From: Oscillospiraceae bacterium
Lineage (GTDB): Bacteria; Bacillota_A; Clostridia; Oscillospirales; Oscillospiraceae
Direction: 5' to 3'
Assembly: GCA_024690695.1 (NCBI GenBank)
Contig: JAILOS010000013.1
Coordinates: 17,392 to 81,391 of the forward strand
DNA: 64,000 bases
The notes beneath the pieces are model-generated. The model worked only from the letters and a program-made list of their open reading frames with translations, did no database searches and was not told the origin of the DNA. The position numbers were made by a program, and so were the translations under genes. Shown here in pieces: positions 1 to 64,000 of this stretch (the stretch's first letter is position 1; every line of letters begins with the position of its first letter).

Positions 1-2010
1 GATCCGCTGACCGATCGCCGCGAGCACGGCGTCGCATTCGACGCGCCGGCCGCCCTCGCACAGGAGCGTCGAGACGCGGCCGTTGTCGCCTTCGATCGAG
101 ACCGGACGGTGCTCGAAGAGGAAGCGCACGCCCTCCTCCTTCGCCTCGGCGACCTCGGCGGGATCGGCGGGCATGTCGCTCTCCTTGCGGCGGTAGGCCA
201 CCGTGACCTCCGCGCCGAGACGCACGGCCGTGCGGGCCACGTCCATCGCGACGTTGCCGCCGCCGACGACCACGACCTTTTTGCCGATCGCGGGCCTGGC
301 GCCGGCGTTGACCTCGCGCAGGAAGTCGATGCCGCCCCAGACGCCCTCGAGCTCCTCGCCCGGGATGCCGAGGGAGGCGGACTTCTGCGCGCCGATCGCG
401 AGATAGATCGCGTCGAAGCCCTGCTCGCGCAGCTGCTGCACGCTCAGGTCTTTGCCGATCTCCACGCCGCAGCGGAACATGACGCCCAGCTCCTTGAGCA
501 CGTCGATCTCGGCGTCGAGCACCGGCTTTTCGAGCCGGAAGCTCGGGATGCCGTAGCGCAGCATGCCGCCGGGCAGCTCGTTTTTGTCGAACACGGTGAC
601 GCGGTAGTTGTCGGCGGCGAGGAAGTAAGCGCAGCTCAGGCCGGCGGGGCCGGCGCCGATGACGGCGATCTTCTTGTCGCTGTAGTCGTACAGCTTCTTC
701 GGCACGAAGCGGGTGTCGCGCGCCAGCTCTCTGTCGGCGATGAAGCGCTTGACCTCGTCGATGGCGACGGCGCGATCGACGTCGCCGCGGGTGCAGACCT
801 CCTCGCACTTGCGGTTGCAGATGCGGCCGCAGACGGCGGGCAGGGGGTTCTCCTTCTTGATGAGCTCCAGCGCCTCGAGCCAGCGGCCCTGCGCAGCGAG
901 CTTCAGATAGCCCTGCACGGCGATGTGCGCGGGGCAGGCCGTTTTGCACGGAGCGGTACCCTCGGGCGCGACGTATTCGCGGTTCGTGCGGTGCTCCGGA
1001 TTCCAGTGCTCCCTCGTCCACTCAAGGTCGTCGGGCAGCTCCTTCGACGGATGCTCGATCGGCGTTTTGGCGCAGAGCTTCTGACCCATCTGGATGGCGT
1101 TGTTCGCGCAGCGGTCGGTGCACTGGCCGCAGGCCACGCACTTGCTCTCGTCGATCCGGGCGACGTAGTTGCTCTTGGAGGCGGCCGGCGTGTTGTAGTA
1201 CTCGGTCATGCCCAGCGCGAGGCAGCTCTCCGGCATGCAGTTGCAGATCGCGAAGGTCTCGCCCTGGTGCAGGGTCGTGATCTGGTGGACGCAGCCGCGC
1301 TCCTCAAACTTTTTGATGAGCTCCTTCGCCTCGGCCACGGTGGCGGGGCGGCCCTTGCCGGTGCGGTTGAACATGTCGCCCACGTGGCCCATGAACAGGC
1401 AGTAGCCCTCGTCCAGATCGCCGCTGCCCTCGCCCATCAGGCGGCGCACGCGGCGGCACTGGCAGGGCGTGATGCTGATGTGGCCCTCGTTGTCCTCAAT
1501 GTACTTGCTGCATTTCTCGTTGTCGATCTGCTGCGCCTCGGCGGGGATGGCGCTCTCGACCGGGATGACGCGCATGATGCCCGCGCCCATCGGCGTGTTC
1601 GGCGCGTGCTCGATCTGGCTCGTCGTCGCGTGCTGCTCGAAGGCGTAGGCAATCTCGGGATGAGCCAGGCAGAATTTTTCGTTGATCAGCAGGAACTCGA
1701 AAATGCCGGGGGTGTAGGGCGGCAGCAGGTAGATCTCCAGGCCCACCTTCGGCACGACGACCTGGACGACGAGGCCGATGTCGGTGATCTCGTGCAGGAT
1801 CTCGCGCGTGCGCTTCACGGGCAGCTTCGCCTTGCGGGCGATCATCGGCACGAAGGCCGGCTTCATGCTCTTCATCGCCATCATGACGGCGATCTGCTCG
1901 TCGGTGATCCATTTTTCAAAGAGCTTGTACTCCGCGCAGTCTGGCGTGATCTTGTAATGCCCGTCGTTGATCTTCTCGCAGAGCCGGATCAGATTCTCTC
2001 TCACTTCCAA
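1..2010 (-). CDS. GltD-like iron-sulfur FAD/NAD(P) oxidoreductase (C-terminus cut by window edge)
   Basis: This open frame begins at TTG 2010 and runs off the left edge, giving 670 codons. The TTG is chosen because GGAGGG lies 8 bases upstream; an in-frame GTG follows two codons later. From N to C there is an unrecognised region of about 260 residues with a possible winged-helix start and Cys clusters (PCQCRR near 182, CNCMPESC near 260), a ferredoxin motif CVACGQCTDRC near 291, the Cys-rich domain typical of glutamate synthase small subunits (CPAHIAVQGY near 358; ICNRKCEEVC), an FAD-binding GAGPAG near 451, and an NAD(P)-binding VVGGGNVAMDVA near 578. By family it should move electrons between NAD(P)H, FAD and Fe-S clusters in the cytoplasm. 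No glutamate synthase large subunit is adjacent, so glutamate synthesis is not implied. The substrate is unknown. Confidence 0.85.
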   Translation of the reverse strand, partial: MEVRENLIRLCEKINDGHYKITPDCAEYKLFEKWITDEQIAVMMAMKSMKPAFVPMIARKAKLPVKRTREILHEITDIGLVVQVVVPKVGLEIYLLPPYTPGIFEFLLINEKFCLAHPEIAYAFEQHATTSQIEHAPNTPMGAGIMRVIPVESAIPAEAQQIDNEKCSKYIEDNEGHISITPCQCRRVRRLMGEGSGDLDEGYCLFMGHVGDMFNRTGKGRPATVAEAKELIKKFEERGCVHQITTLHQGETFAICNCMPESCLALGMTEYYNTPAASKSNYVARIDESKCVACGQCTDRCANNAIQMGQKLCAKTPIEHPSKELPDDLEWTREHWNPEHRTNREYVAPEGTAPCKTACPAHIAVQGYLKLAAQGRWLEALELIKKENPLPAVCGRICNRKCEEVCTRGDVDRAVAIDEVKRFIADRELARDTRFVPKKLYDYSDKKIAVIGAGPAGLSCAYFLAADNYRVTVFDKNELPGGMLRYGIPSFRLEKPVLDAEIDVLKELGVMFRCGVEIGKDLSVQQLREQGFDAIYLAIGAQKSASLGIPGEELEGVWGGIDFLREVNAGARPAIGKKVVVVGGGNVAMDVARTAVRLGAEVTVAYRRKESDMPADPAEVAEAKEEGVRFLFEHRPVSIEGDNGRVSTLLCEGGRRVECDAVLAAIGQRI

Positions 2011-2064
2011 AAGGGCGTCCCTCCTCTGTTTCGTATAGCGGATCGGTCATAAATCCACAAATAC

Positions 2065-2093
2065 AGTGTAGCGAAAAAACCTGTTTTTGTCAA
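2065..2093 (-). promoter_or_regulatory. Sigma-A promoter of the GltD-like oxidoreductase
   Basis: On the minus strand TTGACA (2093-2088) is followed after exactly 17 bases by TACACT (2070-2065), about 55 bases upstream of the TTG start. Confidence 0.7.
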
Positions 2094-2131
2094 TGAGTCT
2101 CCGCCTCTCCGGCGGGATCGGAACGGAAAAG

Positions 2132-2160
2132 ACGCCCCGGGGGTCCGGGACGTCCTTTTT
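2132..2160 (-). terminator. Rho-independent terminator after the phosphopantetheinyl transferase
   Basis: A GC-rich stem of about ten pairs around a short loop is flanked by A-tract and T-tract sequence, so it could act on both strands. On the minus strand it sits directly after the stop codon at 2168. Confidence 0.65.
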
Positions 2161-2167
2161 TGACGTA

Positions 2168-2788
2168 TCAAACGAGCAGCTCGCCCGCGGAGAGGAAGCG
2201 CGGCGCGCAGTCCGCGTTTGCCGGAGCGCAGACGACGAAGCTGCAGCCCGGCAGGGAAAAGCTGAAGAAGCGGCGGCCCGGCGCGGGCGTCAGCGCTTCG
2301 GCCCGCAGCGGGGTGAGCGACGCGTCGAGCTTGATAAGGCACTCCTTGCGGCTCCAGAGCTCGCAGAAGGCGGCCTCCGTGTCGGCGCTTGCGCGGACGA
2401 AGCGCTGCTCGGCCCCGGTAAAGACCCGCCGCAGCACCGGCTCGCGCAGCCCTCCGTACCGTTCGACGTCCACGCTCGCCGGCTCGCCGGAGACCAGCGC
2501 GGCGGCGTAATCCCCGGAGTGAGTGAGCGAGAGAAAGAGCTCCGGCCGCGCCGTCAGCACGGGCCTTCCGTCGGCCGCGTAGGCAAAGGAGCGGTCGTCC
2601 GCGCCGAGCGTCTCCAGCGCCCGTCGCAGCAGCAGCCCCGCGGCCGCGCAGCGGAGCTTGTCCTCCTCCCGCCGAAAGGCGCGCAGCTTCTTCAGCCGCG
2701 CCTCCGGCAGCGCTTCGGCCGCGGCGAGCAGCCGGTCGGCGGGGAGCTCGCGCAGATCGGCGGCGTACAGCAGAAGAAAGGGCTCCAT
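2168..2788 (-). CDS. 4'-phosphopantetheinyl transferase, Sfp type
   Basis: This 206-residue protein has the size of an Sfp/AcpT-type enzyme, which moves 4'-phosphopantetheine from CoA to a Ser of a carrier protein. The diagnostic motifs are SVDVERY (the Mg-binding Asp/Glu strand, near residue 106) and FCELWSRKECLIKL (near 140), the W-x-x-K-E-x-x-x-K signature. An early SLTHSGDYAAAL segment fits the conserved SHS/T region. It starts 4 bases after the lipoprotein stop codon without its own clear ribosome binding site, which suggests translational coupling. No polyketide, peptide-synthetase or fatty-acid gene is in the window, so the carrier-protein partner is unknown. Confidence 0.88.
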   Translation of the reverse strand: MEPFLLLYAADLRELPADRLLAAAEALPEARLKKLRAFRREEDKLRCAAAGLLLRRALETLGADDRSFAYAADGRPVLTARPELFLSLTHSGDYAAALVSGEPASVDVERYGGLREPVLRRVFTGAEQRFVRASADTEAAFCELWSRKECLIKLDASLTPLRAEALTPAPGRRFFSFSLPGCSFVVCAPANADCAPRFLSAGELLV

Positions 2789-2792
2789 GCGT

Positions 2793-4247
2793 TCAGGGCA
2801 GGACGAGCTTCATGTCCCGGACGGCCCGCTCAAGCTCTTCCTCGGTCAGCTCGTCGAGACTCTTGTAGCAGAGCGGGTCGACCCAATCGTAGGCGTAAGC
2901 CTCGATCTGATAATCGCCGAACTGCTCACGCAGCAGCGCGTAGCGCGGGACGTTGTGGCCCCAGTCGTCCTTGCACCAGCCCTCGTTCTTGTGGAAGGCC
3001 GTCGTCGTGTTGATCAGCGTGTCGGGCAGCTTTTCGCGGATTTCCCGCTTCTGGTAGTCGGGGACGGGCGTCACACAGCCGATCCACAGACGCTCGAGCT
3101 GCGTCATTTCGTACAGCGGCGTCACGTCGTAGATGCGCCAGCAGTTGCCGATATTCAGATGCTTGAGGTTGTGGAGATTGGCAAAGGGCTCCACGTTGTC
3201 GCAGTTTGTGCTGAGTACCTCCAGGTACTCCAGATTTTCCAGACAACCGATCGGCGTCGGGTCGTTCCACGGCGCGCAGGCCACGATCAGCACCGTGAGC
3301 TTCGGCATGTTGTAAAGGAAGGACAGATCGTGCAGCTGGCTGTGCCCGATGTCCAGCCATTCGACGTCACAGCAGTAAAACAGGCCTTCGTAGCAGCTTT
3401 CGTCCAGGCGGCGGCCCTCAGAGGAGGCGAGGATGCGCTTGACGTCGGTGCGGACGGTGTAGTCCTCGCCGAACCAGACGCGCCAGACGACCCGGATGTT
3501 CGGATAGGCGTCGCGGATCACGGCCATGTGTTCGTTATCCACGCCGCAGGAGTCCATGTCGAGGTAGGTGCAGCGGGTCATGTAGGGCAGCACCTCGAGC
3601 ACGGCCGCGCCCTGGTCGTCCATTTTCCGCTGACTGATGATCATCTGCTCGTCCAGCACGGAAAACGCCTTGCCGAACAGCGTAAAGCGGTAGTCCACCG
3701 CCGCCTCGGGGAAAGCGGCCTGGAACGCGCCGACGTCCTCCCAACTCAGGCGGTCGGGGTCCTCCTCGCTGCGCTCGCCGAGGTCGATGCGCTGCAGCGC
3801 GCTCAGCAGACGCAGCCGGAACAGCGCGTCCTCCGCCTCTTCATGCCGGAGCGTTGAGAGATCGGCCTCCTCGGCCGTGTTGTCCAGCACGGTCCCGTCG
3901 GGCAGCTCCACGTCGCACAGCAGCTCCACCTCGGGGTGCCTTTCGGCATAGTCGAGGATCTCGGCGTAGCAGCGGCTGCCGCGCAGATCAAGGCTTTTCA
4001 GCGCCGGAAAGCTCTCCAGCAGCGGGCTTTCGCCCTCCTCCAGCACCAGCGTCAGCTCCTCGGCCTCGGGACGAAAGCTCCCGGCCGCGAAAACGATCGG
4101 CTCGGGCGTCGGGACCGGGGTCGGCTCCGGCGTCGGCGCGGGGGTGGAGAGCTCCTGCGCGGGGATCGGCGTCCCGCAGCCGCACAGCAGCAGCGCGCAC
4201 AGCAGCAGCGCGGCCGGCAGCAGGATCGGAAACAGGCGTTTTTTCAT
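2793..4247 (-). CDS. Leucine-rich-repeat lipoprotein
   Basis: This 484-residue predicted lipoprotein starts at ATG 4247 behind GGGAGG. Residues 1-24 form a signal peptide with a lipobox variant (LCGC, lipidated Cys24). A Thr-Pro-Glu spacer (about residues 30-52) follows, then a domain with irregular leucine-rich repeats such as LKSLDLRGS, CTYLDMDS, VEWLDIGHS, LEYLEVLST, LKHLNIGNC and LERLWIGC. Proteins of this kind usually bind other proteins outside the cell, but no ligand can be inferred. The repeats contain several Trp and Cys residues. It lies between the EFR1 gene (52 bases upstream) and the phosphopantetheinyl transferase, probably in one operon. Confidence 0.8.
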   Translation of the reverse strand: MKKRLFPILLPAALLLCALLLCGCGTPIPAQELSTPAPTPEPTPVPTPEPIVFAAGSFRPEAEELTLVLEEGESPLLESFPALKSLDLRGSRCYAEILDYAERHPEVELLCDVELPDGTVLDNTAEEADLSTLRHEEAEDALFRLRLLSALQRIDLGERSEEDPDRLSWEDVGAFQAAFPEAAVDYRFTLFGKAFSVLDEQMIISQRKMDDQGAAVLEVLPYMTRCTYLDMDSCGVDNEHMAVIRDAYPNIRVVWRVWFGEDYTVRTDVKRILASSEGRRLDESCYEGLFYCCDVEWLDIGHSQLHDLSFLYNMPKLTVLIVACAPWNDPTPIGCLENLEYLEVLSTNCDNVEPFANLHNLKHLNIGNCWRIYDVTPLYEMTQLERLWIGCVTPVPDYQKREIREKLPDTLINTTTAFHKNEGWCKDDWGHNVPRYALLREQFGDYQIEAYAYDWVDPLCYKSLDELTEEELERAVRDMKLVLP

Positions 4248-4298
4248 GGATCGAACCTCCCGGAACGGCGTCGGCCGCAGCGGCCGGGCCGTGAGTTT

Positions 4299-5081
4299 TT
4301 AATCGACGTGGATGATCTTCTGCGTCAGCTCTTCGGCCTTGACCTGAGGATTCGGGAAGCGCTCGCGCTTCTCGGTGACCTTGCCGACGTTGATGGCCTG
4401 CTTCGGGCAGTACTGCACGCAGCTCAGGCAGCCGATGCAGTTCGGGCCGAAGCTCGGCCGGCCGCGCAGGAGCTGGATGTTGTTGCGCGGGCAGATCCGC
4501 TCGCAGGTGCCGCAGCCGACGCAGGCGGAGCTGACGGTGAAGCGCTTGACGTTTCTGGCGTGCATGCCGGCGAAGGCGCGGCTCTCCAGTGCGAAGAGCC
4601 CGTTCTTCGGCGGCTTTTTGGCGCTGCGCTTCATCGCGCGCGCCGCGGCGCCCACCTCGGCCGCCTTGCGGTCGATGCGCGCCTGCGCCTCCTCGCGGCT
4701 CGTGCGCGGGAAGGTGAGCGTGTGCGGCATCAGCCAGATGCAGGTCGAGTGATTGGAGATCTTGTCCCAGTAGTCGAGGCCCACGAGCTCGTCGAGCTTG
4801 TGCAGGCCGCAGCCGATGTAGCCGGCGTACTGCTCGACGGCGAAACGGTAGGCGTCCGGGGCGATCCGGATGTTCTTGACGTAGAACTCCACGTCGCCGG
4901 GCAGACCGCCGCCGTAGCAGGGGAAGACGAAGCCCACGCGCCGGGCCTCGGTCGCGTCGGTCTTCTCGGGATAGCTGCGCATCATGACGATGTCGGTGTC
5001 GCCGAGAGCCTTGGCGATGCTCTTGGCCATGCTCAGGCAGTGGCCGGAGCCGGAGTAGCAGTAGATGATGTTTTCACTCAT
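4299..5081 (-). CDS. EFR1 family flavodoxin-ferredoxin protein
   Basis: The ATG at 5081 (MSENIIYCYSGSG) is preferred over upstream in-frame codons because AAGGAAG lies just before it. The 260-residue product has an N-terminal flavodoxin-like half (YCYSGSGHCLSMAKSIAKAL, phosphate-loop style; FVFPCYGGGLPGDVEF) and a C-terminal 2[4Fe-4S] ferredoxin half with CVGCGTCERICP (near 192) and CIGCLSCVQYCP (near 219). Families with this layout are annotated EFR1 or flavodoxin/ferredoxin and are common in anaerobic Clostridia. The role is presumably electron transfer, with unknown partners. It appears to head the operon with the leucine-rich lipoprotein and the phosphopantetheinyl transferase. Confidence 0.85.
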   Translation of the reverse strand: MSENIIYCYSGSGHCLSMAKSIAKALGDTDIVMMRSYPEKTDATEARRVGFVFPCYGGGLPGDVEFYVKNIRIAPDAYRFAVEQYAGYIGCGLHKLDELVGLDYWDKISNHSTCIWLMPHTLTFPRTSREEAQARIDRKAAEVGAAARAMKRSAKKPPKNGLFALESRAFAGMHARNVKRFTVSSACVGCGTCERICPRNNIQLLRGRPSFGPNCIGCLSCVQYCPKQAINVGKVTEKRERFPNPQVKAEELTQKIIHVD

Positions 5082-5151
5082 GGCGTTTCTTCCTTTCTGT
5101 CCGCCGCGGCGCGGGCGCGCCGCCTGTCCCGGATATACGAAATATACTAAA

Positions 5152-5187
5152 AAGCCTCTTTTGTCATGAAACAAAAGAGGCTTTTTC
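5152..5187 (-). terminator. Terminator of tRNA-Ser
   Basis: An 11-pair stem (GCCTCTTTTGT with ACAAAAGAGGC) followed by a T run on the minus strand starts right after the CCA end of the tRNA. Confidence 0.8.
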
Positions 5188-5279
5188 TGGCGCAGAAGGC
5201 GAGATTTGAACTCGCGCGCGCTTTTTACACGCCTACTCCCTTAGCAGGGGAGCCCCTTCGGCCTCTTGGGTACTTCTGC
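5188..5279 (-). tRNA. tRNA-Ser (anticodon GCU)
   Basis: Read on the minus strand, acceptor arms GCAGAAG and CTTCTGC pair fully, with discriminator G and an encoded CCA (5190-5188). The anticodon loop CTGCTAA carries GCT. A long variable arm, typical of class II serine tRNAs, lies before the TTCAAAT T-loop. The length is 92 bases including CCA. Confidence 0.93.
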
Positions 5280-5315
5280 AAGCCGAAAACACTGAGCCGA
5301 TGCGATTGCTCAGAT

Positions 5316-5344
5316 ATAGTAGCACAGCGGCGCGGCCTTGTCAA
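5316..5344 (-). promoter_or_regulatory. Promoter of tRNA-Ser
   Basis: On the minus strand TTGACA (5344-5339), a 17-base spacer and TACTAT (5321-5316) lie about 37 bases upstream of the tRNA. Confidence 0.75.
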
Positions 5345-5368
5345 GAGCGAGTTGGCCGCCTTTTTGCT

Positions 5369-5866
5369 TCACAGCTCGATCAGGATTACCCGGCAGCCCT
5401 GACGGCGCGCGTAGAGGATCGTGTTCATCGTGCCGCCGGGCTGCCCGTCGTAGCAGGCCAGCAGCAGAGAGGAGCGGTCGACCATATAGCGGTTGCGGCG
5501 CTGCATGCAGCCGGGCGTGTAGGCGTGCTGGACGAAACGCACCTCGTCGCAGTCGGCCACGAGCGCCTCGTAGCGGCGGCGCTGCCCCGCGCTCCAGGCG
5601 TCGGCCTGCCCGTCGCAGGGGATCGCCGCCTCGAGCGTCACCTCGGGATGCCGCCGCCGCAGCGCCAGCACGGCCTCGGCAAAGAGCATGTCGCAGCCGG
5701 CCGCCATCCCGCACAGAAAGTGCCGGTAGCCTGCCTCGTAAACGCCCTCCAGCCGGGCCTCCAGCTCAGCCTTGACGCGCAGGCAGCGCGCGTCGTTTTC
5801 GTCGTAGCCCCAGGGGAGCTTGGCGGGCCGGTGCCCGGAAAAACAGCAGCAAAGCGACCGATCCAT
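5369..5866 (-). CDS. YpsA/DUF1273-type SLOG family protein
   Basis: The 165-residue protein matches the YpsA family of the SLOG (Rossmann-like) superfamily: an N-terminal CCCFSGHRPAKLPWG, then FLCGMAAGCDMLFAEAVL near 51, and a C-terminal MVDRSSLLLACYDGQPGGT near 127, the Gly-rich nucleotide-ligand loop. SLOG proteins bind nucleotides or nucleotide-derived ligands. YpsA in Bacillus affects cell division, but its ligand is not firmly known. It has its own promoter and ends close to the tRNA-Ser promoter. Confidence 0.82.
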   Translation of the reverse strand: MDRSLCCCFSGHRPAKLPWGYDENDARCLRVKAELEARLEGVYEAGYRHFLCGMAAGCDMLFAEAVLALRRRHPEVTLEAAIPCDGQADAWSAGQRRRYEALVADCDEVRFVQHAYTPGCMQRRNRYMVDRSSLLLACYDGQPGGTMNTILYARRQGCRVILIEL

Positions 5867-5899
5867 GCGCGCCCTCCTTTCGACGACTGAGCAAAAGTT

Positions 5900-5928
5900 A
5901 TTGTACTCCTCAAACTCCCTCTTGTCAA
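5900..5928 (-). promoter_or_regulatory. Promoter of the YpsA-like gene, sharing its -35 with the riboswitch promoter
   Basis: The minus strand carries TTGACA (5928-5923), a 17-base spacer and TACAAT (5905-5900). The -35 overlaps the plus-strand -35 at 5922-5927. Confidence 0.75.
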
Positions 5929-5950
5929 AGGGCGAAAGCTGTGATATTGT
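5922..5950 (+). promoter_or_regulatory. Promoter of the FMN riboswitch-ribU transcript
   Basis: TTGTCA (5922-5927), a 17-base spacer and TATTGT (5945-5950) lie just upstream of the FMN aptamer. The box is read on the opposite strand as TTGACA for the divergent gene. Confidence 0.65.
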
Positions 5951-5962
5951 AACAGCGTCAAT

Positions 5963-6228
5963 TCTTCAGGGCAGGGTGCGATCCCCGACCGGCGGTACAG
6001 TCCGCGAGCTGAGGAAACGACAATTGAACCCGCAAGAGCGTTTCGCGAGGATTTTTTTGTCACGGTGAAGTCGAAAAAGCGCAGGAATACTTTGTGTATT
6101 TCCAGCTTTTGAGACGAGATCGTGGCGAAAAAAGTCCGCTAAACGCCGCGGCGGCGTTTGATTGGCGCTTCCTTGGCACGAACCGGTGCGATTCCGGTAC
6201 CGACAGTATAGTCTGGATGGAAGAGGAA
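5963..6228 (+). ncRNA. FMN riboswitch (RFN element) with an enlarged variable arm
   Basis: The 5' part contains the near-invariant RFN core (TTCAGGGCAGGGTG, then CCCGACCGGCGGTA and GTCCGCGAGC). The 3' part contains CGGTGCGATTCCGGTACCGACAGT and AGTCTGGATGGAAGAGGA. These are the two conserved halves of the FMN aptamer. The total of about 266 bases is long for the class because the variable region includes an extra imperfect hairpin (6070-6115) and a GC palindrome near 6142-6159. It controls the riboflavin transporter gene downstream. Confidence 0.92.
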
Positions 6229-6248
6229 TGATTTTTTACGTCCTTTTA

Positions 6249-6280
6249 CGCCCGGAGACATTGCGTCTTCGGGCTTTTTT
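6249..6280 (+). terminator. Riboswitch expression-platform terminator
   Basis: GCCCGGAGAC and GTCTTCGGGC form a stem followed by TTTTTT, 21 bases after the aptamer and 23 bases before the ribU start. This fits FMN-induced transcription termination. Confidence 0.85.
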
Positions 6281-6302
6281 ACATCAGACGGGAGGAATCG
6301 AA

Positions 6303-7070
6303 ATGTTCGAAAAATGGTTTGAAAATCTCGCGAAGCTCTGGGAAGCGATCCGCGCCAACGTGCAGTTCATCGGCGTGTGCTTCGCGGTCTTCGCAGGGCT
6401 GTTCCTGCTGGCGCTGCTGTTCGAGCGCGTGATCTACAGGCAGCGCCGAGCTCTGTCCGACACGCATTACGCGGCCTACACCGCGATCTTCTCGGCGATG
6501 GCCGGCGTGCTGATGCTCTGGGAGATCCCGCTGTTCTTCGCGCCGAGCTTCTATAAAATCGACCTGAGCGAGATCCCGGTGCTGATCTGCACCTTCTACC
6601 TCGGGCCGGTGGCCGGCGTGATTTCGGAGCTGTTCAAGATCCTTCTCAAGCTGATCTTCAAGTCCACGACGACGGCCTTCGTCGGCGACTTTGCCAACTT
6701 CGCCGTCGGCTGCTCCTTCGTGCTGCCCGCCAGCATCATCTATCACGCGAAGGCCAGCCGCAAAACGGCGCTGATCGGCCTCGTCGCCGGCACGCTCGTG
6801 ATGACGGTCTTCGGCAGCGCCTTCAACGCGATCTACCTCCTGCCCAAGTTCTCCGAGCTCTTCGGCATGCCGATGGAGGCGATCGTCGGCATGGGGACGA
6901 AAATCAACCCCCGGATCACCAGCGTCTGGACGCTGGTGCTCTTCGCGGTGGTTCCCTTCAACCTGCTCAAGGGAGCGGTGGATTCGCTGCTGACCTATCT
7001 GCTGTATAAGCGCATCTCGCCGATCCTGCACCGCAGCGACGCGAAGAAGCAGGAACGCCGCCGGACCTGA
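6303..7070 (+). CDS. ribU: Riboflavin ECF transporter S component
   Basis: The start is ATG 6303, preceded by GGGAGGAAT; the frame is open further upstream but that part lies inside the riboswitch. The 255-residue membrane protein has about six hydrophobic segments. Its RibU-like core KIDLSEIPVLICTFYLGPVA (near 90) is followed by GVISELFKILLKLI and a GDFANFAVGCSFVLPASIIY segment. It would capture riboflavin and act with shared ECF ATPases and EcfT encoded elsewhere. The FMN riboswitch upstream supports the substrate assignment strongly. The last 104 bases overlap the 3' end of the convergent flippase gene. Confidence 0.9.
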   Translation: MFEKWFENLAKLWEAIRANVQFIGVCFAVFAGLFLLALLFERVIYRQRRALSDTHYAAYTAIFSAMAGVLMLWEIPLFFAPSFYKIDLSEIPVLICTFYLGPVAGVISELFKILLKLIFKSTTTAFVGDFANFAVGCSFVLPASIIYHAKASRKTALIGLVAGTLVMTVFGSAFNAIYLLPKFSELFGMPMEAIVGMGTKINPRITSVWTLVLFAVVPFNLLKGAVDSLLTYLLYKRISPILHRSDAKKQERRRT

Positions 7071-8367
7071 GACAGCGGTACAGCCGCCCGGCGCTGAGGA
7101 GGAAATTCAGCGTTTCGGTGAAAAACACCGTGAACAGATAGCCCTCCAGCGCATAGCGCGGCAGCAGCGCCAGCACGAGGACCAGCCCCGTCAGCGAATC
7201 GACGACGTTGACGCCCATGCTCCAGAGCTGCTGGCCCAGCCCCTTCAGGCAGCCGTCCACGCACATGTCCAGGTACATGACCGGCACGAGCGGCGTGAGC
7301 AGGCGCAGATAGCGCGCGGCCTCCGCGCTGTGAAAGACCCGGCGGCCCAGAAAGCCGGCCGCCAGAAAGAGCGCGGCGGCCACGGCGACGGCGTACAGCA
7401 GGCTCAGCCCGAGAAAGCTCCGGACGGCCCGGCGGATGCCCGGCGCGTCCCGCCTCGCCTGCACCAGCGTCAGCTCCGGCACCATCAGCTCGGCCGCGGA
7501 GGCGAGGAGGCAGGAGGGAAACAGCAGCGCCGGCAGCACCAGCCCATGCACAACGCCGTAGCCGGCCAGCGCCTCCTCGGCGCGATAGCCGGCGGCGCGC
7601 AGCCCGCGCGGGATCAGCAGATGCTGGGCCGTGTTCAGCCCGCTGCGCGCGTAGGCGGAAAACGCCAGCGGCAGCGCGATCGAAACGAGCCGCCGCGTCC
7701 GGTTTTCGCCCGGCCGGTCGCGGGGAAAATGGCGGGCGCAGTCCTCACCGAGGGCGAGGAGCATCAGCAGCAGCGCCGCGAGGTCCGCCAGCATCCGCCC
7801 GCCGGACACGGCCGCGCAGCCCGCGGCGAGATCGCCGTCCGGCGCGCGGCGCAGCAGCAGCGCGACGAACAGCACGCCCAGCAGCTGCTCGGCCAGATGG
7901 ATCAGCGTGACGCGCAGCAGCCGGCCGACGGCGGTGAAATAGCCGGAGGCGGCCGCGCAGAGCGACACGCAGGGCAGGCTGAAGGCGCTCAGCCGCAGGG
8001 CGGAGACCGTGCGCGCGTCGCCGATCCACTGCCGGCCGATCGGCCCCGCGCAGGCAAACAGCAGCGCGGCCGACGCCGCGCCGAAAACGGCCGCGTAAGC
8101 CAGACAGCGCCGCAGCGCGCCGGGGATCTGCGAAGAACGCCCGTGCCCGAGCTCCTCGGCGATCAGCCGCGTCGACGCAAAGCGCACGCCGGAGATCGCC
8201 AGGGTCGCTGCGAGCGCGCAGACCGAGGCGACAAGCTGCACGAGCCCAAGCCCCGCCGCGCCGAGCCTGCGGGCGAGCCAGACCTGAACCAGCAGCGCGA
8301 TCCCGCTCATCAGCAGCGAGGAGGCCGACAGCAGCGCCGTGTTGGCCAGCAGCCTCGTTTTCCGCAA
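6967..8367 (-). CDS. SpoVB/MurJ-like polysaccharide flippase (MOP superfamily)
   Basis: The proposed start is TTG 8367 (LRKTRLLANTALL), preceded by GGGGGTGAT; a start further upstream would add a charged segment without a ribosome binding site. The product of about 466 residues has 12-14 hydrophobic segments. It begins with the pattern of Clostridial SpoVB-like lipid-linked-oligosaccharide flippases (SASSLLMSGIALLVQVWLAR, then RLGAAGLGLVQL) and includes LTPLVPVMYLDMCVDGCLKG near 365, a region well conserved in SpoVB. It would move wall or spore-cortex precursors across the membrane. The last 30 residues are hydrophilic, lie antisense to ribU, and may be a recent extension. Confidence 0.8.
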   Translation of the reverse strand: MRKTRLLANTALLSASSLLMSGIALLVQVWLARRLGAAGLGLVQLVASVCALAATLAISGVRFASTRLIAEELGHGRSSQIPGALRRCLAYAAVFGAASAALLFACAGPIGRQWIGDARTVSALRLSAFSLPCVSLCAAASGYFTAVGRLLRVTLIHLAEQLLGVLFVALLLRRAPDGDLAAGCAAVSGGRMLADLAALLLMLLALGEDCARHFPRDRPGENRTRRLVSIALPLAFSAYARSGLNTAQHLLIPRGLRAAGYRAEEALAGYGVVHGLVLPALLFPSCLLASAAELMVPELTLVQARRDAPGIRRAVRSFLGLSLLYAVAVAAALFLAAGFLGRRVFHSAEAARYLRLLTPLVPVMYLDMCVDGCLKGLGQQLWSMGVNVVDSLTGLVLVLALLPRYALEGYLFTVFFTETLNFLLSAGRLYRCLRSGGVPASSRRCGAGSARCAYTADRSAANPPLP

Positions 8368-8423
8368 GTGATCACCCCCGTCCAAGCTTATGCCGGACGG
8401 GGTGCGTTTTTTCCTTTTTGCTC

Positions 8424-8453
8424 TTGATTGATCCCGGCCGCGGGTGGTAAAAT
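8424..8453 (+). promoter_or_regulatory. Promoter of the deacetylase-kinase pair
   Basis: TTGATT (8424-8429), an 18-base spacer and TAAAAT (8448-8453) lie 30 bases upstream of the deacetylase start. Confidence 0.5.
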
Positions 8454-8483
8454 ACAAGGAGAAAAGGAAAGGGGAGACCGCCT

Positions 8484-9686
8484 ATGCGCCGCCGGAGCAG
8501 GGTCCTGCCGCTGCTTTTGCTGCTTTTGCTGCTGCTCACCGCCTGCTCGCCGCGTGTAATCACGGTGGAGGCGGAGAAGCCTGCGCCGTCCGCCGAACAA
8601 ACGCCGGGGCCGGAGCCGACGCCCGAACCCGAGCCGACCCCCGAACCGACGCCGGAGCCGACGCCCGAGCCGGAGCTCGAGGCGGGCGAGCCCGTGACCG
8701 TCGACGGGACCGAGCTGGAAAGCCGCGTGAGCGAGGGCGTGCTTTTCGTCCCCGCTGAGGTTCTTGCCGCCGCGCTGAGGCTGGAGGAGAGCCCGGCGGA
8801 GGAGGGGATCGCCTTCGTCTGGCGGGGCGAGGACTGCCGGATCGAAGCCGAGCGGCCCGTCCTGTACCGCGGAGAGCGGGAAATCGAACTCGATGCGGCG
8901 CCGCTGCGCTGGCACGGACAGCTCTGGCTGCCGGTGATCTCGCTCAGCCGCGCGCTGGAGATCTCGGTCTACCGCGACGAGGAGCTTGGGCACTGGTACT
9001 TCACCCCCTCCGCGGGAAACTGGACCCTGCCCGAGGGCTACGAGGTGCCGATCCTGATGTATCACGCGGTCAGCGACAATATCTGGGGCAGCCAGGGCCT
9101 CTTCCTCAGTCCCTCCACGATGGAGGAGGAGCTGCGCTACCTCGTCGAGAACGGCTACGAGCCGATCTGGTTCGAGGATCTGGAGCATATCGATCAATAT
9201 GAGAAGCCCGTCATCCTGACCTTTGACGACGGGTATCGGGACAACTATCTGGAGCTCTACCCGCTGCTGCAGAAGTATCAGGTCAAGGCCACCTTTTTCG
9301 TGATCGCCGACTGGCTCACCGGCGGCACGACCTATCTGCTGGAGCCGCAGGTGCGGGAGCTGGCGGCGTCGGGGCTGGTCTCGATCCAGAGCCACACGCT
9401 GACCCATCCCGACCTGAGCGCGATGAACGAGGCGCAGCTTCGCGAGCAGTACGAGCGCTCGAAGCTGCTGATCACCCGGCTGACCGGGAAGGAGCCCTTC
9501 GTGTTGTGCTATCCGATGGGCCGCACGTCGCCGCTCGCCGAGCGGCTCGTGCTGGAGAGCTACCGCTTCGGCGTCAAGATGGGCGGCGGAGCGCGCTACG
9601 TCACCGGCGACGATCCCGCGCTGCTGTACCGCTCCGGCGTTTACCGGGGCTGCTCGCTGGAGGATTTCGCCGCGAAGATCGCGTAA
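8484..9686 (+). CDS. Polysaccharide deacetylase lipoprotein
   Basis: The 400-residue protein starts with a lipoprotein signal (lipobox LTAC, Cys21), followed by a Glu-Pro-Thr spacer (about 38-65). Residues 67-180 resemble the copper-amine-oxidase-N1-type wall domain. A NodB-type carbohydrate esterase 4 domain follows: ILMYHAVSDN near 191, the metal/catalytic TFDDGYRDNY near 246 and SHTLTHPDLS near 303. Enzymes of this family remove N-acetyl groups from peptidoglycan or other surface glycans. The lipid anchor and spacer place it on the outer face of the membrane. It lies 14 bases before the kinase-like gene. Confidence 0.88.
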   Translation: MRRRSRVLPLLLLLLLLLTACSPRVITVEAEKPAPSAEQTPGPEPTPEPEPTPEPTPEPTPEPELEAGEPVTVDGTELESRVSEGVLFVPAEVLAAALRLEESPAEEGIAFVWRGEDCRIEAERPVLYRGEREIELDAAPLRWHGQLWLPVISLSRALEISVYRDEELGHWYFTPSAGNWTLPEGYEVPILMYHAVSDNIWGSQGLFLSPSTMEEELRYLVENGYEPIWFEDLEHIDQYEKPVILTFDDGYRDNYLELYPLLQKYQVKATFFVIADWLTGGTTYLLEPQVRELAASGLVSIQSHTLTHPDLSAMNEAQLREQYERSKLLITRLTGKEPFVLCYPMGRTSPLAERLVLESYRFGVKMGGGARYVTGDDPALLYRSGVYRGCSLEDFAAKIA

Positions 9687-9700
9687 GAAAGGAGTACGCT

Positions 9701-10297
9701 ATGCTGATCACTATCGGCCGGGAACACGGCAGCAGCGGCCACGATATCGCGCGCCGTCTGGCGCAGGAGCTGTCGATCCGCTGCTATGACAAGGAGATCG
9801 TGGACGAGGCGGCCGCCGCGTCCGATTTCAGCCCGGAGATCCTCTCCAGCTACGACGAGAAGCGCGTCAGCGCGTTCTTTATGCCGGTGTCGCACTTCGG
9901 CGGGCTGGACGGCGGCTTTCAGCTCAACATGCAGGCCGCGGCGCTGCAGTTCGACACGCTGCGCCGCCTTGCGTCGAGCGGCAGCGGCGTCTTCGTCGGG
10001 CGCTGCGCGGACTACGTGCTGCGCGGCAGGCCGGAGCTGCTGCGCGTGTTCATCCGCGCCGACCTCTCCGAACGCGTGCGCACGATTGCCGAGCGCAAGG
10101 GCCTGAGCGAGGAGCAGGCGAAGAAGCTGATCCGCCAGGTCGACAAGGACCGCGCCAGCTATTACCGCTACTATACCGATCAGACCTGGGGCGACGCGCA
10201 GCATTACGATCTCGTGATCAACAGCAGCCGCACCGGCGTCGAGGGCGCGGTGCGGGTCATCCGCAGCTATATCGAGGCTGTGGAGGAGAAACGGTGA
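9701..10297 (+). CDS. Cytidylate kinase-like protein
   Basis: ATG 9701 follows GAAAGGAG. The 198-residue product starts MLITIGREHGSSGHDIARRL, the P-loop form of the cytidylate-kinase-2 family, and has a GVFVGRCADYVL strand near 103 and a basic lid-like segment RKGLSEEQAKKLIRQVDKDR near 130. Family members are P-loop nucleotide/phosphoryl kinases. True cmk genes have a different layout, so housekeeping CMP kinase activity is not assumed. It is probably cotranscribed with the deacetylase and followed by a strong terminator. Confidence 0.8.
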   Translation: MLITIGREHGSSGHDIARRLAQELSIRCYDKEIVDEAAAASDFSPEILSSYDEKRVSAFFMPVSHFGGLDGGFQLNMQAAALQFDTLRRLASSGSGVFVGRCADYVLRGRPELLRVFIRADLSERVRTIAERKGLSEEQAKKLIRQVDKDRASYYRYYTDQTWGDAQHYDLVINSSRTGVEGAVRVIRSYIEAVEEKR

Positions 10298-10318
10298 CAA
10301 AGACGGCAAACAGACAGA

Positions 10319-10356
10319 CGGGCGAACGCGGAGCCTTCCGCGTTCGCCCGTTTTGA
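10319..10356 (+). terminator. Terminator after the kinase-like gene
   Basis: A 13-pair GC-rich stem (GGGCGAACGCGGA with its complement) around a three-base loop is followed by TTTT. Confidence 0.85.
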
Positions 10357-10417
10357 CGACGTAGAACTATTCTTTACAGAGGACGGCGGGGATGCGCCGA
10401 CGGTCCCGGAAAGCCGC

Positions 10418-11485
10418 TCACTGCGGCGGCTGCGGCAGCTCGAGGTCGAGATAGGCCTGCACGATCTCCATGACGCTGTCGTCCTTGAGGATGATGGAGA
10501 TCTCGATGCGCCGGTTGTTGCTGCGCCCGGCCGAGGTGAGGTTCGTATCCACGGGCCGCGTCTCGCCGTAGCCGGCGGCGCAGAAATAGCTCGCGTAGCG
10601 GTTAAGCCGCCCGCCCTCGGCGGAGAGCAGGTAGTTCAGCACGGAATTGGCGCGGTCGGTGGAGAGGATGCGGTTGGATTCGTCCGTGCCGGTGCTGTCG
10701 GTGTGGCCGGAGATGACGATGCTGTCGACGTATTTTGCGTTCTCATCGTCGGCGAGGAACTTCTCGAACACGGTCACGAGCTGGTCGAGCGCCGGTTCGG
10801 CTTCGGACTTGATCTCCGAGGAGCCGATATCGAAGAGAATGCTCTCGCTGAGGATGATGTTGCCGTTGTTGGCGATGCTGACCTTGCTCGCGTCGCCGGT
10901 CACGCGCACGAAGCTGTCGCGGATCTGGTTGAGGATCGACAGGCGCAGCACGGCGATCGTCTGCATCTGGCTGCGCATGGCCAGCAGCTCCTCGCTGGCG
11001 GCCTTGACGTATTCCGCCTGCCGGCCGATCAGCGCCTCCTGATCCGACAGGAGCTTGTCCTGCGCGGCCAGGTCGTCCTGCTGCTTTTTGAGATCCTTCG
11101 CCTGCTGATCGAGCGTCTTCTGCTGCTCGGTCAGCGTCAGCCGCGCCTCGTCCAGGTCGATCGTGATCTTGCCGAGCTGATCCTCGGCGGCCGCGACCTC
11201 GCGCAGCGTGACGGCGAGCGCCTGCTCCTTCTCGGTCAGCGCGGTCTCGGTGTCGCTGAGCGTGCGCTGCGTCTCGCTCAGGCGCGAGCGCGTGTCCTCC
11301 AGCAGCTCCTGCGTGTTCTGCAGGTCGTTGCCGGTGATCAGGTTCTGGATGTAGCTGAGCAGCATCAGGAAAAAGAGGATCAGCGCCACCGCGCTCATCA
11401 TGTCGGCGTAGGAGGGCCAGAAGCCCTGCTCCCCGTGGTTCGCGGCGGCCAGAGCGCCGGAGCGCCCGGTCTCCCGCCTTCTCAT
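10418..11485 (-). CDS. MotB/ZorB-like OmpA-domain stator protein
   Basis: The 355-residue protein has one N-terminal membrane segment with the proton-carrying motif of MotB-like stators (SYADMMSAVALILFFLML, about 25-48, Asp in YADMM). A predicted coiled coil rich in Gln, Glu and Leu follows (about 55-175), then an OmpA/MotB peptidoglycan-binding domain (ILFDIGSSEIK near 214; SGHTDSTGTDESNRILSTDR near 253; GYGETRPV near 305; NNRRIEISI near 328). Its start overlaps the MotA-like gene by ATGA, so the two are translationally coupled. No flagellar gene is nearby. The coiled-coil linker resembles ZorB-type subunits more than short flagellar MotB. Confidence 0.85.
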   Translation of the reverse strand: MRRRETGRSGALAAANHGEQGFWPSYADMMSAVALILFFLMLLSYIQNLITGNDLQNTQELLEDTRSRLSETQRTLSDTETALTEKEQALAVTLREVAAAEDQLGKITIDLDEARLTLTEQQKTLDQQAKDLKKQQDDLAAQDKLLSDQEALIGRQAEYVKAASEELLAMRSQMQTIAVLRLSILNQIRDSFVRVTGDASKVSIANNGNIILSESILFDIGSSEIKSEAEPALDQLVTVFEKFLADDENAKYVDSIVISGHTDSTGTDESNRILSTDRANSVLNYLLSAEGGRLNRYASYFCAAGYGETRPVDTNLTSAGRSNNRRIEISIILKDDSVMEIVQAYLDLELPQPPQ

Positions 11486-12441
11486 GCCTCTTCTCCTTCC
11501 CGGGACTCGTTGCCCATGCGGCGGTTGATCTCCCGCATCGCGCCGGCCAGGTCGCGTACGGCCAGATCCATGCGCTCCACGCTGCCGCGCAGATTGTAGT
11601 CAACCTCGGAGAAGTCGTGCACGCCGGCGTTGAACTTGTCCACGGTCCTGTCGAAGACCTCCAGCGCGGTCTTGTTGCTGCCGGCGGCGCGCACCAGCGC
11701 GGCCGAGGCGGCCTGCGTGTTCGCGGCGTAGGAAGCGGCGGCGCTGTCCAGCGCCTTCCGGATCTCCTCGGCGGAGCCGCGGAAGGCCTCGACCATGCGC
11801 TTGACGAGATCGGCGTCGTCCTTCGCGGCGTCGGTGGGCAGGGCGGGGGCGACCTCCGCGTCGAGCCAGAGCTCCAGCCGGGTCTCCAGCTTCTCGCGCG
11901 CGGTCTGGGGATTGAAGATCGTGCGCAGGATCGTCAGCAGGATCGAGCAGCCGGCGCCGACCAGCGAGGTGTAGAAGGCCACGCCCATGCCGCCCAGCGC
12001 GCTCATCAGCCCGCCGCCGACGCTGTCGAGCACGCTCAGCCACTCCTCGGTGTTGGAGTAGGAAATCAGCTCCGTCAGCGAGGAGACGGCCATGCTCAGC
12101 CCGAGGAAGGTGCCGAAGAGGCCCAGCGTGACGAACAGGGACACGGCGTTGGCCAGGAAGCGCTCGCACAGGAGCAGCCCGCCGAGGCGTCTTCCGATCA
12201 CGTCGGTGATGATGGCCGGGGTGTTCACGTCGCGGCCGTATTTCTTGTAGGCGGCGGCAAACTCGGCGTAGAGCGCGCCGTGAAAGCCGCGCTGCGGAGC
12301 CGCTTCGGCGCCGCATTTGACCGTGAGGCGGCGATAGCGGGCGCTGAGATGGAACAGAAGCGCCAGAGCCAATACGAACAGAGCGGCGATCAGCGCGATC
12401 ACGACCAGGCCGCCGGGCGGCAGAGAATCAAAAAAAGCCAT
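11482..12441 (-). CDS. MotA/TolQ/ExbB (ZorA-like) proton-channel protein
   Basis: The 319-residue protein has an N-terminal membrane helix (about 12-35), then a cytoplasmic segment, then two helices in the MotA/TolQ/ExbB core (LFVTLGLFGTFLGLSM near 101; GGMGVAFYTSLVGAGCSILL near 148). The C-terminal 110 residues are helical and Ala/Asp-rich, like a shortened ZorA tail. With the overlapping OmpA-domain partner it should form a proton-driven rotary or force-generating complex anchored to peptidoglycan. No ZorC, ZorD or ZorE candidate is adjacent, so the function of this orphan motor is open. Confidence 0.82.
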   Translation of the reverse strand: MAFFDSLPPGGLVVIALIAALFVLALALLFHLSARYRRLTVKCGAEAAPQRGFHGALYAEFAAAYKKYGRDVNTPAIITDVIGRRLGGLLLCERFLANAVSLFVTLGLFGTFLGLSMAVSSLTELISYSNTEEWLSVLDSVGGGLMSALGGMGVAFYTSLVGAGCSILLTILRTIFNPQTAREKLETRLELWLDAEVAPALPTDAAKDDADLVKRMVEAFRGSAEEIRKALDSAAASYAANTQAASAALVRAAGSNKTALEVFDRTVDKFNAGVHDFSEVDYNLRGSVERMDLAVRDLAGAMREINRRMGNESREGEEA

Positions 12442-12475
12442 CGAAAATCCCTCCTCAGACTGTAGTCCGGGAGGG

Positions 12476-12481
12476 ATTATA
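12476..12481 (-). promoter_or_regulatory. -10 box upstream of the motor pair
   Basis: TATAAT on the minus strand lies 35 bases upstream of the MotA-like start. No good -35 is visible at the usual distance. Confidence 0.4.
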
Positions 12482-12540
12482 GCGTGAAAAGATGACGAAA
12501 GTTATTACAATTTGTAAACAAACTGCAAATCCGGGGGCTT

Positions 12541-13458
12541 TCAGCCGCGGCTGAAGCGGTAGACCGCGAAGCGGCGGAAGATCTCGCCCCGGCGGAGCAC
12601 GGCGCTCGGGAACTCGGGATGGTTCGGCGCGTCGGGGTAAAACTCCGGCTCGACGGCGAAGGCGCCGTTGGCGCCGAAGGGCTCGCCGAGATAGGCGCCG
12701 GTGTAGAATTGCAGAGCGGGGAAGTCAGTGTCCACGGTCAGGCGCACGCCGCCGCAGCTCGCCTCACAGGCGCGCGTGCCCGACAGCACGAAGGCGTGGT
12801 CGTAGTCGCGCCCGATCGGGCGGGGCTCGGAGAAGTCCATCTCGCCCTCGCAGGGGAGAACGCGGCCCGTCGGGATCAGGCCGCCGTCCACCTCGAGCCA
12901 GCCGGAGGCGGGGATGCGCATCACGGTATCGAGGACGGTTCCCTCGCCGCGGAGGTTGAAGTACATGTGCGAGGTGGGCGCGAAAACGGTGTCCGCGTCG
13001 CTCTCGCCCTCAAAGTCGATCCGCAGCGCGCTGCCCTCGACGCTGTAGCGCACCACGGCGCGCAGCGCGCCGGGAAAGCCGTTGTCCCCGTCGGGAGAGA
13101 GCAGCGTGAAGGAGACGGCGTTTTCGCCCTCGATGCACCCCTGCCAGACCCGACGGTCCCAGGAGTCCGGACCGCCGTGGAGCGTGTTGCCGCCCTCGTT
13201 GCGCAGGAGCTCGACGCGCCTTCCCTCGAGCGGGAAGGCCCCGCCGCCGATGCGGTTGGCAAAGCGGCCGACGACCGCGCCGAGATAGGCGCCGTGCGTC
13301 AGGTATTCATCCGCTTCTGCATATCCGAAAACGACGCGCCTTTTTGCATATTCAAGGCCGGTCACCGTGGCTCCGAGCTCCATGACGGACAGCCGAAGTT
13401 CGCCGGAATCAAGGATAAATTGCGTGTACGGGCCAAATTTTCGTGTGCTGATCATCAA
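12541..13458 (-). CDS. galM: Aldose 1-epimerase
   Basis: The 305-residue protein has GalM family landmarks: LGAVVGRFANRIGGGAF near 59, the His-containing NTLHGGPDSWDRRVW near 91, PTSHMYFNLRGEGT near 162 and the C-terminal AVEPEFYPDAPNHPEFP, which carries the catalytic Glu. It interconverts alpha and beta anomers of aldoses such as glucose or galactose. A GGGGTGAT ribosome binding site precedes two adjacent ATG codons, and either could be used. It is transcribed divergently from gdhA, with 129 bases between the starts. Confidence 0.9.
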   Translation of the reverse strand: MMISTRKFGPYTQFILDSGELRLSVMELGATVTGLEYAKRRVVFGYAEADEYLTHGAYLGAVVGRFANRIGGGAFPLEGRRVELLRNEGGNTLHGGPDSWDRRVWQGCIEGENAVSFTLLSPDGDNGFPGALRAVVRYSVEGSALRIDFEGESDADTVFAPTSHMYFNLRGEGTVLDTVMRIPASGWLEVDGGLIPTGRVLPCEGEMDFSEPRPIGRDYDHAFVLSGTRACEASCGGVRLTVDTDFPALQFYTGAYLGEPFGANGAFAVEPEFYPDAPNHPEFPSAVLRRGEIFRRFAVYRFSRG

Positions 13459-13501
13459 AAAATCACCCCTAAAAATTGTTGAAAATTTTTGGGAAAGAGA
13501 C

Positions 13502-13530
13502 TTGAGAAACGCCGTAAGCTATTGTATAAT
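13502..13530 (+). promoter_or_regulatory. Promoter of gdhA
   Basis: TTGAGA (13502-13507), a 17-base spacer and TATAAT (13525-13530) lie 57 bases upstream of the start. Confidence 0.75.
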
Positions 13531-13545
13531 CCATTCAGAGCATAG

Positions 13546-14937
<1,392 letters not shown>

Positions 14938-14975
14938 TCGCCGTCCGGAACCGAAAAAAACCAAACCGAAACAAA

Positions 14976-15015
14976 CCAAAAAACGTCCGCTCCGATGGAG
15001 CGGACGTTTTTTGGT
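14976..15015 (+). terminator. Terminator of gdhA (bidirectional)
   Basis: A 13-pair stem (AAACGTCCGCTCC with its complement, GAT loop) is flanked by A and T tracts. It probably also serves the convergent surface-protein gene. Confidence 0.85.
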
Positions 15016-15029
15016 TTCAGGGCCGCGGC

Positions 15030-16445
15030 TCAGTGCTTGCCGCGCGGAGCGCCGGCTTCACGCTGCGTGTTTTTTCCGCGCTTTTTGCGCGAGCGGCGCT
15101 TTTTGCTCTTGCTTTGCTCCAGGATGATCACCACGACGATCAGCGCGAGAACGACGCCGACCACCAGAGGCACCGGGATGCGGCTGATAAAGGAGTCGCT
15201 CCCCGGCTGGGTGATCTGCCGGATCGGGCCCTCGAAGCCGCAGACGCGGCAGACCTGCCGCTCCTCGCGCGTATTGCCGGACCTGGAAAGCTCGACGGTC
15301 TCGAAATCGTGCGCAGCCTCGTCGGCATGCTCGCCGCAGGCGCATTCATGCCAGTGCTTTTCGCCGTCGTACTTCCAGTCGGCGGAGAAGACGTGCTCGT
15401 GCCCTTCGTCCGGAGCGGGGCTCGGCTCCGTCCCGTCGCCGCCCTCGGAGGGGCCTTCCGCCGGATTCGGCGTTTCGGCGGGCGTTACGGTCGGCTCCGG
15501 GGTCGCGAGCGGCTCGGGCGTCGCGGTCGGCTCGGGCGTCGCAGTCGGCTCCGGCGTCGTCTCGGGCTCGGGCGTCGCGGTCGGTTCCGGGGTCGGATGC
15601 GGCTTGCTCGGGTCGGGCTCTACGCTGATGCGCACGTCCTTGCTGCGCCGTACGGTGTCGCAGGCGCCGTGGAAGACGGCCCGGATGGTCCAGCCGTCCA
15701 GATCGGTGGTGATATGGTAGATCAGGATCTTCTCCACGCCGTCGTTGGAGCTGGTCACGCCGGGGAAGTATTTGGGGATCTCCGTGCTGTCGATCACAGT
15801 CTCGCCGTCGGGGCTGACGAGCTCCCAGGTCAGGCTGGTCGCGTAGAGCGCGGTGGAGACGTAGGAGACGAAGGTGCCCTCCTTCACGGTCTCGAAGCCG
15901 GGATCCTTGATGACCTTCGGCGCGTAGATGATCGCGGTGAACTCCTTGACGACCGTGGCGTACACGCCGTCGACCCGGACCTCCACGCTGGAGTTGTTCA
16001 GATAAGCGGCGAGGTTGGAGGCGAAGGTATAGCCGTCGTCGGCCTTGACGCGCAGCTCCATCCGGTATTTCTGAAAGGTGAAGTTCGTATCGGTCGGCAC
16101 GACGTTGCCCTTTTCGTCATACCAGGTGAGGCTGACGACCGAGGCGTAGCGCGAGCTGACCGTGGCGCGGCTTTCGCTGACCGCAAAGTTCACGACCGGG
16201 TCCTTGCTGAGCGTCGTCGTCAGCCGGGTGATGGGCTTGAGCTCGGGCGCCGGGGTCGGCGTCGGCGTTGGCTCCGGCGTCGGGGTCGGATCCGGCGCGG
16301 GCGTGTCCTGCGGCTCGGGCGTCGTCGTCGGCGAAGGCTCGCTCGTGTCGCCGGTGGCCAGCGCGGCCGGGGCGAGCACGGAGAAGGAGAGCGCCAGCGC
16401 GAGCGCCAGCAGCAGGGCGAGCAGTCTGTTCGGTGAGGGTTTCAT
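15030..16445 (-). CDS. Membrane-anchored Pro/Thr-rich surface protein
   Basis: The 471-residue protein begins with a Sec signal peptide (LLALLLALALALSFSVLAPA; AxA site near residue 30) with no lipobox. A Thr-Pro-Glu spacer (about 35-68) precedes a middle domain with beta-strand-like, perhaps Ig-like, sequence (70-280), and a second Thr-Pro-Glu repeat (about 285-330) follows. Next comes a Cys/His motif HWHECACGEHADEAAHDF near 365 with a partner CRVCGFEG. It ends with a membrane helix (VPLVVGVVLALIVVVIIL) and a very basic tail, so it is held in the membrane with the bulk outside. The function is unknown. Confidence 0.75.
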   Translation of the reverse strand: MKPSPNRLLALLLALALALSFSVLAPAALATGDTSEPSPTTTPEPQDTPAPDPTPTPEPTPTPTPAPELKPITRLTTTLSKDPVVNFAVSESRATVSSRYASVVSLTWYDEKGNVVPTDTNFTFQKYRMELRVKADDGYTFASNLAAYLNNSSVEVRVDGVYATVVKEFTAIIYAPKVIKDPGFETVKEGTFVSYVSTALYATSLTWELVSPDGETVIDSTEIPKYFPGVTSSNDGVEKILIYHITTDLDGWTIRAVFHGACDTVRRSKDVRISVEPDPSKPHPTPEPTATPEPETTPEPTATPEPTATPEPLATPEPTVTPAETPNPAEGPSEGGDGTEPSPAPDEGHEHVFSADWKYDGEKHWHECACGEHADEAAHDFETVELSRSGNTREERQVCRVCGFEGPIRQITQPGSDSFISRIPVPLVVGVVLALIVVVIILEQSKSKKRRSRKKRGKNTQREAGAPRGKH

Positions 16446-16571
16446 GGAAACGCACCTCCCTTTGCAGGATGAGTAACTGATAATCCACCCTATTTTATCT
16501 CATTATATCCCCGAAAAGGGTCCGGGTCAAGCGTTTTTGAACGCCGGGGAGGCGAAGGAAGAAAAAAACAA

Positions 16572-16600
16572 TTGCGTTTCGCCCCCGGGTTGCGTATAGT
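16572..16600 (+). promoter_or_regulatory. Promoter of mnmG-mnmA
   Basis: TTGCGT (16572-16577), a 17-base spacer and TATAGT (16595-16600) lie 37 bases before the mnmG start. Confidence 0.55.
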
Positions 16601-16636
16601 AGGAGTATCAATACGGATTACCGAACGGAGAGCGGC

Positions 16637-18511
16637 ATGAAGACCTATCGGGCGGGACAATGCGATATTGCGGTCATCGGGGCCGGGCACGCGGGCATAG
16701 AGGCCGCGCTGGCGGCCGCGCGCCTCGGCATGAACACGCTCTGCTTTTCGGTCAATCTCGACAGCGTGGGCAACATGCCCTGCAACCCGGCGATCGGCGG
16801 CACCGGCAAGGGCCACCTCGTCCGCGAGCTGGACGCCCTCGGGGGCGAGATGGCCCGCGCGGCGGACCGCGCCTGCATCCAATACCGGATGCTCAACCGC
16901 GGCAAGGGCCCGGCGGTCCACTCCCTGCGCGCGCAGGCGGACCGGCGGCGCTACCAGGAGATCATGAAGCAGACGCTTGAAAAGCAGGAGAATCTGCGCC
17001 TGATGCAGGCCGAGGTGGTCGATCTCGGGGTGGAGGACGGGCGCGTCCGCTCGGTGACGACGCGCAACGGCGCCGTCTGGGACTGCCGCGCGGTCGTCGT
17101 CGCCACCGGGACCTATCTCGACAGCCGCACCATCGTCGGCGACGTGCTGCGCGCCGAGGGGCCGGACGGCCTCGCCTCGGCGGGCGCGCTGGCTCTTCGC
17201 CTGCGCGAGCTGGGCCTTTCGATGCGCCGCTTCAAAACCGGCACGCCGCCGCGCGTCAACGCCCGAAGCGTGGATTTCAGCCGCATGGAGCTGCAGCCGG
17301 GCGACGAGGACGCCGAGCCCTTTTCCTTCGATACCGAGCGGGCCCCGGAAAACCGGGCCGTCTGCTATCTGACCTATACGAACGAACGCACGCACGCGAT
17401 CATCCGCGCCAATCTCGACCGCAGCCCCCTCTACTCGGGCGTGATCGAGGGCGTCGGCCCGCGCTACTGCCCCAGCATCGAGACGAAGATCGTCCGTTTC
17501 GCCGACAAGCCCCGGCACCAGCTCTTTATCGAGCCGATGGGCCTCAACACCGAGGAGCTGTACGTCCAGGGCCTCTCCTCGTCGCTGCCAGAGGAGGTGC
17601 AGGTCGAGCTGCTGCACACGATCCCCGGCCTCGAGCACGCGGAGATGACCCGCACGGCCTACGCGATCGAGTACGACTGCGTCGACCCGACGGAGCTGAC
17701 GGCGACGCTGGAGTGCCGCCGCATCGCGGGGCTCTACGGCGCCGGACAGTTCAACGGCTCCTCCGGCTATGAGGAGGCGGCCGCGCAGGGCTTCGTCGCC
17801 GGCGTCAACGCCGCGCTGAAGCTCAGAGGCGAGGAGCCGCTGATCCTCCGCCGCAGCGACGGCTATATCGGCACGCTGATCGACGATCTCGTGACAAAGG
17901 GCACCGAGGAGCCCTACCGGATGATGACCTCCCGCAGCGAATACCGCCTGCTGCACCGGCAGGACAACGCCGACGAGCGCCTGAGCGCGATCGGCCTGCG
18001 CATCGGTCTCGTCAGTCCCGCGCGGCACCGGGCCGTGCTGGAGAAATACGAGGCGGTCGCGCGCGAGATCCGCCGCCTGGAGGACACGCACCTGCCGCCC
18101 TCCCCGGCGCTCGACGCCTGGCTGACCGGACGGGGGACCGCCCCGGCGGCGGCCGGCTGCTCGCTGGCCGATCTCATCCGCCGCCCGCAGCTGAGCTACG
18201 CGGAGCTCGCCCCCTTCGACCCCGGCCGCCCGGCGCTGCCGCGCGCCGTCGCGGAGGAGGCGGAGATCAAGCTCAAGTACGAGGGCTATATCCGCCGCCA
18301 GCTCAGGCAGGTGGAGGAGTTCGCCCGGCTGGAGGAGCGAACGCTGCCGGCGGATCTCGATTACGACGCGATCCCCGGCCTCCGGCTGGAGGCGCGGGAG
18401 AAGCTCAAGAAGCTCCGGCCCGAGAATTTCGGCCGCGCCGGGCGGATCTCCGGCGTGTCGCCGGCGGATCTGGCGGTGCTGATGATCGCTGTGGAGAACC
18501 GGCATGAGTGA
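16637..18511 (+). CDS. mnmG: tRNA uridine-5-carboxymethylaminomethyl(34) synthesis enzyme MnmG
   Basis: The 624-residue protein has the FAD-binding [20 protein letters not shown] near 12, [20 protein letters not shown] near 48, [12 protein letters not shown] near 199, the active-site region [18 protein letters not shown] near 364, and a C-terminal segment ending [12 protein letters not shown]. These define MnmG (GidA). With MnmE it builds the cmnm5 group on wobble uridine 34 of several tRNAs. Its end overlaps mnmA by 8 bases, an informative pairing because MnmA thiolates the same base. mnmE is not in the window, and the gene is away from the usual rnpA-yidC-mnmE neighbourhood. Confidence 0.94.
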
Positions 18512-19502
18512 CGTGATCCTGGGCCTTTCGGGCGGGGTGGACTCCGCCGTCTGCGCCGTGCTGCTGAAGAAGCGCGGCTTTACCGTGCACGGGCTGTATA
18601 TGGACAACGCCGACGCGAGGGCGAGAGACGAGGCCGCCGCGGCCGCGGAGGCGCTCGGGGTCGATCTGCGCGTTGCGGACGTGAAGGACGAGCTGGAGGA
18701 GCGGGTCTGCCGCCCCTTTGCGGAGGCCTATCTGCGCGGAGAGACGCCGAACCCCTGCATCGTCTGCAACCCGAGCCTGAAATTCCGCCTGCTGCTGGAG
18801 GAGGCCGAGCGCCGCGGCGCCGAATTCATCGCCACCGGACACTACGCCCGCGCCGAAAACGGCGCGCTCTATAAGGGCCGCCCGGCCAACGACCAGAGCT
18901 ACATGCTCTGCCGCCTGCGGCGCGAGCAGCTCGAGCGCTGCCTCTTTCCGCTCGGCGCGTATGAGAAGACCGAGGTACGCGCGCTGGCGGCGGAATGGGG
19001 CCTCGCCGCGGCCAAAAAGCCGGACAGCATGGAGATCTGCTTCATCCCGGATAAGGATTATGTAAACTGGCTGTCTCAGCGCACCGAGCTGCCGCCGCCG
19101 GGGCCGCTCGTCTTTCACGGACGGGTCATCGGCGAGCACGGAGGCATCGTGCGCTGCACCGTCGGCCAGCGGATAAAGGGCCTTTACGAGGGGCGAAAGC
19201 TCTACGTTTCCCGCATAGACCCGGTCGAAAACCGGATCGAGCTGGCGCTGTGGGAGGAGCTGTTCAGCACGGAGCTCCTCGTCAGAGATTTCAACTGGCT
19301 CTGCGAGGAGCCGCGGGGCGAGATCGAAGGGACGGTGCGCGTGCGGCACACCAAATGGGAGGAACCGCGCTGCACCGCGCGCGTAGAAAACGGCCTCGTC
19401 CGCATCCGCTGCGCGGAGCCGGTGCGCGCGCCGGCGCCCGGCCAGTCGGCCGTGCTCTACGACGGCGAGCGCGTCCTCGGCGGGGGATTTTTGACAAGGT
19501 AA
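18504..19502 (+). CDS. mnmA: tRNA-specific 2-thiouridylase MnmA
   Basis: The 332-residue protein has the PP-loop [20 protein letters not shown] near 6, the first catalytic-Cys region [14 protein letters not shown] near 84, FIATGHYAR near 111 and the second-Cys region [19 protein letters not shown] near 172. The C-terminal beta domains are present, though the total is slightly short for MnmA (about 350-370). It adds the 2-thio group to U34 of tRNA Lys, Glu and Gln using sulfur from a cysteine desulfurase. The motif variants ([13 protein letters not shown]) mark a Clostridial subtype. Translation is probably coupled to mnmG. Confidence 0.92.
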
Positions 19503-19530
19503 GAGAATCATGATACAAGGAGGAACAGAC

Positions 19531-19995
19531 ATGGCAGAAAAGACGAAGAAAGTGAAGGACTATCTCTGGCACGACCGCAAGCGGACCTTCCTCGGCCTGC
19601 CGCTGAGCTTTACGCTCTACCTGCTGGACGAGGACAAGCTCTACATCCGCACGGGCTTTTTCAACAGCCGCGAGGACGAGGTGCGCCTGTACCGCATCAC
19701 CGACGTGACGCTGCTGCGCTCCTTGGGACAGAAGCTGCTGGGCATCGGCACGATCCACTGCGACAGCGCCGACGTGACGCTGCGCAACTTCGACATCGTC
19801 AACGTCAGGCATCCCAAGCAGGTCAAGGAGATGCTCTCCGAGCTGGTCGATCAGTCGCGCATGCGCAACCGCGTCTTCACCAGCGAGAGCGTCAACGCCC
19901 TCCCGCACGACCACGACGGCGACGGCGTGCAGGGCGTCGATCTCGACGGCGACGGCATCCCCGACGCGCCCCCTCCGCCGCCCCCGCTGAACTGA
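19531..19995 (+). CDS. Bacterial PH domain protein with Asp-rich tail
   Basis: The start is ATG 19531 behind AAGGAGG; an ATG seven codons upstream lacks such a site. The 154-residue product has a bacterial pleckstrin-homology-like domain of the YdbT/bPH type (about 12-100), with YLLDEDKLYIRTGFFNSRED and a characteristic EVRLYRITDVTLLRSLGQKL. The tail contains two DxDGDG-type segments (HDGDGVQG and DLDGDGIPD), which resemble calcium-binding loops, and then a run of prolines. No membrane segment or signal peptide is visible. The function is unknown. Confidence 0.75.
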   Translation: MAEKTKKVKDYLWHDRKRTFLGLPLSFTLYLLDEDKLYIRTGFFNSREDEVRLYRITDVTLLRSLGQKLLGIGTIHCDSADVTLRNFDIVNVRHPKQVKEMLSELVDQSRMRNRVFTSESVNALPHDHDGDGVQGVDLDGDGIPDAPPPPPPLN

Positions 19996-20006
19996 ACGCC
20001 CGTCAA

Positions 20007-20037
20007 CGCCGCGGTCCTTCCCGGACCGCGGCGCTTT
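20007..20037 (+). terminator. Terminator after the PH-domain gene
   Basis: An 11-pair GC stem (CGCCGCGGTCC with GGACCGCGGCG) is followed by only a short T-rich stretch, so it may be leaky. Confidence 0.55.
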
Positions 20038-20041
20038 GCTG

Positions 20042-20070
20042 TTGACGGGGGAGGAACGCGGGTTTATAAT
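20042..20070 (+). promoter_or_regulatory. Promoter of the aminopeptidase-pyruvate kinase operon
   Basis: TTGACG (20042-20047), a 17-base spacer and TATAAT (20065-20070) are well matched. Confidence 0.75.
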
Positions 20071-20076
20071 TTGCTT

Positions 20077-20094
20077 GGCGTCACGAGTGACGCC
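20077..20094. promoter_or_regulatory. Perfect inverted repeat at the predicted transcription start
   Basis: GGCGTCAC-GA-GTGACGCC is a perfect 8+8 palindrome starting 7 bases after the -10 box. Its place suggests an operator, but the regulator is unknown. Confidence 0.5.
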
Positions 20095-20122
20095 CGAAAT
20101 TGACGTGATACAGGAGAGAGCT

Positions 20123-21946
20123 ATGAACAATCCGGATAAAGTCACCGTGCGCGAGCGCGTGGCGGCGCTGCGGGATCTGATGCGCCGGGAAGGCGTGGAC
20201 GCCTATCTGATTCTGACGGACGATTATCATGCGTCCGAGTATGTGGACGATTTCTTCAAATGCCGCGCCTGGGTCTCTGGCTTCAGGGGCTCGGCCGGCA
20301 CGCTGATCGTCACCGCGGAGGAGGCCGGGCTCTGGACAGACGGCCGCTATTTCCTCGCCGCGGAGGAGCAGCTCCGCGACACCGGGATCGAGCTTCGCAA
20401 GATGGGCGAGCCCGGCGTTCCCACGATCAACGACTATCTGACGGCGGCGCTGAAAGAGGGCCGGTGCCTCGGTTACGACGGGCGCACGGTCAGCGGCGCC
20501 TACGCGGCGCGGCTGAAAAAAACGCTCGAGGGCAGAAGGATCCGCTTTGCGGAGACGCTCGACCTCGTCGGCGAGCTTTGGACGGACCGCCCGCCCTTCC
20601 CGGCGCACCCGGTCTGGGAGCTGGAGGAGCGGTACGCCGGCAAAAGCCGCGCGGACAAGCTCGGCGAGCTGCGCGAGGCGATGCGCGGCAGCGGGGCCGA
20701 CCGGCATCTGCTCGCCTCCCTCGACGACGTGGCCTGGCTGTATAACCTGCGCGGCGGCGACGTGGCCTTCAGCCCGGTCTTCATGGCCTATACGCTCGTC
20801 GGGCCGGACGGGGCCGTGCTCTACGCCGCGCCGGAGGCCTTTTCCGACGAGCTGAAGGCGCGCCTGCGCGCCGACGGCGTCGAGATCCGCCCCTATCTGC
20901 AGGTCTACGAGGATCTGAAGACGCTGCCGGAGGGGGAGAAGCTGCTGCTCAACCGCGCGAGGACGAACGTCGCGCTGCTGTGCGCCGTTCCGGAGCGCGT
21001 GACGGTGATCGACGGGCCCAACCCGAGCACGCTCGCCAAAGCCGTCAAAAACCCCGTGGAGATGGACAACGTCCGCGAGGCGCACGTGCAGGACGGCGTC
21101 GCGCTGGTGAAGACGATGCGCTGGCTGCACCGGCAGGAGGAAAGCGGCGCGATCGCGCGCGGGGAGATCACGGAGCTCGACGTGTGCGAAAAGCTGCTGC
21201 GCTTCCGCTCCGAGCGTCCGGGCTTTGTAGACCTCAGCTTTTCGCCGATCGTCGCGGCCGGCGAGCACGGCGCGATCGTCCACTACGAGCCGACGGAGGA
21301 GTCCAACGTCCCGCTCCGCCGCGACAGCTTCCTGCTGATGGACACCGGCGGCCACTATCTCCAGGGCAGCACCGACGTCACGCGCACGGTCGCGGTCGGC
21401 ACGCTGAGCGAGGAGCAGAAGACGCACTTCACCGCCGTGCTGCGCGGCCATCTGGACGTGGCGGCGGCCGTGTTCAAGCACGGCTGCACCGGCGTGAACC
21501 TCGACCTGCTGGCCCGTGAGCCGCTCTGGGAGCTGGGGCTCGACTACAACCACGGCACCGGCCACGGCGTGGGCTATCTGCTGAACGTGCACGAAGGGCC
21601 GCAGGGCCTGCGCCTGAAGGATCTCAACGGCGGCGCGGTCTTCGAGGAGGGCATGCTCACCTCGGACGAGCCCGGCCTGTATCTGGAGGGCCGCTACGGC
21701 GTCCGCACCGAGAACCTGATGCTCTGCGTGGAGAAGGAGAAAACCGCATACGGCCGCTTTATGGGCTTTGAGATGGTTACGATGGCGCCTTACGACCGCC
21801 GCGCGATCCGCGCCGACATGCTGACGGAGCGGGAGCTCGCGCAGCTCAACGCCTATCACGCGAAGGTGTATGAGAAGCTCGCGCCCTGGCTGGACGCGGA
21901 CGAGCGCGCCTGGCTGCGCGAAGAGACCGCGCCGATCGCCCGCTGA
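20123..21946 (+). CDS. Aminopeptidase P family metallopeptidase (XPNPEP1-like)
   Basis: ATG 20123 follows GGAGAG. The 607-residue, three-domain form resembles eukaryote-type cytosolic aminopeptidase P: an N-terminal creatinase-like domain (YLILTDDYHASEYVDDFF near 30; RGSAGTLIVT near 57; LWTDGRYFLAAEEQL near 70), a second similar domain, and a C-terminal pita-bread M24 domain. Metal-site motifs are visible: DTGGHYLQGSTDVTRTV near 411, NHGTGHGVGYLLNVHEGP near 475 and DEPGLYLEGRYGVRTENL near 515. It cleaves the N-terminal residue from peptides with Pro second, using two metal ions. It lies three bases upstream of the pyruvate-kinase-like gene. Confidence 0.93.
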   Translation: MNNPDKVTVRERVAALRDLMRREGVDAYLILTDDYHASEYVDDFFKCRAWVSGFRGSAGTLIVTAEEAGLWTDGRYFLAAEEQLRDTGIELRKMGEPGVPTINDYLTAALKEGRCLGYDGRTVSGAYAARLKKTLEGRRIRFAETLDLVGELWTDRPPFPAHPVWELEERYAGKSRADKLGELREAMRGSGADRHLLASLDDVAWLYNLRGGDVAFSPVFMAYTLVGPDGAVLYAAPEAFSDELKARLRADGVEIRPYLQVYEDLKTLPEGEKLLLNRARTNVALLCAVPERVTVIDGPNPSTLAKAVKNPVEMDNVREAHVQDGVALVKTMRWLHRQEESGAIARGEITELDVCEKLLRFRSERPGFVDLSFSPIVAAGEHGAIVHYEPTEESNVPLRRDSFLLMDTGGHYLQGSTDVTRTVAVGTLSEEQKTHFTAVLRGHLDVAAAVFKHGCTGVNLDLLAREPLWELGLDYNHGTGHGVGYLLNVHEGPQGLRLKDLNGGAVFEEGMLTSDEPGLYLEGRYGVRTENLMLCVEKEKTAYGRFMGFEMVTMAPYDRRAIRADMLTERELAQLNAYHAKVYEKLAPWLDADERAWLREETAPIAR

Positions 21947-21949
21947 GCG

Positions 21950-22924
21950 ATGACGAGGATCTTCGGAACGCTCGGCCCCGCCTGCGCCGGCGCGGCGCGG
22001 CTGGAGCGCATGCTGCGCCTCGGTATGACCGGCGTGCGGCTCAATCTCTCGCACCGGAGCCTGCTCGAGTCGAAGCCGATGACCGACGCGCTGCGCGAGG
22101 CGGCGGAGCGCGCCGGCGTCCGGCCGGAGCTCGTGATCGACCTGCAGGGGCCGGAGCTGCGCATCGGCGCGCTGGAAAGCCCTCTGCCGCTGCGCGAGGG
22201 CGAGGAGACGGCGCTGGACTTCATCCCGGGCCCGATCCGCGAAGGTCTGCGCCCGGGGCAGGAGCTGCTGCTGGACGACGGGAAGCTGCTGCTGTCCGTC
22301 TGCGGGACGAACCGCGCGCTGGTGCGCCGCGGCGGCACGCTGACGAGCCGCAAAAGCCTTGCGCTGCCGGGGCTCGCCGTCGAGCTCCCCGCGCTCACCG
22401 ACAGCGACCGCGAGAACCTGGCGCTCGCGCGGGAGGCCGGCGTCACCGGCGTGATGCAGCCCTTTGTCCGCAGCCGCGCGGATCTGACGGCGCTGCGCTC
22501 GGCGCTGACGGACGCCGGGGCGGGGGAGCTGCGGCTGTATGCGAAGGTGGAGAACCGCGAGGGGCTCGCCGCGCTGCCGGACTGGCTCGACGCCGCCGAC
22601 GAGATCGTGATCGCCCGCGGCGATCTCGGGAACGCGATGCCGCTCTGGGAGCTGCCCGCCGCGCAAAAGCGTATTGCCGCGCTCTGCCGCGAGCGTCAGA
22701 AGCCCTTCATGGTCGTCACGCAGATGCTCGCCTCGATGGAGCGCAGCCCGGTGCCGACCCGCGCCGAGGTCTGCGACGTTTTCAACGCCGTGCTCGACGG
22801 GGCCTCCTCCGTGATGGTCACGGGCGAGACCGCCGTCGGCGGGTATCCCGAGGAGGTCATCCGGGTCCTGACCGCGACGGTGCGCGAAGCGGAGCATTAT
22901 GAAAACAATATTACGGAAACATAA
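21950..22924 (+). CDS. Short pyruvate kinase-like protein lacking the C-terminal domain
   Basis: The 324-residue product covers only the A barrel and a small B domain of pyruvate kinase (normally 470-590 residues). Recognisable pieces are TLGPACAGAARLERMLRLGM, VRLNLSHRS near 26, IDLQGPELRIG near 62, the catalytic KVENREGLAAL near 201, VIARGDLGNAMPL near 222, VVTQMLASM near 256 and SVMVTGETAVGGYPEEVI near 287. Catalytic Lys, Glu, Asp and Thr equivalents are present. The usual DTKGPEIR is altered to DLQGPELR, and the allosteric C domain is absent. It may be an unregulated kinase or act on another enolpyruvate substrate. It is probably cotranscribed with the peptidase. Confidence 0.82.
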   Translation: MTRIFGTLGPACAGAARLERMLRLGMTGVRLNLSHRSLLESKPMTDALREAAERAGVRPELVIDLQGPELRIGALESPLPLREGEETALDFIPGPIREGLRPGQELLLDDGKLLLSVCGTNRALVRRGGTLTSRKSLALPGLAVELPALTDSDRENLALAREAGVTGVMQPFVRSRADLTALRSALTDAGAGELRLYAKVENREGLAALPDWLDAADEIVIARGDLGNAMPLWELPAAQKRIAALCRERQKPFMVVTQMLASMERSPVPTRAEVCDVFNAVLDGASSVMVTGETAVGGYPEEVIRVLTATVREAEHYENNITET

Positions 22925-22960
22925 TTATGTAAGCAATAATATGTAAAAAAGATTATGTAA
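22919..22960. repeat. AT-rich palindrome and three regularly spaced ATGTAA repeats
   Basis: A 12-base perfect palindrome (ACATAATTATGT, 22919-22930) overlaps the pyruvate kinase stop codon. ATGTAA recurs at 22927, 22941 and 22955, exactly 14 bases apart, just upstream of the next gene. This stretch is very AT-rich for this genome and may be a regulator-binding array. Confidence 0.5.
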
Positions 22961-22987
22961 ACCAAACAGCGGAAAGGAGCAGAGACA

Positions 22988-23329
22988 ATGGGCTGGAAAT
23001 GCCTGGTGGAGGGAAAGGAGCTGGCGGATGTGCGGGCCGACCGCCGCACCGTCAAGCGCGTGGAGAAATACGGCCTGTCCGGGCAGGCAATCTATTTTCA
23101 GGGCTGCTACATCCCGTTTTCGGCGATCTGTGCCCTTCGTGCGCAGCCTTCGCTGTACATGGCGCAGTGCGGCTGCGGGAAGGGGATCCCGGTGTTCAGG
23201 ATCCGCGTGGACTACGGCGCGGAGAAGCCGGAGATCCTGATGGTCGAAAAGGAGAAGAGCGCCGAGCGCATCCTCGAGGCGGTTCGGGAGGCCAATCCCG
23301 GGGTCCCGACGGAGTTTGTCGGGAAATAA
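22988..23329 (+). CDS. Small conserved-looking protein, possible PH-like fold
   Basis: The 113-residue product starts at ATG 22988 behind AAAGGAG. No family is recognised with certainty. The alternation of short hydrophobic strands with a final helix (KSAERILEAVREAN) and the segment AIYFQGCYIPFSAICALRA resemble small PH-like domains that act as scaffolds. A CGCGKGIPVFRI segment near 60 has two closely spaced Cys, which could bind metal or be redox-active. There is no signal peptide or membrane helix. It has an unusual AT-rich leader and its own terminator. Confidence 0.6.
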   Translation: MGWKCLVEGKELADVRADRRTVKRVEKYGLSGQAIYFQGCYIPFSAICALRAQPSLYMAQCGCGKGIPVFRIRVDYGAEKPEILMVEKEKSAERILEAVREANPGVPTEFVGK

Positions 23330-23356
23330 GCCTTCACAACGGAGAAAACGGAGAAG

Positions 23357-23408
23357 AAAAGGGCTTTGCGGAGCAAAAAAACGGCTCCGGGAAGCCCTTT
23401 TCTTCTTG
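23357..23408 (+). terminator. Terminator after the small PH-like gene
   Basis: AGAAAAGGGCTT and AAGCCCTTTTCT pair around a 25-base loop that holds a smaller hairpin (CGGAGC/GCTCCG), ending in a T-rich run. Confidence 0.6.
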
Positions 23409-23434
23409 CCCTCCCGTCTTGGGGGTGCTATAAT
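23406..23434 (+). promoter_or_regulatory. Promoter of glyQS
   Basis: TTGCCC (23406-23411), a 17-base spacer and TATAAT (23429-23434). The leader is only about 70 bases, too short for a T-box. Confidence 0.6.
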
Positions 23435-23513
23435 CATAAAATGTCTGAAAAACAGACAGAATAGGACTATATCAAGATCTCCGCGGCAGCCAGCCGCGGG
23501 AAAGGAAATGAAC

Positions 23514-24896
23514 ATGACCAACACCGAAAAAACGATGGACAAGATCATCGCCCTGTGCAAAAACCGCGGCTTCATCTTCCCCGGAAGCGAAATCTACGGC
23601 GGCCTTGCCAACACCTGGGACTACGGTCCGCTCGGCTCCCGCCTGAAAAACAACGTCAAGGACGCGTGGCGCAAGCGCTTTATCCAGGAGCGCCGCAACA
23701 GCTACGAGGTCGACGCGGACATTCTGATGAACCCCCGCGTCTGGGAGGCCAGCGGCCACGTCGCCAGCTTCGCCGACCCGCTGCTCGACTGCAAAGAGTG
23801 CAAGATGCGCTTCCGCGCCGACAACCTGATCGACGACTTCGATCCCGAGGCCCACGCCGACGGCATGAGCAAGGAGCAGATGTTCGACTATATCAAGGCC
23901 CATCACATTCCCTGCCCGAACTGCGGCAAACACAACTTCACCGATATCCGCGAGTTCAATCTGATGTTCCAGACCTTCCGCGGCGTGACGAACGACGCGA
24001 AGTCTGTCATCTATCTGCGCCCCGAGAACGCGCAGGGCGAGTACGTGAACTATCCCAGCGTGCAGCGCACGATGCGCGCGAAGCTCCCGTTCTCGATCGG
24101 CCAGATCGGCAAGGCCTTCCGCAACGAGATCACCCCGGGCAACTTCACCTTCCGCACGATCGAGTTTGAGCAGATGGAGTTCCAGACCTTCTGCAGGCCC
24201 GGTGACGACCTGGAGCTTTACGAGTACTTCAAGGGCTTCGGCAAGCAGTTCTTCGAGGACCTCGGCCTGCCCGCCGAGAACCTGCGCTTCCACGACCATG
24301 AGAAGCTCGCGCACTACGCGAAGGCCGCCTGCGATATCGAGTTCCTCTTCCCGTCGATCGGCTGGGGCGAGATCAACGGCACCCACGACCGCACCGATTT
24401 CGACCTGAGCCGCCATCAGGAATACAGCGGCCAGAAGCTCGAGTATATCGACCCCTTCACCGCCGAGCGCTACGTGCCCTACATCGTCGAGAGCACCTAC
24501 GGCCTCGACCGCACGGTGCTGGCGCTGCTGTGCCAGGCCTACGACGAGGAGCTCGTGGACGCCGAGAAGAACGACGTGCGCGTGGTGCTGCGTCTGAATC
24601 CCGCGATCGCGCCGATCAAGGCCGCCGTGCTGCCGCTGTCCAAAAAGCTCGCAGACAAGGCACTGGAGATCCGCGACGAGCTGGCGAAGGAGTTCATGTG
24701 CGACTACGACGAGACCGGCTCCATCGGCAAGCGCTACCGCCGCCAGGACGAGGTCGGCACGCCCTTCTGCGTGACCTACGACTTCGATTCCGAGCAAGAC
24801 TCCTGCGTCACCGTCCGCGAGCGCGACAGCATGGAGCAGGTGCGCCTGCCGATCAGCGAGGTCAAGGCCTATATCGCGGAGAAAGTGAAATTATAA
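23514..24896 (+). CDS. glyQS: Glycyl-tRNA synthetase, one-chain (alpha2) type
   Basis: ATG 23514 is preferred to ATG 23508 because AAAGGA then has normal spacing. The 460-residue size and motifs fit the eukaryote/Gram-positive dimeric GlyRS: LCKNRGFIFPGSEIYGGLAN near 12, GPLGSRLKNNVKDAW near 36, a zinc-binding-like pair CKECKMRF and CPNCGKHNF, motif 2 FRNEITPGNFTFRTIEFEQM near 202, and motif 3 VPYIVESTYGLDRTVLALL. A C-terminal anticodon-binding domain follows. It charges tRNA-Gly. Codon use is highly biased, fitting an essential, highly expressed gene. Confidence 0.95.
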   Translation: MTNTEKTMDKIIALCKNRGFIFPGSEIYGGLANTWDYGPLGSRLKNNVKDAWRKRFIQERRNSYEVDADILMNPRVWEASGHVASFADPLLDCKECKMRFRADNLIDDFDPEAHADGMSKEQMFDYIKAHHIPCPNCGKHNFTDIREFNLMFQTFRGVTNDAKSVIYLRPENAQGEYVNYPSVQRTMRAKLPFSIGQIGKAFRNEITPGNFTFRTIEFEQMEFQTFCRPGDDLELYEYFKGFGKQFFEDLGLPAENLRFHDHEKLAHYAKAACDIEFLFPSIGWGEINGTHDRTDFDLSRHQEYSGQKLEYIDPFTAERYVPYIVESTYGLDRTVLALLCQAYDEELVDAEKNDVRVVLRLNPAIAPIKAAVLPLSKKLADKALEIRDELAKEFMCDYDETGSIGKRYRRQDEVGTPFCVTYDFDSEQDSCVTVRERDSMEQVRLPISEVKAYIAEKVKL

Positions 24897-24907
24897 TTAT
24901 TCCTTAT

Positions 24908-25022
24908 AACCTCTCCTGAAAGGGGAGGCGCCCCGACGCCGCAGCATCGGGGCGAAGGGGTTTTGCAGTACGGACAGACCCCTCAGTCGCCTGCGCGACA
25001 GCTCCCCTTTCAGGGGAGCTTC
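24908..25022. repeat. Dispersed hairpin repeat element, copy A (MITE-like)
   Basis: The 115-base intergenic element has imperfect inverted ends (left CTCTCCTGAAAGGGGAGG, right GCTCCCCTTTCAGGGGAGC), an internal hairpin (CGCCCCGA/TCGGGGCG) and a GTCGC-GCGAC hairpin after CCCCTCA. Its right part matches a second copy at 45793-45841. It ends a few bases before the nadE ribosome binding site. No transposase is present, so it would be non-autonomous if mobile. Confidence 0.7.
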
Positions 25023-25042
25023 CATGGAAAGGATTTTGAGAT

Positions 25043-26875
25043 ATGAGAGACGGATTTGTCAAGGTCGCCGCGGCCTCGCCGGTCATCCGGGTCGCCGACT
25101 GCGACTATAACGCCGAGCGCGTGATCGAGACGATCAGGAAAGCCGACGCGCTGGGCGTGAAGGTGCTGGTCTTCCCGGAGCTGACACTCACCGGCGTGAG
25201 CTGCTATGATCTGATCGCCCACCGCGTGCTGCTCGAGGGTGCGAAGCGCGCGCTCGGCCGGGTCGTCAAGGCGACGAAGGACACCGACGTGCTGGCCTTT
25301 GTCGGTCTGCCCTGGGCGGATGGACCGAGCGTAAGCAGCGCGGCTGCCGCCGTGTACAGCGGCGAGCTGCTGGAAGTCCTCTCCGCTGACGACGACGCCG
25401 AAGACGGACCGGAGCTTTTCCGGCATCAGGCGCTCTCCGATCTGGCCGTCGCCGTGGAGATCGGCGCGGAAAAGGACCGCTGCGGCGCGGCGACGGAGAA
25501 CCTGGCCGACGCCGGGGCGGCGCTGATCTGCCAGATGGCCTCCTTCCCGGCGACGACCTCCTCCACGCAGGAGGCGGAGCTGAACGCCCGCTATGAGTCG
25601 AAAAAGCTCAAGGCCGGCCTCATCCTCGCGGCGCCCGGCTGCGGCGAGAGCACGACCGACAACGTGTTCACCGGCCTGTGCCTGATCGCGGAGAACGGGA
25701 AGATCCTCGCGCAGGACGAGCGGGCGGACGCCCTTGCCGTCAGCGAGATCGACGTGCAGTATCTGACGAACCTGCGCCGCGCGTCCTGCCGCTTTGCGCC
25801 GACGTTTGAAACGGCGGGAATCCCGTTCGGCGCCGACCTCGCCGACACCCCCGTCACGCGCCGTTACCCCAAGCATCCGCATCTGCCGGAGGATCCCGCG
25901 CAGCTCCCCGCCTACTGCGAGCGGATGCTGGAGATCCAGGTCGCGGGGCTGGTCAAACGCATGGAATTCGCCCGCCTCGACCACTGCGTCGTCGGCATTT
26001 CCGGCGGCGTGGACTCGACGCTTGCGGTGATGGTCTCCGCGATGGCGGTCAAAAAGATGGGCCTGCCCTCGACGAACGTGATCGCCTGCACGATGCCCTG
26101 CTTCGGCACCTCCAGCCGCACGAAATCCAACGCCATCGTCGTCGCCGAGCAGTGGGGCTGCGAGGTCCGCGTCATCGACATCGGAAAGAGCGTCTACCAG
26201 CACTTCGACGATATCGGCCACGCCCATGACGACTACTCCGTCGCCTTTGAGAACGCCCAGGCGCGCGAGCGCACGCAGGTGCTGATGGATATCGCCAACA
26301 AGGTCAACGGCCTCGACGTCGGCACCGAGGATCTCAGCGAGTATATCGACGGCTGGTGCACTTACAACGGCGACCACACCAGCATGTACGACGTGAACCT
26401 CGGCCTGACGAAGACGCAGGTGCGCGCCGCGGTGGCGCACATCGCCGAAAAGACTGACGACCGCGTGCTCAAGGCCGCGCTGTACGACGTGCTGGACTGC
26501 CCGGTCACGCCGGAGCTGCTGCCGATCCACGACGATATGATCGAGCAGAAGAGCGAGGACGCCGTCGGCTCCTACAGCCTGCAGGACTTCTTTACCTGGC
26601 AGATGCTGGTCTGCGGCTTCGGCCCGCGCAAGACCTTCCGGCTTGCAAAGCTCGCCTACGGCGACGAATTTACCGACGAGGAGCTGATTCGCTGGCTGCG
26701 GAGCTGGTGCAAACGCCTGTTCACCCAGCAGTTCAAGCGCAGCTGCCTGATGGACGGCCCCGCCGTGATGGACTTTTCGATCTCCCCGCGCACGGGCTTC
26801 CTGATGCCCTCGGACGGCGAATCGGCGCTCTTCCGGCGCGAGCTCGACGAGCTCGAAGCCGAAAGAAACGGCTGA
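25043..26875 (+). CDS. nadE: NAD+ synthase, glutamine-type, with degenerate glutaminase domain
   Basis: The 610-residue protein has an N-terminal nitrilase-fold domain (about 1-270) and a C-terminal NAD synthetase (about 300-610). The synthetase part is intact: GISGGVDSTLAVMVSAMA near 318, TMPCFGTSSRTKSNA, GTEDLSEYIDGWCTYNGDH near 429 and LGLTKTQVRAAV. In the N-terminal domain the Glu of FPELTLTG (E46) is kept, but the nucleophile region reads VEIGAEKDRC where the family has VEICEDLW, so Cys is Gly141, and the catalytic Lys segment (PK) is not found. It probably amidates deamido-NAD with free ammonia. The start at 25043 follows AAAGGAT. Confidence 0.9.
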   Translation: MRDGFVKVAAASPVIRVADCDYNAERVIETIRKADALGVKVLVFPELTLTGVSCYDLIAHRVLLEGAKRALGRVVKATKDTDVLAFVGLPWADGPSVSSAAAAVYSGELLEVLSADDDAEDGPELFRHQALSDLAVAVEIGAEKDRCGAATENLADAGAALICQMASFPATTSSTQEAELNARYESKKLKAGLILAAPGCGESTTDNVFTGLCLIAENGKILAQDERADALAVSEIDVQYLTNLRRASCRFAPTFETAGIPFGADLADTPVTRRYPKHPHLPEDPAQLPAYCERMLEIQVAGLVKRMEFARLDHCVVGISGGVDSTLAVMVSAMAVKKMGLPSTNVIACTMPCFGTSSRTKSNAIVVAEQWGCEVRVIDIGKSVYQHFDDIGHAHDDYSVAFENAQARERTQVLMDIANKVNGLDVGTEDLSEYIDGWCTYNGDHTSMYDVNLGLTKTQVRAAVAHIAEKTDDRVLKAALYDVLDCPVTPELLPIHDDMIEQKSEDAVGSYSLQDFFTWQMLVCGFGPRKTFRLAKLAYGDEFTDEELIRWLRSWCKRLFTQQFKRSCLMDGPAVMDFSISPRTGFLMPSDGESALFRRELDELEAERNG

Positions 26876-26884
26876 CAGAACGAC

Positions 26885-26924
26885 AAAAAATCCCCTTTCC
26901 GGCTGTGTCGGAAAGGGGATTTTT
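26885..26924. terminator. Bidirectional terminator between nadE and the membrane pseudoenzyme
   Basis: A 15-pair stem (AAAAATCCCCTTTCC with its complement, nine-base loop) has a T run on either strand and serves the two convergent genes. Confidence 0.85.
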
Positions 26925-26971
26925 GCCGTTTTCGGCGTTTATACAAAAAGCGTTTTTCTCAGAGGTTCGTC

Positions 26972-29734
26972 TTATTGCAGATTCAGCAGCGTCCCGATCA
27001 GGAGCACGGGCAGCGACCAGAGCAGCATGAAGACGAACAGGAAGCCGAGCCCCGCGCCGCCGAGCATGAGCATGCGCAGGAAGGACACGAACATGCCCAG
27101 CACCGCGCCCAGCAGCGTGAGATAGAGGTTCGTGCGCACGGCCACGTACATGCTGCGCCCGGTGTCGGCCATGTGCGTCAGCGGGCCGAGACCGTCGCGG
27201 CAGACGACCGCGGAGACCTTGCTTCCCTCGCCGGGGGCCGCGCTCGAAATCGCAAAGCGCTCGACGTAAGGCGGGAAGTCGTAGCCGTCGGTGGCGACGT
27301 CGAAGCAGTCGTGCAGCATCGACGGGGTGACGTTGAAATCGCGGATCGCGAAGATCGGGTGGCGGTTGGAGCGGATCAGGTTCACCAGCGCCTTGCGCAC
27401 CTGCGGATCGGCGCTGTATTTCATGTTGAAGATGCCGTAGAGCACGCCGTCCACCGCGAGCAGGATGCTTGTGCGGGTGACGAGCCGGAACGGGATGCGC
27501 ACGTTCATCAGCTGCATCAGCTCGCTGCTGCCGCACAGCACGACGCTGGAGTCGATCACGCCCATCATGCCGCCGCCGGGCAGATACTCGAAGTTCTCGA
27601 TCGAGCGCATCGGACAGTTGTTTTTCTCCATCAGCTCGCCGAAGCAGGCGGAGACGCTGCTGCCGCAGGCGGTGAGCATGCTGCCGGCGTAGGAGATGAC
27701 CTTTTCCGGCTGGATATCCGCGAAGATGCGGATCTGGTCGATCTCCACGGTGCCCTCGGGAAAGAGATCGCGGTCGGTGACGATGAGGTTGCGGCTGCGG
27801 CCGATATCGCACAGGCCGGACCAGCCCGCGATCGCCGCGCCGCTCGGGAAAATGCGGAAGGAGCCGGTGAAGAAGGGGAGGGAGAAGCACAGCAGCGCCG
27901 CAAACGGGACGGCGGGGCACAGCAGCGCGGAGAAGATGTAGAAGAAGTCCTTGATATTGCCGGTGACGGCCGCCGTCACGAGCGTGAGCAGCAGCGCGAG
28001 GATCAGGATCGGCCAGCCGAGCTTCTGGAAGGTGATCTCGTCGGGAGGCGCTTCCTCGGCGCGGCGGACGAAGCCCGTGTGCGGGCGGACGGATTTCAGC
28101 AGCGTCGTGCCGCGGCCCTTCAGACTGGTCTCGCCGGTCACGGTGTAGGCGCGCCGCGCGATCGCCGGCACGCGCAGCGCCTTGCGCAGACCGCGCGAGC
28201 TCGTCAGCGACGAGAGCAGTACGCCCGTCAGCGAGAGCGACGAGAGCAGGCACAGCGGCAGATGCGGGGAGGCAAACTCGGTCAGACCGACGAGCAGCGC
28301 GTCGGCCCCGGTGAGCAGGCAGGCGAGCACCGCCAGCGAATCCGCGCCGAAGCGGCGGCGGAAAGCGTTCAGCACGCCGCCGGTCAGCACGTCGAGGCTC
28401 AGCAGCATGACCGCCCCCTGCAGCGCGAAGCAAAACAGGCTGGCCACGCGGATGTTGCCGAGCTGACCCGGCGTCGGCAGCCCGAGGGAGACCCAGGCGA
28501 GCACGAGCAGCAGGACGCCGCAGATGCGCAGCCGCAGCCGCAGCGAGCGCACGCCCAGCCCGTAGTAGCGCGAGGCCTCGGCGGGTGCGGCCTCCGGGCC
28601 GAGCTCTTCTTCGTCCTCCTCCACGGTCAGCACGCTGGCGGCGCCCCGGCGCATGCCGTAGAGGATCGTGGTGAAGATCGAGGCGAGATATTCCTTGAAC
28701 GAGGGGAAGCCCTCTTCCTTCAGCGGGATGCTCCCGTCGCCGTTCTCGGTCGGCGGGGTGGCCTCCAGCTCGCTCCGGTCGGCGTAGACCGCGGGGGAGG
28801 CGCTGGTGTCGGGGAAGGCGGAGGCGTATTCGCGGTGCGCCGCGGCGGTGCGGCTCCAGCTCGGCGTGAAGCGGGGCTTCTCGGCGGGAGCTTCTTCGCG
28901 CGCCGCCGGCGCTTCCTCGGCGGGAGCTTCTTCGCGCGCCGCCGGCGCTTCCTCGACGGGAGCTTCTTCGCGCGCCGCGGCGGCTTCGGCTTTCACTGCC
29001 GCAGGCGTCTCCTCCTCCGGCTCTGCTGCGGGCTCCTCCAGCGTCGGGATCCCGAGCAGGGAGGCCTCGGCAGGCCGTCTCTGCCGCGGCGCCGCGGCGG
29101 GCTCCGCTGCCTCCGGCGCTTTGGCCGGAGCGGGCGCCGTCAGCGGCTTCGGAGCTTCCGGCTCGTCTGCCGCGGCGGCCTCGGAAGCCTCCTCGCCGGG
29201 GAGCACCAGCTCCTTCGGCTGCGGGATGGCCTCGCGGCGCTTTTCCTCGCGGGCCGCCTCCTCGCGCCGGGCGCTCTCCGCGCGGCGGCGTTCGTGGGCG
29301 TCGACCATGCGGCGGAAAAGGCCGGGCCTGCGCTCGGCGCTCTCCTCCTCCTCGTCAACGCGCACGTTGCTCGGGATAAAGCCCTCGGCGCGCGGCGGCG
29401 TGTACGATTCGTCGGCGCAGTTGTCGATCTCCCTGCCGCCGTAGCGGATGGCGCCGCGCCGGCGCTCGCGGTCCTCGCCCATCAGAAAGCGGGGATCGAC
29501 CTCGTCCTCCGGCTCGTCCTTCACGCGCTCGCCCCGCACGTATGAGGCGAGATAGGCGCGCACCTCCGCCTCGCTCGGCAGCGAGCTGCGCCGCCGCGGC
29601 GCGGGCGGCTCCTCCGGCGGGGAAAACTGGAAATCATCCGCCCTGCGGGAGGGAGAGCCGCGGTATTCATTCAGGATATCGTCAAGGGAATAATCGGCGC
29701 TTGCGCGTCCCGGTTCCATGCGATCCATCTTCAT
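26972..29734 (-). CDS. P-type-ATPase-like membrane pseudoenzyme with long disordered N-terminus
   Basis: The 920-residue protein has a charged, low-complexity first third (about 1-330, including a 12-residue Glu/Ala/Pro repeat) and then a P1-type ATPase layout without its catalytic residues. Membrane segments lie near 402-420, 432-455, 470-490 and 497-517. A short region with TGET (533) follows, then two helices with CPAVP at 606 where copper ATPases have CPC. Where DKTGT should be, it reads TDRDLFPEGTVEI (D654), and TGDN is replaced by RDFN (798). Nucleotide-domain-like FEYLPGGGMMGVIDSSVVLC and LLAVDGVLYGIFNMKYSADP are still visible. Two final helices close the chain. It is probably a non-pumping, regulatory or structural membrane protein. 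The adjacent rlmB gene ends 34 bases upstream. Confidence 0.75.
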   Translation of the reverse strand: MKMDRMEPGRASADYSLDDILNEYRGSPSRRADDFQFSPPEEPPAPRRRSSLPSEAEVRAYLASYVRGERVKDEPEDEVDPRFLMGEDRERRRGAIRYGGREIDNCADESYTPPRAEGFIPSNVRVDEEEESAERRPGLFRRMVDAHERRRAESARREEAAREEKRREAIPQPKELVLPGEEASEAAAADEPEAPKPLTAPAPAKAPEAAEPAAAPRQRRPAEASLLGIPTLEEPAAEPEEETPAAVKAEAAAAREEAPVEEAPAAREEAPAEEAPAAREEAPAEKPRFTPSWSRTAAAHREYASAFPDTSASPAVYADRSELEATPPTENGDGSIPLKEEGFPSFKEYLASIFTTILYGMRRGAASVLTVEEDEEELGPEAAPAEASRYYGLGVRSLRLRLRICGVLLLVLAWVSLGLPTPGQLGNIRVASLFCFALQGAVMLLSLDVLTGGVLNAFRRRFGADSLAVLACLLTGADALLVGLTEFASPHLPLCLLSSLSLTGVLLSSLTSSRGLRKALRVPAIARRAYTVTGETSLKGRGTTLLKSVRPHTGFVRRAEEAPPDEITFQKLGWPILILALLLTLVTAAVTGNIKDFFYIFSALLCPAVPFAALLCFSLPFFTGSFRIFPSGAAIAGWSGLCDIGRSRNLIVTDRDLFPEGTVEIDQIRIFADIQPEKVISYAGSMLTACGSSVSACFGELMEKNNCPMRSIENFEYLPGGGMMGVIDSSVVLCGSSELMQLMNVRIPFRLVTRTSILLAVDGVLYGIFNMKYSADPQVRKALVNLIRSNRHPIFAIRDFNVTPSMLHDCFDVATDGYDFPPYVERFAISSAAPGEGSKVSAVVCRDGLGPLTHMADTGRSMYVAVRTNLYLTLLGAVLGMFVSFLRMLMLGGAGLGFLFVFMLLWSLPVLLIGTLLNLQ
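28884..28991. repeat. 36-base tandem repeat, three units, in the disordered region
   Basis: Units start at 28884, 28920 and 28956 with few mismatches, encoding a 12-residue Glu-Glu-Ala-Pro-Ala-Ala-Arg type repeat on the minus strand. The copy number may vary between strains. Confidence 0.8.
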
Positions 29735-29768
29735 CCGACCCTTGTCTGTCTGTTTTATGTCTGTCCGT

Positions 29769-30521
29769 TCAGCTTCTCTGTCTCAGAACCTCGTACATCA
29801 CGATCGCGGCGGCGGCCGAGGCGTTGAGCGAGCCGATCCGCCCCTTCATCGGAAGGCTGACGATGAAATCGCAGCTCTCCCGCACGAGTCTCCCCATGCC
29901 GTCGCCCTCGGAGCCGATCACCAGCGCGAGCGGGCCGGAAAAATCGGTGTGCCAGAGGTCCTTCGGCCCGTCGGCGGCGGTGCCGTAGATCCACAGGCCG
30001 CGCTTTTTGAGCTCCTGCAGCGCGGCGGGGATGTTCGCCACGCGCGAGACGGCCATGTGCTCGGCGGCGCCGGCGCTGGCCTTGTCCACGATCGCGGTCA
30101 GCCCCGCGCTGCGGCGCTTCGGAATGATCAGCCCGTGAGCCCCGGCGCACTCGGCGCTGCGGAGGATCGCGCCCAGATTGTGCGGGTCGCTGATCTCGTC
30201 GCAGACGATGAGGAAGGGGTCCTCTCCGCGCTCGGCGGCGACGGCGAAGAGCTCGTCGATGCTGCAGGTATCCCGCACCGCGCACAGCGCGATCACGCCC
30301 TGGTGCGCGTGCGTTTTGCTCATGAAGTCCAGCTTGCGGCGGTCGCACTCGACGACCACGACGCCGAGCTCGCGCGCCCGGGACGCGATATGCCCCAGGG
30401 TCTTGTCCACTTCGCCCTTGCTGATATAGATCTTATCGATCGAGCGGCCGGCCCGCAGCGCCTCAATGACGGCGTTGCGTCCTTCGATCAGCTCGTTTTC
30501 TATGACGTCTTCTTTTTCCAT
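29769..30521 (-). CDS. rlmB: 23S rRNA (guanosine-2'-O)-methyltransferase, RlmB/TrmH family
   Basis: ATG 30521 (MEKEDVIENELIEGRNAVIE) is chosen because GGAG lies nine bases upstream; an in-frame TTG five codons earlier would put that site inside the gene. The 250-residue SPOUT enzyme has the substrate-binding domain (about 10-85) and the knotted domain with motif 1 CDEISDPHNLGAILRSAE near 105, motif 2 LALVIGSEGDGMGRLV near 200 and motif 3 LPMKGRIGSLNASAAAAIVM near 223. It methylates a ribose in 23S rRNA or a tRNA, and exact site specificity cannot be read from sequence. Confidence 0.9.
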   Translation of the reverse strand: MEKEDVIENELIEGRNAVIEALRAGRSIDKIYISKGEVDKTLGHIASRARELGVVVVECDRRKLDFMSKTHAHQGVIALCAVRDTCSIDELFAVAAERGEDPFLIVCDEISDPHNLGAILRSAECAGAHGLIIPKRRSAGLTAIVDKASAGAAEHMAVSRVANIPAALQELKKRGLWIYGTAADGPKDLWHTDFSGPLALVIGSEGDGMGRLVRESCDFIVSLPMKGRIGSLNASAAAAIVMYEVLRQRS

Positions 30522-30638
30522 GGCATATAACTCCAAGATATATGGTTACAAAATGTATCATACCACAAGCTCTGGTGAAAGGAAAGCCCAAGTTTGCTGT
30601 TTTACAAAATTTTCATAGACTTTGCGGAGCAAAAAGGG

Positions 30639-30644
30639 TATAGT
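30639..30644 (+). promoter_or_regulatory. -10 box of the rhomboid-like gene
   Basis: TATAGT lies 32 bases upstream of the TTG start, with a weak -35 (TAGACT) 17 bases before it. Confidence 0.4.
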
Positions 30645-30675
30645 ACCGATAGACCTATCGGAAGGAGGAACGGCC

Positions 30676-31515
30676 TTGAAAGACCCGAGAACCGCCATCG
30701 AACGTTTTTGTTATAAGCATCCCCGCTTCGGGATCCCGAATCTGATGCGGTATATCGCGCTCGGGAATGTGGCTGTCTGGGTGCTTGGCCTTGTGCACAG
30801 GGACATCCTCAGCTATGTGGCGCTGGATCCGGCGCTCGTGCTGCGGGGGCAGATCTGGCGGCTGTTCACGTTCCTGTTCATCCCCTACGACATGAGCTTC
30901 CTGGGGCTGATCACCGTCTACCTTTATTACTGGATCGGCTCGACGCTGGAACAGCATTGGGGGACCGGGCAGTTCACGATCTACTTCTTCTCCGGCGCGC
31001 TGCTGACGGTCGTGGGCGGCTTTCTGATGCTGCTGATCCCGGGCGCGGCCGACATGCTGGCGCTGACGCCGACCTACGTGTATATGGCGATGTTCTTCGC
31101 CTTCGCCATGCTGTTCCCGGACGTGGAGCTTCTGCTGTTTTTCATCATCCCGGTCAAGATCAAATATCTGGCCTGGCTGGATGCCGCGCTGTTCGTGCTG
31201 GCCTTTATCACAACGCCCTTCCCGCTCAACCTGCTCCCGGTGCTCGCGCTGCTGAACTTTGCCGTCTTCTTCGGCGGAGATATCCTGCGCGGCGCGCGCA
31301 GCCGGCGCACGACGAAGAGCGCGGTCAACTTCCGGCGCGAGTCGCAGCGCATCCGCCGCGAGCAGGCACAGCAGCTGTACCGTCACAAGTGCGCGGTCTG
31401 CGGCCGCACGGATACGGACTATCCGGAGCTGGAATTCCGCTACTGCTCGCGCTGCCAGGGCTATCACTGCTTCTGCCAGGATCACATTGACAACCACGTG
31501 CATTTCACGGAGTGA
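30676..31515 (+). CDS. Rhomboid-fold membrane protein lacking the catalytic serine, with C-terminal zinc finger
   Basis: TTG 30676 is selected because AGGAGG lies seven bases upstream. The 279-residue product has six membrane segments. Rhomboid-family landmarks are visible: the loop motif RGQIWRLFTFLFIP near 51, LYYWIGSTLEQHWG near 79, and the post-catalytic helix LFPDVELLLFFIIPVKIKYL near 142. Where active rhomboids have GxSG the sequence reads LTPTYVYM, so the serine is missing and proteolysis is not expected. The C-terminal 50 residues hold a Cys/His cluster (CAVCGRTD, YCSRCQGYHCFCQDHIDNH), probably zinc-binding. The gene stands alone. Confidence 0.78.
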   Translation: MKDPRTAIERFCYKHPRFGIPNLMRYIALGNVAVWVLGLVHRDILSYVALDPALVLRGQIWRLFTFLFIPYDMSFLGLITVYLYYWIGSTLEQHWGTGQFTIYFFSGALLTVVGGFLMLLIPGAADMLALTPTYVYMAMFFAFAMLFPDVELLLFFIIPVKIKYLAWLDAALFVLAFITTPFPLNLLPVLALLNFAVFFGGDILRGARSRRTTKSAVNFRRESQRIRREQAQQLYRHKCAVCGRTDTDYPELEFRYCSRCQGYHCFCQDHIDNHVHFTE

Positions 31516-31519
31516 GCGA

Positions 31520-31550
31520 GCGGGCGCGGGCTGAAAAAGCCCGCGCCCGC
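31520..31550 (+). terminator. GC-rich hairpin after the rhomboid-like gene
   Basis: A 13-pair GC stem with a GAAA-type loop starts five bases after the stop codon. There is no T run, so termination is uncertain. Confidence 0.5.
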
Positions 31551-31698
31551 CTTGCCGCCGCGGCCGCAAAAAAACCGCAAAAAGGGAAAAATAATGCTTG
31601 CATTTGCCGGACGCTTGTGCTAATATAATCGGGCAAACGCGAAGAGCGTTTTTCACATACCGAGTCGGGCGCCCGTGCGGCCCCGATAAGGAGTATAT

Positions 31699-31774
31699 CC
31701 GGGTGTAGCGCAGTTGGTAGCGCGCTTGAATGGGGTTCAAGAGGCCGGGCGTTCAAATCGCCCCACTCGGACCA
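31699..31774 (+). tRNA. tRNA-Pro (anticodon GGG)
   Basis: The acceptor arms CCGGGTG and CACTCGG pair with one G-U. The D arm is GCGC-AGTTGGTA-GCGC, the anticodon stem CTTGA/TCAAG encloses loop ATGGGGT (anticodon GGG), and the T arm is GGGCG-TTCAAAT-CGCCC. The CCA end is encoded. The upstream leader has a TTGCAT-N17-TAATAT promoter-like pair. Confidence 0.94.
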
Positions 31775-31776
31775 GG

Positions 31777-31812
31777 AAAAGGCTTGATTTCGAAAGGAAT
31801 CAAGCCTTTTTC
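31777..31812 (+). terminator. Terminator of tRNA-Pro
   Basis: A perfect 15-pair stem (AAAAGGCTTGATTTC with its complement) ends in TTTTT directly after the tRNA. Confidence 0.85.
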
Positions 31813-31960
31813 GTCAGTTTTTAAGCGAAAATGTCGGGCGACGTTTCCGCTGGTGCGGAACAGAAGCGTCTCTGCCGATCGCGTCGATCTCAAGCCGGCT
31901 TCCTGCCACGCCGTCGGCGCCGTCAAGGAGATCGACGGCGGGGCGGCACCTTTTTTGCCG

Positions 31961-31989
31961 TTGACAAATACCCCGCGGGGGTATATAAT
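31961..31989 (+). promoter_or_regulatory. Consensus promoter of csoR-copA with operator inside the spacer
   Basis: TTGACA (31961-31966) and TATAAT (31984-31989) are both perfect consensus boxes, exactly 17 bases apart. The spacer is itself the palindrome described in the next entry. Confidence 0.9.
31968..31984. promoter_or_regulatory. CsoR-type operator 1
   Basis: ATACCCC-GC-GGGGGTAT is an inverted repeat of the G-tract type bound by CsoR-family repressors. It fills the promoter spacer, so bound repressor would exclude RNA polymerase until copper releases it. Confidence 0.85.
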
Positions 31990-32005
31990 GCGATCGACAG
32001 TAAAA

Positions 32006-32022
32006 ATACCCCCAGGGGGTTT
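32006..32022. promoter_or_regulatory. CsoR-type operator 2
   Basis: ATACCCCCAGGGGGTTT is a second, slightly less perfect G-tract inverted repeat 38 bases downstream of the first, between the transcription start and the csoR ribosome binding site. Confidence 0.75.
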
Positions 32023-32035
32023 AGGAGGCCCGAAA

Positions 32036-32347
32036 ATGGATCACATGGAAACGGCGGTTTGCCATTCCGCCCGGAAAAAGATCCGCGACGACAGGGAACG
32101 TCACGATCTGATGAATCGCCTGAAGCGGATCGAGGGACAGGTGCGCGGCCTGCAGCGGATGCTGGAGGAAGACGCCTACTGCCCGGATATCCTGACGCAG
32201 GCGTCCGCGGCGAGCTCTGCGATCAACAGCTTCTGCCGGGTCCTTCTGACCAGCCATCTCCGGAGCTGCGTTGCCGAAGACCTCCGGGCCGGCCGCGACG
32301 AGACGGTGGACGAGCTGGCGGAAACGCTGCAGAAGCTGATGAAGTAA
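32036..32347 (+). CDS. csoR: Copper-sensing transcriptional repressor, CsoR family
   Basis: ATG 32036 is chosen because AGGAGG lies seven bases upstream; the frame is open much further but that part contains the tRNA, promoter and operators. The 103-residue protein is a full-length CsoR: LMNRLKRIEGQVRGLQRML near 26, then the copper-ligand pattern Cys (YCPDILTQASAASSAIN near 48), His and Cys (LLTSHLRSCVAEDL near 70). Copper binding to Cys-His-Cys releases the tetramer from DNA. The operator sites in its own promoter indicate autoregulation. It lies 19 bases before copA in one transcript. Confidence 0.93.
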   Translation: MDHMETAVCHSARKKIRDDRERHDLMNRLKRIEGQVRGLQRMLEEDAYCPDILTQASAASSAINSFCRVLLTSHLRSCVAEDLRAGRDETVDELAETLQKLMK

Positions 32348-32366
32348 CCGCGGGGGGAGAACGGAA

Positions 32367-34904
32367 ATGGAACAGTATCGAATTACCGGCATGAGCTGCG
32401 CCGCGTGCTCAAGCCGGGTGGAAAAAGCGGTCTCCGGCGTGCCGGGGGTCGCCTCCTGCGCGGTGAGCCTGCTGACGAATTCCATGGGCGTGGAGGGGAC
32501 GGCGTCCCCCGCGGACGTCATCCGGGCGGTGGAAGCCGCCGGATACGGCGCTTCCCTCAAGGGCGCGGAGACGGCGCCGTCGTCCGGGGCGTCTCCCTCC
32601 TGGGCGGACGCCGAGGCACTGAAGGACCGGGAAACGCCGAAGCTGAAAAAGCGGCTTCTGTTTTCGGTCCCGATCCTGCTGATCCTGATGTATTTCTCCA
32701 TGGGTCACGGGATGTGGGGCTGGCCTGCGCCGAAAGCCTTTGACAACCTCGTGTTTCTCGGGCTGTTCGAGCTGCTGCTGGCCGTCGTCGTGATGACGAT
32801 CAACCAGAAATTCTTTACCTCCGGCTTTTCTTCTCTGCTCCGTGCGGCGCCCAATATGGACACCCTCGTGGCCCTCGGCTCCGGAGCGTCCTTCGCATAT
32901 TCCCTGGCGGAGCTCTTTCTGATGATCCTCGCCCAGGGAGAGGGCAGGAACGACGTCGTGATGAAGCTCGGCATGAACCTGTACTTTGAATCGGCGGCCA
33001 TGATCCCGACGCTGATCACGGTCGGCAAAATGCTGGAGGCCATGTCGAAGGGGCGCACGACGGACGCGCTCAAGGGCCTGATGCGGATGGCTCCGAAAAC
33101 GGCCGTCCTGCTGCGCGGCGGCGTCGAAACGGAGGTCGGCGTCGAGGAGGTCAAGACCGGCGATATCTTTATCGTGCGGCCCGGAGAACAGATCCCGGTG
33201 GACGGGGTCGTCGTCCGGGGCATGACGGCGGTCAACGAATCCGCGCTCACCGGGGAGAGCATCCCGGTGGACAAGGCGGAGGGAGACACGGTCTCCGCCG
33301 CCACGATGAACCAGCAGGGCTACGTGGAATGCCGGGCGACCCGCGTCGGGGAAGACACGACGCTGGCCCAGATCATCCGCACCGTGTCCGACGCGGCCGC
33401 AACGAAGGCTCCGCTGGCCCGCATCGCGGACAAGGTGTCCGGGGTCTTCGTGCCCGCGGTCATCGGCGTCGCCCTGCTGACTCTGATCGGCTGGCTCGCC
33501 GCCGGCAAGCCCTTCTCCTTCGCCATCGCCCGCGGCATCTCCGTGCTGGTCATCAGCTGCCCCTGCGCGCTCGGGCTTGCTACGCCGGTTGCGATCATGG
33601 TCGGCAGCGGCGTGGGCGCCAGAACCGGCGTGCTGTACAAGACCGCGGCGGCTCTGGAGGGCGCGGGCCGGACGCAGATCGTCGCGCTGGACAAGACGGG
33701 GACCGTGACGGAGGGACAGCCCCGCGTCACGGACGTGATCCCCTTCGGCAGAGATAGGGCCGAGCTTCTGCGTCTGGCCGCGTCTCTGGAGAAAAACAGC
33801 GAGCACCCGTTGGCCGGGGCCGTGACCGCCGAGGCGGAAGGCATGACGCTCGCGGAGGTCAGCGATTTCGAGGCGCTGCCCGGGCACGGCCTCCGCGCCC
33901 GTCTGGACGGGAAGGAGCTTCTGGGCGGGAGCCTGAAGTATCTCAGCTCCCGGGGCCTGGTCGACGAATCCGCTTCGGAGCGGGCGAACGCCCTTGCCGA
34001 AGAGGGGAAGACGCCGCTGCTGTTCGCCTGCGGCGGCGAGCTCGTGGGGATCGTCGCGGTCGCCGATCCCATCAAGGCCGATTCCGCGCAGGCGATCCGC
34101 GAGCTGCGGAGCATGGGCGTCCAGACGGTCATGCTGACCGGGGACAATGAACGGACGGCCGGGGCGATCAGCCGGCAGGCCGGCGTGGACCAGGTGATCG
34201 CCGGCGTGCTGCCGGAGGGCAAGGCGGACGTGATCCGCGCGCTGAAGAAGCTGGGCAAGGTCACCATGGTCGGCGACGGGATCAACGACGCGCCGGCGCT
34301 TACCGTGGCGGACAACGGCGTTGCGATCGGCGCGGGCACGGACGTGGCCATCGACGCGGCAGACATCGTGGTGATGAAAAGCCGGCTGACCGACGTGACG
34401 GCGGCGATCCGGCTGAGCCGCGCGACCATTCGGAACATCCATCAGAACCTGTTCTGGGCCTTCTTCTACAACGCCGTGTGCATCCCTCTGGCGATGGGCC
34501 TGTACGGCGTTGAAATGAAGCCCATGTACGGTGCGGCGGCCATGGCGCTCTCCAGCTTCTTCGTATGCATGAACGCGCTGCGTCTGAATCTGGTCAAGCT
34601 GCATGACGCCGGACGGGACAGAAAAGAAAAGCCGATCAGCGCGGAGGCGCTCGAAGAGATCGTCGCCGCTGAAACAAGAAAGGAGGAAAAAACCATGACG
34701 AAGACACTGAAAGTGGAAGGCATGATGTGCATGCACTGCGAGGCGCGTGTGAAGAAGGCCCTCGAGGCGGTGCCCGGCGTCGCGGGCGCCGTGGCGGATC
34801 ACAACAAGGGCACGGCGGTCGTCACCCTTGCCGCTCCCGTCGAGGACGAAGCGCTTCGCGCGGCGGTGGAAGCCCAGGACTACAAAGTGCTTGGCGTGGA
34901 ATGA
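32367..34904 (+). CDS. copA: Copper-exporting P1B ATPase with N- and C-terminal metal-binding domains
   Basis: The 845-residue protein has an N-terminal heavy-metal domain (GMSCAACSSRVEKAV), eight membrane segments, the A-domain ALTGESIPVDK near 293, the transport motif SCPCALGLATP (CPC at 398), phosphorylation site ALDKTGTVTEGQP (D442), SEHPLAG, MLTGDNERTA and VGDGINDAPAL. YNAVCIP and MALSSFFVCMNAL in the last helices fit Cu(I) specificity. Unusually, a second heavy-metal domain (GMMCMHCEARVKKAL) follows the last helix, joined by a charged linker that contains a perfect internal ribosome binding site. It exports Cu(I) under CsoR control. Confidence 0.95.
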   Translation: MEQYRITGMSCAACSSRVEKAVSGVPGVASCAVSLLTNSMGVEGTASPADVIRAVEAAGYGASLKGAETAPSSGASPSWADAEALKDRETPKLKKRLLFSVPILLILMYFSMGHGMWGWPAPKAFDNLVFLGLFELLLAVVVMTINQKFFTSGFSSLLRAAPNMDTLVALGSGASFAYSLAELFLMILAQGEGRNDVVMKLGMNLYFESAAMIPTLITVGKMLEAMSKGRTTDALKGLMRMAPKTAVLLRGGVETEVGVEEVKTGDIFIVRPGEQIPVDGVVVRGMTAVNESALTGESIPVDKAEGDTVSAATMNQQGYVECRATRVGEDTTLAQIIRTVSDAAATKAPLARIADKVSGVFVPAVIGVALLTLIGWLAAGKPFSFAIARGISVLVISCPCALGLATPVAIMVGSGVGARTGVLYKTAAALEGAGRTQIVALDKTGTVTEGQPRVTDVIPFGRDRAELLRLAASLEKNSEHPLAGAVTAEAEGMTLAEVSDFEALPGHGLRARLDGKELLGGSLKYLSSRGLVDESASERANALAEEGKTPLLFACGGELVGIVAVADPIKADSAQAIRELRSMGVQTVMLTGDNERTAGAISRQAGVDQVIAGVLPEGKADVIRALKKLGKVTMVGDGINDAPALTVADNGVAIGAGTDVAIDAADIVVMKSRLTDVTAAIRLSRATIRNIHQNLFWAFFYNAVCIPLAMGLYGVEMKPMYGAAAMALSSFFVCMNALRLNLVKLHDAGRDRKEKPISAEALEEIVAAETRKEEKTMTKTLKVEGMMCMHCEARVKKALEAVPGVAGAVADHNKGTAVVTLAAPVEDEALRAAVEAQDYKVLGVE
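34681..34686 (+). promoter_or_regulatory. Internal Shine-Dalgarno for copZ within copA
   Basis: AGGAGG followed by eight bases and ATG, in frame inside the copA linker codons (AGA AAG GAG GAA). It is as strong as the best ribosome binding sites in the window. Confidence 0.75.
34695..34904 (+). CDS. copZ: CopZ-like copper chaperone nested in frame at the 3' end of copA
   Basis: Starting at the in-frame ATG 34695 (copA residue 777), translation would give a 69-residue protein, the normal size of a stand-alone CopZ: MTKTLKVEGMMCMHCEARVK, then a full ferredoxin-like beta-alpha-beta fold ending YKVLGVE, with the MxCxxC copper site. The AGGAGG at ideal distance suggests independent translation. 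The simplest history is fusion of formerly separate copA and copZ genes that kept the copZ start signals. Whether both products are made is not shown by sequence. Confidence 0.6.
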   Translation: MTKTLKVEGMMCMHCEARVKKALEAVPGVAGAVADHNKGTAVVTLAAPVEDEALRAAVEAQDYKVLGVE

Positions 34905-35092
34905 TCCCTCGGAGGGGACTCTGCTCCCGTCTCCCGCGGCTGCGCGGGAGGCGGGGCGCCCCTGCAGTCAGCGAGGAGGGGGAAGACGATTCGGACCTGC
35001 CGGCGGGAGAGAAGACGGACGGACGCGCCGTCCCGCTGTTCCCCGGCGGCATCCGCCGGCAGATCCGCGACTTTGAGGAGGGTAAGGAATGA
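34901..35092 (+). CDS. Possible 63-residue protein bridging copA and the HAD gene
   Basis: An ATG at 34901 overlaps the copA stop (ATGA), and the TGA at 35090 overlaps the next start (ATGA), so the frame is exactly nested between two genes. The C-terminal part (SEEGEDDSDLPAGEKTDGRA, then a Phe-Pro-Gly-Gly and Phe-Glu-Glu-Gly end) looks protein-like, while the N-terminal part is Arg-rich and repeat-like. There is no clear Shine-Dalgarno and no known family. It may instead be non-coding spacer. Confidence 0.3.
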   Translation: MIPRRGLCSRLPRLRGRRGAPAVSEEGEDDSDLPAGEKTDGRAVPLFPGGIRRQIRDFEEGKE

Positions 35093-35934
35093 ACGGCAGA
35101 CTGATCTTTCTGGATATCGACGGCACGTTGACCGTGCCGGGCAGCAACGTTCCGCCGGAGAGCGCGCTGGAGGCGATCCGGGCCGCGCAGAAGGCGGGGC
35201 ATAAGGTTTTTCTCTGCTCCGGGCGCAACTACGACATGCTCAAGCCCCTGCTCGCATACGGCTTCGACGGCGCGGTGGCCAGCGGCGGCGGCTACGTGTT
35301 TGCCGGAGACCGGGTGCTCTATGACTGCCCGATGACGGACGAGCAGAAGGACCGGGCGCTGCGGCTCTTCGCCGAGGGCGGCGTGCTGCGCACGATCGAG
35401 GCGAAGGACGGCAGCTGGTGCGACGAGGGCATGGGCGAGTTTCTGCAGAAGTGCTCCGGCGGCAACAGCGAGCTGCTGCGCTGGCGGGAGGCGCTGGAGA
35501 AGGATCTCGGTATCCGCCCGATGAAGGAGTACGACGGGCGTCCGATTTACAAGGTGGTCTTCATGTGCGAAAACGCCGGGCAGCTGGCCCCCGCGATCCG
35601 GGAGCTGGAAGGGGAGTTTTACTTCCTCGTGCAGGATCTGGCGGGCGCGAACTGCCTCAACGGCGAGCTGATCAACCGGCAGTTCGACAAGGGCACCGGC
35701 ATCCGGTGTCTCTGCGAGGCGCTGGGCTGTTCCGTCGACGATACCATCGGCTTCGGCGACAGCATGAACGACCTGGAAATGATCCAGACCGCAGGTTACG
35801 GCGTCTGCATGGCGAACGGAAGCCCGAATCTGAAAAAGCAGAGCGATCTGGTTTGCCCCTCCGTGGAGGAGGACGGCCTGGCCTGGGCGTTCCGGAAGCT
35901 GGGTTTGGTGGAAAGCGACAAAAAACAGGACTGA
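35089..35934 (+). CDS. HAD superfamily (Cof-type) phosphatase
   Basis: The 281-residue protein has HAD motif I FLDIDGTLTVPGSNVPPES near 6 (both Asp), motif II CSGRNYD near 44, a C2-type cap domain (about 80-190), motif III Lys in the NRQFDKGTGI region near 200 and motif IV IGFGDSMNDLEMIQTA near 221. GAGGAGGGTAAGGA precedes the ATG. Cof-type enzymes dephosphorylate sugar phosphates and related metabolites. Its place just before the PTS operon suggests a sugar-phosphate substrate, but it ends before the PTS promoter, so this is only context. Confidence 0.88.
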   Translation: MNGRLIFLDIDGTLTVPGSNVPPESALEAIRAAQKAGHKVFLCSGRNYDMLKPLLAYGFDGAVASGGGYVFAGDRVLYDCPMTDEQKDRALRLFAEGGVLRTIEAKDGSWCDEGMGEFLQKCSGGNSELLRWREALEKDLGIRPMKEYDGRPIYKVVFMCENAGQLAPAIRELEGEFYFLVQDLAGANCLNGELINRQFDKGTGIRCLCEALGCSVDDTIGFGDSMNDLEMIQTAGYGVCMANGSPNLKKQSDLVCPSVEEDGLAWAFRKLGLVESDKKQD

Positions 35935-35962
35935 TTTTCGTCAGAACAAAAACGGAATTGGA

Positions 35963-35991
35963 TTGTAGAGGTTTTCCCGTTTTGTTATAAT
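35963..35991 (+). promoter_or_regulatory. Promoter of the PTS operon
   Basis: TTGTAG (35963-35968), a 17-base spacer and TATAAT (35986-35991). An ACAAAAACGG/CCGTTTTGT inverted repeat overlaps this region and could be an operator. Confidence 0.6.
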
Positions 35992-36061
35992 GAACAGAAG
36001 AATGCGGTCGCTCCTTTCCGAACGGCCGCAGTCTGGATTAAGGGAAAAGGAGAAAAAGCTT

Positions 36062-37942
36062 ATGGCGCTCGACTATCGCAAATGCGCGGAAGAGATCTTT
36101 TCTCACCTGGGTGGGAAAGAGAACATCATCAGCGCGGCACACTGCGCGACCCGGCTCCGCCTCGTGATCGCGGACAACAGCAAGCTCGATATCAAAGCGC
36201 TGGAGGAAGTCGAAGGGGTCAAGGGTCTGTTCGATTCCAACGGACAGCTCCAGCTGATCATCGGCACCGGCACCGTCAACAAGGTCTATGACGAGTTCCT
36301 GGCCGTCACCGGGCTCACCGCCGCCACCAAGGCGGACGTGAAGGCCGCGGCCGCCTCCCGCATGCCCCTGTGGAAGAAGATCCTGAAGACCCCGGGCGAC
36401 GTGTTCGTCCCCATCCTGCCCGCCATCGTGGCCTCCGGTCTGATGATGGGCCTTGTCGAAGCGATCCCGAAGTTCGTCGAGGGCTTTGAAACCACCAGCT
36501 GGTACGGCTTCCTCGACCTCGTAGCCAACACCGCCTTCGCGCTGCTGCCCGTGCTGGTGGCGATCTCCGCCGCCCGCGTATTCGGCGGCAACGTCTTCCT
36601 GGGCGCCGTCATCGGCCTGATGATGGTCCACCCCGCGCTGATCAACGCCTGGACCGTCGGCAACTACGCCCCCGGCGAGATCCCGACCTGGCAGCTGTTT
36701 TTCTTCAACGTCCAGCAGGTCGGCTATCAGGGCCATGTCATCCCGGTCATTCTGGCGGTACTGTTCATGTCAACATTGGAAAAATGGCTGCACAAGAAAG
36801 TACCGGAAATGATCGACCTCTTCGTGACCCCGCTGACCACGGTGCTCATCACCGCCTTCGTCACCTTTACGATCATCGGACCCGTCTTCTCCGTGTTTGA
36901 AAGCTGGGTGCTCACCGGCGCCCAGTGGCTCATCAAGGTCGGCTACGGCCTCGGCGCGGCCGTCATGGGCGCGATCTACCCGCTGACCGTCGTCATGGGT
37001 CTGCACCACATGTACAACGTCATCGAGGCCGGCATGATCTCCTCCACCGGCGTCAACTCCTGGATGCCGATCGCCTCCGCCGCGAACTTCGCGCAGTTCG
37101 GCGCCTGCCTTGCCGTCGCGCTCAAGGTCAAGAACCAGAAGACCAAGTCCGTGGCGCTGCCCTCGTCGCTGTCCGCGTCCCTGGGCATCACCGAGCCCGC
37201 GATCTTCGGCGTCAACTTCCGCTTTATGAAACCCTTTGTCTGCGGCATGGTCGGCGGCGCGGCCGGCTCGCTGTTCGCGTCCTGGATGCACGGCACCAAC
37301 GCCGCCGGCGAGACCGTCGCCTTCGGCGCCACCACCTATGGCGTCACCGGCATCCCCGGCATCCCCGCCGTCAACAACGTCCCGATGTACCTCGTCGAGC
37401 TGCTGATCGCCTCCGGCGTCGCCTTCGCGCTGACCTGGATCCTCTGGAAGGAAGACGCGCCCGCGAAGAAGGAAGCGCCTCCCGCCGAGGCCGAGGCTCC
37501 CGCCGAGCCCATGCCCTCCGTCGTGCGCTGCTCCGCCGGCGAGCTGCTGCAGCCCTGCAGGGGCACGGTGATCGCCCGCGAGCAGATCCCCGACGAGACC
37601 TTCGCCGCCGGCGTCCTGGGCGACGGCGTCGGCGTTATCCCGGAGGACGGCGTTGTGGTTTCGCCCTTTGACGGGGTCGTGACCTCCGTCTTCGATACGA
37701 AGCACGCCATCACGCTGGAAAAGGACGGCATGGAAGTGCTGATCCACATCGGCGTCAACACCGTCAATATGCAGGGCGAGGGCTTCACCGCCTTCGTCGA
37801 GGAAGGGGCCGAAGTGAAGGCCGGACAGAAGCTGCTGGGCTTCGACCGGGAGGCCATCAGGAAAGCGGGCTACAACGACACGGTGGTCATGCTTCTCACC
37901 AATTCCGACGACCTCGAGGGCGTCGAGTGCGGCATCAAATAA
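36062..37942 (+). CDS. PTS glucoside-family transporter EIIBCA (sucrose/trehalose type)
   Basis: ATG 36062 follows AAGGAG. The 626-residue three-domain protein has EIIB (about 1-90, phosphorylated Cys28 in AAHCATRLRLV), a membrane EIIC (about 105-460, with GLHHMYNVIEAGMI and TEPAIFGVNFRFMKPFV) and, after an Ala/Pro/Glu linker, a Crr-like EIIA (about 490-626, with VLIHIGVNTVNMQGEGF carrying the active His). Sequence features of EIIC match the sucrose/trehalose/beta-glucoside branch, with GVTGIPGIPAVN typical of it. It imports and phosphorylates its sugar. No matching hydrolase or regulator gene is adjacent, so the sugar is unresolved. Confidence 0.9.
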   Translation: MALDYRKCAEEIFSHLGGKENIISAAHCATRLRLVIADNSKLDIKALEEVEGVKGLFDSNGQLQLIIGTGTVNKVYDEFLAVTGLTAATKADVKAAAASRMPLWKKILKTPGDVFVPILPAIVASGLMMGLVEAIPKFVEGFETTSWYGFLDLVANTAFALLPVLVAISAARVFGGNVFLGAVIGLMMVHPALINAWTVGNYAPGEIPTWQLFFFNVQQVGYQGHVIPVILAVLFMSTLEKWLHKKVPEMIDLFVTPLTTVLITAFVTFTIIGPVFSVFESWVLTGAQWLIKVGYGLGAAVMGAIYPLTVVMGLHHMYNVIEAGMISSTGVNSWMPIASAANFAQFGACLAVALKVKNQKTKSVALPSSLSASLGITEPAIFGVNFRFMKPFVCGMVGGAAGSLFASWMHGTNAAGETVAFGATTYGVTGIPGIPAVNNVPMYLVELLIASGVAFALTWILWKEDAPAKKEAPPAEAEAPAEPMPSVVRCSAGELLQPCRGTVIAREQIPDETFAAGVLGDGVGVIPEDGVVVSPFDGVVTSVFDTKHAITLEKDGMEVLIHIGVNTVNMQGEGFTAFVEEGAEVKAGQKLLGFDREAIRKAGYNDTVVMLLTNSDDLEGVECGIK

Positions 37943-37969
37943 ACTTTATATCATACGGAGGAAAACGAC

Positions 37970-38230
37970 ATGAAGACTTTTGAGTACACCATCACCGATC
38001 CCGTGGGGATCCACGCCCGTCCCGCCGGCCTGCTGGTCAAGGAGATCAAGGGCTTTGCCGGCTCCGCCGTCACCATCACCAAGGGTGAGAAGTCCGTCAA
38101 CGCGCTCAAGCTCATGGCTCTGATGCAGATGGGCATCAAGTGCGGCGACACCGTCAAGGTCTCCGTCGAGGGCGGCGATGAGGAAGCCGTCGCGGCTGCG
38201 ATCGAGAACTTCTTCAAGGCCAATCTGTAA
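37970..38230 (+). CDS. ptsH: Phosphocarrier protein HPr without the Ser46 site
   Basis: The 86-residue protein has the phosphorylated His15 in DPVGIHARPAGLLVKE. The region that normally contains the HPr-kinase target Ser46 (NLKSIMGVMSLG in Bacillus) reads NALKLMALMQMG, so Lys occupies the serine position. It therefore can pass phosphate from EI to EII but should not be regulated through Ser phosphorylation. It sits 27 bases after EIIBCA with GGAGG and 63 bases before ptsI. Confidence 0.93.
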   Translation: MKTFEYTITDPVGIHARPAGLLVKEIKGFAGSAVTITKGEKSVNALKLMALMQMGIKCGDTVKVSVEGGDEEAVAAAIENFFKANL

Positions 38231-38240
38231 AAAGCAAGGG

Positions 38241-38274
38241 AAAATACGGCTGCCGCTCCGACAGCCGTATTTTC
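38241..38274 (+). terminator. Hairpin between ptsH and ptsI
   Basis: AAAATACGGCTG and CAGCCGTATTTT form a 12-pair stem with a short T run, 11 bases after ptsH. It may be a partial terminator or processing site giving more HPr than EI. Confidence 0.6.
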
Positions 38275-38293
38275 ATAGGAAGGAGTATTGCTT

Positions 38294-39973
38294 ATGATCA
38301 CCATTCAGGGAAAAGGCGTTTCCACCGGCGTCGCCTCCGGCCCGCTGTATTTCTACCAGAGAGCCCAGGGGACGCTCCGCCGCTGCGAGGTCGAGGACCG
38401 CGAGGCGGAATGGCTCCGCTTCAAGGAGGCGCAGGCCAGGGCCATCGAGCAGCTCGGCGCTCTGGCCGAGAAGGCCCGCGCGGAGGCCGGAGACGAGGCC
38501 GCCATGCTCTTTGAGACCCATCAGATGATGTGCGAGGATCTGGATTATGAGGAGGCCATCGAGGGCTTCATCAAGGAATCCGGGCTGAACGCCGAGGCGG
38601 CGGTCACCGACGCCGGCGCCATCCAGGCGGAGGCCTTTGCCGCCATGGACGACGACTATTTCAAGGCGCGCGCCGCGGACGTGAAGGATATCTCCGGCCG
38701 CATCGTGGGCATCCTCATGGGCGTGGTGCAGGGCGGCATGGACTCCGACGTGCCCGTGATCCTGGCCTCCGACGATCTGGCTCCCAGCGAGACCGTGCAG
38801 CTGGACAAGTCCAAGATCCTGGGCTTCGTCACCTCCGGCGGCTCCGGCTCCAGCCACACCGCGATCCTGGCCCGTACCATGGGCATCCCCGCCATCATCG
38901 GCGTGGGCGATCAGCTCAAGGCCGAGTATCAGGGCCGGAACGTCATCGTGGACGGCGGCACCGGCAGCGTTGTGCTGGACGCGGATGACGATACCCGTGC
39001 CCGTCTGATGAAAAAGCGCGCCGACATCCTCAAACGCCAGGAGCTCCTGAACCAGCTCAAGGGCCAGCCCAACGTGTCCAAAGACGGGCAGGAGATCCGC
39101 GTCTACTGCAACATCGGCAACCCCGAGGACATACACGCCGTGCTGGAAAACGACGGCGGCGGCATCGGCCTCTTCCGCAGCGAGTTCCTGTACCTCAACT
39201 GCGACGATTATCCCACCGAGGATTACCAGTTTGAGGCCTATAAAAAGGTCCTCAGCGACATGGGCGGCAAGGAGGTCGTCATCCGCACGCTGGACATCGG
39301 CGCGGACAAGATGATCGAGTACTTCCGGCTTCCCCACGAGGAGAACCCGGCTCTGGGCAACCGGGCCCTGCGCATCTGCCTGAACCGGCCGGAGATCTTC
39401 CGCACCCAGCTTCGCGCCCTGTACCGCGCCTCCGCCTACGGACGCCTCAGCATCATGTTCCCCATGGTGGCCTCCGTCTGGGAGGTCCGCGAGGCCAAGA
39501 AGGTTTGCGAGCAGGTAAAGAAGGAGCTGACGGCTGAGGGCATCCCGTTCTCGGACGAGGTGGACGTGGGCATCATGATCGAGACCCCCGCCGCCGCGAT
39601 GATCAGCGACAGGCTTGCCAAGGAAGTGGATTTCTTCTCCATCGGCACCAACGACCTGACCCAGTACACGCTGGCCTGCGACCGGCAGAACAACGATCTG
39701 GGCCGCTTCTTCGACGCCCATCACCCGGCGGTGCTTCGCCTGATCAAGATGGCTTGCGACAACGCCCACAAGGAGGGCATCTGGTGCGGCATCTGCGGCG
39801 AGCTCGGCGCCGACCTGGAGCTGACGGAGCTGTTCCTGTCCATTGGGCTGGACGAGCTCAGCGTCTCCCCGCGGGCGGTGCTGCCGCTGCGCCAGAAGGT
39901 GCGCGAGACCCAGGTGCGCGTGGTGCGCGAAAAGCTGCTGGCGGATCTGGCCGGGGATCAGAATACGATCTGA
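38294..39973 (+). CDS. ptsI: Phosphoenolpyruvate-protein phosphotransferase (enzyme I)
   Basis: ATG 38294 has AAGGAG at normal distance; a TTG two codons upstream does not fit better. The 559-residue protein has the His-domain motif GGSGSSHTAILARTMGIPAI (H188), GIGLFRSEFLYL near 290 and the PEP-binding C-terminal barrel with FPMVASVWEVREAK near 391, DVGIMIETPAAAMI near 425, SIGTNDLTQYTLACDR near 450 and WCGICGELGAD (active Cys) near 498. It takes phosphate from PEP and gives it to HPr, completing the phosphorelay encoded by this operon. Confidence 0.95.
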   Translation: MITIQGKGVSTGVASGPLYFYQRAQGTLRRCEVEDREAEWLRFKEAQARAIEQLGALAEKARAEAGDEAAMLFETHQMMCEDLDYEEAIEGFIKESGLNAEAAVTDAGAIQAEAFAAMDDDYFKARAADVKDISGRIVGILMGVVQGGMDSDVPVILASDDLAPSETVQLDKSKILGFVTSGGSGSSHTAILARTMGIPAIIGVGDQLKAEYQGRNVIVDGGTGSVVLDADDDTRARLMKKRADILKRQELLNQLKGQPNVSKDGQEIRVYCNIGNPEDIHAVLENDGGGIGLFRSEFLYLNCDDYPTEDYQFEAYKKVLSDMGGKEVVIRTLDIGADKMIEYFRLPHEENPALGNRALRICLNRPEIFRTQLRALYRASAYGRLSIMFPMVASVWEVREAKKVCEQVKKELTAEGIPFSDEVDVGIMIETPAAAMISDRLAKEVDFFSIGTNDLTQYTLACDRQNNDLGRFFDAHHPAVLRLIKMACDNAHKEGIWCGICGELGADLELTELFLSIGLDELSVSPRAVLPLRQKVRETQVRVVREKLLADLAGDQNTI

Positions 39974-39991
39974 CCGTACGAGAAACAGGAT

Positions 39992-40026
39992 CGGGGCTGC
40001 CGCGGAATACGGCAGCCCCGAATTTT
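39992..40026 (+). terminator. Terminator of the PTS operon
   Basis: CGGGGCTGCCG and CGGCAGCCCCG form an 11-pair stem followed by AATTTT, 19 bases after ptsI. Confidence 0.8.
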
Positions 40027-40162
40027 CAGAAAAGACCGGATATCTGCGCCGAAGAAAAACGCTCCGGCAGGCTCGCCCCCGGCCGGGCGGCAGCCCGTCA
40101 AAAAGCGCCGCGGGACGGCGGGGACGGAGGGACGGCCGATATCCGGACGGCTTTAGCGGGAA

Positions 40163-40639
40163 ATGATGATCAAGATTTGTGTTTTTTCGGATTCTCACGG
40201 TTCCCCGGAGGGGATGATCACGGCCCTTGAAAAGGAAAAGCCTGCGCTGTACTTCTTCCTGGGCGACGGAGAGCGGGATCTCGAACGGGTGCGGGAGCGC
40301 TTTCCCGATCTGCCGTATTACGCGGTACGGGGCAACTGCGATCTGCGCTCGGCGCTCAGCGGCAGCCTTTGCTGCACGGTGGGCGGGGTCGGGATCTTCG
40401 CCGCTCACGGACATCTGTACGACGTAAAATACGAACCGGAGCTGGAGAGCCTCGCCGCGGCCGCGCGGGAGGCGGGGGCCTGTCTGGCGCTCTTCGGGCA
40501 CACCCACCGCGCCTGTCTGGAGAGCCGCCGGGGGATCACGTTTCTGAATCCCGGAACGATCGGCCGCACGGCGCATCCGGGCTACGCCGTCCTGTACGCG
40601 GAGGGGGGACGGTTTACGGCAGAGCTCAGGAGGCTTTAG
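40163..40639 (+). CDS. YfcE/MJ0936-type metallophosphoesterase
   Basis: The 158-residue protein has the calcineurin-like phosphoesterase motifs: FSDSHGSPEGM near 8, FLGDGERD near 31, VRGNCD near 54 (GNCD variant of GNHD), AAHGHLYD near 77 and LFGHTHRACLE near 110 with FLNPGTIGR. Small enzymes of this type use two metal ions to hydrolyse phosphodiesters. The natural substrate is unknown. The 190 bases upstream contain only the PTS terminator and no strong promoter. Two adjacent ATG codons could serve as start. Confidence 0.88.
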   Translation: MMIKICVFSDSHGSPEGMITALEKEKPALYFFLGDGERDLERVRERFPDLPYYAVRGNCDLRSALSGSLCCTVGGVGIFAAHGHLYDVKYEPELESLAAAAREAGACLALFGHTHRACLESRRGITFLNPGTIGRTAHPGYAVLYAEGGRFTAELRRL

Positions 40640-40714
40640 GCACGCCGTCTGAAAAGCCTCGCTTTCGCCGCTTTCGGCCGCCGTACGCGGCTGTTTTTAA
40701 CGGCGGAGCGGCCG

Positions 40715-41584
40715 TCAGTCCTTCGGCCGCATGTAGAAGTTGCCGCGGACCTCGGTGGAGCGGATGGAGTTGACGAAGGCCTCGGGATCGACGTCCTTCA
40801 CGGACTGCAGGGCGGTTTTGACGTCCGCGCCGGAAACGACGGAATAGACCATCTTGTACGGGGCGTGACTGTGCGAGCCGACCACGTCGGAAACGGTCGC
40901 GCCGTGGTGGCTGGCGATATGGATCGCGTCGCTTACCTCCTGCGGCTTTTTGGTCACGACGAACAGCGTCTGCTTCTGGTAGTCGCGGTATACGACGTGC
41001 AGGGTCTGCGTCGAGACGTACTGGTAGATGATCGAATAGAGCGCAGCGTCCCAGCCGAAGAAGAAGCCGGCGACGCTGAGGACCACCACGTTGAAGCCCA
41101 GGATCAGGTTCCAGCTTTCTGCGCCGCGCTTCTGCGACAGGTAGATGGCGATGAAGTCGGTGCCGCCGCTGGTCGCGTCGGCCGACAGGCAGATGCTGAT
41201 CGAAACGCCGCTGACGATCCCGCCGAAGATTGCGATCAGCAGGGGGTCGGAGGTGATGGGATAGGCGGGCAGCAGGTCGGTCAGAAGGCTGCTGACGACG
41301 ATGACCAGCAGCGAGAGCAGCGTGAACTTCTTCCCGACGAAGCGGAAACCGACGTAGACCGGAAACGCGTTCAGCAGGATATTGATCAGCGCGAAGGGGA
41401 GCTCAAGACCGAGAAATTTCGCGGCCAGACGCTGGATCAGCAGCGACAGCCCGGTCACGCCGCCCGGAAACAGATCGCCGGCGCGGACGAAGGTTTTGAT
41501 GTTCAGCGCGAACAGGAATGAGGCGAGCAGCACGATGACCGTGCGCTTTCCGTCGCGTTTCCAGTCCCATTTCAGCCATTTCAT
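40715..41584 (-). CDS. YitT family membrane protein
   Basis: The 289-residue protein has five or six N-terminal membrane segments (about 15-180, including FPGGVTGLSLLIQRL and DATSGGTDFIAIYLS) and a soluble C-terminal DUF2179 domain (about 190-289) with QTLFVVTKKPQEVSDAI and a final GNFYMRPKD. This is the standard layout of the YitT/YqfU family, which is widespread in Firmicutes and lacks a firm function. It is divergent from the ABC transporter gene, and an 11-base inverted repeat lies between them. Confidence 0.88.
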   Translation of the reverse strand: MKWLKWDWKRDGKRTVIVLLASFLFALNIKTFVRAGDLFPGGVTGLSLLIQRLAAKFLGLELPFALINILLNAFPVYVGFRFVGKKFTLLSLLVIVVSSLLTDLLPAYPITSDPLLIAIFGGIVSGVSISICLSADATSGGTDFIAIYLSQKRGAESWNLILGFNVVVLSVAGFFFGWDAALYSIIYQYVSTQTLHVVYRDYQKQTLFVVTKKPQEVSDAIHIASHHGATVSDVVGSHSHAPYKMVYSVVSGADVKTALQSVKDVDPEAFVNSIRSTEVRGNFYMRPKD

Positions 41585-41615
41585 AAGACAGCCTCCTCAG
41601 CTTTCTTTTTTCCTC

Positions 41616-41644
41616 AGTATACAGGAAGCGCCCGGAGAATTCAA
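41616..41644 (-). promoter_or_regulatory. Promoter of the yitT-like gene
   Basis: Minus-strand TTGAAT (41644-41639), a 17-base spacer and TATACT (41621-41616). Confidence 0.65.
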
Positions 41645-41677
41645 CGCTTTCCGGAGCGGACAGACCGTCCGGCCCAT

Positions 41678-41729
41678 CCTGTCAAGCCTCGCGGCGGCCC
41701 GAAGGCCGATCTCGTCCGGGCTTGACAGG
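41678..41729. promoter_or_regulatory. 11-base inverted repeat overlapping the ABC-gene -35 box
   Basis: CCTGTCAAGCC (41678-41688) and GGCTTGACAGG (41719-41729) are perfect inverted copies 30 bases apart. The right arm contains the TTGACA of the ABC-transporter promoter. This could be a repressor site or an RNA hairpin. Confidence 0.5.
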
Positions 41730-41749
41730 AACGCCGGACGCTTTATAAT
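41722..41749 (+). promoter_or_regulatory. Promoter of the ABC transporter gene
   Basis: TTGACA (41722-41727), a 16-base spacer and TATAAT (41744-41749), both consensus. Confidence 0.8.
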
Positions 41750-41801
41750 AGTTTCGGCAGACCCGAAGCTATCCTGCCCGAAGAGAAAAGGACGTGATCC
41801 T

Positions 41802-43640
41802 ATGGCCGGACCCGGAAGGGGACTCGGTCCCCGCGGTTTTCTGACCGAAGAAGAAAAACAGAACCTCCCCGAGGTAAACGCTGCGCTGATCCGGCGCATC
41901 CTCTCGTATCTCAAGCCCTACTGGCCGCAGTTTCTGCTGGTGTTCGGTACGATCCTGCTGTCCGCGGTGCTGGGCCTGCTGCCCAGCATCATCACCGGCA
42001 AGATCGTCGACGAGGCGCTGGTCGGCCGGAACATGACGCTGCTGGTCAAGCTGCTGATCCTGGCTTTCGTGACGTTGACGGGGTCTCAGGTCATCTCCGT
42101 GCTGGAGAGCTACATCAACGCCTGGATCTCCCAGCGGATCATCTTCGACATGAAGAACCAGATGTACGACCATCTGCAGCACATGCCGCACGCCTTCTTT
42201 ACCTCGGAAAAGCAGGGCGACATCATCACCCGCATGAACACCGACATCTCGGGCGTCAGCTCCGTCGTCTCCGGGACGCTGACGAGCATCGTGTCGAACG
42301 CCGTCACGGTCGTCACGACGCTGATCGCCCTGCTGACGCTGAGCTGGAAGCTCGCGCTGGTCGGGATCGTCGTGATCCCGCTGCTGATCCTGCCCACGAA
42401 GAGCGTCGGCAAGAAGCGCTATCAGATCCTGACCGACGCGCAGGCCAAAAACGACGAGATGAATCAGCTCATCAACGAGACGCTGTCGGTTTCCGGGTCG
42501 CTGCTGGTGAAACTCTTCACCCGCGAGGAGAGGGAGTACGAGCGCTTCGTCGGCGTCAACGACGAGGCGACGCGCCTGTCGCTGAAGGAACAGAACAGCG
42601 GCCGCTGGTTCCGCGTGATGATGGGGATGTTCACGCAGCTCGGCCCGCTGCTGATCTATTTTGCGGGCGGCTGGTTCATCGTGACGAACGCCGATCCGGC
42701 CCTCACCGTCGGCGTCGTGACGGCGTCGGTCTCGCTGATCAACCGGCTGTACCGCCCGGTGGAGAGCCTGCTGAACGTCCACGTGGACTTCACCCGCTCG
42801 CTGGCGCTGTTCACGCGCATTTTTGAATACTTCGACATGCCGAACCCGATCACGTCCCCGGAAAACGGCCTGAAGCCCGACGTGACCGACGCGCCGATCC
42901 GCTACGAGCACGTCTCCTTTTCCTACGATCCCGCCAAGCCTCTGCTGACGGACGTCGATTTTACGGTGCCCGGCGGCAAAATGTACGCGATCGTCGGCCC
43001 GTCCGGCTCCGGCAAGAGCACGGTGGTGAACCTGCTCCCGCGCCTGTACGACGTGCTGGGCGGGCGCGTGACCGTGGGAGGCGTGGACGTGCGCAACTTC
43101 GATCTGAGCTATCTGCGCCGGCAGATCGGCGTCGTGACGCAGGACAGCTATCTCTTCAACGGCACGATCCGCGAAAACCTGCTCTACGCCAAAGAGGACG
43201 CAAGCCCCGAGGAGATCGAGGCGGCCTGCTACATCGCCAATCTGAGCGATTTCATCGCCTCGCAGCCCGAGGGGCTGGAGACTGTCGTCGGCAACCGCGG
43301 GCTGAAGCTCTCCGGCGGTGAGAAGCAGCGCCTGTCCATCGCGCGCGTGATTTTGAAGGATCCGAAGATCCTGATCCTCGACGAGGCCACCTCCGCGCTG
43401 GATTCGATCACGGAAAGCGCGATCCAGGAGGCGCTGGAGGCGCTGATGGAGGGGCGCACCAGCATCGTTATCGCTCACCGGCTCTCGACGATCCTGAAGG
43501 CCGACCGGATCCTGGTCGTCAGGGACGGCGTGATCGCCGAATCCGGCACCCACGACGAGCTGCTGGCGCTCGGCGGGACCTATCGGGAGCTCTACGAGAC
43601 CCAGTTCCGCCAGATCCTCGACCGGGAGAGCGAAGGCTGA
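41802..43640 (+). CDS. ABC exporter half-transporter (permease fused to ATPase)
   Basis: ATG 41802 (MAGPGRGLGPRGFLTEEEK) follows AAAAGGA; the longer upstream frame has no such signal and crosses the promoter. The 612-residue protein has a six-helix type I exporter domain (about 35-335) and a C-terminal ATPase with Walker A VGPSGSGKSTVVNLL near 397, Q-loop GVVTQDSYLFNG, signature LSGGEKQRLSIARV near 504 and Walker B ILILDEATSALDS. It should work as a homodimer exporting lipid, peptide or drug substrates. No partner gene is adjacent, and the substrate is unknown. Confidence 0.9.
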   Translation: MAGPGRGLGPRGFLTEEEKQNLPEVNAALIRRILSYLKPYWPQFLLVFGTILLSAVLGLLPSIITGKIVDEALVGRNMTLLVKLLILAFVTLTGSQVISVLESYINAWISQRIIFDMKNQMYDHLQHMPHAFFTSEKQGDIITRMNTDISGVSSVVSGTLTSIVSNAVTVVTTLIALLTLSWKLALVGIVVIPLLILPTKSVGKKRYQILTDAQAKNDEMNQLINETLSVSGSLLVKLFTREEREYERFVGVNDEATRLSLKEQNSGRWFRVMMGMFTQLGPLLIYFAGGWFIVTNADPALTVGVVTASVSLINRLYRPVESLLNVHVDFTRSLALFTRIFEYFDMPNPITSPENGLKPDVTDAPIRYEHVSFSYDPAKPLLTDVDFTVPGGKMYAIVGPSGSGKSTVVNLLPRLYDVLGGRVTVGGVDVRNFDLSYLRRQIGVVTQDSYLFNGTIRENLLYAKEDASPEEIEAACYIANLSDFIASQPEGLETVVGNRGLKLSGGEKQRLSIARVILKDPKILILDEATSALDSITESAIQEALEALMEGRTSIVIAHRLSTILKADRILVVRDGVIAESGTHDELLALGGTYRELYETQFRQILDRESEG

Positions 43641-43662
43641 ACGCAGAGATCCCGCGCCGAGC

Positions 43663-43690
43663 AAAGCCCGGGGCCCGCTCCGGGCTTTTT
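43663..43690 (+). terminator. Terminator of the ABC gene
   Basis: AAAGCCCGG and CCGGGCTTT form the stem, with a TTTTT tail. Confidence 0.8.
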
Positions 43691-43892
43691 CAACGCAGTG
43701 AGGCTGACAAATAGAAGGTTGTAAAGTTAACATAACATAGTAGCATAGAACCAGATAAAGAATATAGAAAGCCGATATAAGATTCCAAATAAGTTAACAT
43801 AATAAATTCTATTAGATTATTTCCTCGGGCGAACGTCTCGGGAGGGGGAGAAGAAAAGAGCAAAAAGACCGCACTTTTTGAGAAAGCGATTG
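43691..43892. other. AT-rich intergenic island with a repeated GTTAAC motif
   Basis: This non-coding stretch is strikingly AT-rich between about 43705 and 43825 compared with its neighbours. AAGTTAACATAA occurs twice as a perfect 12-base direct repeat (43724-43735 and 43791-43802), 67 bases apart, each centred on the palindrome GTTAAC. No gene or RNA family is recognised. It lies upstream of the glycosyltransferase promoter. Confidence 0.5.
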
Positions 43893-43921
43893 TTTACAAG
43901 ACGGACCGGAAGGATTATACT
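43893..43921 (+). promoter_or_regulatory. Promoter of the glycosyltransferase gene
   Basis: TTTACA (43893-43898), a 17-base spacer and TATACT (43916-43921), 62 bases before the start. Confidence 0.7.
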
Positions 43922-43982
43922 GGAAATACCAGTCGGCCGTCATCCGGAAGACGGCCAATCACGCGAAAAAGGATGAAGACGA

Positions 43983-44993
43983 ATGAAGCTGCTGACGGTT
44001 GCGGTGCCCTGCTACAATTCCCAGGACTACATGGAAAAGTGTATCGACAGTCTGCTTGCCGGCGGCAAGCGCGTAGAGATCATCATCATTGACGACGGCT
44101 CCAAAGACCGCACCGGCGCGATCGCGGACGCCTACGCGGAACGCTACCCCGATATCGTCCGCGTCGTCCACCAGGAGAACGGCGGGCACGGCGAGGGCAT
44201 CAACCAGGGCCTGCGCCACGCGACGGGGCGCTATTACAAGACCGTGGACAGCGACGACTGGCTGAGCGCCGATTTCCCGCGCTTTCTCGACACGCTCGAG
44301 GCCGTCGACCGGCAGGGCGGCGTCGATCTCTTCGTCACGAACTACTACTACGAGCACGCCGACGGCAAGGGCGACCGCTCCATCAATTTTTCCAACGCCC
44401 TGCCGGTGGGAAGAATCTTTACCTGGGCGGAAACGAAGCGCTTCCGCATCGACCAGATCCTGATGATCCACGCCTGCACCTTCCGCACGGAGCTGCTGCG
44501 GCAGACGGGGCTGGTGATGCCGAAGCACACCTTTTACGAGGACAATTACATGATCTACGGCAATCTGCAGGCCGTGGAACGCATTTACTATATGAACGCG
44601 AACCTGTACCGCTATTTCATCGGCCGCGCCGGACAGAGCGTACAGGAGGACGTGATGAAAAAGCGCTACGCCCACCAGCTCAAGGCTACCGAGCTGTGCT
44701 TTACGGCCTTCCATCTCGGGGACGTGAAGGAGCGGCGGAAGCTGTCTTATCTCAAGCACGAGATGTTCATCATGTTCGGCATCGCGATCCTGTACGCGCG
44801 GCTGAACGGCTCGGAGCAGGCCGAGAAGGATCTGGCACAGCTCTGGGAGACCTGCTACGCCTATGACAGCGAATGGGCGCGGTATTTCCGGAAACGAACG
44901 ACGCTGCGCTTCGTCTGCGTTCCGGGCAAGGGCGGCGCGGCCGTCGTCCGCGTGATGTACCGGATCGCGCACGTGGTCGTGCGCTTCAATTGA
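43983..44993 (+). CDS. Family 2 glycosyltransferase
   Basis: The 336-residue protein has a GT-A fold start TVAVPCYNSQDYMEKCIDSL, the nucleotide-sugar region EIIIIDDGSKDRTGAIADAY near 32 and the metal-binding DSDDWLSADF near 89. A C-terminal helical region (about 220-336) has no strong membrane helix. It would transfer a sugar to a surface or teichoic-acid-type glycan at the inner face of the membrane. It has its own promoter, and a GC hairpin without T run follows at 45006-45035. Confidence 0.88.
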   Translation: MKLLTVAVPCYNSQDYMEKCIDSLLAGGKRVEIIIIDDGSKDRTGAIADAYAERYPDIVRVVHQENGGHGEGINQGLRHATGRYYKTVDSDDWLSADFPRFLDTLEAVDRQGGVDLFVTNYYYEHADGKGDRSINFSNALPVGRIFTWAETKRFRIDQILMIHACTFRTELLRQTGLVMPKHTFYEDNYMIYGNLQAVERIYYMNANLYRYFIGRAGQSVQEDVMKKRYAHQLKATELCFTAFHLGDVKERRKLSYLKHEMFIMFGIAILYARLNGSEQAEKDLAQLWETCYAYDSEWARYFRKRTTLRFVCVPGKGGAAVVRVMYRIAHVVVRFN

Positions 44994-45088
44994 GAAAAAG
45001 AGGACGCCTCCGGGCACCGCCGTGTCCGGAGGCGAATGCTGTCGGAAGCTGCGGAGTGCCGCAGGCCGAAAAAACGGGAGGGATCGGG

Positions 45089-45760
45089 ATGAAAAAACGG
45101 GAAGAGCTCGGGAAGCTGATGCTGGAAAAGCTGCCCCGGCGTTATCGCATCGAGCGGGAGGACGTCGGCGAAGACGCAAGGCTCGCCAAAAGCGGCATGG
45201 TCTTTCTGACGGAGAGCTACCGGATCGAGGGCCTGGGGCATCTGTGCGTGATGCGCATGAAGGCCATGCTGGGGCTGATGAAAATGGAGACGGTCGTGCT
45301 GTCGGTCATGGAGAAGGATCTGCCGCTGTTCAATCTGGACTGGGTGAGCGCCTTCGGCAAGCAGACACAGATCGCCGAGCTGTACGATACGCAGCTCCGG
45401 CCGTATCCGCAGGACGCGCTGGACGCTTTCGCGGCGATCAAGGCGCGCGATGCGGATCTGGAGGAGCCGAAGCAGCAGAAAGCGCACTGGTATGACGACA
45501 TCCTGTACGCCTGCTCGTACCACAAGAGCGGGAAGGGCTGCGCCGAGCGTCTGAACGCGGCTGCGGAGAGCTATATCGAGACTTACCTTACGCAGGCTGA
45601 AACGGCGCCGGCCTGCGACGCCGAAGCCAAACGGGAGAAGGTCTGCGCCTTTGCGGAGACGCTGTTCCGGGAGGGCGGCCCGGCGGTCGACCAGGTGACG
45701 AAGCTCTTCGGACCGGAGACTGCGCGGCGGCTGATCGTTCGACACATGTACGGCGTCTGA
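45089..45760 (+). CDS. Uncharacterised protein, weak resemblance to bilin reductases
   Basis: ATG 45089 is chosen for the GGGAGGGA upstream. The 223-residue soluble protein belongs to no family I recognise with confidence. The central part (KMETVVLSVMEKDLPLFNLD, then WVSAFGKQTQIAELYDTQL, about 66-104) recalls the core strands of ferredoxin-dependent bilin reductases, where DLP-F-x-x-D carries a catalytic Asp and is followed by a D-x-Q-P-L strand. The rest is helical with several Cys. No bilin or heme gene is nearby, so the link is speculative. Confidence 0.55.
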   Translation: MKKREELGKLMLEKLPRRYRIEREDVGEDARLAKSGMVFLTESYRIEGLGHLCVMRMKAMLGLMKMETVVLSVMEKDLPLFNLDWVSAFGKQTQIAELYDTQLRPYPQDALDAFAAIKARDADLEEPKQQKAHWYDDILYACSYHKSGKGCAERLNAAAESYIETYLTQAETAPACDAEAKREKVCAFAETLFREGGPAVDQVTKLFGPETARRLIVRHMYGV

Positions 45761-45792
45761 TCAGAGCTCCGCGCTGAAAAAATCGAGGGGAA

Positions 45793-45841
45793 CCCCTCAG
45801 TCAGCTTCGCTGACAGACCCAAGACCCCTTTCAGGGGAGCC
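45793..45841. repeat. Dispersed hairpin repeat element, copy B (partial)
   Basis: CCCCTCAGTC, a GTCAGC-TTC-GCTGAC hairpin and CCCCTTTCAGGGGAGC match the right end of copy A at 24974-25019, with 10 extra bases in the middle and no left half. Confidence 0.7.
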
Positions 45842-45847
45842 AAAAAG

Positions 45848-45892
45848 GACGGGCGCGAGGTTTTAAAGAAACCTCGCGCCCGTCCGGCTTTT
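45848..45892. terminator. Bidirectional terminator
   Basis: A 16-pair stem (GACGGGCGCGAGGTTT with its complement, five-base loop) between two convergent genes, with a TTTT run after CGGC on the plus strand. Confidence 0.75.
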
Positions 45893-45935
45893 GTGTTATG
45901 CGGGACATCCGTCCGCCTTTTGCGTTATGCGGGGC
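45881..45935. repeat. 29-base tandem duplication at the 3' end of the GH13 gene
   Basis: CGTCCGGCTTTTGTGTTATG at 45881 recurs, with two changes, at 45910. The second copy contains the GH13 stop codon (45925-45927), and the first is a spare copy downstream of it. Confidence 0.7.
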
Positions 45936-48390
45936 TCGCCGCCTCGCCCGGACTCAGACGCAGCCAGAGCGCCGAGCAGGGGCCGACCTGCCCGGTGACG
46001 AGTCCGCAGCCGGCGCAGGAGGCGTCGGTCTCGAAGCTCTCGGTGTGGTCGCTGCGGTTGATCGCCAGCAGCCAGGCTCCCTCGCCGATCGGTTCGCCGA
46101 AGGCGTCGCGGCCGTGATCGGCATAGCGCAGCACGGTCAGCACGTCGGCGGACGGGGCGGAGAAGAGCGCTTCGCCCGTCTGCAGAACGGGCTCGGCGCG
46201 GCGGCGCGCGGCGAGCGCGGCGTAGAAATCGTGCAGCTCCGGCTCGCCCTCGCGGAAGGGGAGACGGTTGAAGGGATCGCCGGTGCCCCACATGCCCTGT
46301 TCGTCGCCGTAGTAGACGCTGGGCACGCCCGGGATCGCAAACTGCAGCGCGGCGCAGAGCTTTTCGCGCACGAGCGCCAGCGCGCGGTCCTCATCGCGGA
46401 AGGGATAGTTCAGCTGGTCCGCGCGGCTCATGCCCCGCAGGTTGACCGGCGCGGCCATCGCGGTGCGGAGACGGTCGACGTCGTGCGAGCCGAGCAGGTT
46501 CATCAGCGAATAATACAGCGGCCGGGGATAGTTCATCTGCTGCCCGGTCAGAAAATCGCGCAGGGCGAAGGCGTCGCTGCGGCGGTGGATGAAGTCCAGC
46601 ATCGCCTGTCGGAAGGGATAGTTCATCACGCTGTCGAGCGCGTCGCCCAGCGCGTAGCGGCGACGGGAGCCGTAGCTCTCCTTGATCACCGCGTCCTCCC
46701 AGACCTCGCCGACGATCGGCGCGTCCGGCTTCTCCGCCTTGACGGCGCGGCGGATCAGCGCCAGCACCTCGTCGGGCAGCTCGTCGGCCACGTCCAGCCG
46801 CCAGCCGGCGGCTCCGCGGCGCAGCCAGGTCCTGACGACGCTGTCTTGCCCGGAGACGACGAAATCCTGCCAGTCCGGACAGCGCTCGTCCACCTCCGGC
46901 AGGTCCTTAAAGCCCCACCAGCAGCGGTAGTCCTTCGGAAAGCTGCGGAAATCGTACCAGCGATAATAGGGGGAGTCCTTGCCTTGACAGGCGCCGAGGC
47001 CGGGATAATGGCCGTCGCGGTTGAAATACAGGCTGTCGGCGCCGGTGTGCGAGAACACGCCGTCCAGCAGGATGCGCACGCCGTATTCCGCGGCGGCCCG
47101 GCACAGACGCTCGAAATCCTCGTTCGTGCCGAGGATCGGGTCGACGCGGGTATAATCCGAGGCGTCGTAGCGGTGGTTGGAGCGGGCCTCGACGATCGGG
47201 TTGAGGTACAGGCAGTTCACGCCGAGCGCGGCGAGATAGGGGAGCTTTTCCTCGATGCCGCGCAGGGTCCCGCCGTAGAAATCGTCGGGGCTGTAGGCCG
47301 TTTCGAAGGAACGCGGCGTCCAGCGCACGGGCTCGTCGAGACTCGCGTGCAGCTCCGGCGTCTGCCCCAGCGCGCGGTGGTATTCGACGCCGCGCCGGGC
47401 CGTGTCGTCGTCGGAAAAGGCGAAGCGGTCGGGGAAGATCTGATACATCACGCTCCGGCGGAACCAGGCGGGCGTGTCGAAGTCCTTGCGGAAAACCGTC
47501 AGCCGGAAGCCCTCGGCGGCTTTTTCCAGCGTCTGCGCCTGAAACCCGCTCCCGTCGGGGCAGAGGAAGCGCAGACCCTGCGACGTGTGCAGGCGGAAGC
47601 TGTAGCGCAGCGCGCCGGGCTCCTCCGGCGCGGGCAGGGAGGCGGCGTAGTAACGGCCCTCGCGCCGCATCGGCAGCTCGAGATCGAGCCCTTCGCCCCG
47701 CAGCAGCAGTTCCGCGCTCTCGACGAGGCCGCTGCGCACTTCGAAACGCAGCCGCAGCGTCTCGCCGCAGCGCAGCGCGCCGAAGGGGCTGCGGTATTCC
47801 CCACAGCGCGCGTCGTGCACGCCGAGGGGCAGCAAAGCGGCTTTTTCCTGCAGCAGCTCTGCCACGTGGGAGGTGCGCGGCTGCAGCGGCAGCAGCAGGC
47901 TGCACTCCTCCCGGCTCAGCCGGTAATCCCGGCAGCAGCGCAGCACGGTGGGCAGCGCGTCCTCCAGCTTGAAGCCGCAGTCGTCCATCAGCAGGCGCAG
48001 CAGCTCCGCGGCGGCGATGGGGTCGGCCGCCGCGGGGAAGCATTCATACAGTCTTTTCAGATCCAGCCCGCGCCGCAGACAGGACTGCGCCGCGTGATAG
48101 GCCGCCGCGGCGGCCTGGAAATACCGCCGCGTAAAGCCGGGACAGCGCGGATCCATCAGCCTTTCGCAGGCCTCCGGATCGCCGCCGGCGGGCTCCCAGC
48201 GGCCGCCGCAGAAAACGGCCTCGACGGTCTGCCGGTCGCGGTAGCTGACCAGCAGCCGATAGTCGTTCGACCAGTGCTCCTGATAGCTGCCGCCGAACCA
48301 GACGCGGCTGTGCTCGCCCTCCCGGGCTCCGGCCGGGGCGGAGGGGCGATAAGCCGGGTGGCCGGACGCTTCGGAGATCAGAGCATCCAT
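45925..48390 (-). CDS. GH13 alpha-amylase family enzyme with unknown N-terminal domain
   Basis: The 821-residue protein has an unrecognised, partly Cys-rich region (1-190), a CBM34-like beta domain (about 200-310) and a GH13 barrel with FYGGTLRGIEEKLPYLAALG, LDGVFSHTG near 436, catalytic GWRLDVADE (D533), GEVWED (E562) and LLGSHDVDR. This resembles neopullulanase/maltodextrin-hydrolysing enzymes. No signal peptide is present, so it should act in the cytoplasm on glycogen or maltodextrin. Its start overlaps the glgA end by 13 bases. It is the last gene of the glgB-glgA-GH13 operon. Confidence 0.88.
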   Translation of the reverse strand: MDALISEASGHPAYRPSAPAGAREGEHSRVWFGGSYQEHWSNDYRLLVSYRDRQTVEAVFCGGRWEPAGGDPEACERLMDPRCPGFTRRYFQAAAAAYHAAQSCLRRGLDLKRLYECFPAAADPIAAAELLRLLMDDCGFKLEDALPTVLRCCRDYRLSREECSLLLPLQPRTSHVAELLQEKAALLPLGVHDARCGEYRSPFGALRCGETLRLRFEVRSGLVESAELLLRGEGLDLELPMRREGRYYAASLPAPEEPGALRYSFRLHTSQGLRFLCPDGSGFQAQTLEKAAEGFRLTVFRKDFDTPAWFRRSVMYQIFPDRFAFSDDDTARRGVEYHRALGQTPELHASLDEPVRWTPRSFETAYSPDDFYGGTLRGIEEKLPYLAALGVNCLYLNPIVEARSNHRYDASDYTRVDPILGTNEDFERLCRAAAEYGVRILLDGVFSHTGADSLYFNRDGHYPGLGACQGKDSPYYRWYDFRSFPKDYRCWWGFKDLPEVDERCPDWQDFVVSGQDSVVRTWLRRGAAGWRLDVADELPDEVLALIRRAVKAEKPDAPIVGEVWEDAVIKESYGSRRRYALGDALDSVMNYPFRQAMLDFIHRRSDAFALRDFLTGQQMNYPRPLYYSLMNLLGSHDVDRLRTAMAAPVNLRGMSRADQLNYPFRDEDRALALVREKLCAALQFAIPGVPSVYYGDEQGMWGTGDPFNRLPFREGEPELHDFYAALAARRRAEPVLQTGEALFSAPSADVLTVLRYADHGRDAFGEPIGEGAWLLAINRSDHTESFETDASCAGCGLVTGQVGPCSALWLRLSPGEAASPA

Positions 48391-49856
48391 AGATAGGTGC
48401 GGGCGTACTCTTCGGCCGAGCGGTCAAAGCTGAAGTCCTCGCTCATCGCGCTTCGGATCAGTCCGCCCATGATCTCGTCGCTGCTCCAGCATTCGAGCGC
48501 ACGGTACAGCGTATCCTTGAATTCGTCGGCGTTGTAGTTGGTGAAGCTGAAGCCCGTGCCCTCGCCGGTGTAGCGGTTATAGGGACGCACGGTGTCGCGC
48601 AGGCCGCCGGTCTCGCGCACGATGGGGATGCTGCCGTAGCGCATCGCAATCATCTGGCTGAGGCCGCAGGGCTCGAAGCGGGAGGGCATCACGTAGAAGT
48701 CGCTGCCGGCGTAGATCAGGTGGGCCAGATCCTCGTTGTACCCGATATAGGCGCACAGGCGGCCCTTCCAGCGGTTCTCGGCGCCGCGCATGAAGGTTTC
48801 GAAACGGCTGTCGCCGGTGCCGAGCAGGACAAACTGCATGTCCGAATAGCTCATCAGATCGTCGAGCACGGCGGCCACGAGATCGAAGCCCTTCTGCTCG
48901 GTCATGCGGGTGACCATCGCGAAAACGGGGACCTCGGGGCGCTGCTCCAGACCGAGCCGCTCCTGGAGCGCGGCCTTGCATTTGGCCTTGCCGCGCAGAT
49001 GACCGCGGTCGAAGTGCGCGGGGATCAGCGGGTCGGTGTGCGGATTGAACACGTCGACGTCGATGCCGTTGACAATGCCGGTGAGCTGGGCGGCGCGGGC
49101 GTTTAGGATGCCCTCCAGACCCTCGGCGTAATAGGGCATGCGGATCTCCTCGGCATAGCTGGGGCTGACCGTGTTGATGCGGTCGGAGAAAACGCAGCCG
49201 GCCTTCAGGAAGTCGGCGCAGCCGTTGAGCTCCATGAACTCCGGCGTGTAGTAGCGTCCGTCCACTCCCAGCAGGTCCTGCACGTAATCGAAGCCGAACT
49301 TGCCCTGGAAGGCGATGTTGTGGATCGTCAGCAGGTATTTGAGCCGCTCCTGCATCCCGCCGACGTACTGCGTGCGGGCCAGCATCGGCAGCATCGCGGT
49401 GTGCCAGTCGTTGCAGTGCACGATCTCCGGCGTGAAGTCCAGCACCGGGATCGCGTCCAGCACGGCGCGGCAGAAGAAAGCGTACTGCTCGCCCTCGGGA
49501 TAGCCGCCGCGGTAGATCTTGTCGCCGAAGTACTGCTCGTTGTCGATCAGATAGATCACGACGCCGTCGATCACCAGCTTTTCAAGGCCGACGTAAGCCT
49601 CGCGCCAGCCGAGACGGCTGGTGAAGCTGAGCATGTGCTCCACCTGACCGGCGTATTTGTCCTTGACGATGCGGTGATAGGGCATGATGACCCTGGCCTC
49701 GATGTTCAGCGCGCGAAAGGCCTTCGGCAGCGTGCCGGCCACGTCGGCCAGACCGCCGGTTTTGGCCAGAGGCATGCACTCGGCCGCCGCCAGCAGCACG
49801 CGGGGCATTTCCTTCCGGCCGCGTTCGCGGAGCATGTCGCGGAATTCTTTTTTCAT
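48378..49856 (-). CDS. glgA: Glycogen synthase
   Basis: The 492-residue GT5 enzyme has the ADP-glucose-binding AAAECMPLAKTGGLADVAGT near 24, EIVHCNDWHTAMLP near 144, GIVNGIDVDVFNP near 262, FVLLGTGD near 341, and the acceptor-proximal PSRFEPCGLSQMIAMRYGSI near 401. It extends alpha-1,4-glucan from ADP-glucose. It overlaps glgB by four bases (ATGA), showing translational coupling. glgC and glgD are not in the window, so ADP-glucose must be made by genes elsewhere. An in-frame ATG at residue 17 (MPRVLLAAAECMP) is an alternative start. Confidence 0.94.
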   Translation of the reverse strand: MKKEFRDMLRERGRKEMPRVLLAAAECMPLAKTGGLADVAGTLPKAFRALNIEARVIMPYHRIVKDKYAGQVEHMLSFTSRLGWREAYVGLEKLVIDGVVIYLIDNEQYFGDKIYRGGYPEGEQYAFFCRAVLDAIPVLDFTPEIVHCNDWHTAMLPMLARTQYVGGMQERLKYLLTIHNIAFQGKFGFDYVQDLLGVDGRYYTPEFMELNGCADFLKAGCVFSDRINTVSPSYAEEIRMPYYAEGLEGILNARAAQLTGIVNGIDVDVFNPHTDPLIPAHFDRGHLRGKAKCKAALQERLGLEQRPEVPVFAMVTRMTEQKGFDLVAAVLDDLMSYSDMQFVLLGTGDSRFETFMRGAENRWKGRLCAYIGYNEDLAHLIYAGSDFYVMPSRFEPCGLSQMIAMRYGSIPIVRETGGLRDTVRPYNRYTGEGTGFSFTNYNADEFKDTLYRALECWSSDEIMGGLIRSAMSEDFSFDRSAEEYARTYLWML

Positions 49857-51766
49857 TTCGCTTTCCTCCCGGTTTGAATCTTTTCATATTGGAACCAGAC
49901 GGTCGACAGCGGCGGGATCGTGATGCGCGCCGACCAGGGCTTGTCCGTAAAGGCCTCGTGCATGGCGCGGATCGTCCCGGCGTTGCGGACGCCGCCGCCG
50001 CCGAAGCGCTCCTCGTCGCTGCTGAGCAGCTCGTGCAGCACGCCGTTTTCCGGCAGGCCGATCACAAAGCCGTCAAGCCGCACGGGCGTAAAGTTGCAGG
50101 CGCAGACGAGGTAGCTGCCGGCCTTCGGCGCCATGCGCAGGAAGGCGACGGCGCTGCGGTCGCGGTCGTCCACGTTCAGCCACTGGAAGCCGTCCCAGCT
50201 CTTGTCGAGCTCGGTCAGCGCGGGGGTGCTGCGGTAAAGGCGGTTGAGCTCCTTCACGTACTCGCGAAGCTGCGCGTGACGGGGATAGTCCAACAGCAGC
50301 CAGTCGAGCGGCTGCTGCCAGTTCCACTCGATGAACTGGCCGAATTCGCCGCCCATGAAGGTGTGCTTTTTGCCGGGGTGGGCGAACTGATACCCGTAGA
50401 GCGTGCGCAGAGAGGCGAATTTCTGGTCGTAGTCGCCGCTCATTTTGTTGAGCATCGAGCGCTTGCCGTGCACGACCTCGTCGTGCGAATAGGCGAGCAC
50501 GTAGTTTTCCGAAAAGGCGTACATCATCGAGAAGGTCAGCTTGTCGTGATGATACTTGCGGTAGATCGGGTCGAGGGCCATATAGTCGAGCGTGTCGTGC
50601 ATGAAGCCCATGTCCCACTTGAAGCAGAAGCCCAGCCCGCCGACCGACGGAGGCGCGGTGATCAGCGGGAAGGCCGTGGACTCCTCGGCGATCGTGATCG
50701 CGCCGTGATAGCGGCGCAGGATCGTGGAGTTGAGCTTTTTCAGAAATTCCACGGCGCCGAGATTGATGTTGCCGCCCTCGCGGTTGGGCGTGTATTCGCC
50801 GTCGCGCCGGCCGTAGTTGAGGTAGAGCATCGAGCTCACCGCGTCCACGCGGATGCCGTCGATATGGAATTCCTCGAAGAATTTGCAGGCGGAGGAGACC
50901 AGAAAGCTCTGCACCTGGTCGCTGGCGTAGTCAAAGATCAGCGTGCCCCACTCGGGGTGGTTGGCCATGCGCTCCTCCTTGCACTCGAACTGCGGCGTCC
51001 CGTCGAAGCGGGCCAGACCGTGCTCGTCTTTCGGAAAATGCGCAGGCACCCAGTCCATGATCAGGCCGATGCCGTGGCGATGGAGCGTATCGACCAGATA
51101 ACGGAAGTCGTCCGGGTCGCCGTAGCGGGAGGTGGGGGCGTAGTAGCCCGTCACCTGATAGCCCCAGGAGCCGTCGTAGGGGAACTCCGTAACGGGCATG
51201 ATCTCCACGTGGGTGAAGCCCATCTCCTCGCAGTAGACGCTCAGCTCGTCGGCAAGCTCCCGGTAGAGCGGCCGATAGCCCGGCAGGGCGCGCCAGGAGG
51301 AGGCGTGCACCTCGTACACGCTCATCGGGCTGGTCATGAAATCGCGCTGCTCGCGCGCGGCCATATAGGCGCCGTCGTTCCACTGAAACTCGCTGTGATC
51401 GAAGACAATCGAGGCGGTTTCGCTGCTGTGCTGACTGAAGGCGGCGAAGGGATCGGACTTCAGGAGCCTTCGCCCGTCGGCTCCCTCGACGCAGTATTTA
51501 TAGCGCGCGCCGTGCCAGACGCCCTCAACGAAGGCGATCCAGCAGCCGCCCTCGACGCGCTCCATGCGCGTTTCATCCCAGGCCCAGCCGTTGAAATCGC
51601 CGGCGATGGTCACGCTCCGGGCGTTCGGCGCCCAGACGAGGAACCGATGCCGCCGGAGCTCGGGTATGTAGGTGCAGCCGAAGCTGACCCAGGCCCGCTG
51701 CGCTTCGCCGATGTTGAAGAGGTAGATGTCGTCGCGGGGGATATAGGCTTGCCATTCTTTGTTCAT
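49853..51766 (-). CDS. glgB: 1,4-alpha-glucan branching enzyme
   Basis: ATG 51766 (MNKEW) is chosen for AGGAG eight bases upstream; an in-frame TTG two codons earlier is less likely. The 637-residue protein has a CBM48 domain (about 30-125; FLVWAPNARSVTIAGDFNGW), then a GH13 barrel with EIMPVTEFPYDGSWGYQVTG, catalytic DGIRVDAVSSML near 300, AITIAEEST near 352 and LAYSHDEVVHGKRSML near 425, and a C-terminal beta domain. It introduces alpha-1,6 branches into glycogen. It is the first gene of the glycogen operon. Confidence 0.94.
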   Translation of the reverse strand: MNKEWQAYIPRDDIYLFNIGEAQRAWVSFGCTYIPELRRHRFLVWAPNARSVTIAGDFNGWAWDETRMERVEGGCWIAFVEGVWHGARYKYCVEGADGRRLLKSDPFAAFSQHSSETASIVFDHSEFQWNDGAYMAAREQRDFMTSPMSVYEVHASSWRALPGYRPLYRELADELSVYCEEMGFTHVEIMPVTEFPYDGSWGYQVTGYYAPTSRYGDPDDFRYLVDTLHRHGIGLIMDWVPAHFPKDEHGLARFDGTPQFECKEERMANHPEWGTLIFDYASDQVQSFLVSSACKFFEEFHIDGIRVDAVSSMLYLNYGRRDGEYTPNREGGNINLGAVEFLKKLNSTILRRYHGAITIAEESTAFPLITAPPSVGGLGFCFKWDMGFMHDTLDYMALDPIYRKYHHDKLTFSMMYAFSENYVLAYSHDEVVHGKRSMLNKMSGDYDQKFASLRTLYGYQFAHPGKKHTFMGGEFGQFIEWNWQQPLDWLLLDYPRHAQLREYVKELNRLYRSTPALTELDKSWDGFQWLNVDDRDRSAVAFLRMAPKAGSYLVCACNFTPVRLDGFVIGLPENGVLHELLSSDEERFGGGGVRNAGTIRAMHEAFTDKPWSARITIPPLSTVWFQYEKIQTGRKAK

Positions 51767-51799
51767 GGACAACGCTCCTCTCTATCTTTTGACACGTCT

Positions 51800-51828
51800 A
51801 TTATACTGCGGCGGCCATTGTTTTCCAA
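51800..51828 (-). promoter_or_regulatory. Promoter of the glycogen operon
   Basis: Minus-strand TTGGAA (51828-51823), a 17-base spacer and TATAAT (51805-51800), 34 bases before glgB. Confidence 0.7.
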
Positions 51829-51971
51829 GAGGAAATTTTGCTTTACGCCTTCTTTCTTTTTCGCTTTTTCGCCGAAAGGAAGTCTTTTCCTTGCTTTCTT
51901 CGCAAAACGCTACTATAATGGCAGCGGATACTCTGTATACTATGAAAGAGAAACGAGAAGAGGTCCGTTCC

Positions 51972-53183
51972 ATGAAAAAATTTTTGCTCTGGCTGATCGT
52001 CATACTCATGCTGATCTCCGCGCTGGGCTTTTTCGTGTCCCAGCGGATGGCGATCGGCGAAAAGACAGACTCTGCGGAATCCGCGAAAGCAGCCGCCGCG
52101 CCCGTCGCCCAACCGGCGGCGAGCGCGGCGCCCGTTTCGGAGCCGACGCCGAGGCCGACCCCGGAGCCGACGCCCGAACCCACGCCGGAGCCGACCCCGG
52201 AGCCGCAGCCGGAATTCTTCGTGATCTCCTATATCGGCGATCTGACGCTCGTGAGCCATCAGCACTCCACGGACTACCAGACCAAAATGAACGGCGATTA
52301 CAGCTATCCGCTGTCCAACGTGAGCTCGCTGCTGAAAGAGGACGAGTACACGATCGGCAATCTGGAGTGCAGCTTCTCGGACGAGCCGCTCTGGTCCTCC
52401 AGGACCTTCTATTTCCGCGCGCCCAGCGAGTATGCGCAGATCCTGACCGAGGGCGGCGTCGATTTCGTCACGACCGCCAACAACCACACCGACGATTTCG
52501 GCGACAAGGGAATCAAGGATACCTGCGCGGCGCTGGAGGCTTACGGCGTCCCCTACGGCGTCAACGACCAGGCGCAGGTCGTCGAGACGCCGAACGGCCT
52601 GAAGCTCGGCATTTACTGCCAGTTCAGCCGCGCTTACGGCGATTACCGGCCCGACCTCGATTCGGCCCTGGCCGGCATCGAGAAGCTCAAGCAGGAGGGG
52701 GCCGAGTATATCATCTGCGCCTTCCACTGGGGCATCGAGCTGCATTACCGACCGGAGCAGTCGCAGATCGACATCGGGCGCGCCTGCATCGACGCCGGCG
52801 CGGACATGATCTACGGCAGCCATCCGCATTGTCTGCAGCCGGCCGAGGAGTACAACGGCGGCATCATCCTCTACAGCATGGGCAACTTCAGCTTCGGCGG
52901 CCACAACGCGCCCAGCGACCCGGACACCGCGATCGTGCAGGTGCTGATGAAGCGCGATCTGGACGGGAGCGTGTCCCACGTCAGCTATACGATCATCCCC
53001 TGCAGCGTCAGCAGCCGCCCGGCGCTCGAAGGCTACACCGGGCCGGGCTACAACGACTACAGGCCCACGCCCTACGATGCGGACGATCCGGCCTACGAGC
53101 GGGCGATGAGCAAAGTGACGGGCGAATATACGGGCCCCAACGGGGAGGCCAATTATGACGCCTGGCACGAGAGCCACGGCTGA
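51972..53183 (+). CDS. CapA family membrane-anchored metallophosphatase-like protein
   Basis: ATG 51972 (MKKFLLWLIVILMLISALGF) has AGAGG eight bases upstream and gives a proper N-terminal anchor; an ATG ten codons earlier is possible. The 403-residue protein has the anchor helix, an Ala/Pro stretch, a Glu-Pro-Thr spacer (about 58-80) and a CapA/PgsA-type domain: YIGDLTLVSH near 86, NLECSFSDEPLW near 124, TTANNHTDDFGDKGI near 162, CAFHWGIELHYRPEQ near 247 and YGSHPHCLQP near 280, ending YSMGNFSFGG. Relatives take part in capsule (poly-gamma-glutamate) handling, but no other capsule genes are here. Confidence 0.87.
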   Translation: MKKFLLWLIVILMLISALGFFVSQRMAIGEKTDSAESAKAAAAPVAQPAASAAPVSEPTPRPTPEPTPEPTPEPTPEPQPEFFVISYIGDLTLVSHQHSTDYQTKMNGDYSYPLSNVSSLLKEDEYTIGNLECSFSDEPLWSSRTFYFRAPSEYAQILTEGGVDFVTTANNHTDDFGDKGIKDTCAALEAYGVPYGVNDQAQVVETPNGLKLGIYCQFSRAYGDYRPDLDSALAGIEKLKQEGAEYIICAFHWGIELHYRPEQSQIDIGRACIDAGADMIYGSHPHCLQPAEEYNGGIILYSMGNFSFGGHNAPSDPDTAIVQVLMKRDLDGSVSHVSYTIIPCSVSSRPALEGYTGPGYNDYRPTPYDADDPAYERAMSKVTGEYTGPNGEANYDAWHESHG

Positions 53184-53200
53184 CAGATCCGGAAACGGCG

Positions 53201-53233
53201 AAACGGGAGCTTCTTCGGAAGCCCCCGTTTTTC
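53201..53233. terminator. Bidirectional terminator
   Basis: AAACGGGAGCTTC-TTCG-GAAGCCCCCGTTTTT has a TTCG tetraloop and lies between the convergent CapA-like and carboxypeptidase genes. Confidence 0.8.
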
Positions 53234-53255
53234 ATCTGCGCCGCGTTTCCCGCCG

Positions 53256-54425
53256 CTACTGCGCGCCGGCGGCCGCCGCGAGCAGCCGTCCCAGAAGCTC
53301 GCCGGTCGTCAGCCGCGGCAGCTCCCGCGCCGCCGTCACCGGCAGCTCCGCCACGGTCTCGCCGCCGAGCGTCACGCGCAGCGTGCCGAGCGGCTCGCCC
53401 TCCCGCACCGGAGCGGTCACGCTCTCCGGAAGCGTGAAGGAATATTCCGGGCGCTGTCCGCTTTTTTCCACCAGCGCCCAGGCCGGGCCCTCGACGCGCA
53501 GGGAGAGCGTCTCCTCTCCGCTCATCTCCGCCGGGAGCTCCGGCAGCCCTCCCTCGGGCCGCAGCGGGCAGAGCGTATAGGCCGCGAAGGCGTAGTTCAG
53601 CAGGGCCTTCGCGTCGGCGTTGCGCTTTTCAATGCTCTCGCAGCGCAGCACGACCGCGATATACTCCACGCCGTCCCGCTCGGCCGAGGCCGCCAGACAG
53701 TACATGGCGCTGCTGGTATAGCCGGTCTTGAGCCCGGTGCAGCCGGGGTACCAGTACACCAGCTTATTGGTGTTGTTCAGCTCGAAGGCGCCGTTGCGGA
53801 TGCTGTCGAGCCAGATCGTCGTGTAGTCCTTGATGATCGGATGACTCAGCAGCTCCCGCGAGATCACGGCCAGGTCGTAGGCGCTGCTGTAGTGCTCGCC
53901 GTCGTCGAACAGGCCGCTGCAGCTCGTAAAATGCGTGTCCTGCAGGCCGAGCTCCTCCGCCCGGCGGTTCATCCGCGCCACGAAGGCCTCCTCGCTGCCG
54001 GCGAGATGCTCGGCCAGCGCAACGGCGCAGTCATTGGCGGAGACGACGGCGACGCACTTGAGCATGTCGCTCAGGCTCATCTGCTCGCCCTCTTCGAGAT
54101 AGACGCAGCTGCCGCCGAAGGAGGCGGCCCGCGCGCTGGCAGTCACGGTGTCGTTGAGCGAGACGCGCCCGGCGTCGAGGTCCTCGACGATCAGCAGCAT
54201 CGTCATCACCTTCGTGACGCTGGCGGGGAACAGGCGCTCGTGCGCGTTTTTTTCAAGCAGCACCGTGCCCGTCTCCTTCTCCATCAGCAGCGCCGAGGGA
54301 GCGGAGACGGACAGGGGGGCGCCGGCGCTCTCGCTCCGGCTGACGGCGGGCATACGCTCCGAGGACGTCCAGCGCCCGGAGAAGAGACAGGCAAGGAGCA
54401 GACAACAGGCAAGGATCCGGTTCAT
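53256..54425 (-). CDS. D-alanyl-D-alanine carboxypeptidase (S11, DacF/PBP5-like)
   Basis: The 389-residue protein has a signal peptide (ILACCLLLACLFSG) and the three active-site motifs of S11 penicillin-binding proteins: SVTK near 72 (SxxK), SANDCAVALAEHL near 129 (SxN) and LKTGYTSSAM near 233 (KTG). A C-terminal PBP5-type beta domain follows (about 290-370), but the usual amphipathic membrane anchor at the very end is weak. It trims the terminal D-Ala from peptidoglycan stem peptides. The N-terminal Cys residues include CLFSGR, not a good lipobox. Confidence 0.92.
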   Translation of the reverse strand: MNRILACCLLLACLFSGRWTSSERMPAVSRSESAGAPLSVSAPSALLMEKETGTVLLEKNAHERLFPASVTKVMTMLLIVEDLDAGRVSLNDTVTASARAASFGGSCVYLEEGEQMSLSDMLKCVAVVSANDCAVALAEHLAGSEEAFVARMNRRAEELGLQDTHFTSCSGLFDDGEHYSSAYDLAVISRELLSHPIIKDYTTIWLDSIRNGAFELNNTNKLVYWYPGCTGLKTGYTSSAMYCLAASAERDGVEYIAVVLRCESIEKRNADAKALLNYAFAAYTLCPLRPEGGLPELPAEMSGEETLSLRVEGPAWALVEKSGQRPEYSFTLPESVTAPVREGEPLGTLRVTLGGETVAELPVTAARELPRLTTGELLGRLLAAAAGAQ

Positions 54426-54675
54426 AACAGCCTCCCGACGGAAACAGAAACTTTGCTATACCCTATGTACGGGGAGGGAAGACTATGAATCGGTTGACGC
54501 GGTTATGTATATTCTGTCGGAGAGAGTGGATAAGCCCCGCTTTCTGCTGTGAAAGCGAGGGATGGGATCATGCGGACTTTTAACATTTTCAACAAAATTG
54601 TCAACAAGCCGAAACTGCATACATTCAAAAACCGGTTTCCATAATGCAAAGAAAAAGAATGTTTACAAATTCGTA
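54426..54675. other. Intergenic region between the carboxypeptidase and AI-2E genes
   Basis: This 250-base stretch becomes AT-rich toward its right end. A 32-codon frame at 54485-54583 has GGGAGG seven bases before its ATG, but its product (MNRLTRLCIFCRREWISPAF and on) resembles nothing. On the minus strand a TTGACA lies at 54613-54608 without a convincing -10. No RNA family is recognised. Confidence 0.35.
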
Positions 54676-54705
54676 TTGACGCGGCGGCGCGGCGGATAGT
54701 AAAAT
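54676..54705 (+). promoter_or_regulatory. Promoter of the AI-2E family gene
   Basis: TTGACG (54676-54681), an 18-base spacer and TAAAAT (54700-54705), 26 bases before the start. Confidence 0.55.
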
Positions 54706-54730
54706 ATATGATACGGAAGGGGGAGAGGCC

Positions 54731-56032
54731 ATGAGACAGAAATTCCGGTGGGACAAGAAATATCTGCACTGGGGCGTTACCGCGTTCAGCGTGATCGCGG
54801 CGTCGGTCCTCTTTTACATCCTGCTCACGCGCCTGCCGGCCATCGGCCGGTTTCTGAAGTCGGTCGGGAATATCCTCGGGCCCTTTATCTGGGGCTTCGT
54901 GATCTGCTATCTGCTCGCTCCGCTGATGAAATGGATGGAGCGGACGCTGTTTCTGCCGCTGGGTCGTCGCCTGTTTCCCAAAAAGGAAAAAGGGGCCGCG
55001 GCCTTTGCACGCGGCCTGAGCGTCACCTTCTCGATCCTGATCTTCCTGGTGGTTTTCGGCGCGGTGATCTATCTGATCGTCTCCCAGCTCGCCGACGCCC
55101 TTACCATCGTCCAGCAGGCGCCGGACTTTATCGAGAGCCTGACGGTCTGGGCGGAGAATCTGCTGGCCGACAATCCCATCGTGGAGGAATACGCGACCGC
55201 GCTGCTCGGCAACACGAACGAATATATCGCCAACTGGGTGCGCACCACGGTGGCGCCGCGTCTCGGCGACGTCGTGACCAGCGTGACCAGCGGCGTGAAG
55301 GTCTTCCTGGTCGGCGTCTACAACCTGATCGTCGGCATCTTCGTGTCGGTCTATCTGCTGGCCAACCTTGAGGGCTTCAAGGCTGGCGTCAAGCGCCTGA
55401 CCTACAGCATTTTCTCCGTGGAGACGGCGGAAAAGCTCCGCGAGGCGGTGCACTTTACCGACAAGACCTTCCTGGGCTTCATCTCCGGCAAGCTGCTCGA
55501 CTCGGCCATCATCGGCCTGATCTGCTATATCGCCTGCCTGATCATGAAAATGCCCTATCCGCTGCTCGTCAGCGTCATCGTCGGCGTGACGAACGTGATC
55601 CCCTTCTTCGGCCCCTTCATCGGAGCCATCCCCTGCGCGCTGATCATTCTGATGGACGATCCCAGCAAGTTCCTGCTGTTCGTCATCTTCATCATCCTGC
55701 TGCAGCAGCTCGACGGCAACGTCATCGGCCCGAAGATCCTCGGCGGCAGCACGGGCATCAACGGCTTCTGGGTCATGTTCTCCATCATCGTCGGCGCCGG
55801 AGCCTTCGGCTTCTGGGGCATGCTGCTGGGCGTGCCGGTCTTCGTCGTGGTCTACACCTTCATCAACCGCGGCACGGAAAAACGCCTGAGATTCAACGAC
55901 CTGCCCACAGACCCGGAGGAATACCGGAAAATCGAACATATCGACCCGGTCACGCGCGAGATCACCTGGGCCGAGCCGGAGCCGGAAAAGAAGCCGAGAA
56001 CGCCGAAAAAGGCGCCCCCGGCCAAGGAATAA
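54731..56032 (+). CDS. AI-2E family transporter (PerM-like)
   Basis: The 433-residue membrane protein has about seven to eight helices in the AI-2E layout. These are an N-terminal pair (about 15-75), a third helix (about 98-125), an amphipathic segment, and a C-terminal bundle with LGFISGKLLDSAIIGLICYI near 253, VIPFFGPFIGAIP near 292, QQLDGNVIGPKILGGSTGIN near 323 and a final AGAFGFWGMLLGVP. The C-terminal 60 residues are cytoplasmic and charged. Members export small molecules or act as ion antiporters, and the AI-2 name is not evidence of substrate. Confidence 0.9.
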   Translation: MRQKFRWDKKYLHWGVTAFSVIAASVLFYILLTRLPAIGRFLKSVGNILGPFIWGFVICYLLAPLMKWMERTLFLPLGRRLFPKKEKGAAAFARGLSVTFSILIFLVVFGAVIYLIVSQLADALTIVQQAPDFIESLTVWAENLLADNPIVEEYATALLGNTNEYIANWVRTTVAPRLGDVVTSVTSGVKVFLVGVYNLIVGIFVSVYLLANLEGFKAGVKRLTYSIFSVETAEKLREAVHFTDKTFLGFISGKLLDSAIIGLICYIACLIMKMPYPLLVSVIVGVTNVIPFFGPFIGAIPCALIILMDDPSKFLLFVIFIILLQQLDGNVIGPKILGGSTGINGFWVMFSIIVGAGAFGFWGMLLGVPVFVVVYTFINRGTEKRLRFNDLPTDPEEYRKIEHIDPVTREITWAEPEPEKKPRTPKKAPPAKE

Positions 56033-56045
56033 GCGGAATAAAAAA

Positions 56046-56082
56046 GCAAAAAGCTGTGGACACGAAGGTTCACAGCTTTTTG
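56046..56082. terminator. Bidirectional terminator
   Basis: GCAAAAAGCTGTG and CACAGCTTTTTGC pair around a short loop, between convergent genes. Confidence 0.85.
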
Positions 56083-56088
56083 CATCCA

Positions 56089-57219
56089 TCAGCGGTGGGC
56101 CAGCCGGTCGTGCGCTTCCTTCAGCGCCCGGCAGAAGGCGAGAGCGTCCTCTTCGCTGTTCAGGCGGCTGAGGCCGACGCGGATCGCCCCGTCGATCACC
56201 TCGCTGCGCAGGCCCATCGCCTCCAGCACGTGGCTGCGCGCGCCCTTTTTGCAGGCGGAGCTGCGCGAGACGTAGATCTCCTGCGCTTCGAGGAAATTCA
56301 GCAGCACCTCGCTGCGCCAGCCGGGCAGCGACAGGCTGAGGATGTGCGGCGCGCCGCCGCCGATGAGCTGCAGCTCCGGCAGCTCCGGCCGCAGCGTGTC
56401 CGTGATTAGCGTCCGCAGCGCTTCCATCCGCTTTACCGAGAGGGCCATCTCCGCTTTGCCGACCGCGGCGGCAGCGCCGAAGGCGGCGATCTGCGGCAGG
56501 GCCTCCGTCCCGGCGCGGCGGCCGTTCTCCTGCGCGCCGCCGACGAGGAAGGGCTTCAGGCGCAGGCCCCTGCGGATGTACAGCGCGCCCACGCCCTTCG
56601 GCGCGTGGATCTTGTGTCCGCTGAGGCTGACGAGATCCGCGCCCAGCGAAGAAGGCGTAAAGGGCAGCTTCAAAAAGCCCTGCACCGCGTCGCAGTGCAG
56701 CAGAGCGGGGGAATTCGCCCGCCGGAGCGCGGCGGAAACGGCGGAAAGATCCGTTACCGCGCCGGTTTCGTTATTGACCAGCATCAAAGAAACGAGTATA
56801 GTATCCTCACGCAGCGCGTTTTCCACGTCCTCGGCGCGGACCGCGCCGCTGCGGTCGGGCTTGAGCCGCGTGACCTCGAAGCCGCGCCGCTCCAGCTCGT
56901 CGAGACTTTTGCGCACGGCGTCGTGCTCCGCGGCGGAGCTGATCACATGCCGGCCGCGGCGCTTCATCGCCTCCGCGCCGCCGAGCAGCGCCCAGTTGTC
57001 GCTCTCCGAGCCGCAGGAGGTGAAGACCAGCTCCTCCGGTGCGCAGCCGAGCGCCGCGGCGACCTGGCCGCGCGCTTTGTCCAGCAGCTTTTTCGCCTCG
57101 CGCCCCTTCGCGTGGGTCGAGCTCGGATTGCCGTAGCACTCCGTCATCGCATAGGCGGCCGCCTCGAGCGCCTCGGGGCAGACCTTCGTGGTAGCGGCGT
57201 TGTCCAGATAGTGTTCCAT
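56089..57219 (-). CDS. Cysteine desulfurase (IscS/NifS-like)
   Basis: The 376-residue PLP enzyme has the start YLDNAATTKVCPEALEA, GNPSSTHAKGREAK near 30, SSAAEHDAV near 93 (His over PLP), the PLP-Lys in SLSGHKIHAPKGVGALY near 199 and the catalytic-Cys loop SRSSACKKGARSHVLEAMGL near 321. It removes sulfur from cysteine as an enzyme-bound persulfide for Fe-S clusters or tRNA thiolation. It is divergent from mtaB (59 bases apart), a radical-SAM enzyme that needs both Fe-S clusters and sulfur, and mnmA in this window also needs a donor. No iscU-like gene is adjacent. Confidence 0.92.
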   Translation of the reverse strand: MEHYLDNAATTKVCPEALEAAAYAMTECYGNPSSTHAKGREAKKLLDKARGQVAAALGCAPEELVFTSCGSESDNWALLGGAEAMKRRGRHVISSAAEHDAVRKSLDELERRGFEVTRLKPDRSGAVRAEDVENALREDTILVSLMLVNNETGAVTDLSAVSAALRRANSPALLHCDAVQGFLKLPFTPSSLGADLVSLSGHKIHAPKGVGALYIRRGLRLKPFLVGGAQENGRRAGTEALPQIAAFGAAAAVGKAEMALSVKRMEALRTLITDTLRPELPELQLIGGGAPHILSLSLPGWRSEVLLNFLEAQEIYVSRSSACKKGARSHVLEAMGLRSEVIDGAIRVGLSRLNSEEDALAFCRALKEAHDRLAHR

Positions 57220-57278
57220 GATTTTTCTGCCGCGCGGAAAACGCGCGTTCCATTTCTAAAGAGTAAAGAGGCTGTTCG

Positions 57279-58565
57279 ATGACCTATATTATAACGACTC
57301 TCGGCTGCAAGGTCAACCAGTATGAGACACAGGCGATGGAATCGCTGCTGCTCAGCCGCGGCCATCGGCCGGCGGCGGAGGGGGAGCGGGCCGACGCCGT
57401 GATCGTCAACACCTGCGCGGTTACCGCGGAGAGCGGCCGCAAGTCCCGGCAGGCGATCCGCCGTCTGCGGGACGAGAATCCCGGCGCGGTGCTCGCCGTC
57501 TGCGGCTGCTACGCCCAGATCGAGCCGGACGAGATCGAGTCGCTCGGCGCGGCGGTGATTTTCGGCGCGGCGGACCGGAAAAAGACCGTGGACGCCGTGG
57601 AGGAGGCCGTGGCGGCGGGAAAACGCCGCCGGGAGATCGACAAACCCTTCGAGCGCCGCGTTTTCGAGCCGCTGCCGGCCGGCGCGGTCGGCGGCCGGAC
57701 CCGCGCGATGCTGAAGATCCAGGACGGCTGCGTCAATTTCTGCAGCTACTGCATCATCCCCTATACCCGGGGCCGCCTGCGCAGCCTCCCGATCGCCGAC
57801 GCCGTGCGTGAAACGGAGCGCCTCCGGGAGGAGGGCTTCCGCGAGCTGGTGCTCACCGGCATCGAGATCGCGTCCTACGGCGTCGATCTGCCGGACAGGC
57901 CCGGTCTTGCCGAGCTGATCGAGGCCGTCGCCGCGGCGAGCGGGGAGATGCGCCTGCGTCTCGGCTCGCTGGAGCCGACCGTGATCACGGAGGACTTCTG
58001 CCGCCGCGCCGCGGCGTGCGGCAAGCTCTGCCGCCATTTCCACCTTTCGCTGCAGTCCGGCTGCGACCGGACGCTCAGGGCGATGAACCGCAAATACGAC
58101 ACGGCCTTCTTTTTCGAGCGGACGGAGCTGCTGCGGCGGTATTTCCCCGGCTGCGCGCTGACGGCGGATCTGATCGCGGGCTTTCCCGGCGAGACGGAGT
58201 GGGATCAGGCGGACACGCTGGCCTTCATCCGCCGCGTCGGCTTCGCGGATATCCACGTCTTTCCGTATTCCCGCCGCCCGGGCACGCCGGCCGACAAAAT
58301 GCCCGGCCAGTGCACGCACGCGCTGAAGGCCCGGCGCGCGCGGGAGCTGCAGGAGGCGGCGGACGGAATGCGGCGGGCGTTTATGGCCGGGAGCGTCGGG
58401 CAGACGCTGCCGGTGCTGTTTGAAACCGAGGAGGACGGCCTCTCCGTCGGCCACAGCGACACCTATCTGCCGGTCGCCGTGCCCGGGACGGGGCTGCGCG
58501 GGCAGATCCGCGCGGTCCGTGTCCTCGCTGCGGAAGGAGAGACGCTGAGAGGAGAGCTCGTATGA
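57279..58565 (+). CDS. mtaB: tRNA (t6A37) C2-methylthiotransferase MtaB
   Basis: The 428-residue protein has the N-terminal methylthiotransferase domain with TLGCKVNQYETQAM near 7 (GCKVNQYE marks MtaB rather than MiaB), NTCAVTAESGRKSRQAIRR and AVCGCYAQ (three cluster Cys), then the radical-SAM motif CVNFCSYCIIPYTRG (C151, C155, C158) and a C-terminal TRAM-like domain. It converts t6A to ms2t6A at position 37 of tRNAs reading ANN codons. AAAGAGG precedes the ATG. The stop overlaps gtrA by four bases. Confidence 0.94.
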   Translation: MTYIITTLGCKVNQYETQAMESLLLSRGHRPAAEGERADAVIVNTCAVTAESGRKSRQAIRRLRDENPGAVLAVCGCYAQIEPDEIESLGAAVIFGAADRKKTVDAVEEAVAAGKRRREIDKPFERRVFEPLPAGAVGGRTRAMLKIQDGCVNFCSYCIIPYTRGRLRSLPIADAVRETERLREEGFRELVLTGIEIASYGVDLPDRPGLAELIEAVAAASGEMRLRLGSLEPTVITEDFCRRAAACGKLCRHFHLSLQSGCDRTLRAMNRKYDTAFFFERTELLRRYFPGCALTADLIAGFPGETEWDQADTLAFIRRVGFADIHVFPYSRRPGTPADKMPGQCTHALKARRARELQEAADGMRRAFMAGSVGQTLPVLFETEEDGLSVGHSDTYLPVAVPGTGLRGQIRAVRVLAAEGETLRGELV

Positions 58566-59041
58566 ACGAAGAAAAAGATCTTTTTGACCGTCTCATGGAC
58601 TGGAAGCCGCTCCGGCCGCTGCAGCCCTTTTGGCAAAAGCACCGCGAGCTGCTGCTGTACCTGTTCTTCGGCGGCCTGACGACGCTGCTGGGCATTTTCG
58701 TCTTCTGGCTCTTCAACCGCCCCTTCGACCTCAACGAGCTGATTGCCAACATCATCTCGTGGATCCTGGCGGTTCTCTTCGCCTATGTCACCAACGCGAC
58801 CTGGGTGTTTTCGGCCAGACCGGCAAATGTGGGAGAGGCCGCGCGTCAGCTCCTGAGCTTTTACGCCGGGAGGCTCGCGACGCTGGGCGTGGAGGAGCTG
58901 ATCCTCTTCGTCTTTGTGACAAAGCTCGATTTTGACAGCATGCTCGTCAAAATCGTCGCTTCGGTGGTCGTGATCATTCTGAACTACGTCATCAGCAAGC
59001 TGCTGGTGTTCCGCAAAAAGAAGGAGGAGGAAAACCCGTGA
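58562..59041 (+). CDS. GtrA family membrane protein
   Basis: The 159-residue protein has four membrane helices (about 29-49, 59-81, 98-118 and 127-147) and the family pattern LLLYLFFGGLTTLLGIFVFW with an ATWVF segment near 80 and KLLVFRK at the end. GtrA-like proteins are thought to help flip lipid-linked sugars or take part in surface glycan modification. It is translationally coupled to mtaB upstream and to the AlaX-like gene downstream (ATGA and GTGA overlaps), although the three have no obvious shared pathway. Confidence 0.88.
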   Translation: MNEEKDLFDRLMDWKPLRPLQPFWQKHRELLLYLFFGGLTTLLGIFVFWLFNRPFDLNELIANIISWILAVLFAYVTNATWVFSARPANVGEAARQLLSFYAGRLATLGVEELILFVFVTKLDFDSMLVKIVASVVVIILNYVISKLLVFRKKKEEENP

Positions 59042-60198
59042 CGGAAAAGCTTTATAACGCCGACAGCCATCTGTTTTCCTTCTGCGCCCGTGTGCTCTCC
59101 TGCGAGGCGGACGGGAGGGGCTTCGCGCTCGTCCTCGACCGGACGGCCTTCTTCCCGGAGGGCGGCGGCCAGCCGGCGGACACGGGCCGCATCGGCGGCG
59201 CCGAGGTCTTCGACGTACAGGAAAAAGGCGACATAATATATCATTATGTAAACCATCCTGTTGAGATCGGCGCCGAGGTCGCCGGGGAACTGGACGCTGA
59301 GCGGCGGCTGCGCCGGATGCAGAACCACTCCGGCGAGCATGTCGTCTCCGGTCTCGTGCACCGGCGCTTCGGCTATGAAAACGTCGGCTTTCACATGGGC
59401 GAGGGCGGCATGACGATTGATTTCAGCGGCGAGCTGGGCGAGGAGGAGCTGCGGCAGATCGAGCGTCTCGCCAACGAGGCGGTTCGCGCGAACCTGCCCG
59501 TGCGCGCCTGGTTTCCGTCGCCGGAGGAGCTCTCGGCGCTGGAGTATCGCAGCAAGAAGGAGATCGCGGGGGCGGTGCGCCTGGTCGAGATCAAGGGGCT
59601 CGACCTCTGCGCCTGCTGCGCGCCGCACGTCTCGCATACCGGCGAGATCGGCGCGATCAAGATCCTCGAGGCGGAGCGCCACCGCGGCGGCATGCGCCTG
59701 ACGCTCGTATGCGGTCTGGACGCGATGGAGGATTACGCCCGCAGACAGGAGGGCGCCGCGGCGATCTCCCGGCTGCTCAGCGTTCCGCGAGACAGGATCG
59801 TGCCGGCGGTGGAGCGGCTGCTGGCCGAGCAGGCGAAGCAGAAGGAGCGCGCGGCGCTGATCGAAAACGAGCTGGCCCGCCGCATCGCCGAAGGCTGCGC
59901 GCCGCGGGAGGGCAATATCGTCGTCTTCGAGGCGGCGCTCGGCGAAAACGCGCTGCGCGAGCTGGTAAACCGCCTGACCGAGCGCTGCACCGGCTTTGCC
60001 GCGGCCTTCTCCGGCAGCGACGAGGAGGGCTACCGCTACGTGATCGGCAGCCGCAGCGTGGATCTGCGCGCGCAGAGCCGTGCGATCAACGCCGCGATCG
60101 GCGGCCGCGGCGGCGGCTCGCCGGAGATGATCCAGGGCAGGGCCTCCGCCTGCGAGGCGGACGTCCGCGCATCGCTCGAGCGGTTTTCGGCGCGCTGA
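59038..60198 (+). CDS. Alanyl-tRNA editing protein AlaX with DHHA1 domain
   Basis: The GTG start at 59038 follows AGGAGG and overlaps the gtrA stop. The 386-residue protein has the AlaRS/ThrRS second additional domain: FFPEGGGQPADTGRIGG near 38, zinc ligands NHSGEHVVSG near 95 (HxxxH) and LCACCAPHVSHTGEIG near 186 (CxxxH). A short coiled coil and a C-terminal DHHA1 domain follow (about 290-386; INAAIGGRGGGSPEMIQG). It hydrolyses mis-acylated Ser- or Gly-tRNA-Ala in trans. The layout equals the editing and C-Ala parts of AlaRS without the synthetase core. Confidence 0.9.
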   Translation: MTEKLYNADSHLFSFCARVLSCEADGRGFALVLDRTAFFPEGGGQPADTGRIGGAEVFDVQEKGDIIYHYVNHPVEIGAEVAGELDAERRLRRMQNHSGEHVVSGLVHRRFGYENVGFHMGEGGMTIDFSGELGEEELRQIERLANEAVRANLPVRAWFPSPEELSALEYRSKKEIAGAVRLVEIKGLDLCACCAPHVSHTGEIGAIKILEAERHRGGMRLTLVCGLDAMEDYARRQEGAAAISRLLSVPRDRIVPAVERLLAEQAKQKERAALIENELARRIAEGCAPREGNIVVFEAALGENALRELVNRLTERCTGFAAAFSGSDEEGYRYVIGSRSVDLRAQSRAINAAIGGRGGGSPEMIQGRASACEADVRASLERFSAR

Positions 60199-60212
60199 AG
60201 CCCGCCCCGACG

Positions 60213-60264
60213 AAAAACGACCCCGGCCGTCTGTGCGATTATGCGCGGCCGGGGCCGTTTTTTG
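60213..60264 (+). terminator. Terminator of the mtaB-gtrA-alaX operon
   Basis: A GC stem (GACCCCGGCCG with CGGCCGGGGCC, one bulge) around a 15-base loop ends in TTTTTT. Confidence 0.75.
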
Positions 60265-60351
60265 CTCCGTCCGGCCCGGCGAAAGGGGAGAGGCGCGGCG
60301 GGGACGGACAATTTTTTCCTTGAAAACGGCAGGCGCGCAAAAGTCTTTCTG

Positions 60352-60380
60352 TTGACAAGGTTTTACCCATTTGGTATACT
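60352..60380 (+). promoter_or_regulatory. Promoter of the 2-hydroxyacyl-CoA dehydratase operon
   Basis: TTGACA (60352-60357), a 17-base spacer and TATACT (60375-60380), a strong sigma-A promoter 80 bases upstream of the first start. Confidence 0.85.
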
Positions 60381-60394
60381 GTTATTCGTGAAGT

Positions 60395-60420
60395 TGGCAC
60401 AAAATCCGAGTCCTGTGCCA
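60395..60420 (+). promoter_or_regulatory. Hairpin or operator in the leader of the dehydratase operon
   Basis: TGGCACA (60395-60401) and TGTGCCA (60414-60420) are perfect inverted arms 12 bases apart, starting about 15 bases after the -10 box. The site could bind a repressor or stabilise the mRNA leader. Confidence 0.5.
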
Positions 60421-60459
60421 GTTGATAATCGGATAAAATAACTTTGAGGGGGTTATCTG

Positions 60460-61671
60460 TTGAAAGATCTCAAACATCTGATCTATTTTGAGAATCTGCT
60501 TCAGGAAGCCAATAACGAGCTTGTGAAACAGGCGAAGGCCGACGGCAAGCGCGCGATCGGCTATACCTGCTATTTCATGCCTGAAGTACTTCTCGACCTT
60601 CCCGGCTGCTTCTCCGTCCGTCTGAGAGCGCCGCGCTGCGCGTCTCCCGACCTGGCGACCTACTACCTGTCCGGCCGCGTCTGCCACTACGCCCGCTCTC
60701 TGCTGGAGCGCGCGCTGGAGGGCGGCTACAACTTCCTCGACGCGCAGATGGGCACCGAGACCTGCACCGCCACCTGCCGCTTCCAGGAGCACCTGCAGCA
60801 GAAGCACCTCGACTCCGTCGAGGATATGCGCATCATCGACAACGATGATTTCTTCTGCACCTTCACCGACATTCCCTTCAAAAACACCGAAAACAGCTAC
60901 CAGCACTTCGAGACCCAGCTCCGCGCTCACGTGCTCGAGCCGCTGCACGAGCACTTCGGCATCGACGTCTCGGACGAGACGCTGCGCAAGACCGTCGAGG
61001 AGCACAACGAGGTCTGCCGCCTCATCAACGAGATCGGCGACTACCGCAAGCTCGACAACCCGACCATCACCGGCTACGAGTTCCACGTGATCCAGCTCGT
61101 CTCCCTCGCCTGCCCGAAGTATCTGATCCTCCCGTATCTGCGCGAGACGGCCGAGGAGATGAAGACCCGCGAGCCCGACCTGAAGAAGAACTTCCGCTGC
61201 AAGGTCGTTCTGGCCGGCTCCGAGAACGACGATCCCGACTTCACCAAGCTGATCGAGGGCTGCGGCGCGCTCGTCGTGTGCGACCGCTTCTGCTACGGCG
61301 CCGTCGAAAGCCGCCAGCCGATCGTCCTCGAGGAGGGCAAGAGCCCGCTGCGCTGCATTGCCGAGCATTACCTCAAGACCTCCAACTGCCCGCGCTTCAT
61401 GCCGCAGGACGAGATGCGCGCCCGCAAAAAGAGACTGGCCGACCTTGCGAAGGAGTACAACGCCGACGGCGTCATCATCGCCTCCAACAAGTTCTGCGAG
61501 TACTGGAGCTACGAGCGCGTGATCGACACCTTCATCCTCAAGCGCGACTTCGGCCTCCCCGTCTGCTCCATCGAAAAAGAGTACATCAACTCCGCCTCCG
61601 GCCAGCTCCGCACCCGTTTCCAGGCCTTCGTTGAAAGCGTAGAAATCAAGCACATCCAGGAGGGCAAGTAA
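60460..61671 (+). CDS. 2-hydroxyacyl-CoA dehydratase family subunit (smaller)
   Basis: TTG 60460 has GAGGGGG seven bases upstream. The 403-residue protein fits the HgdA/HgdB/BcrB-type fold: GYTCYFMPEVLLDLPGCFSV near 34, MGTETCTATCRFQE near 97, a Rossmann-like second half with VVLAGSENDDPDFTKLIEGC near 248, VVCDRFCYG, and a final IIASNKFCEYWSYE near 343. Family enzymes use a [4Fe-4S] cluster, reduced once by an ATP-driven activator, to remove water from 2-hydroxyacyl-CoA in amino-acid fermentation. The Cys residues near 37, 49, 102 and 106 are candidate cluster ligands. It is one base from the next gene. Confidence 0.85.
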   Translation: MKDLKHLIYFENLLQEANNELVKQAKADGKRAIGYTCYFMPEVLLDLPGCFSVRLRAPRCASPDLATYYLSGRVCHYARSLLERALEGGYNFLDAQMGTETCTATCRFQEHLQQKHLDSVEDMRIIDNDDFFCTFTDIPFKNTENSYQHFETQLRAHVLEPLHEHFGIDVSDETLRKTVEEHNEVCRLINEIGDYRKLDNPTITGYEFHVIQLVSLACPKYLILPYLRETAEEMKTREPDLKKNFRCKVVLAGSENDDPDFTKLIEGCGALVVCDRFCYGAVESRQPIVLEEGKSPLRCIAEHYLKTSNCPRFMPQDEMRARKKRLADLAKEYNADGVIIASNKFCEYWSYERVIDTFILKRDFGLPVCSIEKEYINSASGQLRTRFQAFVESVEIKHIQEGK

Positions 61672-61672
61672 T

Positions 61673-63379
61673 ATGGCGATCAAATTTGACGTTTCCGGTA
61701 TCCAGAAGAAGCTTGCCGAGACGAAGAACGACGTGCAGAAGACCGTGGCCGAGCTGAAGGCCAACGGCTTCAAGAAGAACCTGCACGACTTCTGGTACGG
61801 CAAGCCCCATACGGCCGAGCCCGGCGGCCGCCGCCTCGGCGAGCTGTACGAGGACAAAACCGGCCTGCTCAAGCACAGAGAATGGCGCGGCGTGAAGGAC
61901 ACGCTGTACTTCATGTACATGATCTGGGGCTACAACTACGTCCACATGGTCACCGACATCCTCAAGTATTCCAACAATCCCATCGACTTCTTCAAGGGCA
62001 CCTGGCGCTACCGCTGGATGGGCCAGACCTATCTGCCGGTCATCCACTGGTTCGAGCGCGGCCTGCAGGGCACCCGCGGCGAGGCCATGAGAGCTTCCGC
62101 CTGGCACTACCGCGCGATGGTCTCCGCCTCGATCCACCAGATCTGCAACTTCTTCAACGCCGACACCCGTCTGCACAACGGCAAGGAGAACGACGCCTAC
62201 AAGCACACCTTCTTCGCCAACGAGACGACCTGCGGCACCCTGTTCTATCCGTGGAAGGACGCCGGGTATCAGTACATCCCGATCGAGATGATCCCCTACT
62301 TCGTCACCTGCCACGTCAACTCCCACACCGTGCTCAACTACATCGACGCGGTGCAGTCGATCGGCCTTCCGGGCGACCCCTGCCCGATGTGCCAGGCCGA
62401 ATCCGGCCTCTTCGTCCTCGACGACGTGCCCGATTCCGCTCCGCTGATCATCACCTGCAACGAGGCCTGCGACGCCTCCGTTTCCACGCACACCCTGCAG
62501 GACTGGTTCGCAGACAAGCCGCTCTTCGCGCTGCCTCTGCCGATGCAGTTTGACGATCCGCTGGTCAAGAAGTACTGCATGAACGAGATCGAAGAGCTGT
62601 GGAAGTTCATCGCCGACCAGACCGGCGAGCCCTTCAACTGGGAGTGCATGAAGAAATACCTCGAGCGCCAGAACAAGCTGCAGCGCGACGAGTGGGAGAA
62701 GTGGGAGGTCGCTTCGAAGACCGACTACTACCCGATCAACGGCGTCGCCCAGGCGCTCTTCCGCATCTACTCCACCCAGTACGGCATCCAGGGCGACTTC
62801 TGGGAAGAGGCCAGCGAGAAGGTCAAGAAGATCATGTACAAGTGCGTCGAGAAGAAGATCAATCCCTTCCCGCAGACGCGCCACCGCGTGATCGCCTGGT
62901 CCTGCGCTCCGCTGTACTACTCCAACTGGTGCACCTGGGCCTACAACTGCTGGGGCCTGAACGTCATCATCAACATGGACTCCCTGATGTTCGACATGGA
63001 GATTCGCACCGACTCCTACGAGCACATGCTCGAGGACATGGCCACCTACCACATGTGGGCTCCGATGCGCCGCATGGCCGTCGGCGGCATGCACCACATC
63101 TTCGAGCTGTGGGAGTACATGGAGCGCTTCAACTGCGACATGGTCGCCATGTACGACCAGCTCCAGTGCAAGGGCATGCAGGGCGTCCACGGCCTGTTCG
63201 AGGACGAGTTCCGCAAGAGGAACATCAACGCCTTCTGGATGCCGCACGCGCTTCCCGACAGCCGTACCGTGTCCCGCGCGGAGATCCGCCGTCAGATCAA
63301 CGACTACATGACCACGGTTATGCACGAAGAGCCGCTCGACCCCTCGCTGCTTGACTTTGACGACTCCATGACCTGGTAA
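61673..63379 (+). CDS. 2-hydroxyacyl-CoA dehydratase family subunit (large, 568 residues)
   Basis: The start is one base after the previous stop, with AGGAGG in the end of that gene. The 568-residue product is longer than the classical subunits (about 380-480). It has a hydrophilic N-terminal extension (1-60), a Trp/Tyr-rich region, and family-like segments GLPGDPCPMCQAESGLFVLD near 234, LIITCNEACDASVSTHTLQD near 259, KFIADQTGEPFNWECMKKYL near 310, and a second half with VIAWSCAPLYYSNW near 406 and MHHIFELWEYMERFNCDMVA near 474. Cys residues in these places could hold the second cluster. Codon bias suggests very high expression. Confidence 0.82.
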   Translation: MAIKFDVSGIQKKLAETKNDVQKTVAELKANGFKKNLHDFWYGKPHTAEPGGRRLGELYEDKTGLLKHREWRGVKDTLYFMYMIWGYNYVHMVTDILKYSNNPIDFFKGTWRYRWMGQTYLPVIHWFERGLQGTRGEAMRASAWHYRAMVSASIHQICNFFNADTRLHNGKENDAYKHTFFANETTCGTLFYPWKDAGYQYIPIEMIPYFVTCHVNSHTVLNYIDAVQSIGLPGDPCPMCQAESGLFVLDDVPDSAPLIITCNEACDASVSTHTLQDWFADKPLFALPLPMQFDDPLVKKYCMNEIEELWKFIADQTGEPFNWECMKKYLERQNKLQRDEWEKWEVASKTDYYPINGVAQALFRIYSTQYGIQGDFWEEASEKVKKIMYKCVEKKINPFPQTRHRVIAWSCAPLYYSNWCTWAYNCWGLNVIINMDSLMFDMEIRTDSYEHMLEDMATYHMWAPMRRMAVGGMHHIFELWEYMERFNCDMVAMYDQLQCKGMQGVHGLFEDEFRKRNINAFWMPHALPDSRTVSRAEIRRQINDYMTTVMHEEPLDPSLLDFDDSMTW

Positions 63380-63397
63380 TAGGGAGGATATGCTGGA

Positions 63398-63613
63398 ATG
63401 AAAAAACTCAAGAAAGCTCTGCTCAAATTCTGCCTGATCTTTGTGCTGCTCAACGTCGGCCTTTTCGTGATCTTCTTCTTCGATCTCGACGGCAAGCTGC
63501 TGTTCAACGTCGTGGAGCCCTTCCTGAAGAAGCGCTACGACAACATGGAGCGCAGAGACACGCTCGCGGAGGCCTATGACCTCGACAAATTCCCCAAGTA
63601 CAAGTACGACTGA
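63398..63613 (+). CDS. Small single-pass membrane protein in the dehydratase operon
   Basis: The 71-residue product starts at ATG 63398, with GGGAGG 13 bases upstream. It has a basic N-terminus (MKKLKKALLKF), one membrane helix (about 12-29, CLIFVLLNVGLFVIFFF) and a charged cytoplasmic or exposed tail ending KFPKYKYD. I know no function. Its place between the dehydratase subunits and the activator gene suggests a role with this complex, for instance tethering it to the membrane. Confidence 0.75.
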   Translation: MKKLKKALLKFCLIFVLLNVGLFVIFFFDLDGKLLFNVVEPFLKKRYDNMERRDTLAEAYDLDKFPKYKYD

Positions 63614-63640
63614 TAAGATAGTATTGGAGGCACAGAGAAC

Positions 63641-64000
63641 ATGAAATACTTTGGCGGCTGCGACGTTGGCTCGACCTTCACGAAAGCAGTTATTCTGGAC
63701 GAGAACGGCAAGATGATCGCGGATACGACGATCCGCAGCAAGATCAATTCGGAGCTGAGCGCGATCGCGGCGATGGAAGACGTGTGCAAGCAGGCGGGAC
63801 TGAAGGACTCGAAGGAGCTTGAGTACCTGATCGGCACGGGCTACGGACGGAACAAGGTTCCGTTTGCGGACGAGAACATCTCCGAGATTTCGTGCCACGC
63901 GATGGGCGTGCACATCACGGACCCGAGCGTGAAGGCGATCATCGACATCGGCGGACAGGACGTGAAGGGCATCTCGATCGACACGGACGGCACGGTGAAG
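63641..64000 (+). CDS. Acyl-CoA dehydratase activase (BadF/BcrA/HgdC ATPase), N-terminal part
   Basis: ATG 63641 has GGAGG ten bases upstream, and the frame runs off the right edge after 120 codons. The visible part has the ASKHA-fold ATP-binding start FGGCDVGSTFTKAVILDENG, then IGTGYGRNKVPFADENISEI near 66 and CHAMGVHI, and a second phosphate motif IIDIGGQDVKGISID near 101. These match HgdC-type activators, which use ATP hydrolysis to push a low-potential electron into the dehydratase. The bridging [4Fe-4S] Cys residues would lie beyond the window. Confidence 0.9.
   Translation, partial: MKYFGGCDVGSTFTKAVILDENGKMIADTTIRSKINSELSAIAAMEDVCKQAGLKDSKELEYLIGTGYGRNKVPFADENISEISCHAMGVHITDPSVKAIIDIGGQDVKGISIDTDGTVK

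Follow-up and report, generated by a model that had tools for sequence, protein, structure and literature searches.

A single CsoR-controlled gene in the stretch of DNA analysed here (64,000 nucleotides, hereafter the window) probably gives rise to two proteins, a CopA–CopZ fusion and a free CopZ translated by internal initiation within copA, a reading to which a probability of about 0.87 is given on the basis of sequence and its comparison among relatives. According to this model, ribosomes would enter one copper-regulated cistron at two sites. Translation from 32367 would yield the copper pump, its C-terminus bearing a tethered CopZ domain, and initiation at the ATG at 34695, within a short unstructured A-rich linker, would release a free 69-residue CopZ able to hand Cu(I) to the pump, the ribosome-binding site of copZ being kept by selection as the remaining source of soluble chaperone.

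The copA gene and its nested start

The relevant features of the window, all on the forward strand, are as follows:

31961..31989, +, sigma-70 promoter TTGACA-17-TATAAT upstream of csoR-copA, with 12/12 consensus matches
32007..32022, +, CsoR-operator-like palindrome TACCCCCAGGGGGTTT, from sequence
32036..32347, +, csoR-like copper-sensing repressor of 103 aa (PF02583, 104 bits)
32367..34904, +, copA, Cu(I)-exporting P1B ATPase with N- and C-terminal HMA domains (TIGR01511, two HMA stretches)
32376..32546, +, N-terminal HMA domain of CopA (PF00403, residues 4-60)
34590..34694, +, linker from the last transmembrane segment (NALRLN) to the nested start, from sequence
34681..34686, +, Shine-Dalgarno (SD) AGGAGG of the nested gene, anti-SD energy −11.9 kcal/mol
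34695..34904, +, nested copZ, opening at the in-frame internal ATG 34695 and encoding a 69-aa CopZ-type HMA protein (PF00403; start ATG, GTG or TTG in relatives)

The copA frame is open throughout its 845 codons (845 aa), with zero stops ahead of the C-terminal domain; it contains the CPC and DKTGT motifs and matches the copper-translocating P-type ATPase profile TIGR01511 at 555.5 bits (cut-off 397), scoring 613.8 against a cut-off of 1316 with the E. coli CopA equivalog NF007952, so that its product is classified by profile as a Cu-ATPase outside that equivalog. The promoter is the sole promoter-like site found by a sigma-70-type scan on either strand of 31600-35200. The csoR-like protein matches the CsoR structure 4adz (E 5.5e-20) with a Cys, a His and a Cys aligned, which are presumably the copper ligands, and its best NCBIfam match, RicR, lies under the cut-off. 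The palindrome is presumably the CsoR box of this family, and a TA(N)CCC-N2-6-GGG(N)TW element is present upstream of copA in 55 of the 78 loci with enough DNA in the set of the best 80 relatives. Given the CsoR-type repressor, the perfect sigma-70 promoter and the palindrome upstream, copA is most likely a copper-controlled pump gene. A terminator-like hairpin, 17 pairs followed by T-rich DNA, occupies 31775-31812, about 150 bases before the csoR promoter.

Within copA, AGGAGG at 34681-34686, an 8-base spacer and the ATG at 34695-34697 stand in the frame of the gene and open a complete 69-residue MxCxxC domain, exactly as the initial annotation had described and as both the sequence and Pfam confirm. 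The Pfam HMA model (PF00403) covers residues 4-60 of this product with 58.2 bits (cut-off 24.8), finding a second HMA domain at the copA N-terminus, and the metal-binding motif is present as MMCMHC. The nested product has 19 matches in the PDB, the best being a mercuric reductase domain (2kt2, 5e-11), followed by the metal domains of Cu-ATPases; the CopZ structures 6ff2, 1k0v and 2qif match it more weakly (3e-5 to 3e-4), and 3fry matches at E 7e-4. It has the form of a CopZ, an HMA domain of about 69 residues with MxCxxC, and stays under the cut-offs of the NCBIfam CopZ models (58.5 bits against 85 for NF047957, 45.1 against 91 for NF033795, 42.5 against 95 for NF033794). The product would work like CopZ while lying outside these models, and a free, soluble, Cu(I)-transferring form is predicted.

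The nested ATG has the best anti-SD energy (−11.9 kcal/mol) among the 74 in-frame ATG, GTG and TTG codons of copA, the gene's own start reaching a weaker −9.4. Both strands of the 64 kb together contain 11 instances of the pattern AGGAGG-N5-9-ATG, so the motif by itself is no proof, and the case is carried by the comparison of relatives.

The start signal across relatives

At least 571 relatives were found, from which the best 80 loci were taken with full-length matches ranked first, most of their records being titled as metagenome-assembled. A class survey covered 393 genomes from the class to which G024 belongs, G024 being the genome that holds the R. albus locus L016; a domain match, fused or separate, occurs in 331 of them, the matches listed, and hence the coverage of fused copA, extending down to about 74 bits. 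The scored set consists of 188 unique copA genes that encode a metal domain at the C-terminus (the window, 80 relatives and 107 from the class survey), leaving aside the fused survey rows G358, G388, G367 and G104. A C-terminal metal domain, which had been thought unusual for CopA, proves ordinary in this group, being present in all of the best 80 relatives, in a search that favours full-length matches.

Each junction was scanned for the best in-frame start among the 22 codons before the GMMC motif, at least five codons from it. With the −6 kcal/mol line and the five-codon rule, both chosen after seeing the data, a start with an anti-SD energy of −6 or lower is present at 164 of 188 junctions, that of the window included, and of −8 or lower at 151, against 713 of 5061 scanned windows (14.1%) and 200 of 5061 (4.0%), respectively, when the same best-of-22-codons scan is applied elsewhere in these genes; a single fixed codon, eight before GMMC, passes in 146 of 188. 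Among the 24 junctions failing the −6 line, 11 do possess a start codon, preceded by a less complementary SD (−5 to −6). In those 164 genes, AGGAGG and ATG have not been freely replaced while the domain was kept, a conservation that supports the earlier proposal of two proteins from one frame, of which the free CopZ itself is predicted.

The start codons at the 164 SD-positive junctions are ATG in 157, GTG in six and TTG in one; in 19 the distance between start and GMMC differs, and the SD precedes the start there as well, and in 18 the GGAG core falls in another codon phase. The start codon stands 5-15 bases past GGAG in all 164, exactly 9 bases in 126, and the sequence of the spacer varies among relatives. 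Along the junction, the anti-SD profile is strongest 16 bases ahead of the start, at a mean of −7.7 over a background near 0, and shows a second, lower peak of −4.8 at +20, within the conserved codons of the domain. The linker measures 11-187 residues in 156 SD-positive relatives (10th to 90th percentile, 21-42.5), and its residue entropy at positions −20 to −6 is close to random (3.4-4.0 bits), against 2.0 and 1.1 bits at the two SD codons; the three codons that follow have 2.8-3.1 bits and the start codon 0.28. The 61 nucleotides around the nested start fold at −3.2 kcal/mol, whereas a sample of the remaining in-frame ATGs in these genes gives −15.1 (n=164); the A content is 57% at the nested start against 24%. 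An unstructured A-rich region together with conserved SD and start codons are hallmarks of a translation start.

The observed mean anti-SD energy of −9.4 compares with −6.0 under synonymous recoding (Wilcoxon, 1.6e-30) and −2.7 under codon permutation (8.8e-32), in both cases with n=182 loci that are not phylogenetically independent, as holds for all cross-locus tests except where clusters and pairs are given. The SD is thus kept beyond codon needs, as the initial annotation had suggested should be examined, and the junction carries what defines a nested in-frame gene, a second SD and an in-frame start conserved beyond coding needs. Among representatives of copA-core clusters, the signal is kept in 85 of 91 at 75% identity, 37 of 39 at 65% and 25 of 28 at 60%, the lowest core identity in the set being 39.8%. 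In the class of an Erysipelotrichaceae MAG, the nested start is at its usual place in 6 of 15 fused copA loci. Cultured relatives that carry the nested site include Ruminococcus albus (L015, L016) and Evtepia (L039). The retention of the signal at 40% core identity amid a near-random linker, its excess over synonymous recoding and the replacement of ATG by GTG or TTG favour internal initiation.

Separate CopZ-like genes and the origin of the arrangement

A count of standalone HMA genes with the Pfam HMA model alone was misleading, many of the 40 places read appearing by eye to be either metal-binding halves of Zn/Cd-ATPases that neighbour an ArsR gene or membrane proteins associated with FeoB, and separate CopZ-like genes were therefore sought with a profile built from 28 copA C-terminal domains. 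Most of the loci L094-L095, L097, L099 and L101-L118 carry separate CANC-type HMA proteins, many near ArsR-like regulators and apparent P-type ATPases, which by eye look like the metal-binding halves of Zn/Cd pumps that have been split. In L098, L100, L119 and L120, again by eye, small membrane proteins combine a Cys-rich stretch with a fused HMA domain, that of L120 lying near an apparent FeoB GTPase.

With a 69-bit line chosen after seeing the data, and in a sample that was partly hand-picked, a separate CopZ-like gene accompanies the nested start in 5 of 205 genomes and occurs in 22 of 52 that have a fused domain and no nested start (Fisher 3e-13), a comparison that the initial annotation had also called for; the p value is 6e-10 at 74 bits and 9e-8 at 90 bits. 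The count covers genomes rechecked for weaker separate copies, which leaves out G850, G778, G838, G721 and G860. It also leaves out G040, in which a contig end truncates the separate match, the copA fragments G828 and L131, the window, of which only the 64 kb were analysed, and repeat loci of one genome. The best-80 relatives alone give 1 of 68 with the nested start against 4 of 11 without (p=0.001), the class survey alone 1 of 94 against 1 of 13 (p=0.23, not significant), and the family set, which was largely hand-picked, 3 of 43 against 17 of 28 (p=1e-6). In the family set, L281-L310 are the top-scoring matches of its search and L334-L350 come next down the list; L311-L314, L323, L328 and L331-L333 were chosen for a separate CopZ or a second match in the genome, and L326, L327, L329, L330 and L351-L370 for a match starting only at residue 2 or 3, suggesting a lost start. 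Over 16 independent pairs on supported branches of a FastTree tree, about 5 differ in opposite directions, 0.1 differ the same way, and in 11 one trait, the separate gene, does not differ; the median p over pairs is 0.06.

The two conditions overlap in five genomes, clearly in G827 (L295, L318) and also in G054, G438, G855 and G857. Neither a nested start nor a detected separate CopZ is present in 30 genomes, whose assemblies may be incomplete, and in two of these (G428, G405) a different small HMA match adjoins copA. Directly 3' of the fused copA without nested start in L092 lies a distinct small HMA protein (1104-1383 in reverse-strand coordinates) that contains GMMCGMCEAHV and ends in RRFSLFKH; the genome of this locus, G010, has a separate CopZ copy elsewhere. 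The source genome of the window may likewise hold a separate copZ elsewhere. In protein databases, 1519 CopZ-sized proteins match the nested product; most of the 120 listed are exactly 69 aa, at 72-97% identity, the N-terminus of the 11 that were read coincides with the nested Met, and eight of the 69-aa proteins come from contigs of more than 10 kb. Some of these proteins may be separate genes of close relatives, and others may be pieces of truncated or frameshifted copA.

Among 20 loci examined around a separate copZ, 13 have this gene on the copA strand and 3' of copA (L233-L237, L239, L241-L245, L247 and L248), and in 11 of the 13 an SD of −6 or lower precedes it. The nested arrangement most likely arose when an ancestral copA–copZ pair lost the stop codon of copA, a direction of change suggested by these pairs. 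The initial annotation had offered a recent copA–copZ fusion as an alternative; with the signal kept down to a copA core identity of 40%, the fusion is not recent. In a Solobacterium MAG (L068), a copA of 1008 aa bears three C-terminal HMA domains after the ATPase, the last with AAGGAGG and ATG and the first without a start codon within 22 codons.

Alternative readings and relation to known systems

The same pairs provide the obvious origin of the signal for the view that it is a relic, the old ribosome-binding site of copZ lying unused and persisting by inertia with the domain serving only as a tethered metal-binding module; the 24 of 188 junctions with a weak or absent signal fit this view as well. 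It is nevertheless judged quite unlikely, since the signal is retained down to 40% core identity amid a near-random linker, accompanies displaced start codons and exceeds the synonymous expectation, and since its absence is associated with a separate CopZ. Very unlikely, too, is that SD and ATG merely result from the codons required by a flexible, charged KEE linker, a feature of the protein. Lys and Glu codons easily spell AAGGAGG, synonymous recoding of the window's linker alone is not significant (p=0.26), and a first-pass synonymous test, low in power at a single locus, gives p<0.05 in just 10 of 74 loci; the energies across loci, however, exceed both synonymous recoding and codon permutation, the GGAG core changes codon phase in 18 of 164, and the start residue is only M, V (GTG) or L (TTG).

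A short transcript produced from an internal promoter or by RNA processing could also yield free CopZ, with the nested start used only there, which would be compatible with a functional nested start. A title cited in PMC9548414 refers to differential transcript formation in the E. coli case, but zero sigma-70-like sites were found inside copA of the window in a scan for this one promoter type, and the possibility is regarded as unlikely. The least probable reading is that the internal SD pauses elongating ribosomes or stimulates frameshifting rather than initiation. According to PMC9548414, E. coli copA does rely on programmed frameshifting to make its chaperone besides the pump, and in the window the SD is followed by a run of A; yet this run, read GAA AAA ACC in frame, gives no matched tandem slip, the downstream frame encodes the full domain, the spacer varies in sequence, and a start codon follows GGAG within 5-15 bases at all 164 SD-positive junctions. 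Internal initiation at the nested copZ start remains the preferred reading.

The arrangement shares its gene order with the copA–copZ pairs of other Clostridia, which usually also have a copZ ribosome-binding site, and differs from them in that the intervening stop codon is gone and copZ is nested in frame. In-frame internal-start isoforms are known in bacteria from the short form of CheA and the forms of IF2, likewise two proteins from one frame with a second ribosome-binding site; unlike these, the short product here is a complete protein encoded as a gene of its own in other species. In E. coli copA, the chaperone is the N-terminal domain. The likeness to the E. coli CopA/CopA(Z) pair is that one copA gene is taken to yield a pump and a free CopZ-like HMA protein, and the difference is that the domain here is C-terminal and reached from an in-frame nested start with its own SD, there N-terminal and reached by frameshifting; by its sequence, the nested gene, with a product both C-terminal and in frame, is not assigned to the E. 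coli type of two-product copA. The open-access literature searched yielded no earlier account of a nested copZ.

At a broader level, it is considered fairly likely that much of the Clostridia (at least 94 of the 393 class genomes), and some bacteria outside them, obtain CopZ mainly or solely from a gene nested in copA, that long-standing selection on the embedded site has shaped the linker, that lineages leave this state on gaining a separate copZ, and that the two entry sites set the stoichiometry of pump and chaperone. If so, the copper chaperone gene of many rumen and gut bacteria has probably been missed by annotation, lying as it does in frame within the long copA, and the solution of one gene for pump plus chaperone would have been reached in parallel by a route other than the frameshifting of E. 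coli. Separate genes, the nested gene, and the fusion without nested start but with a separate copZ would form a natural series in which in-frame nested genes can be studied as they form and resolve, and the same comparative test could reveal other nested domains.
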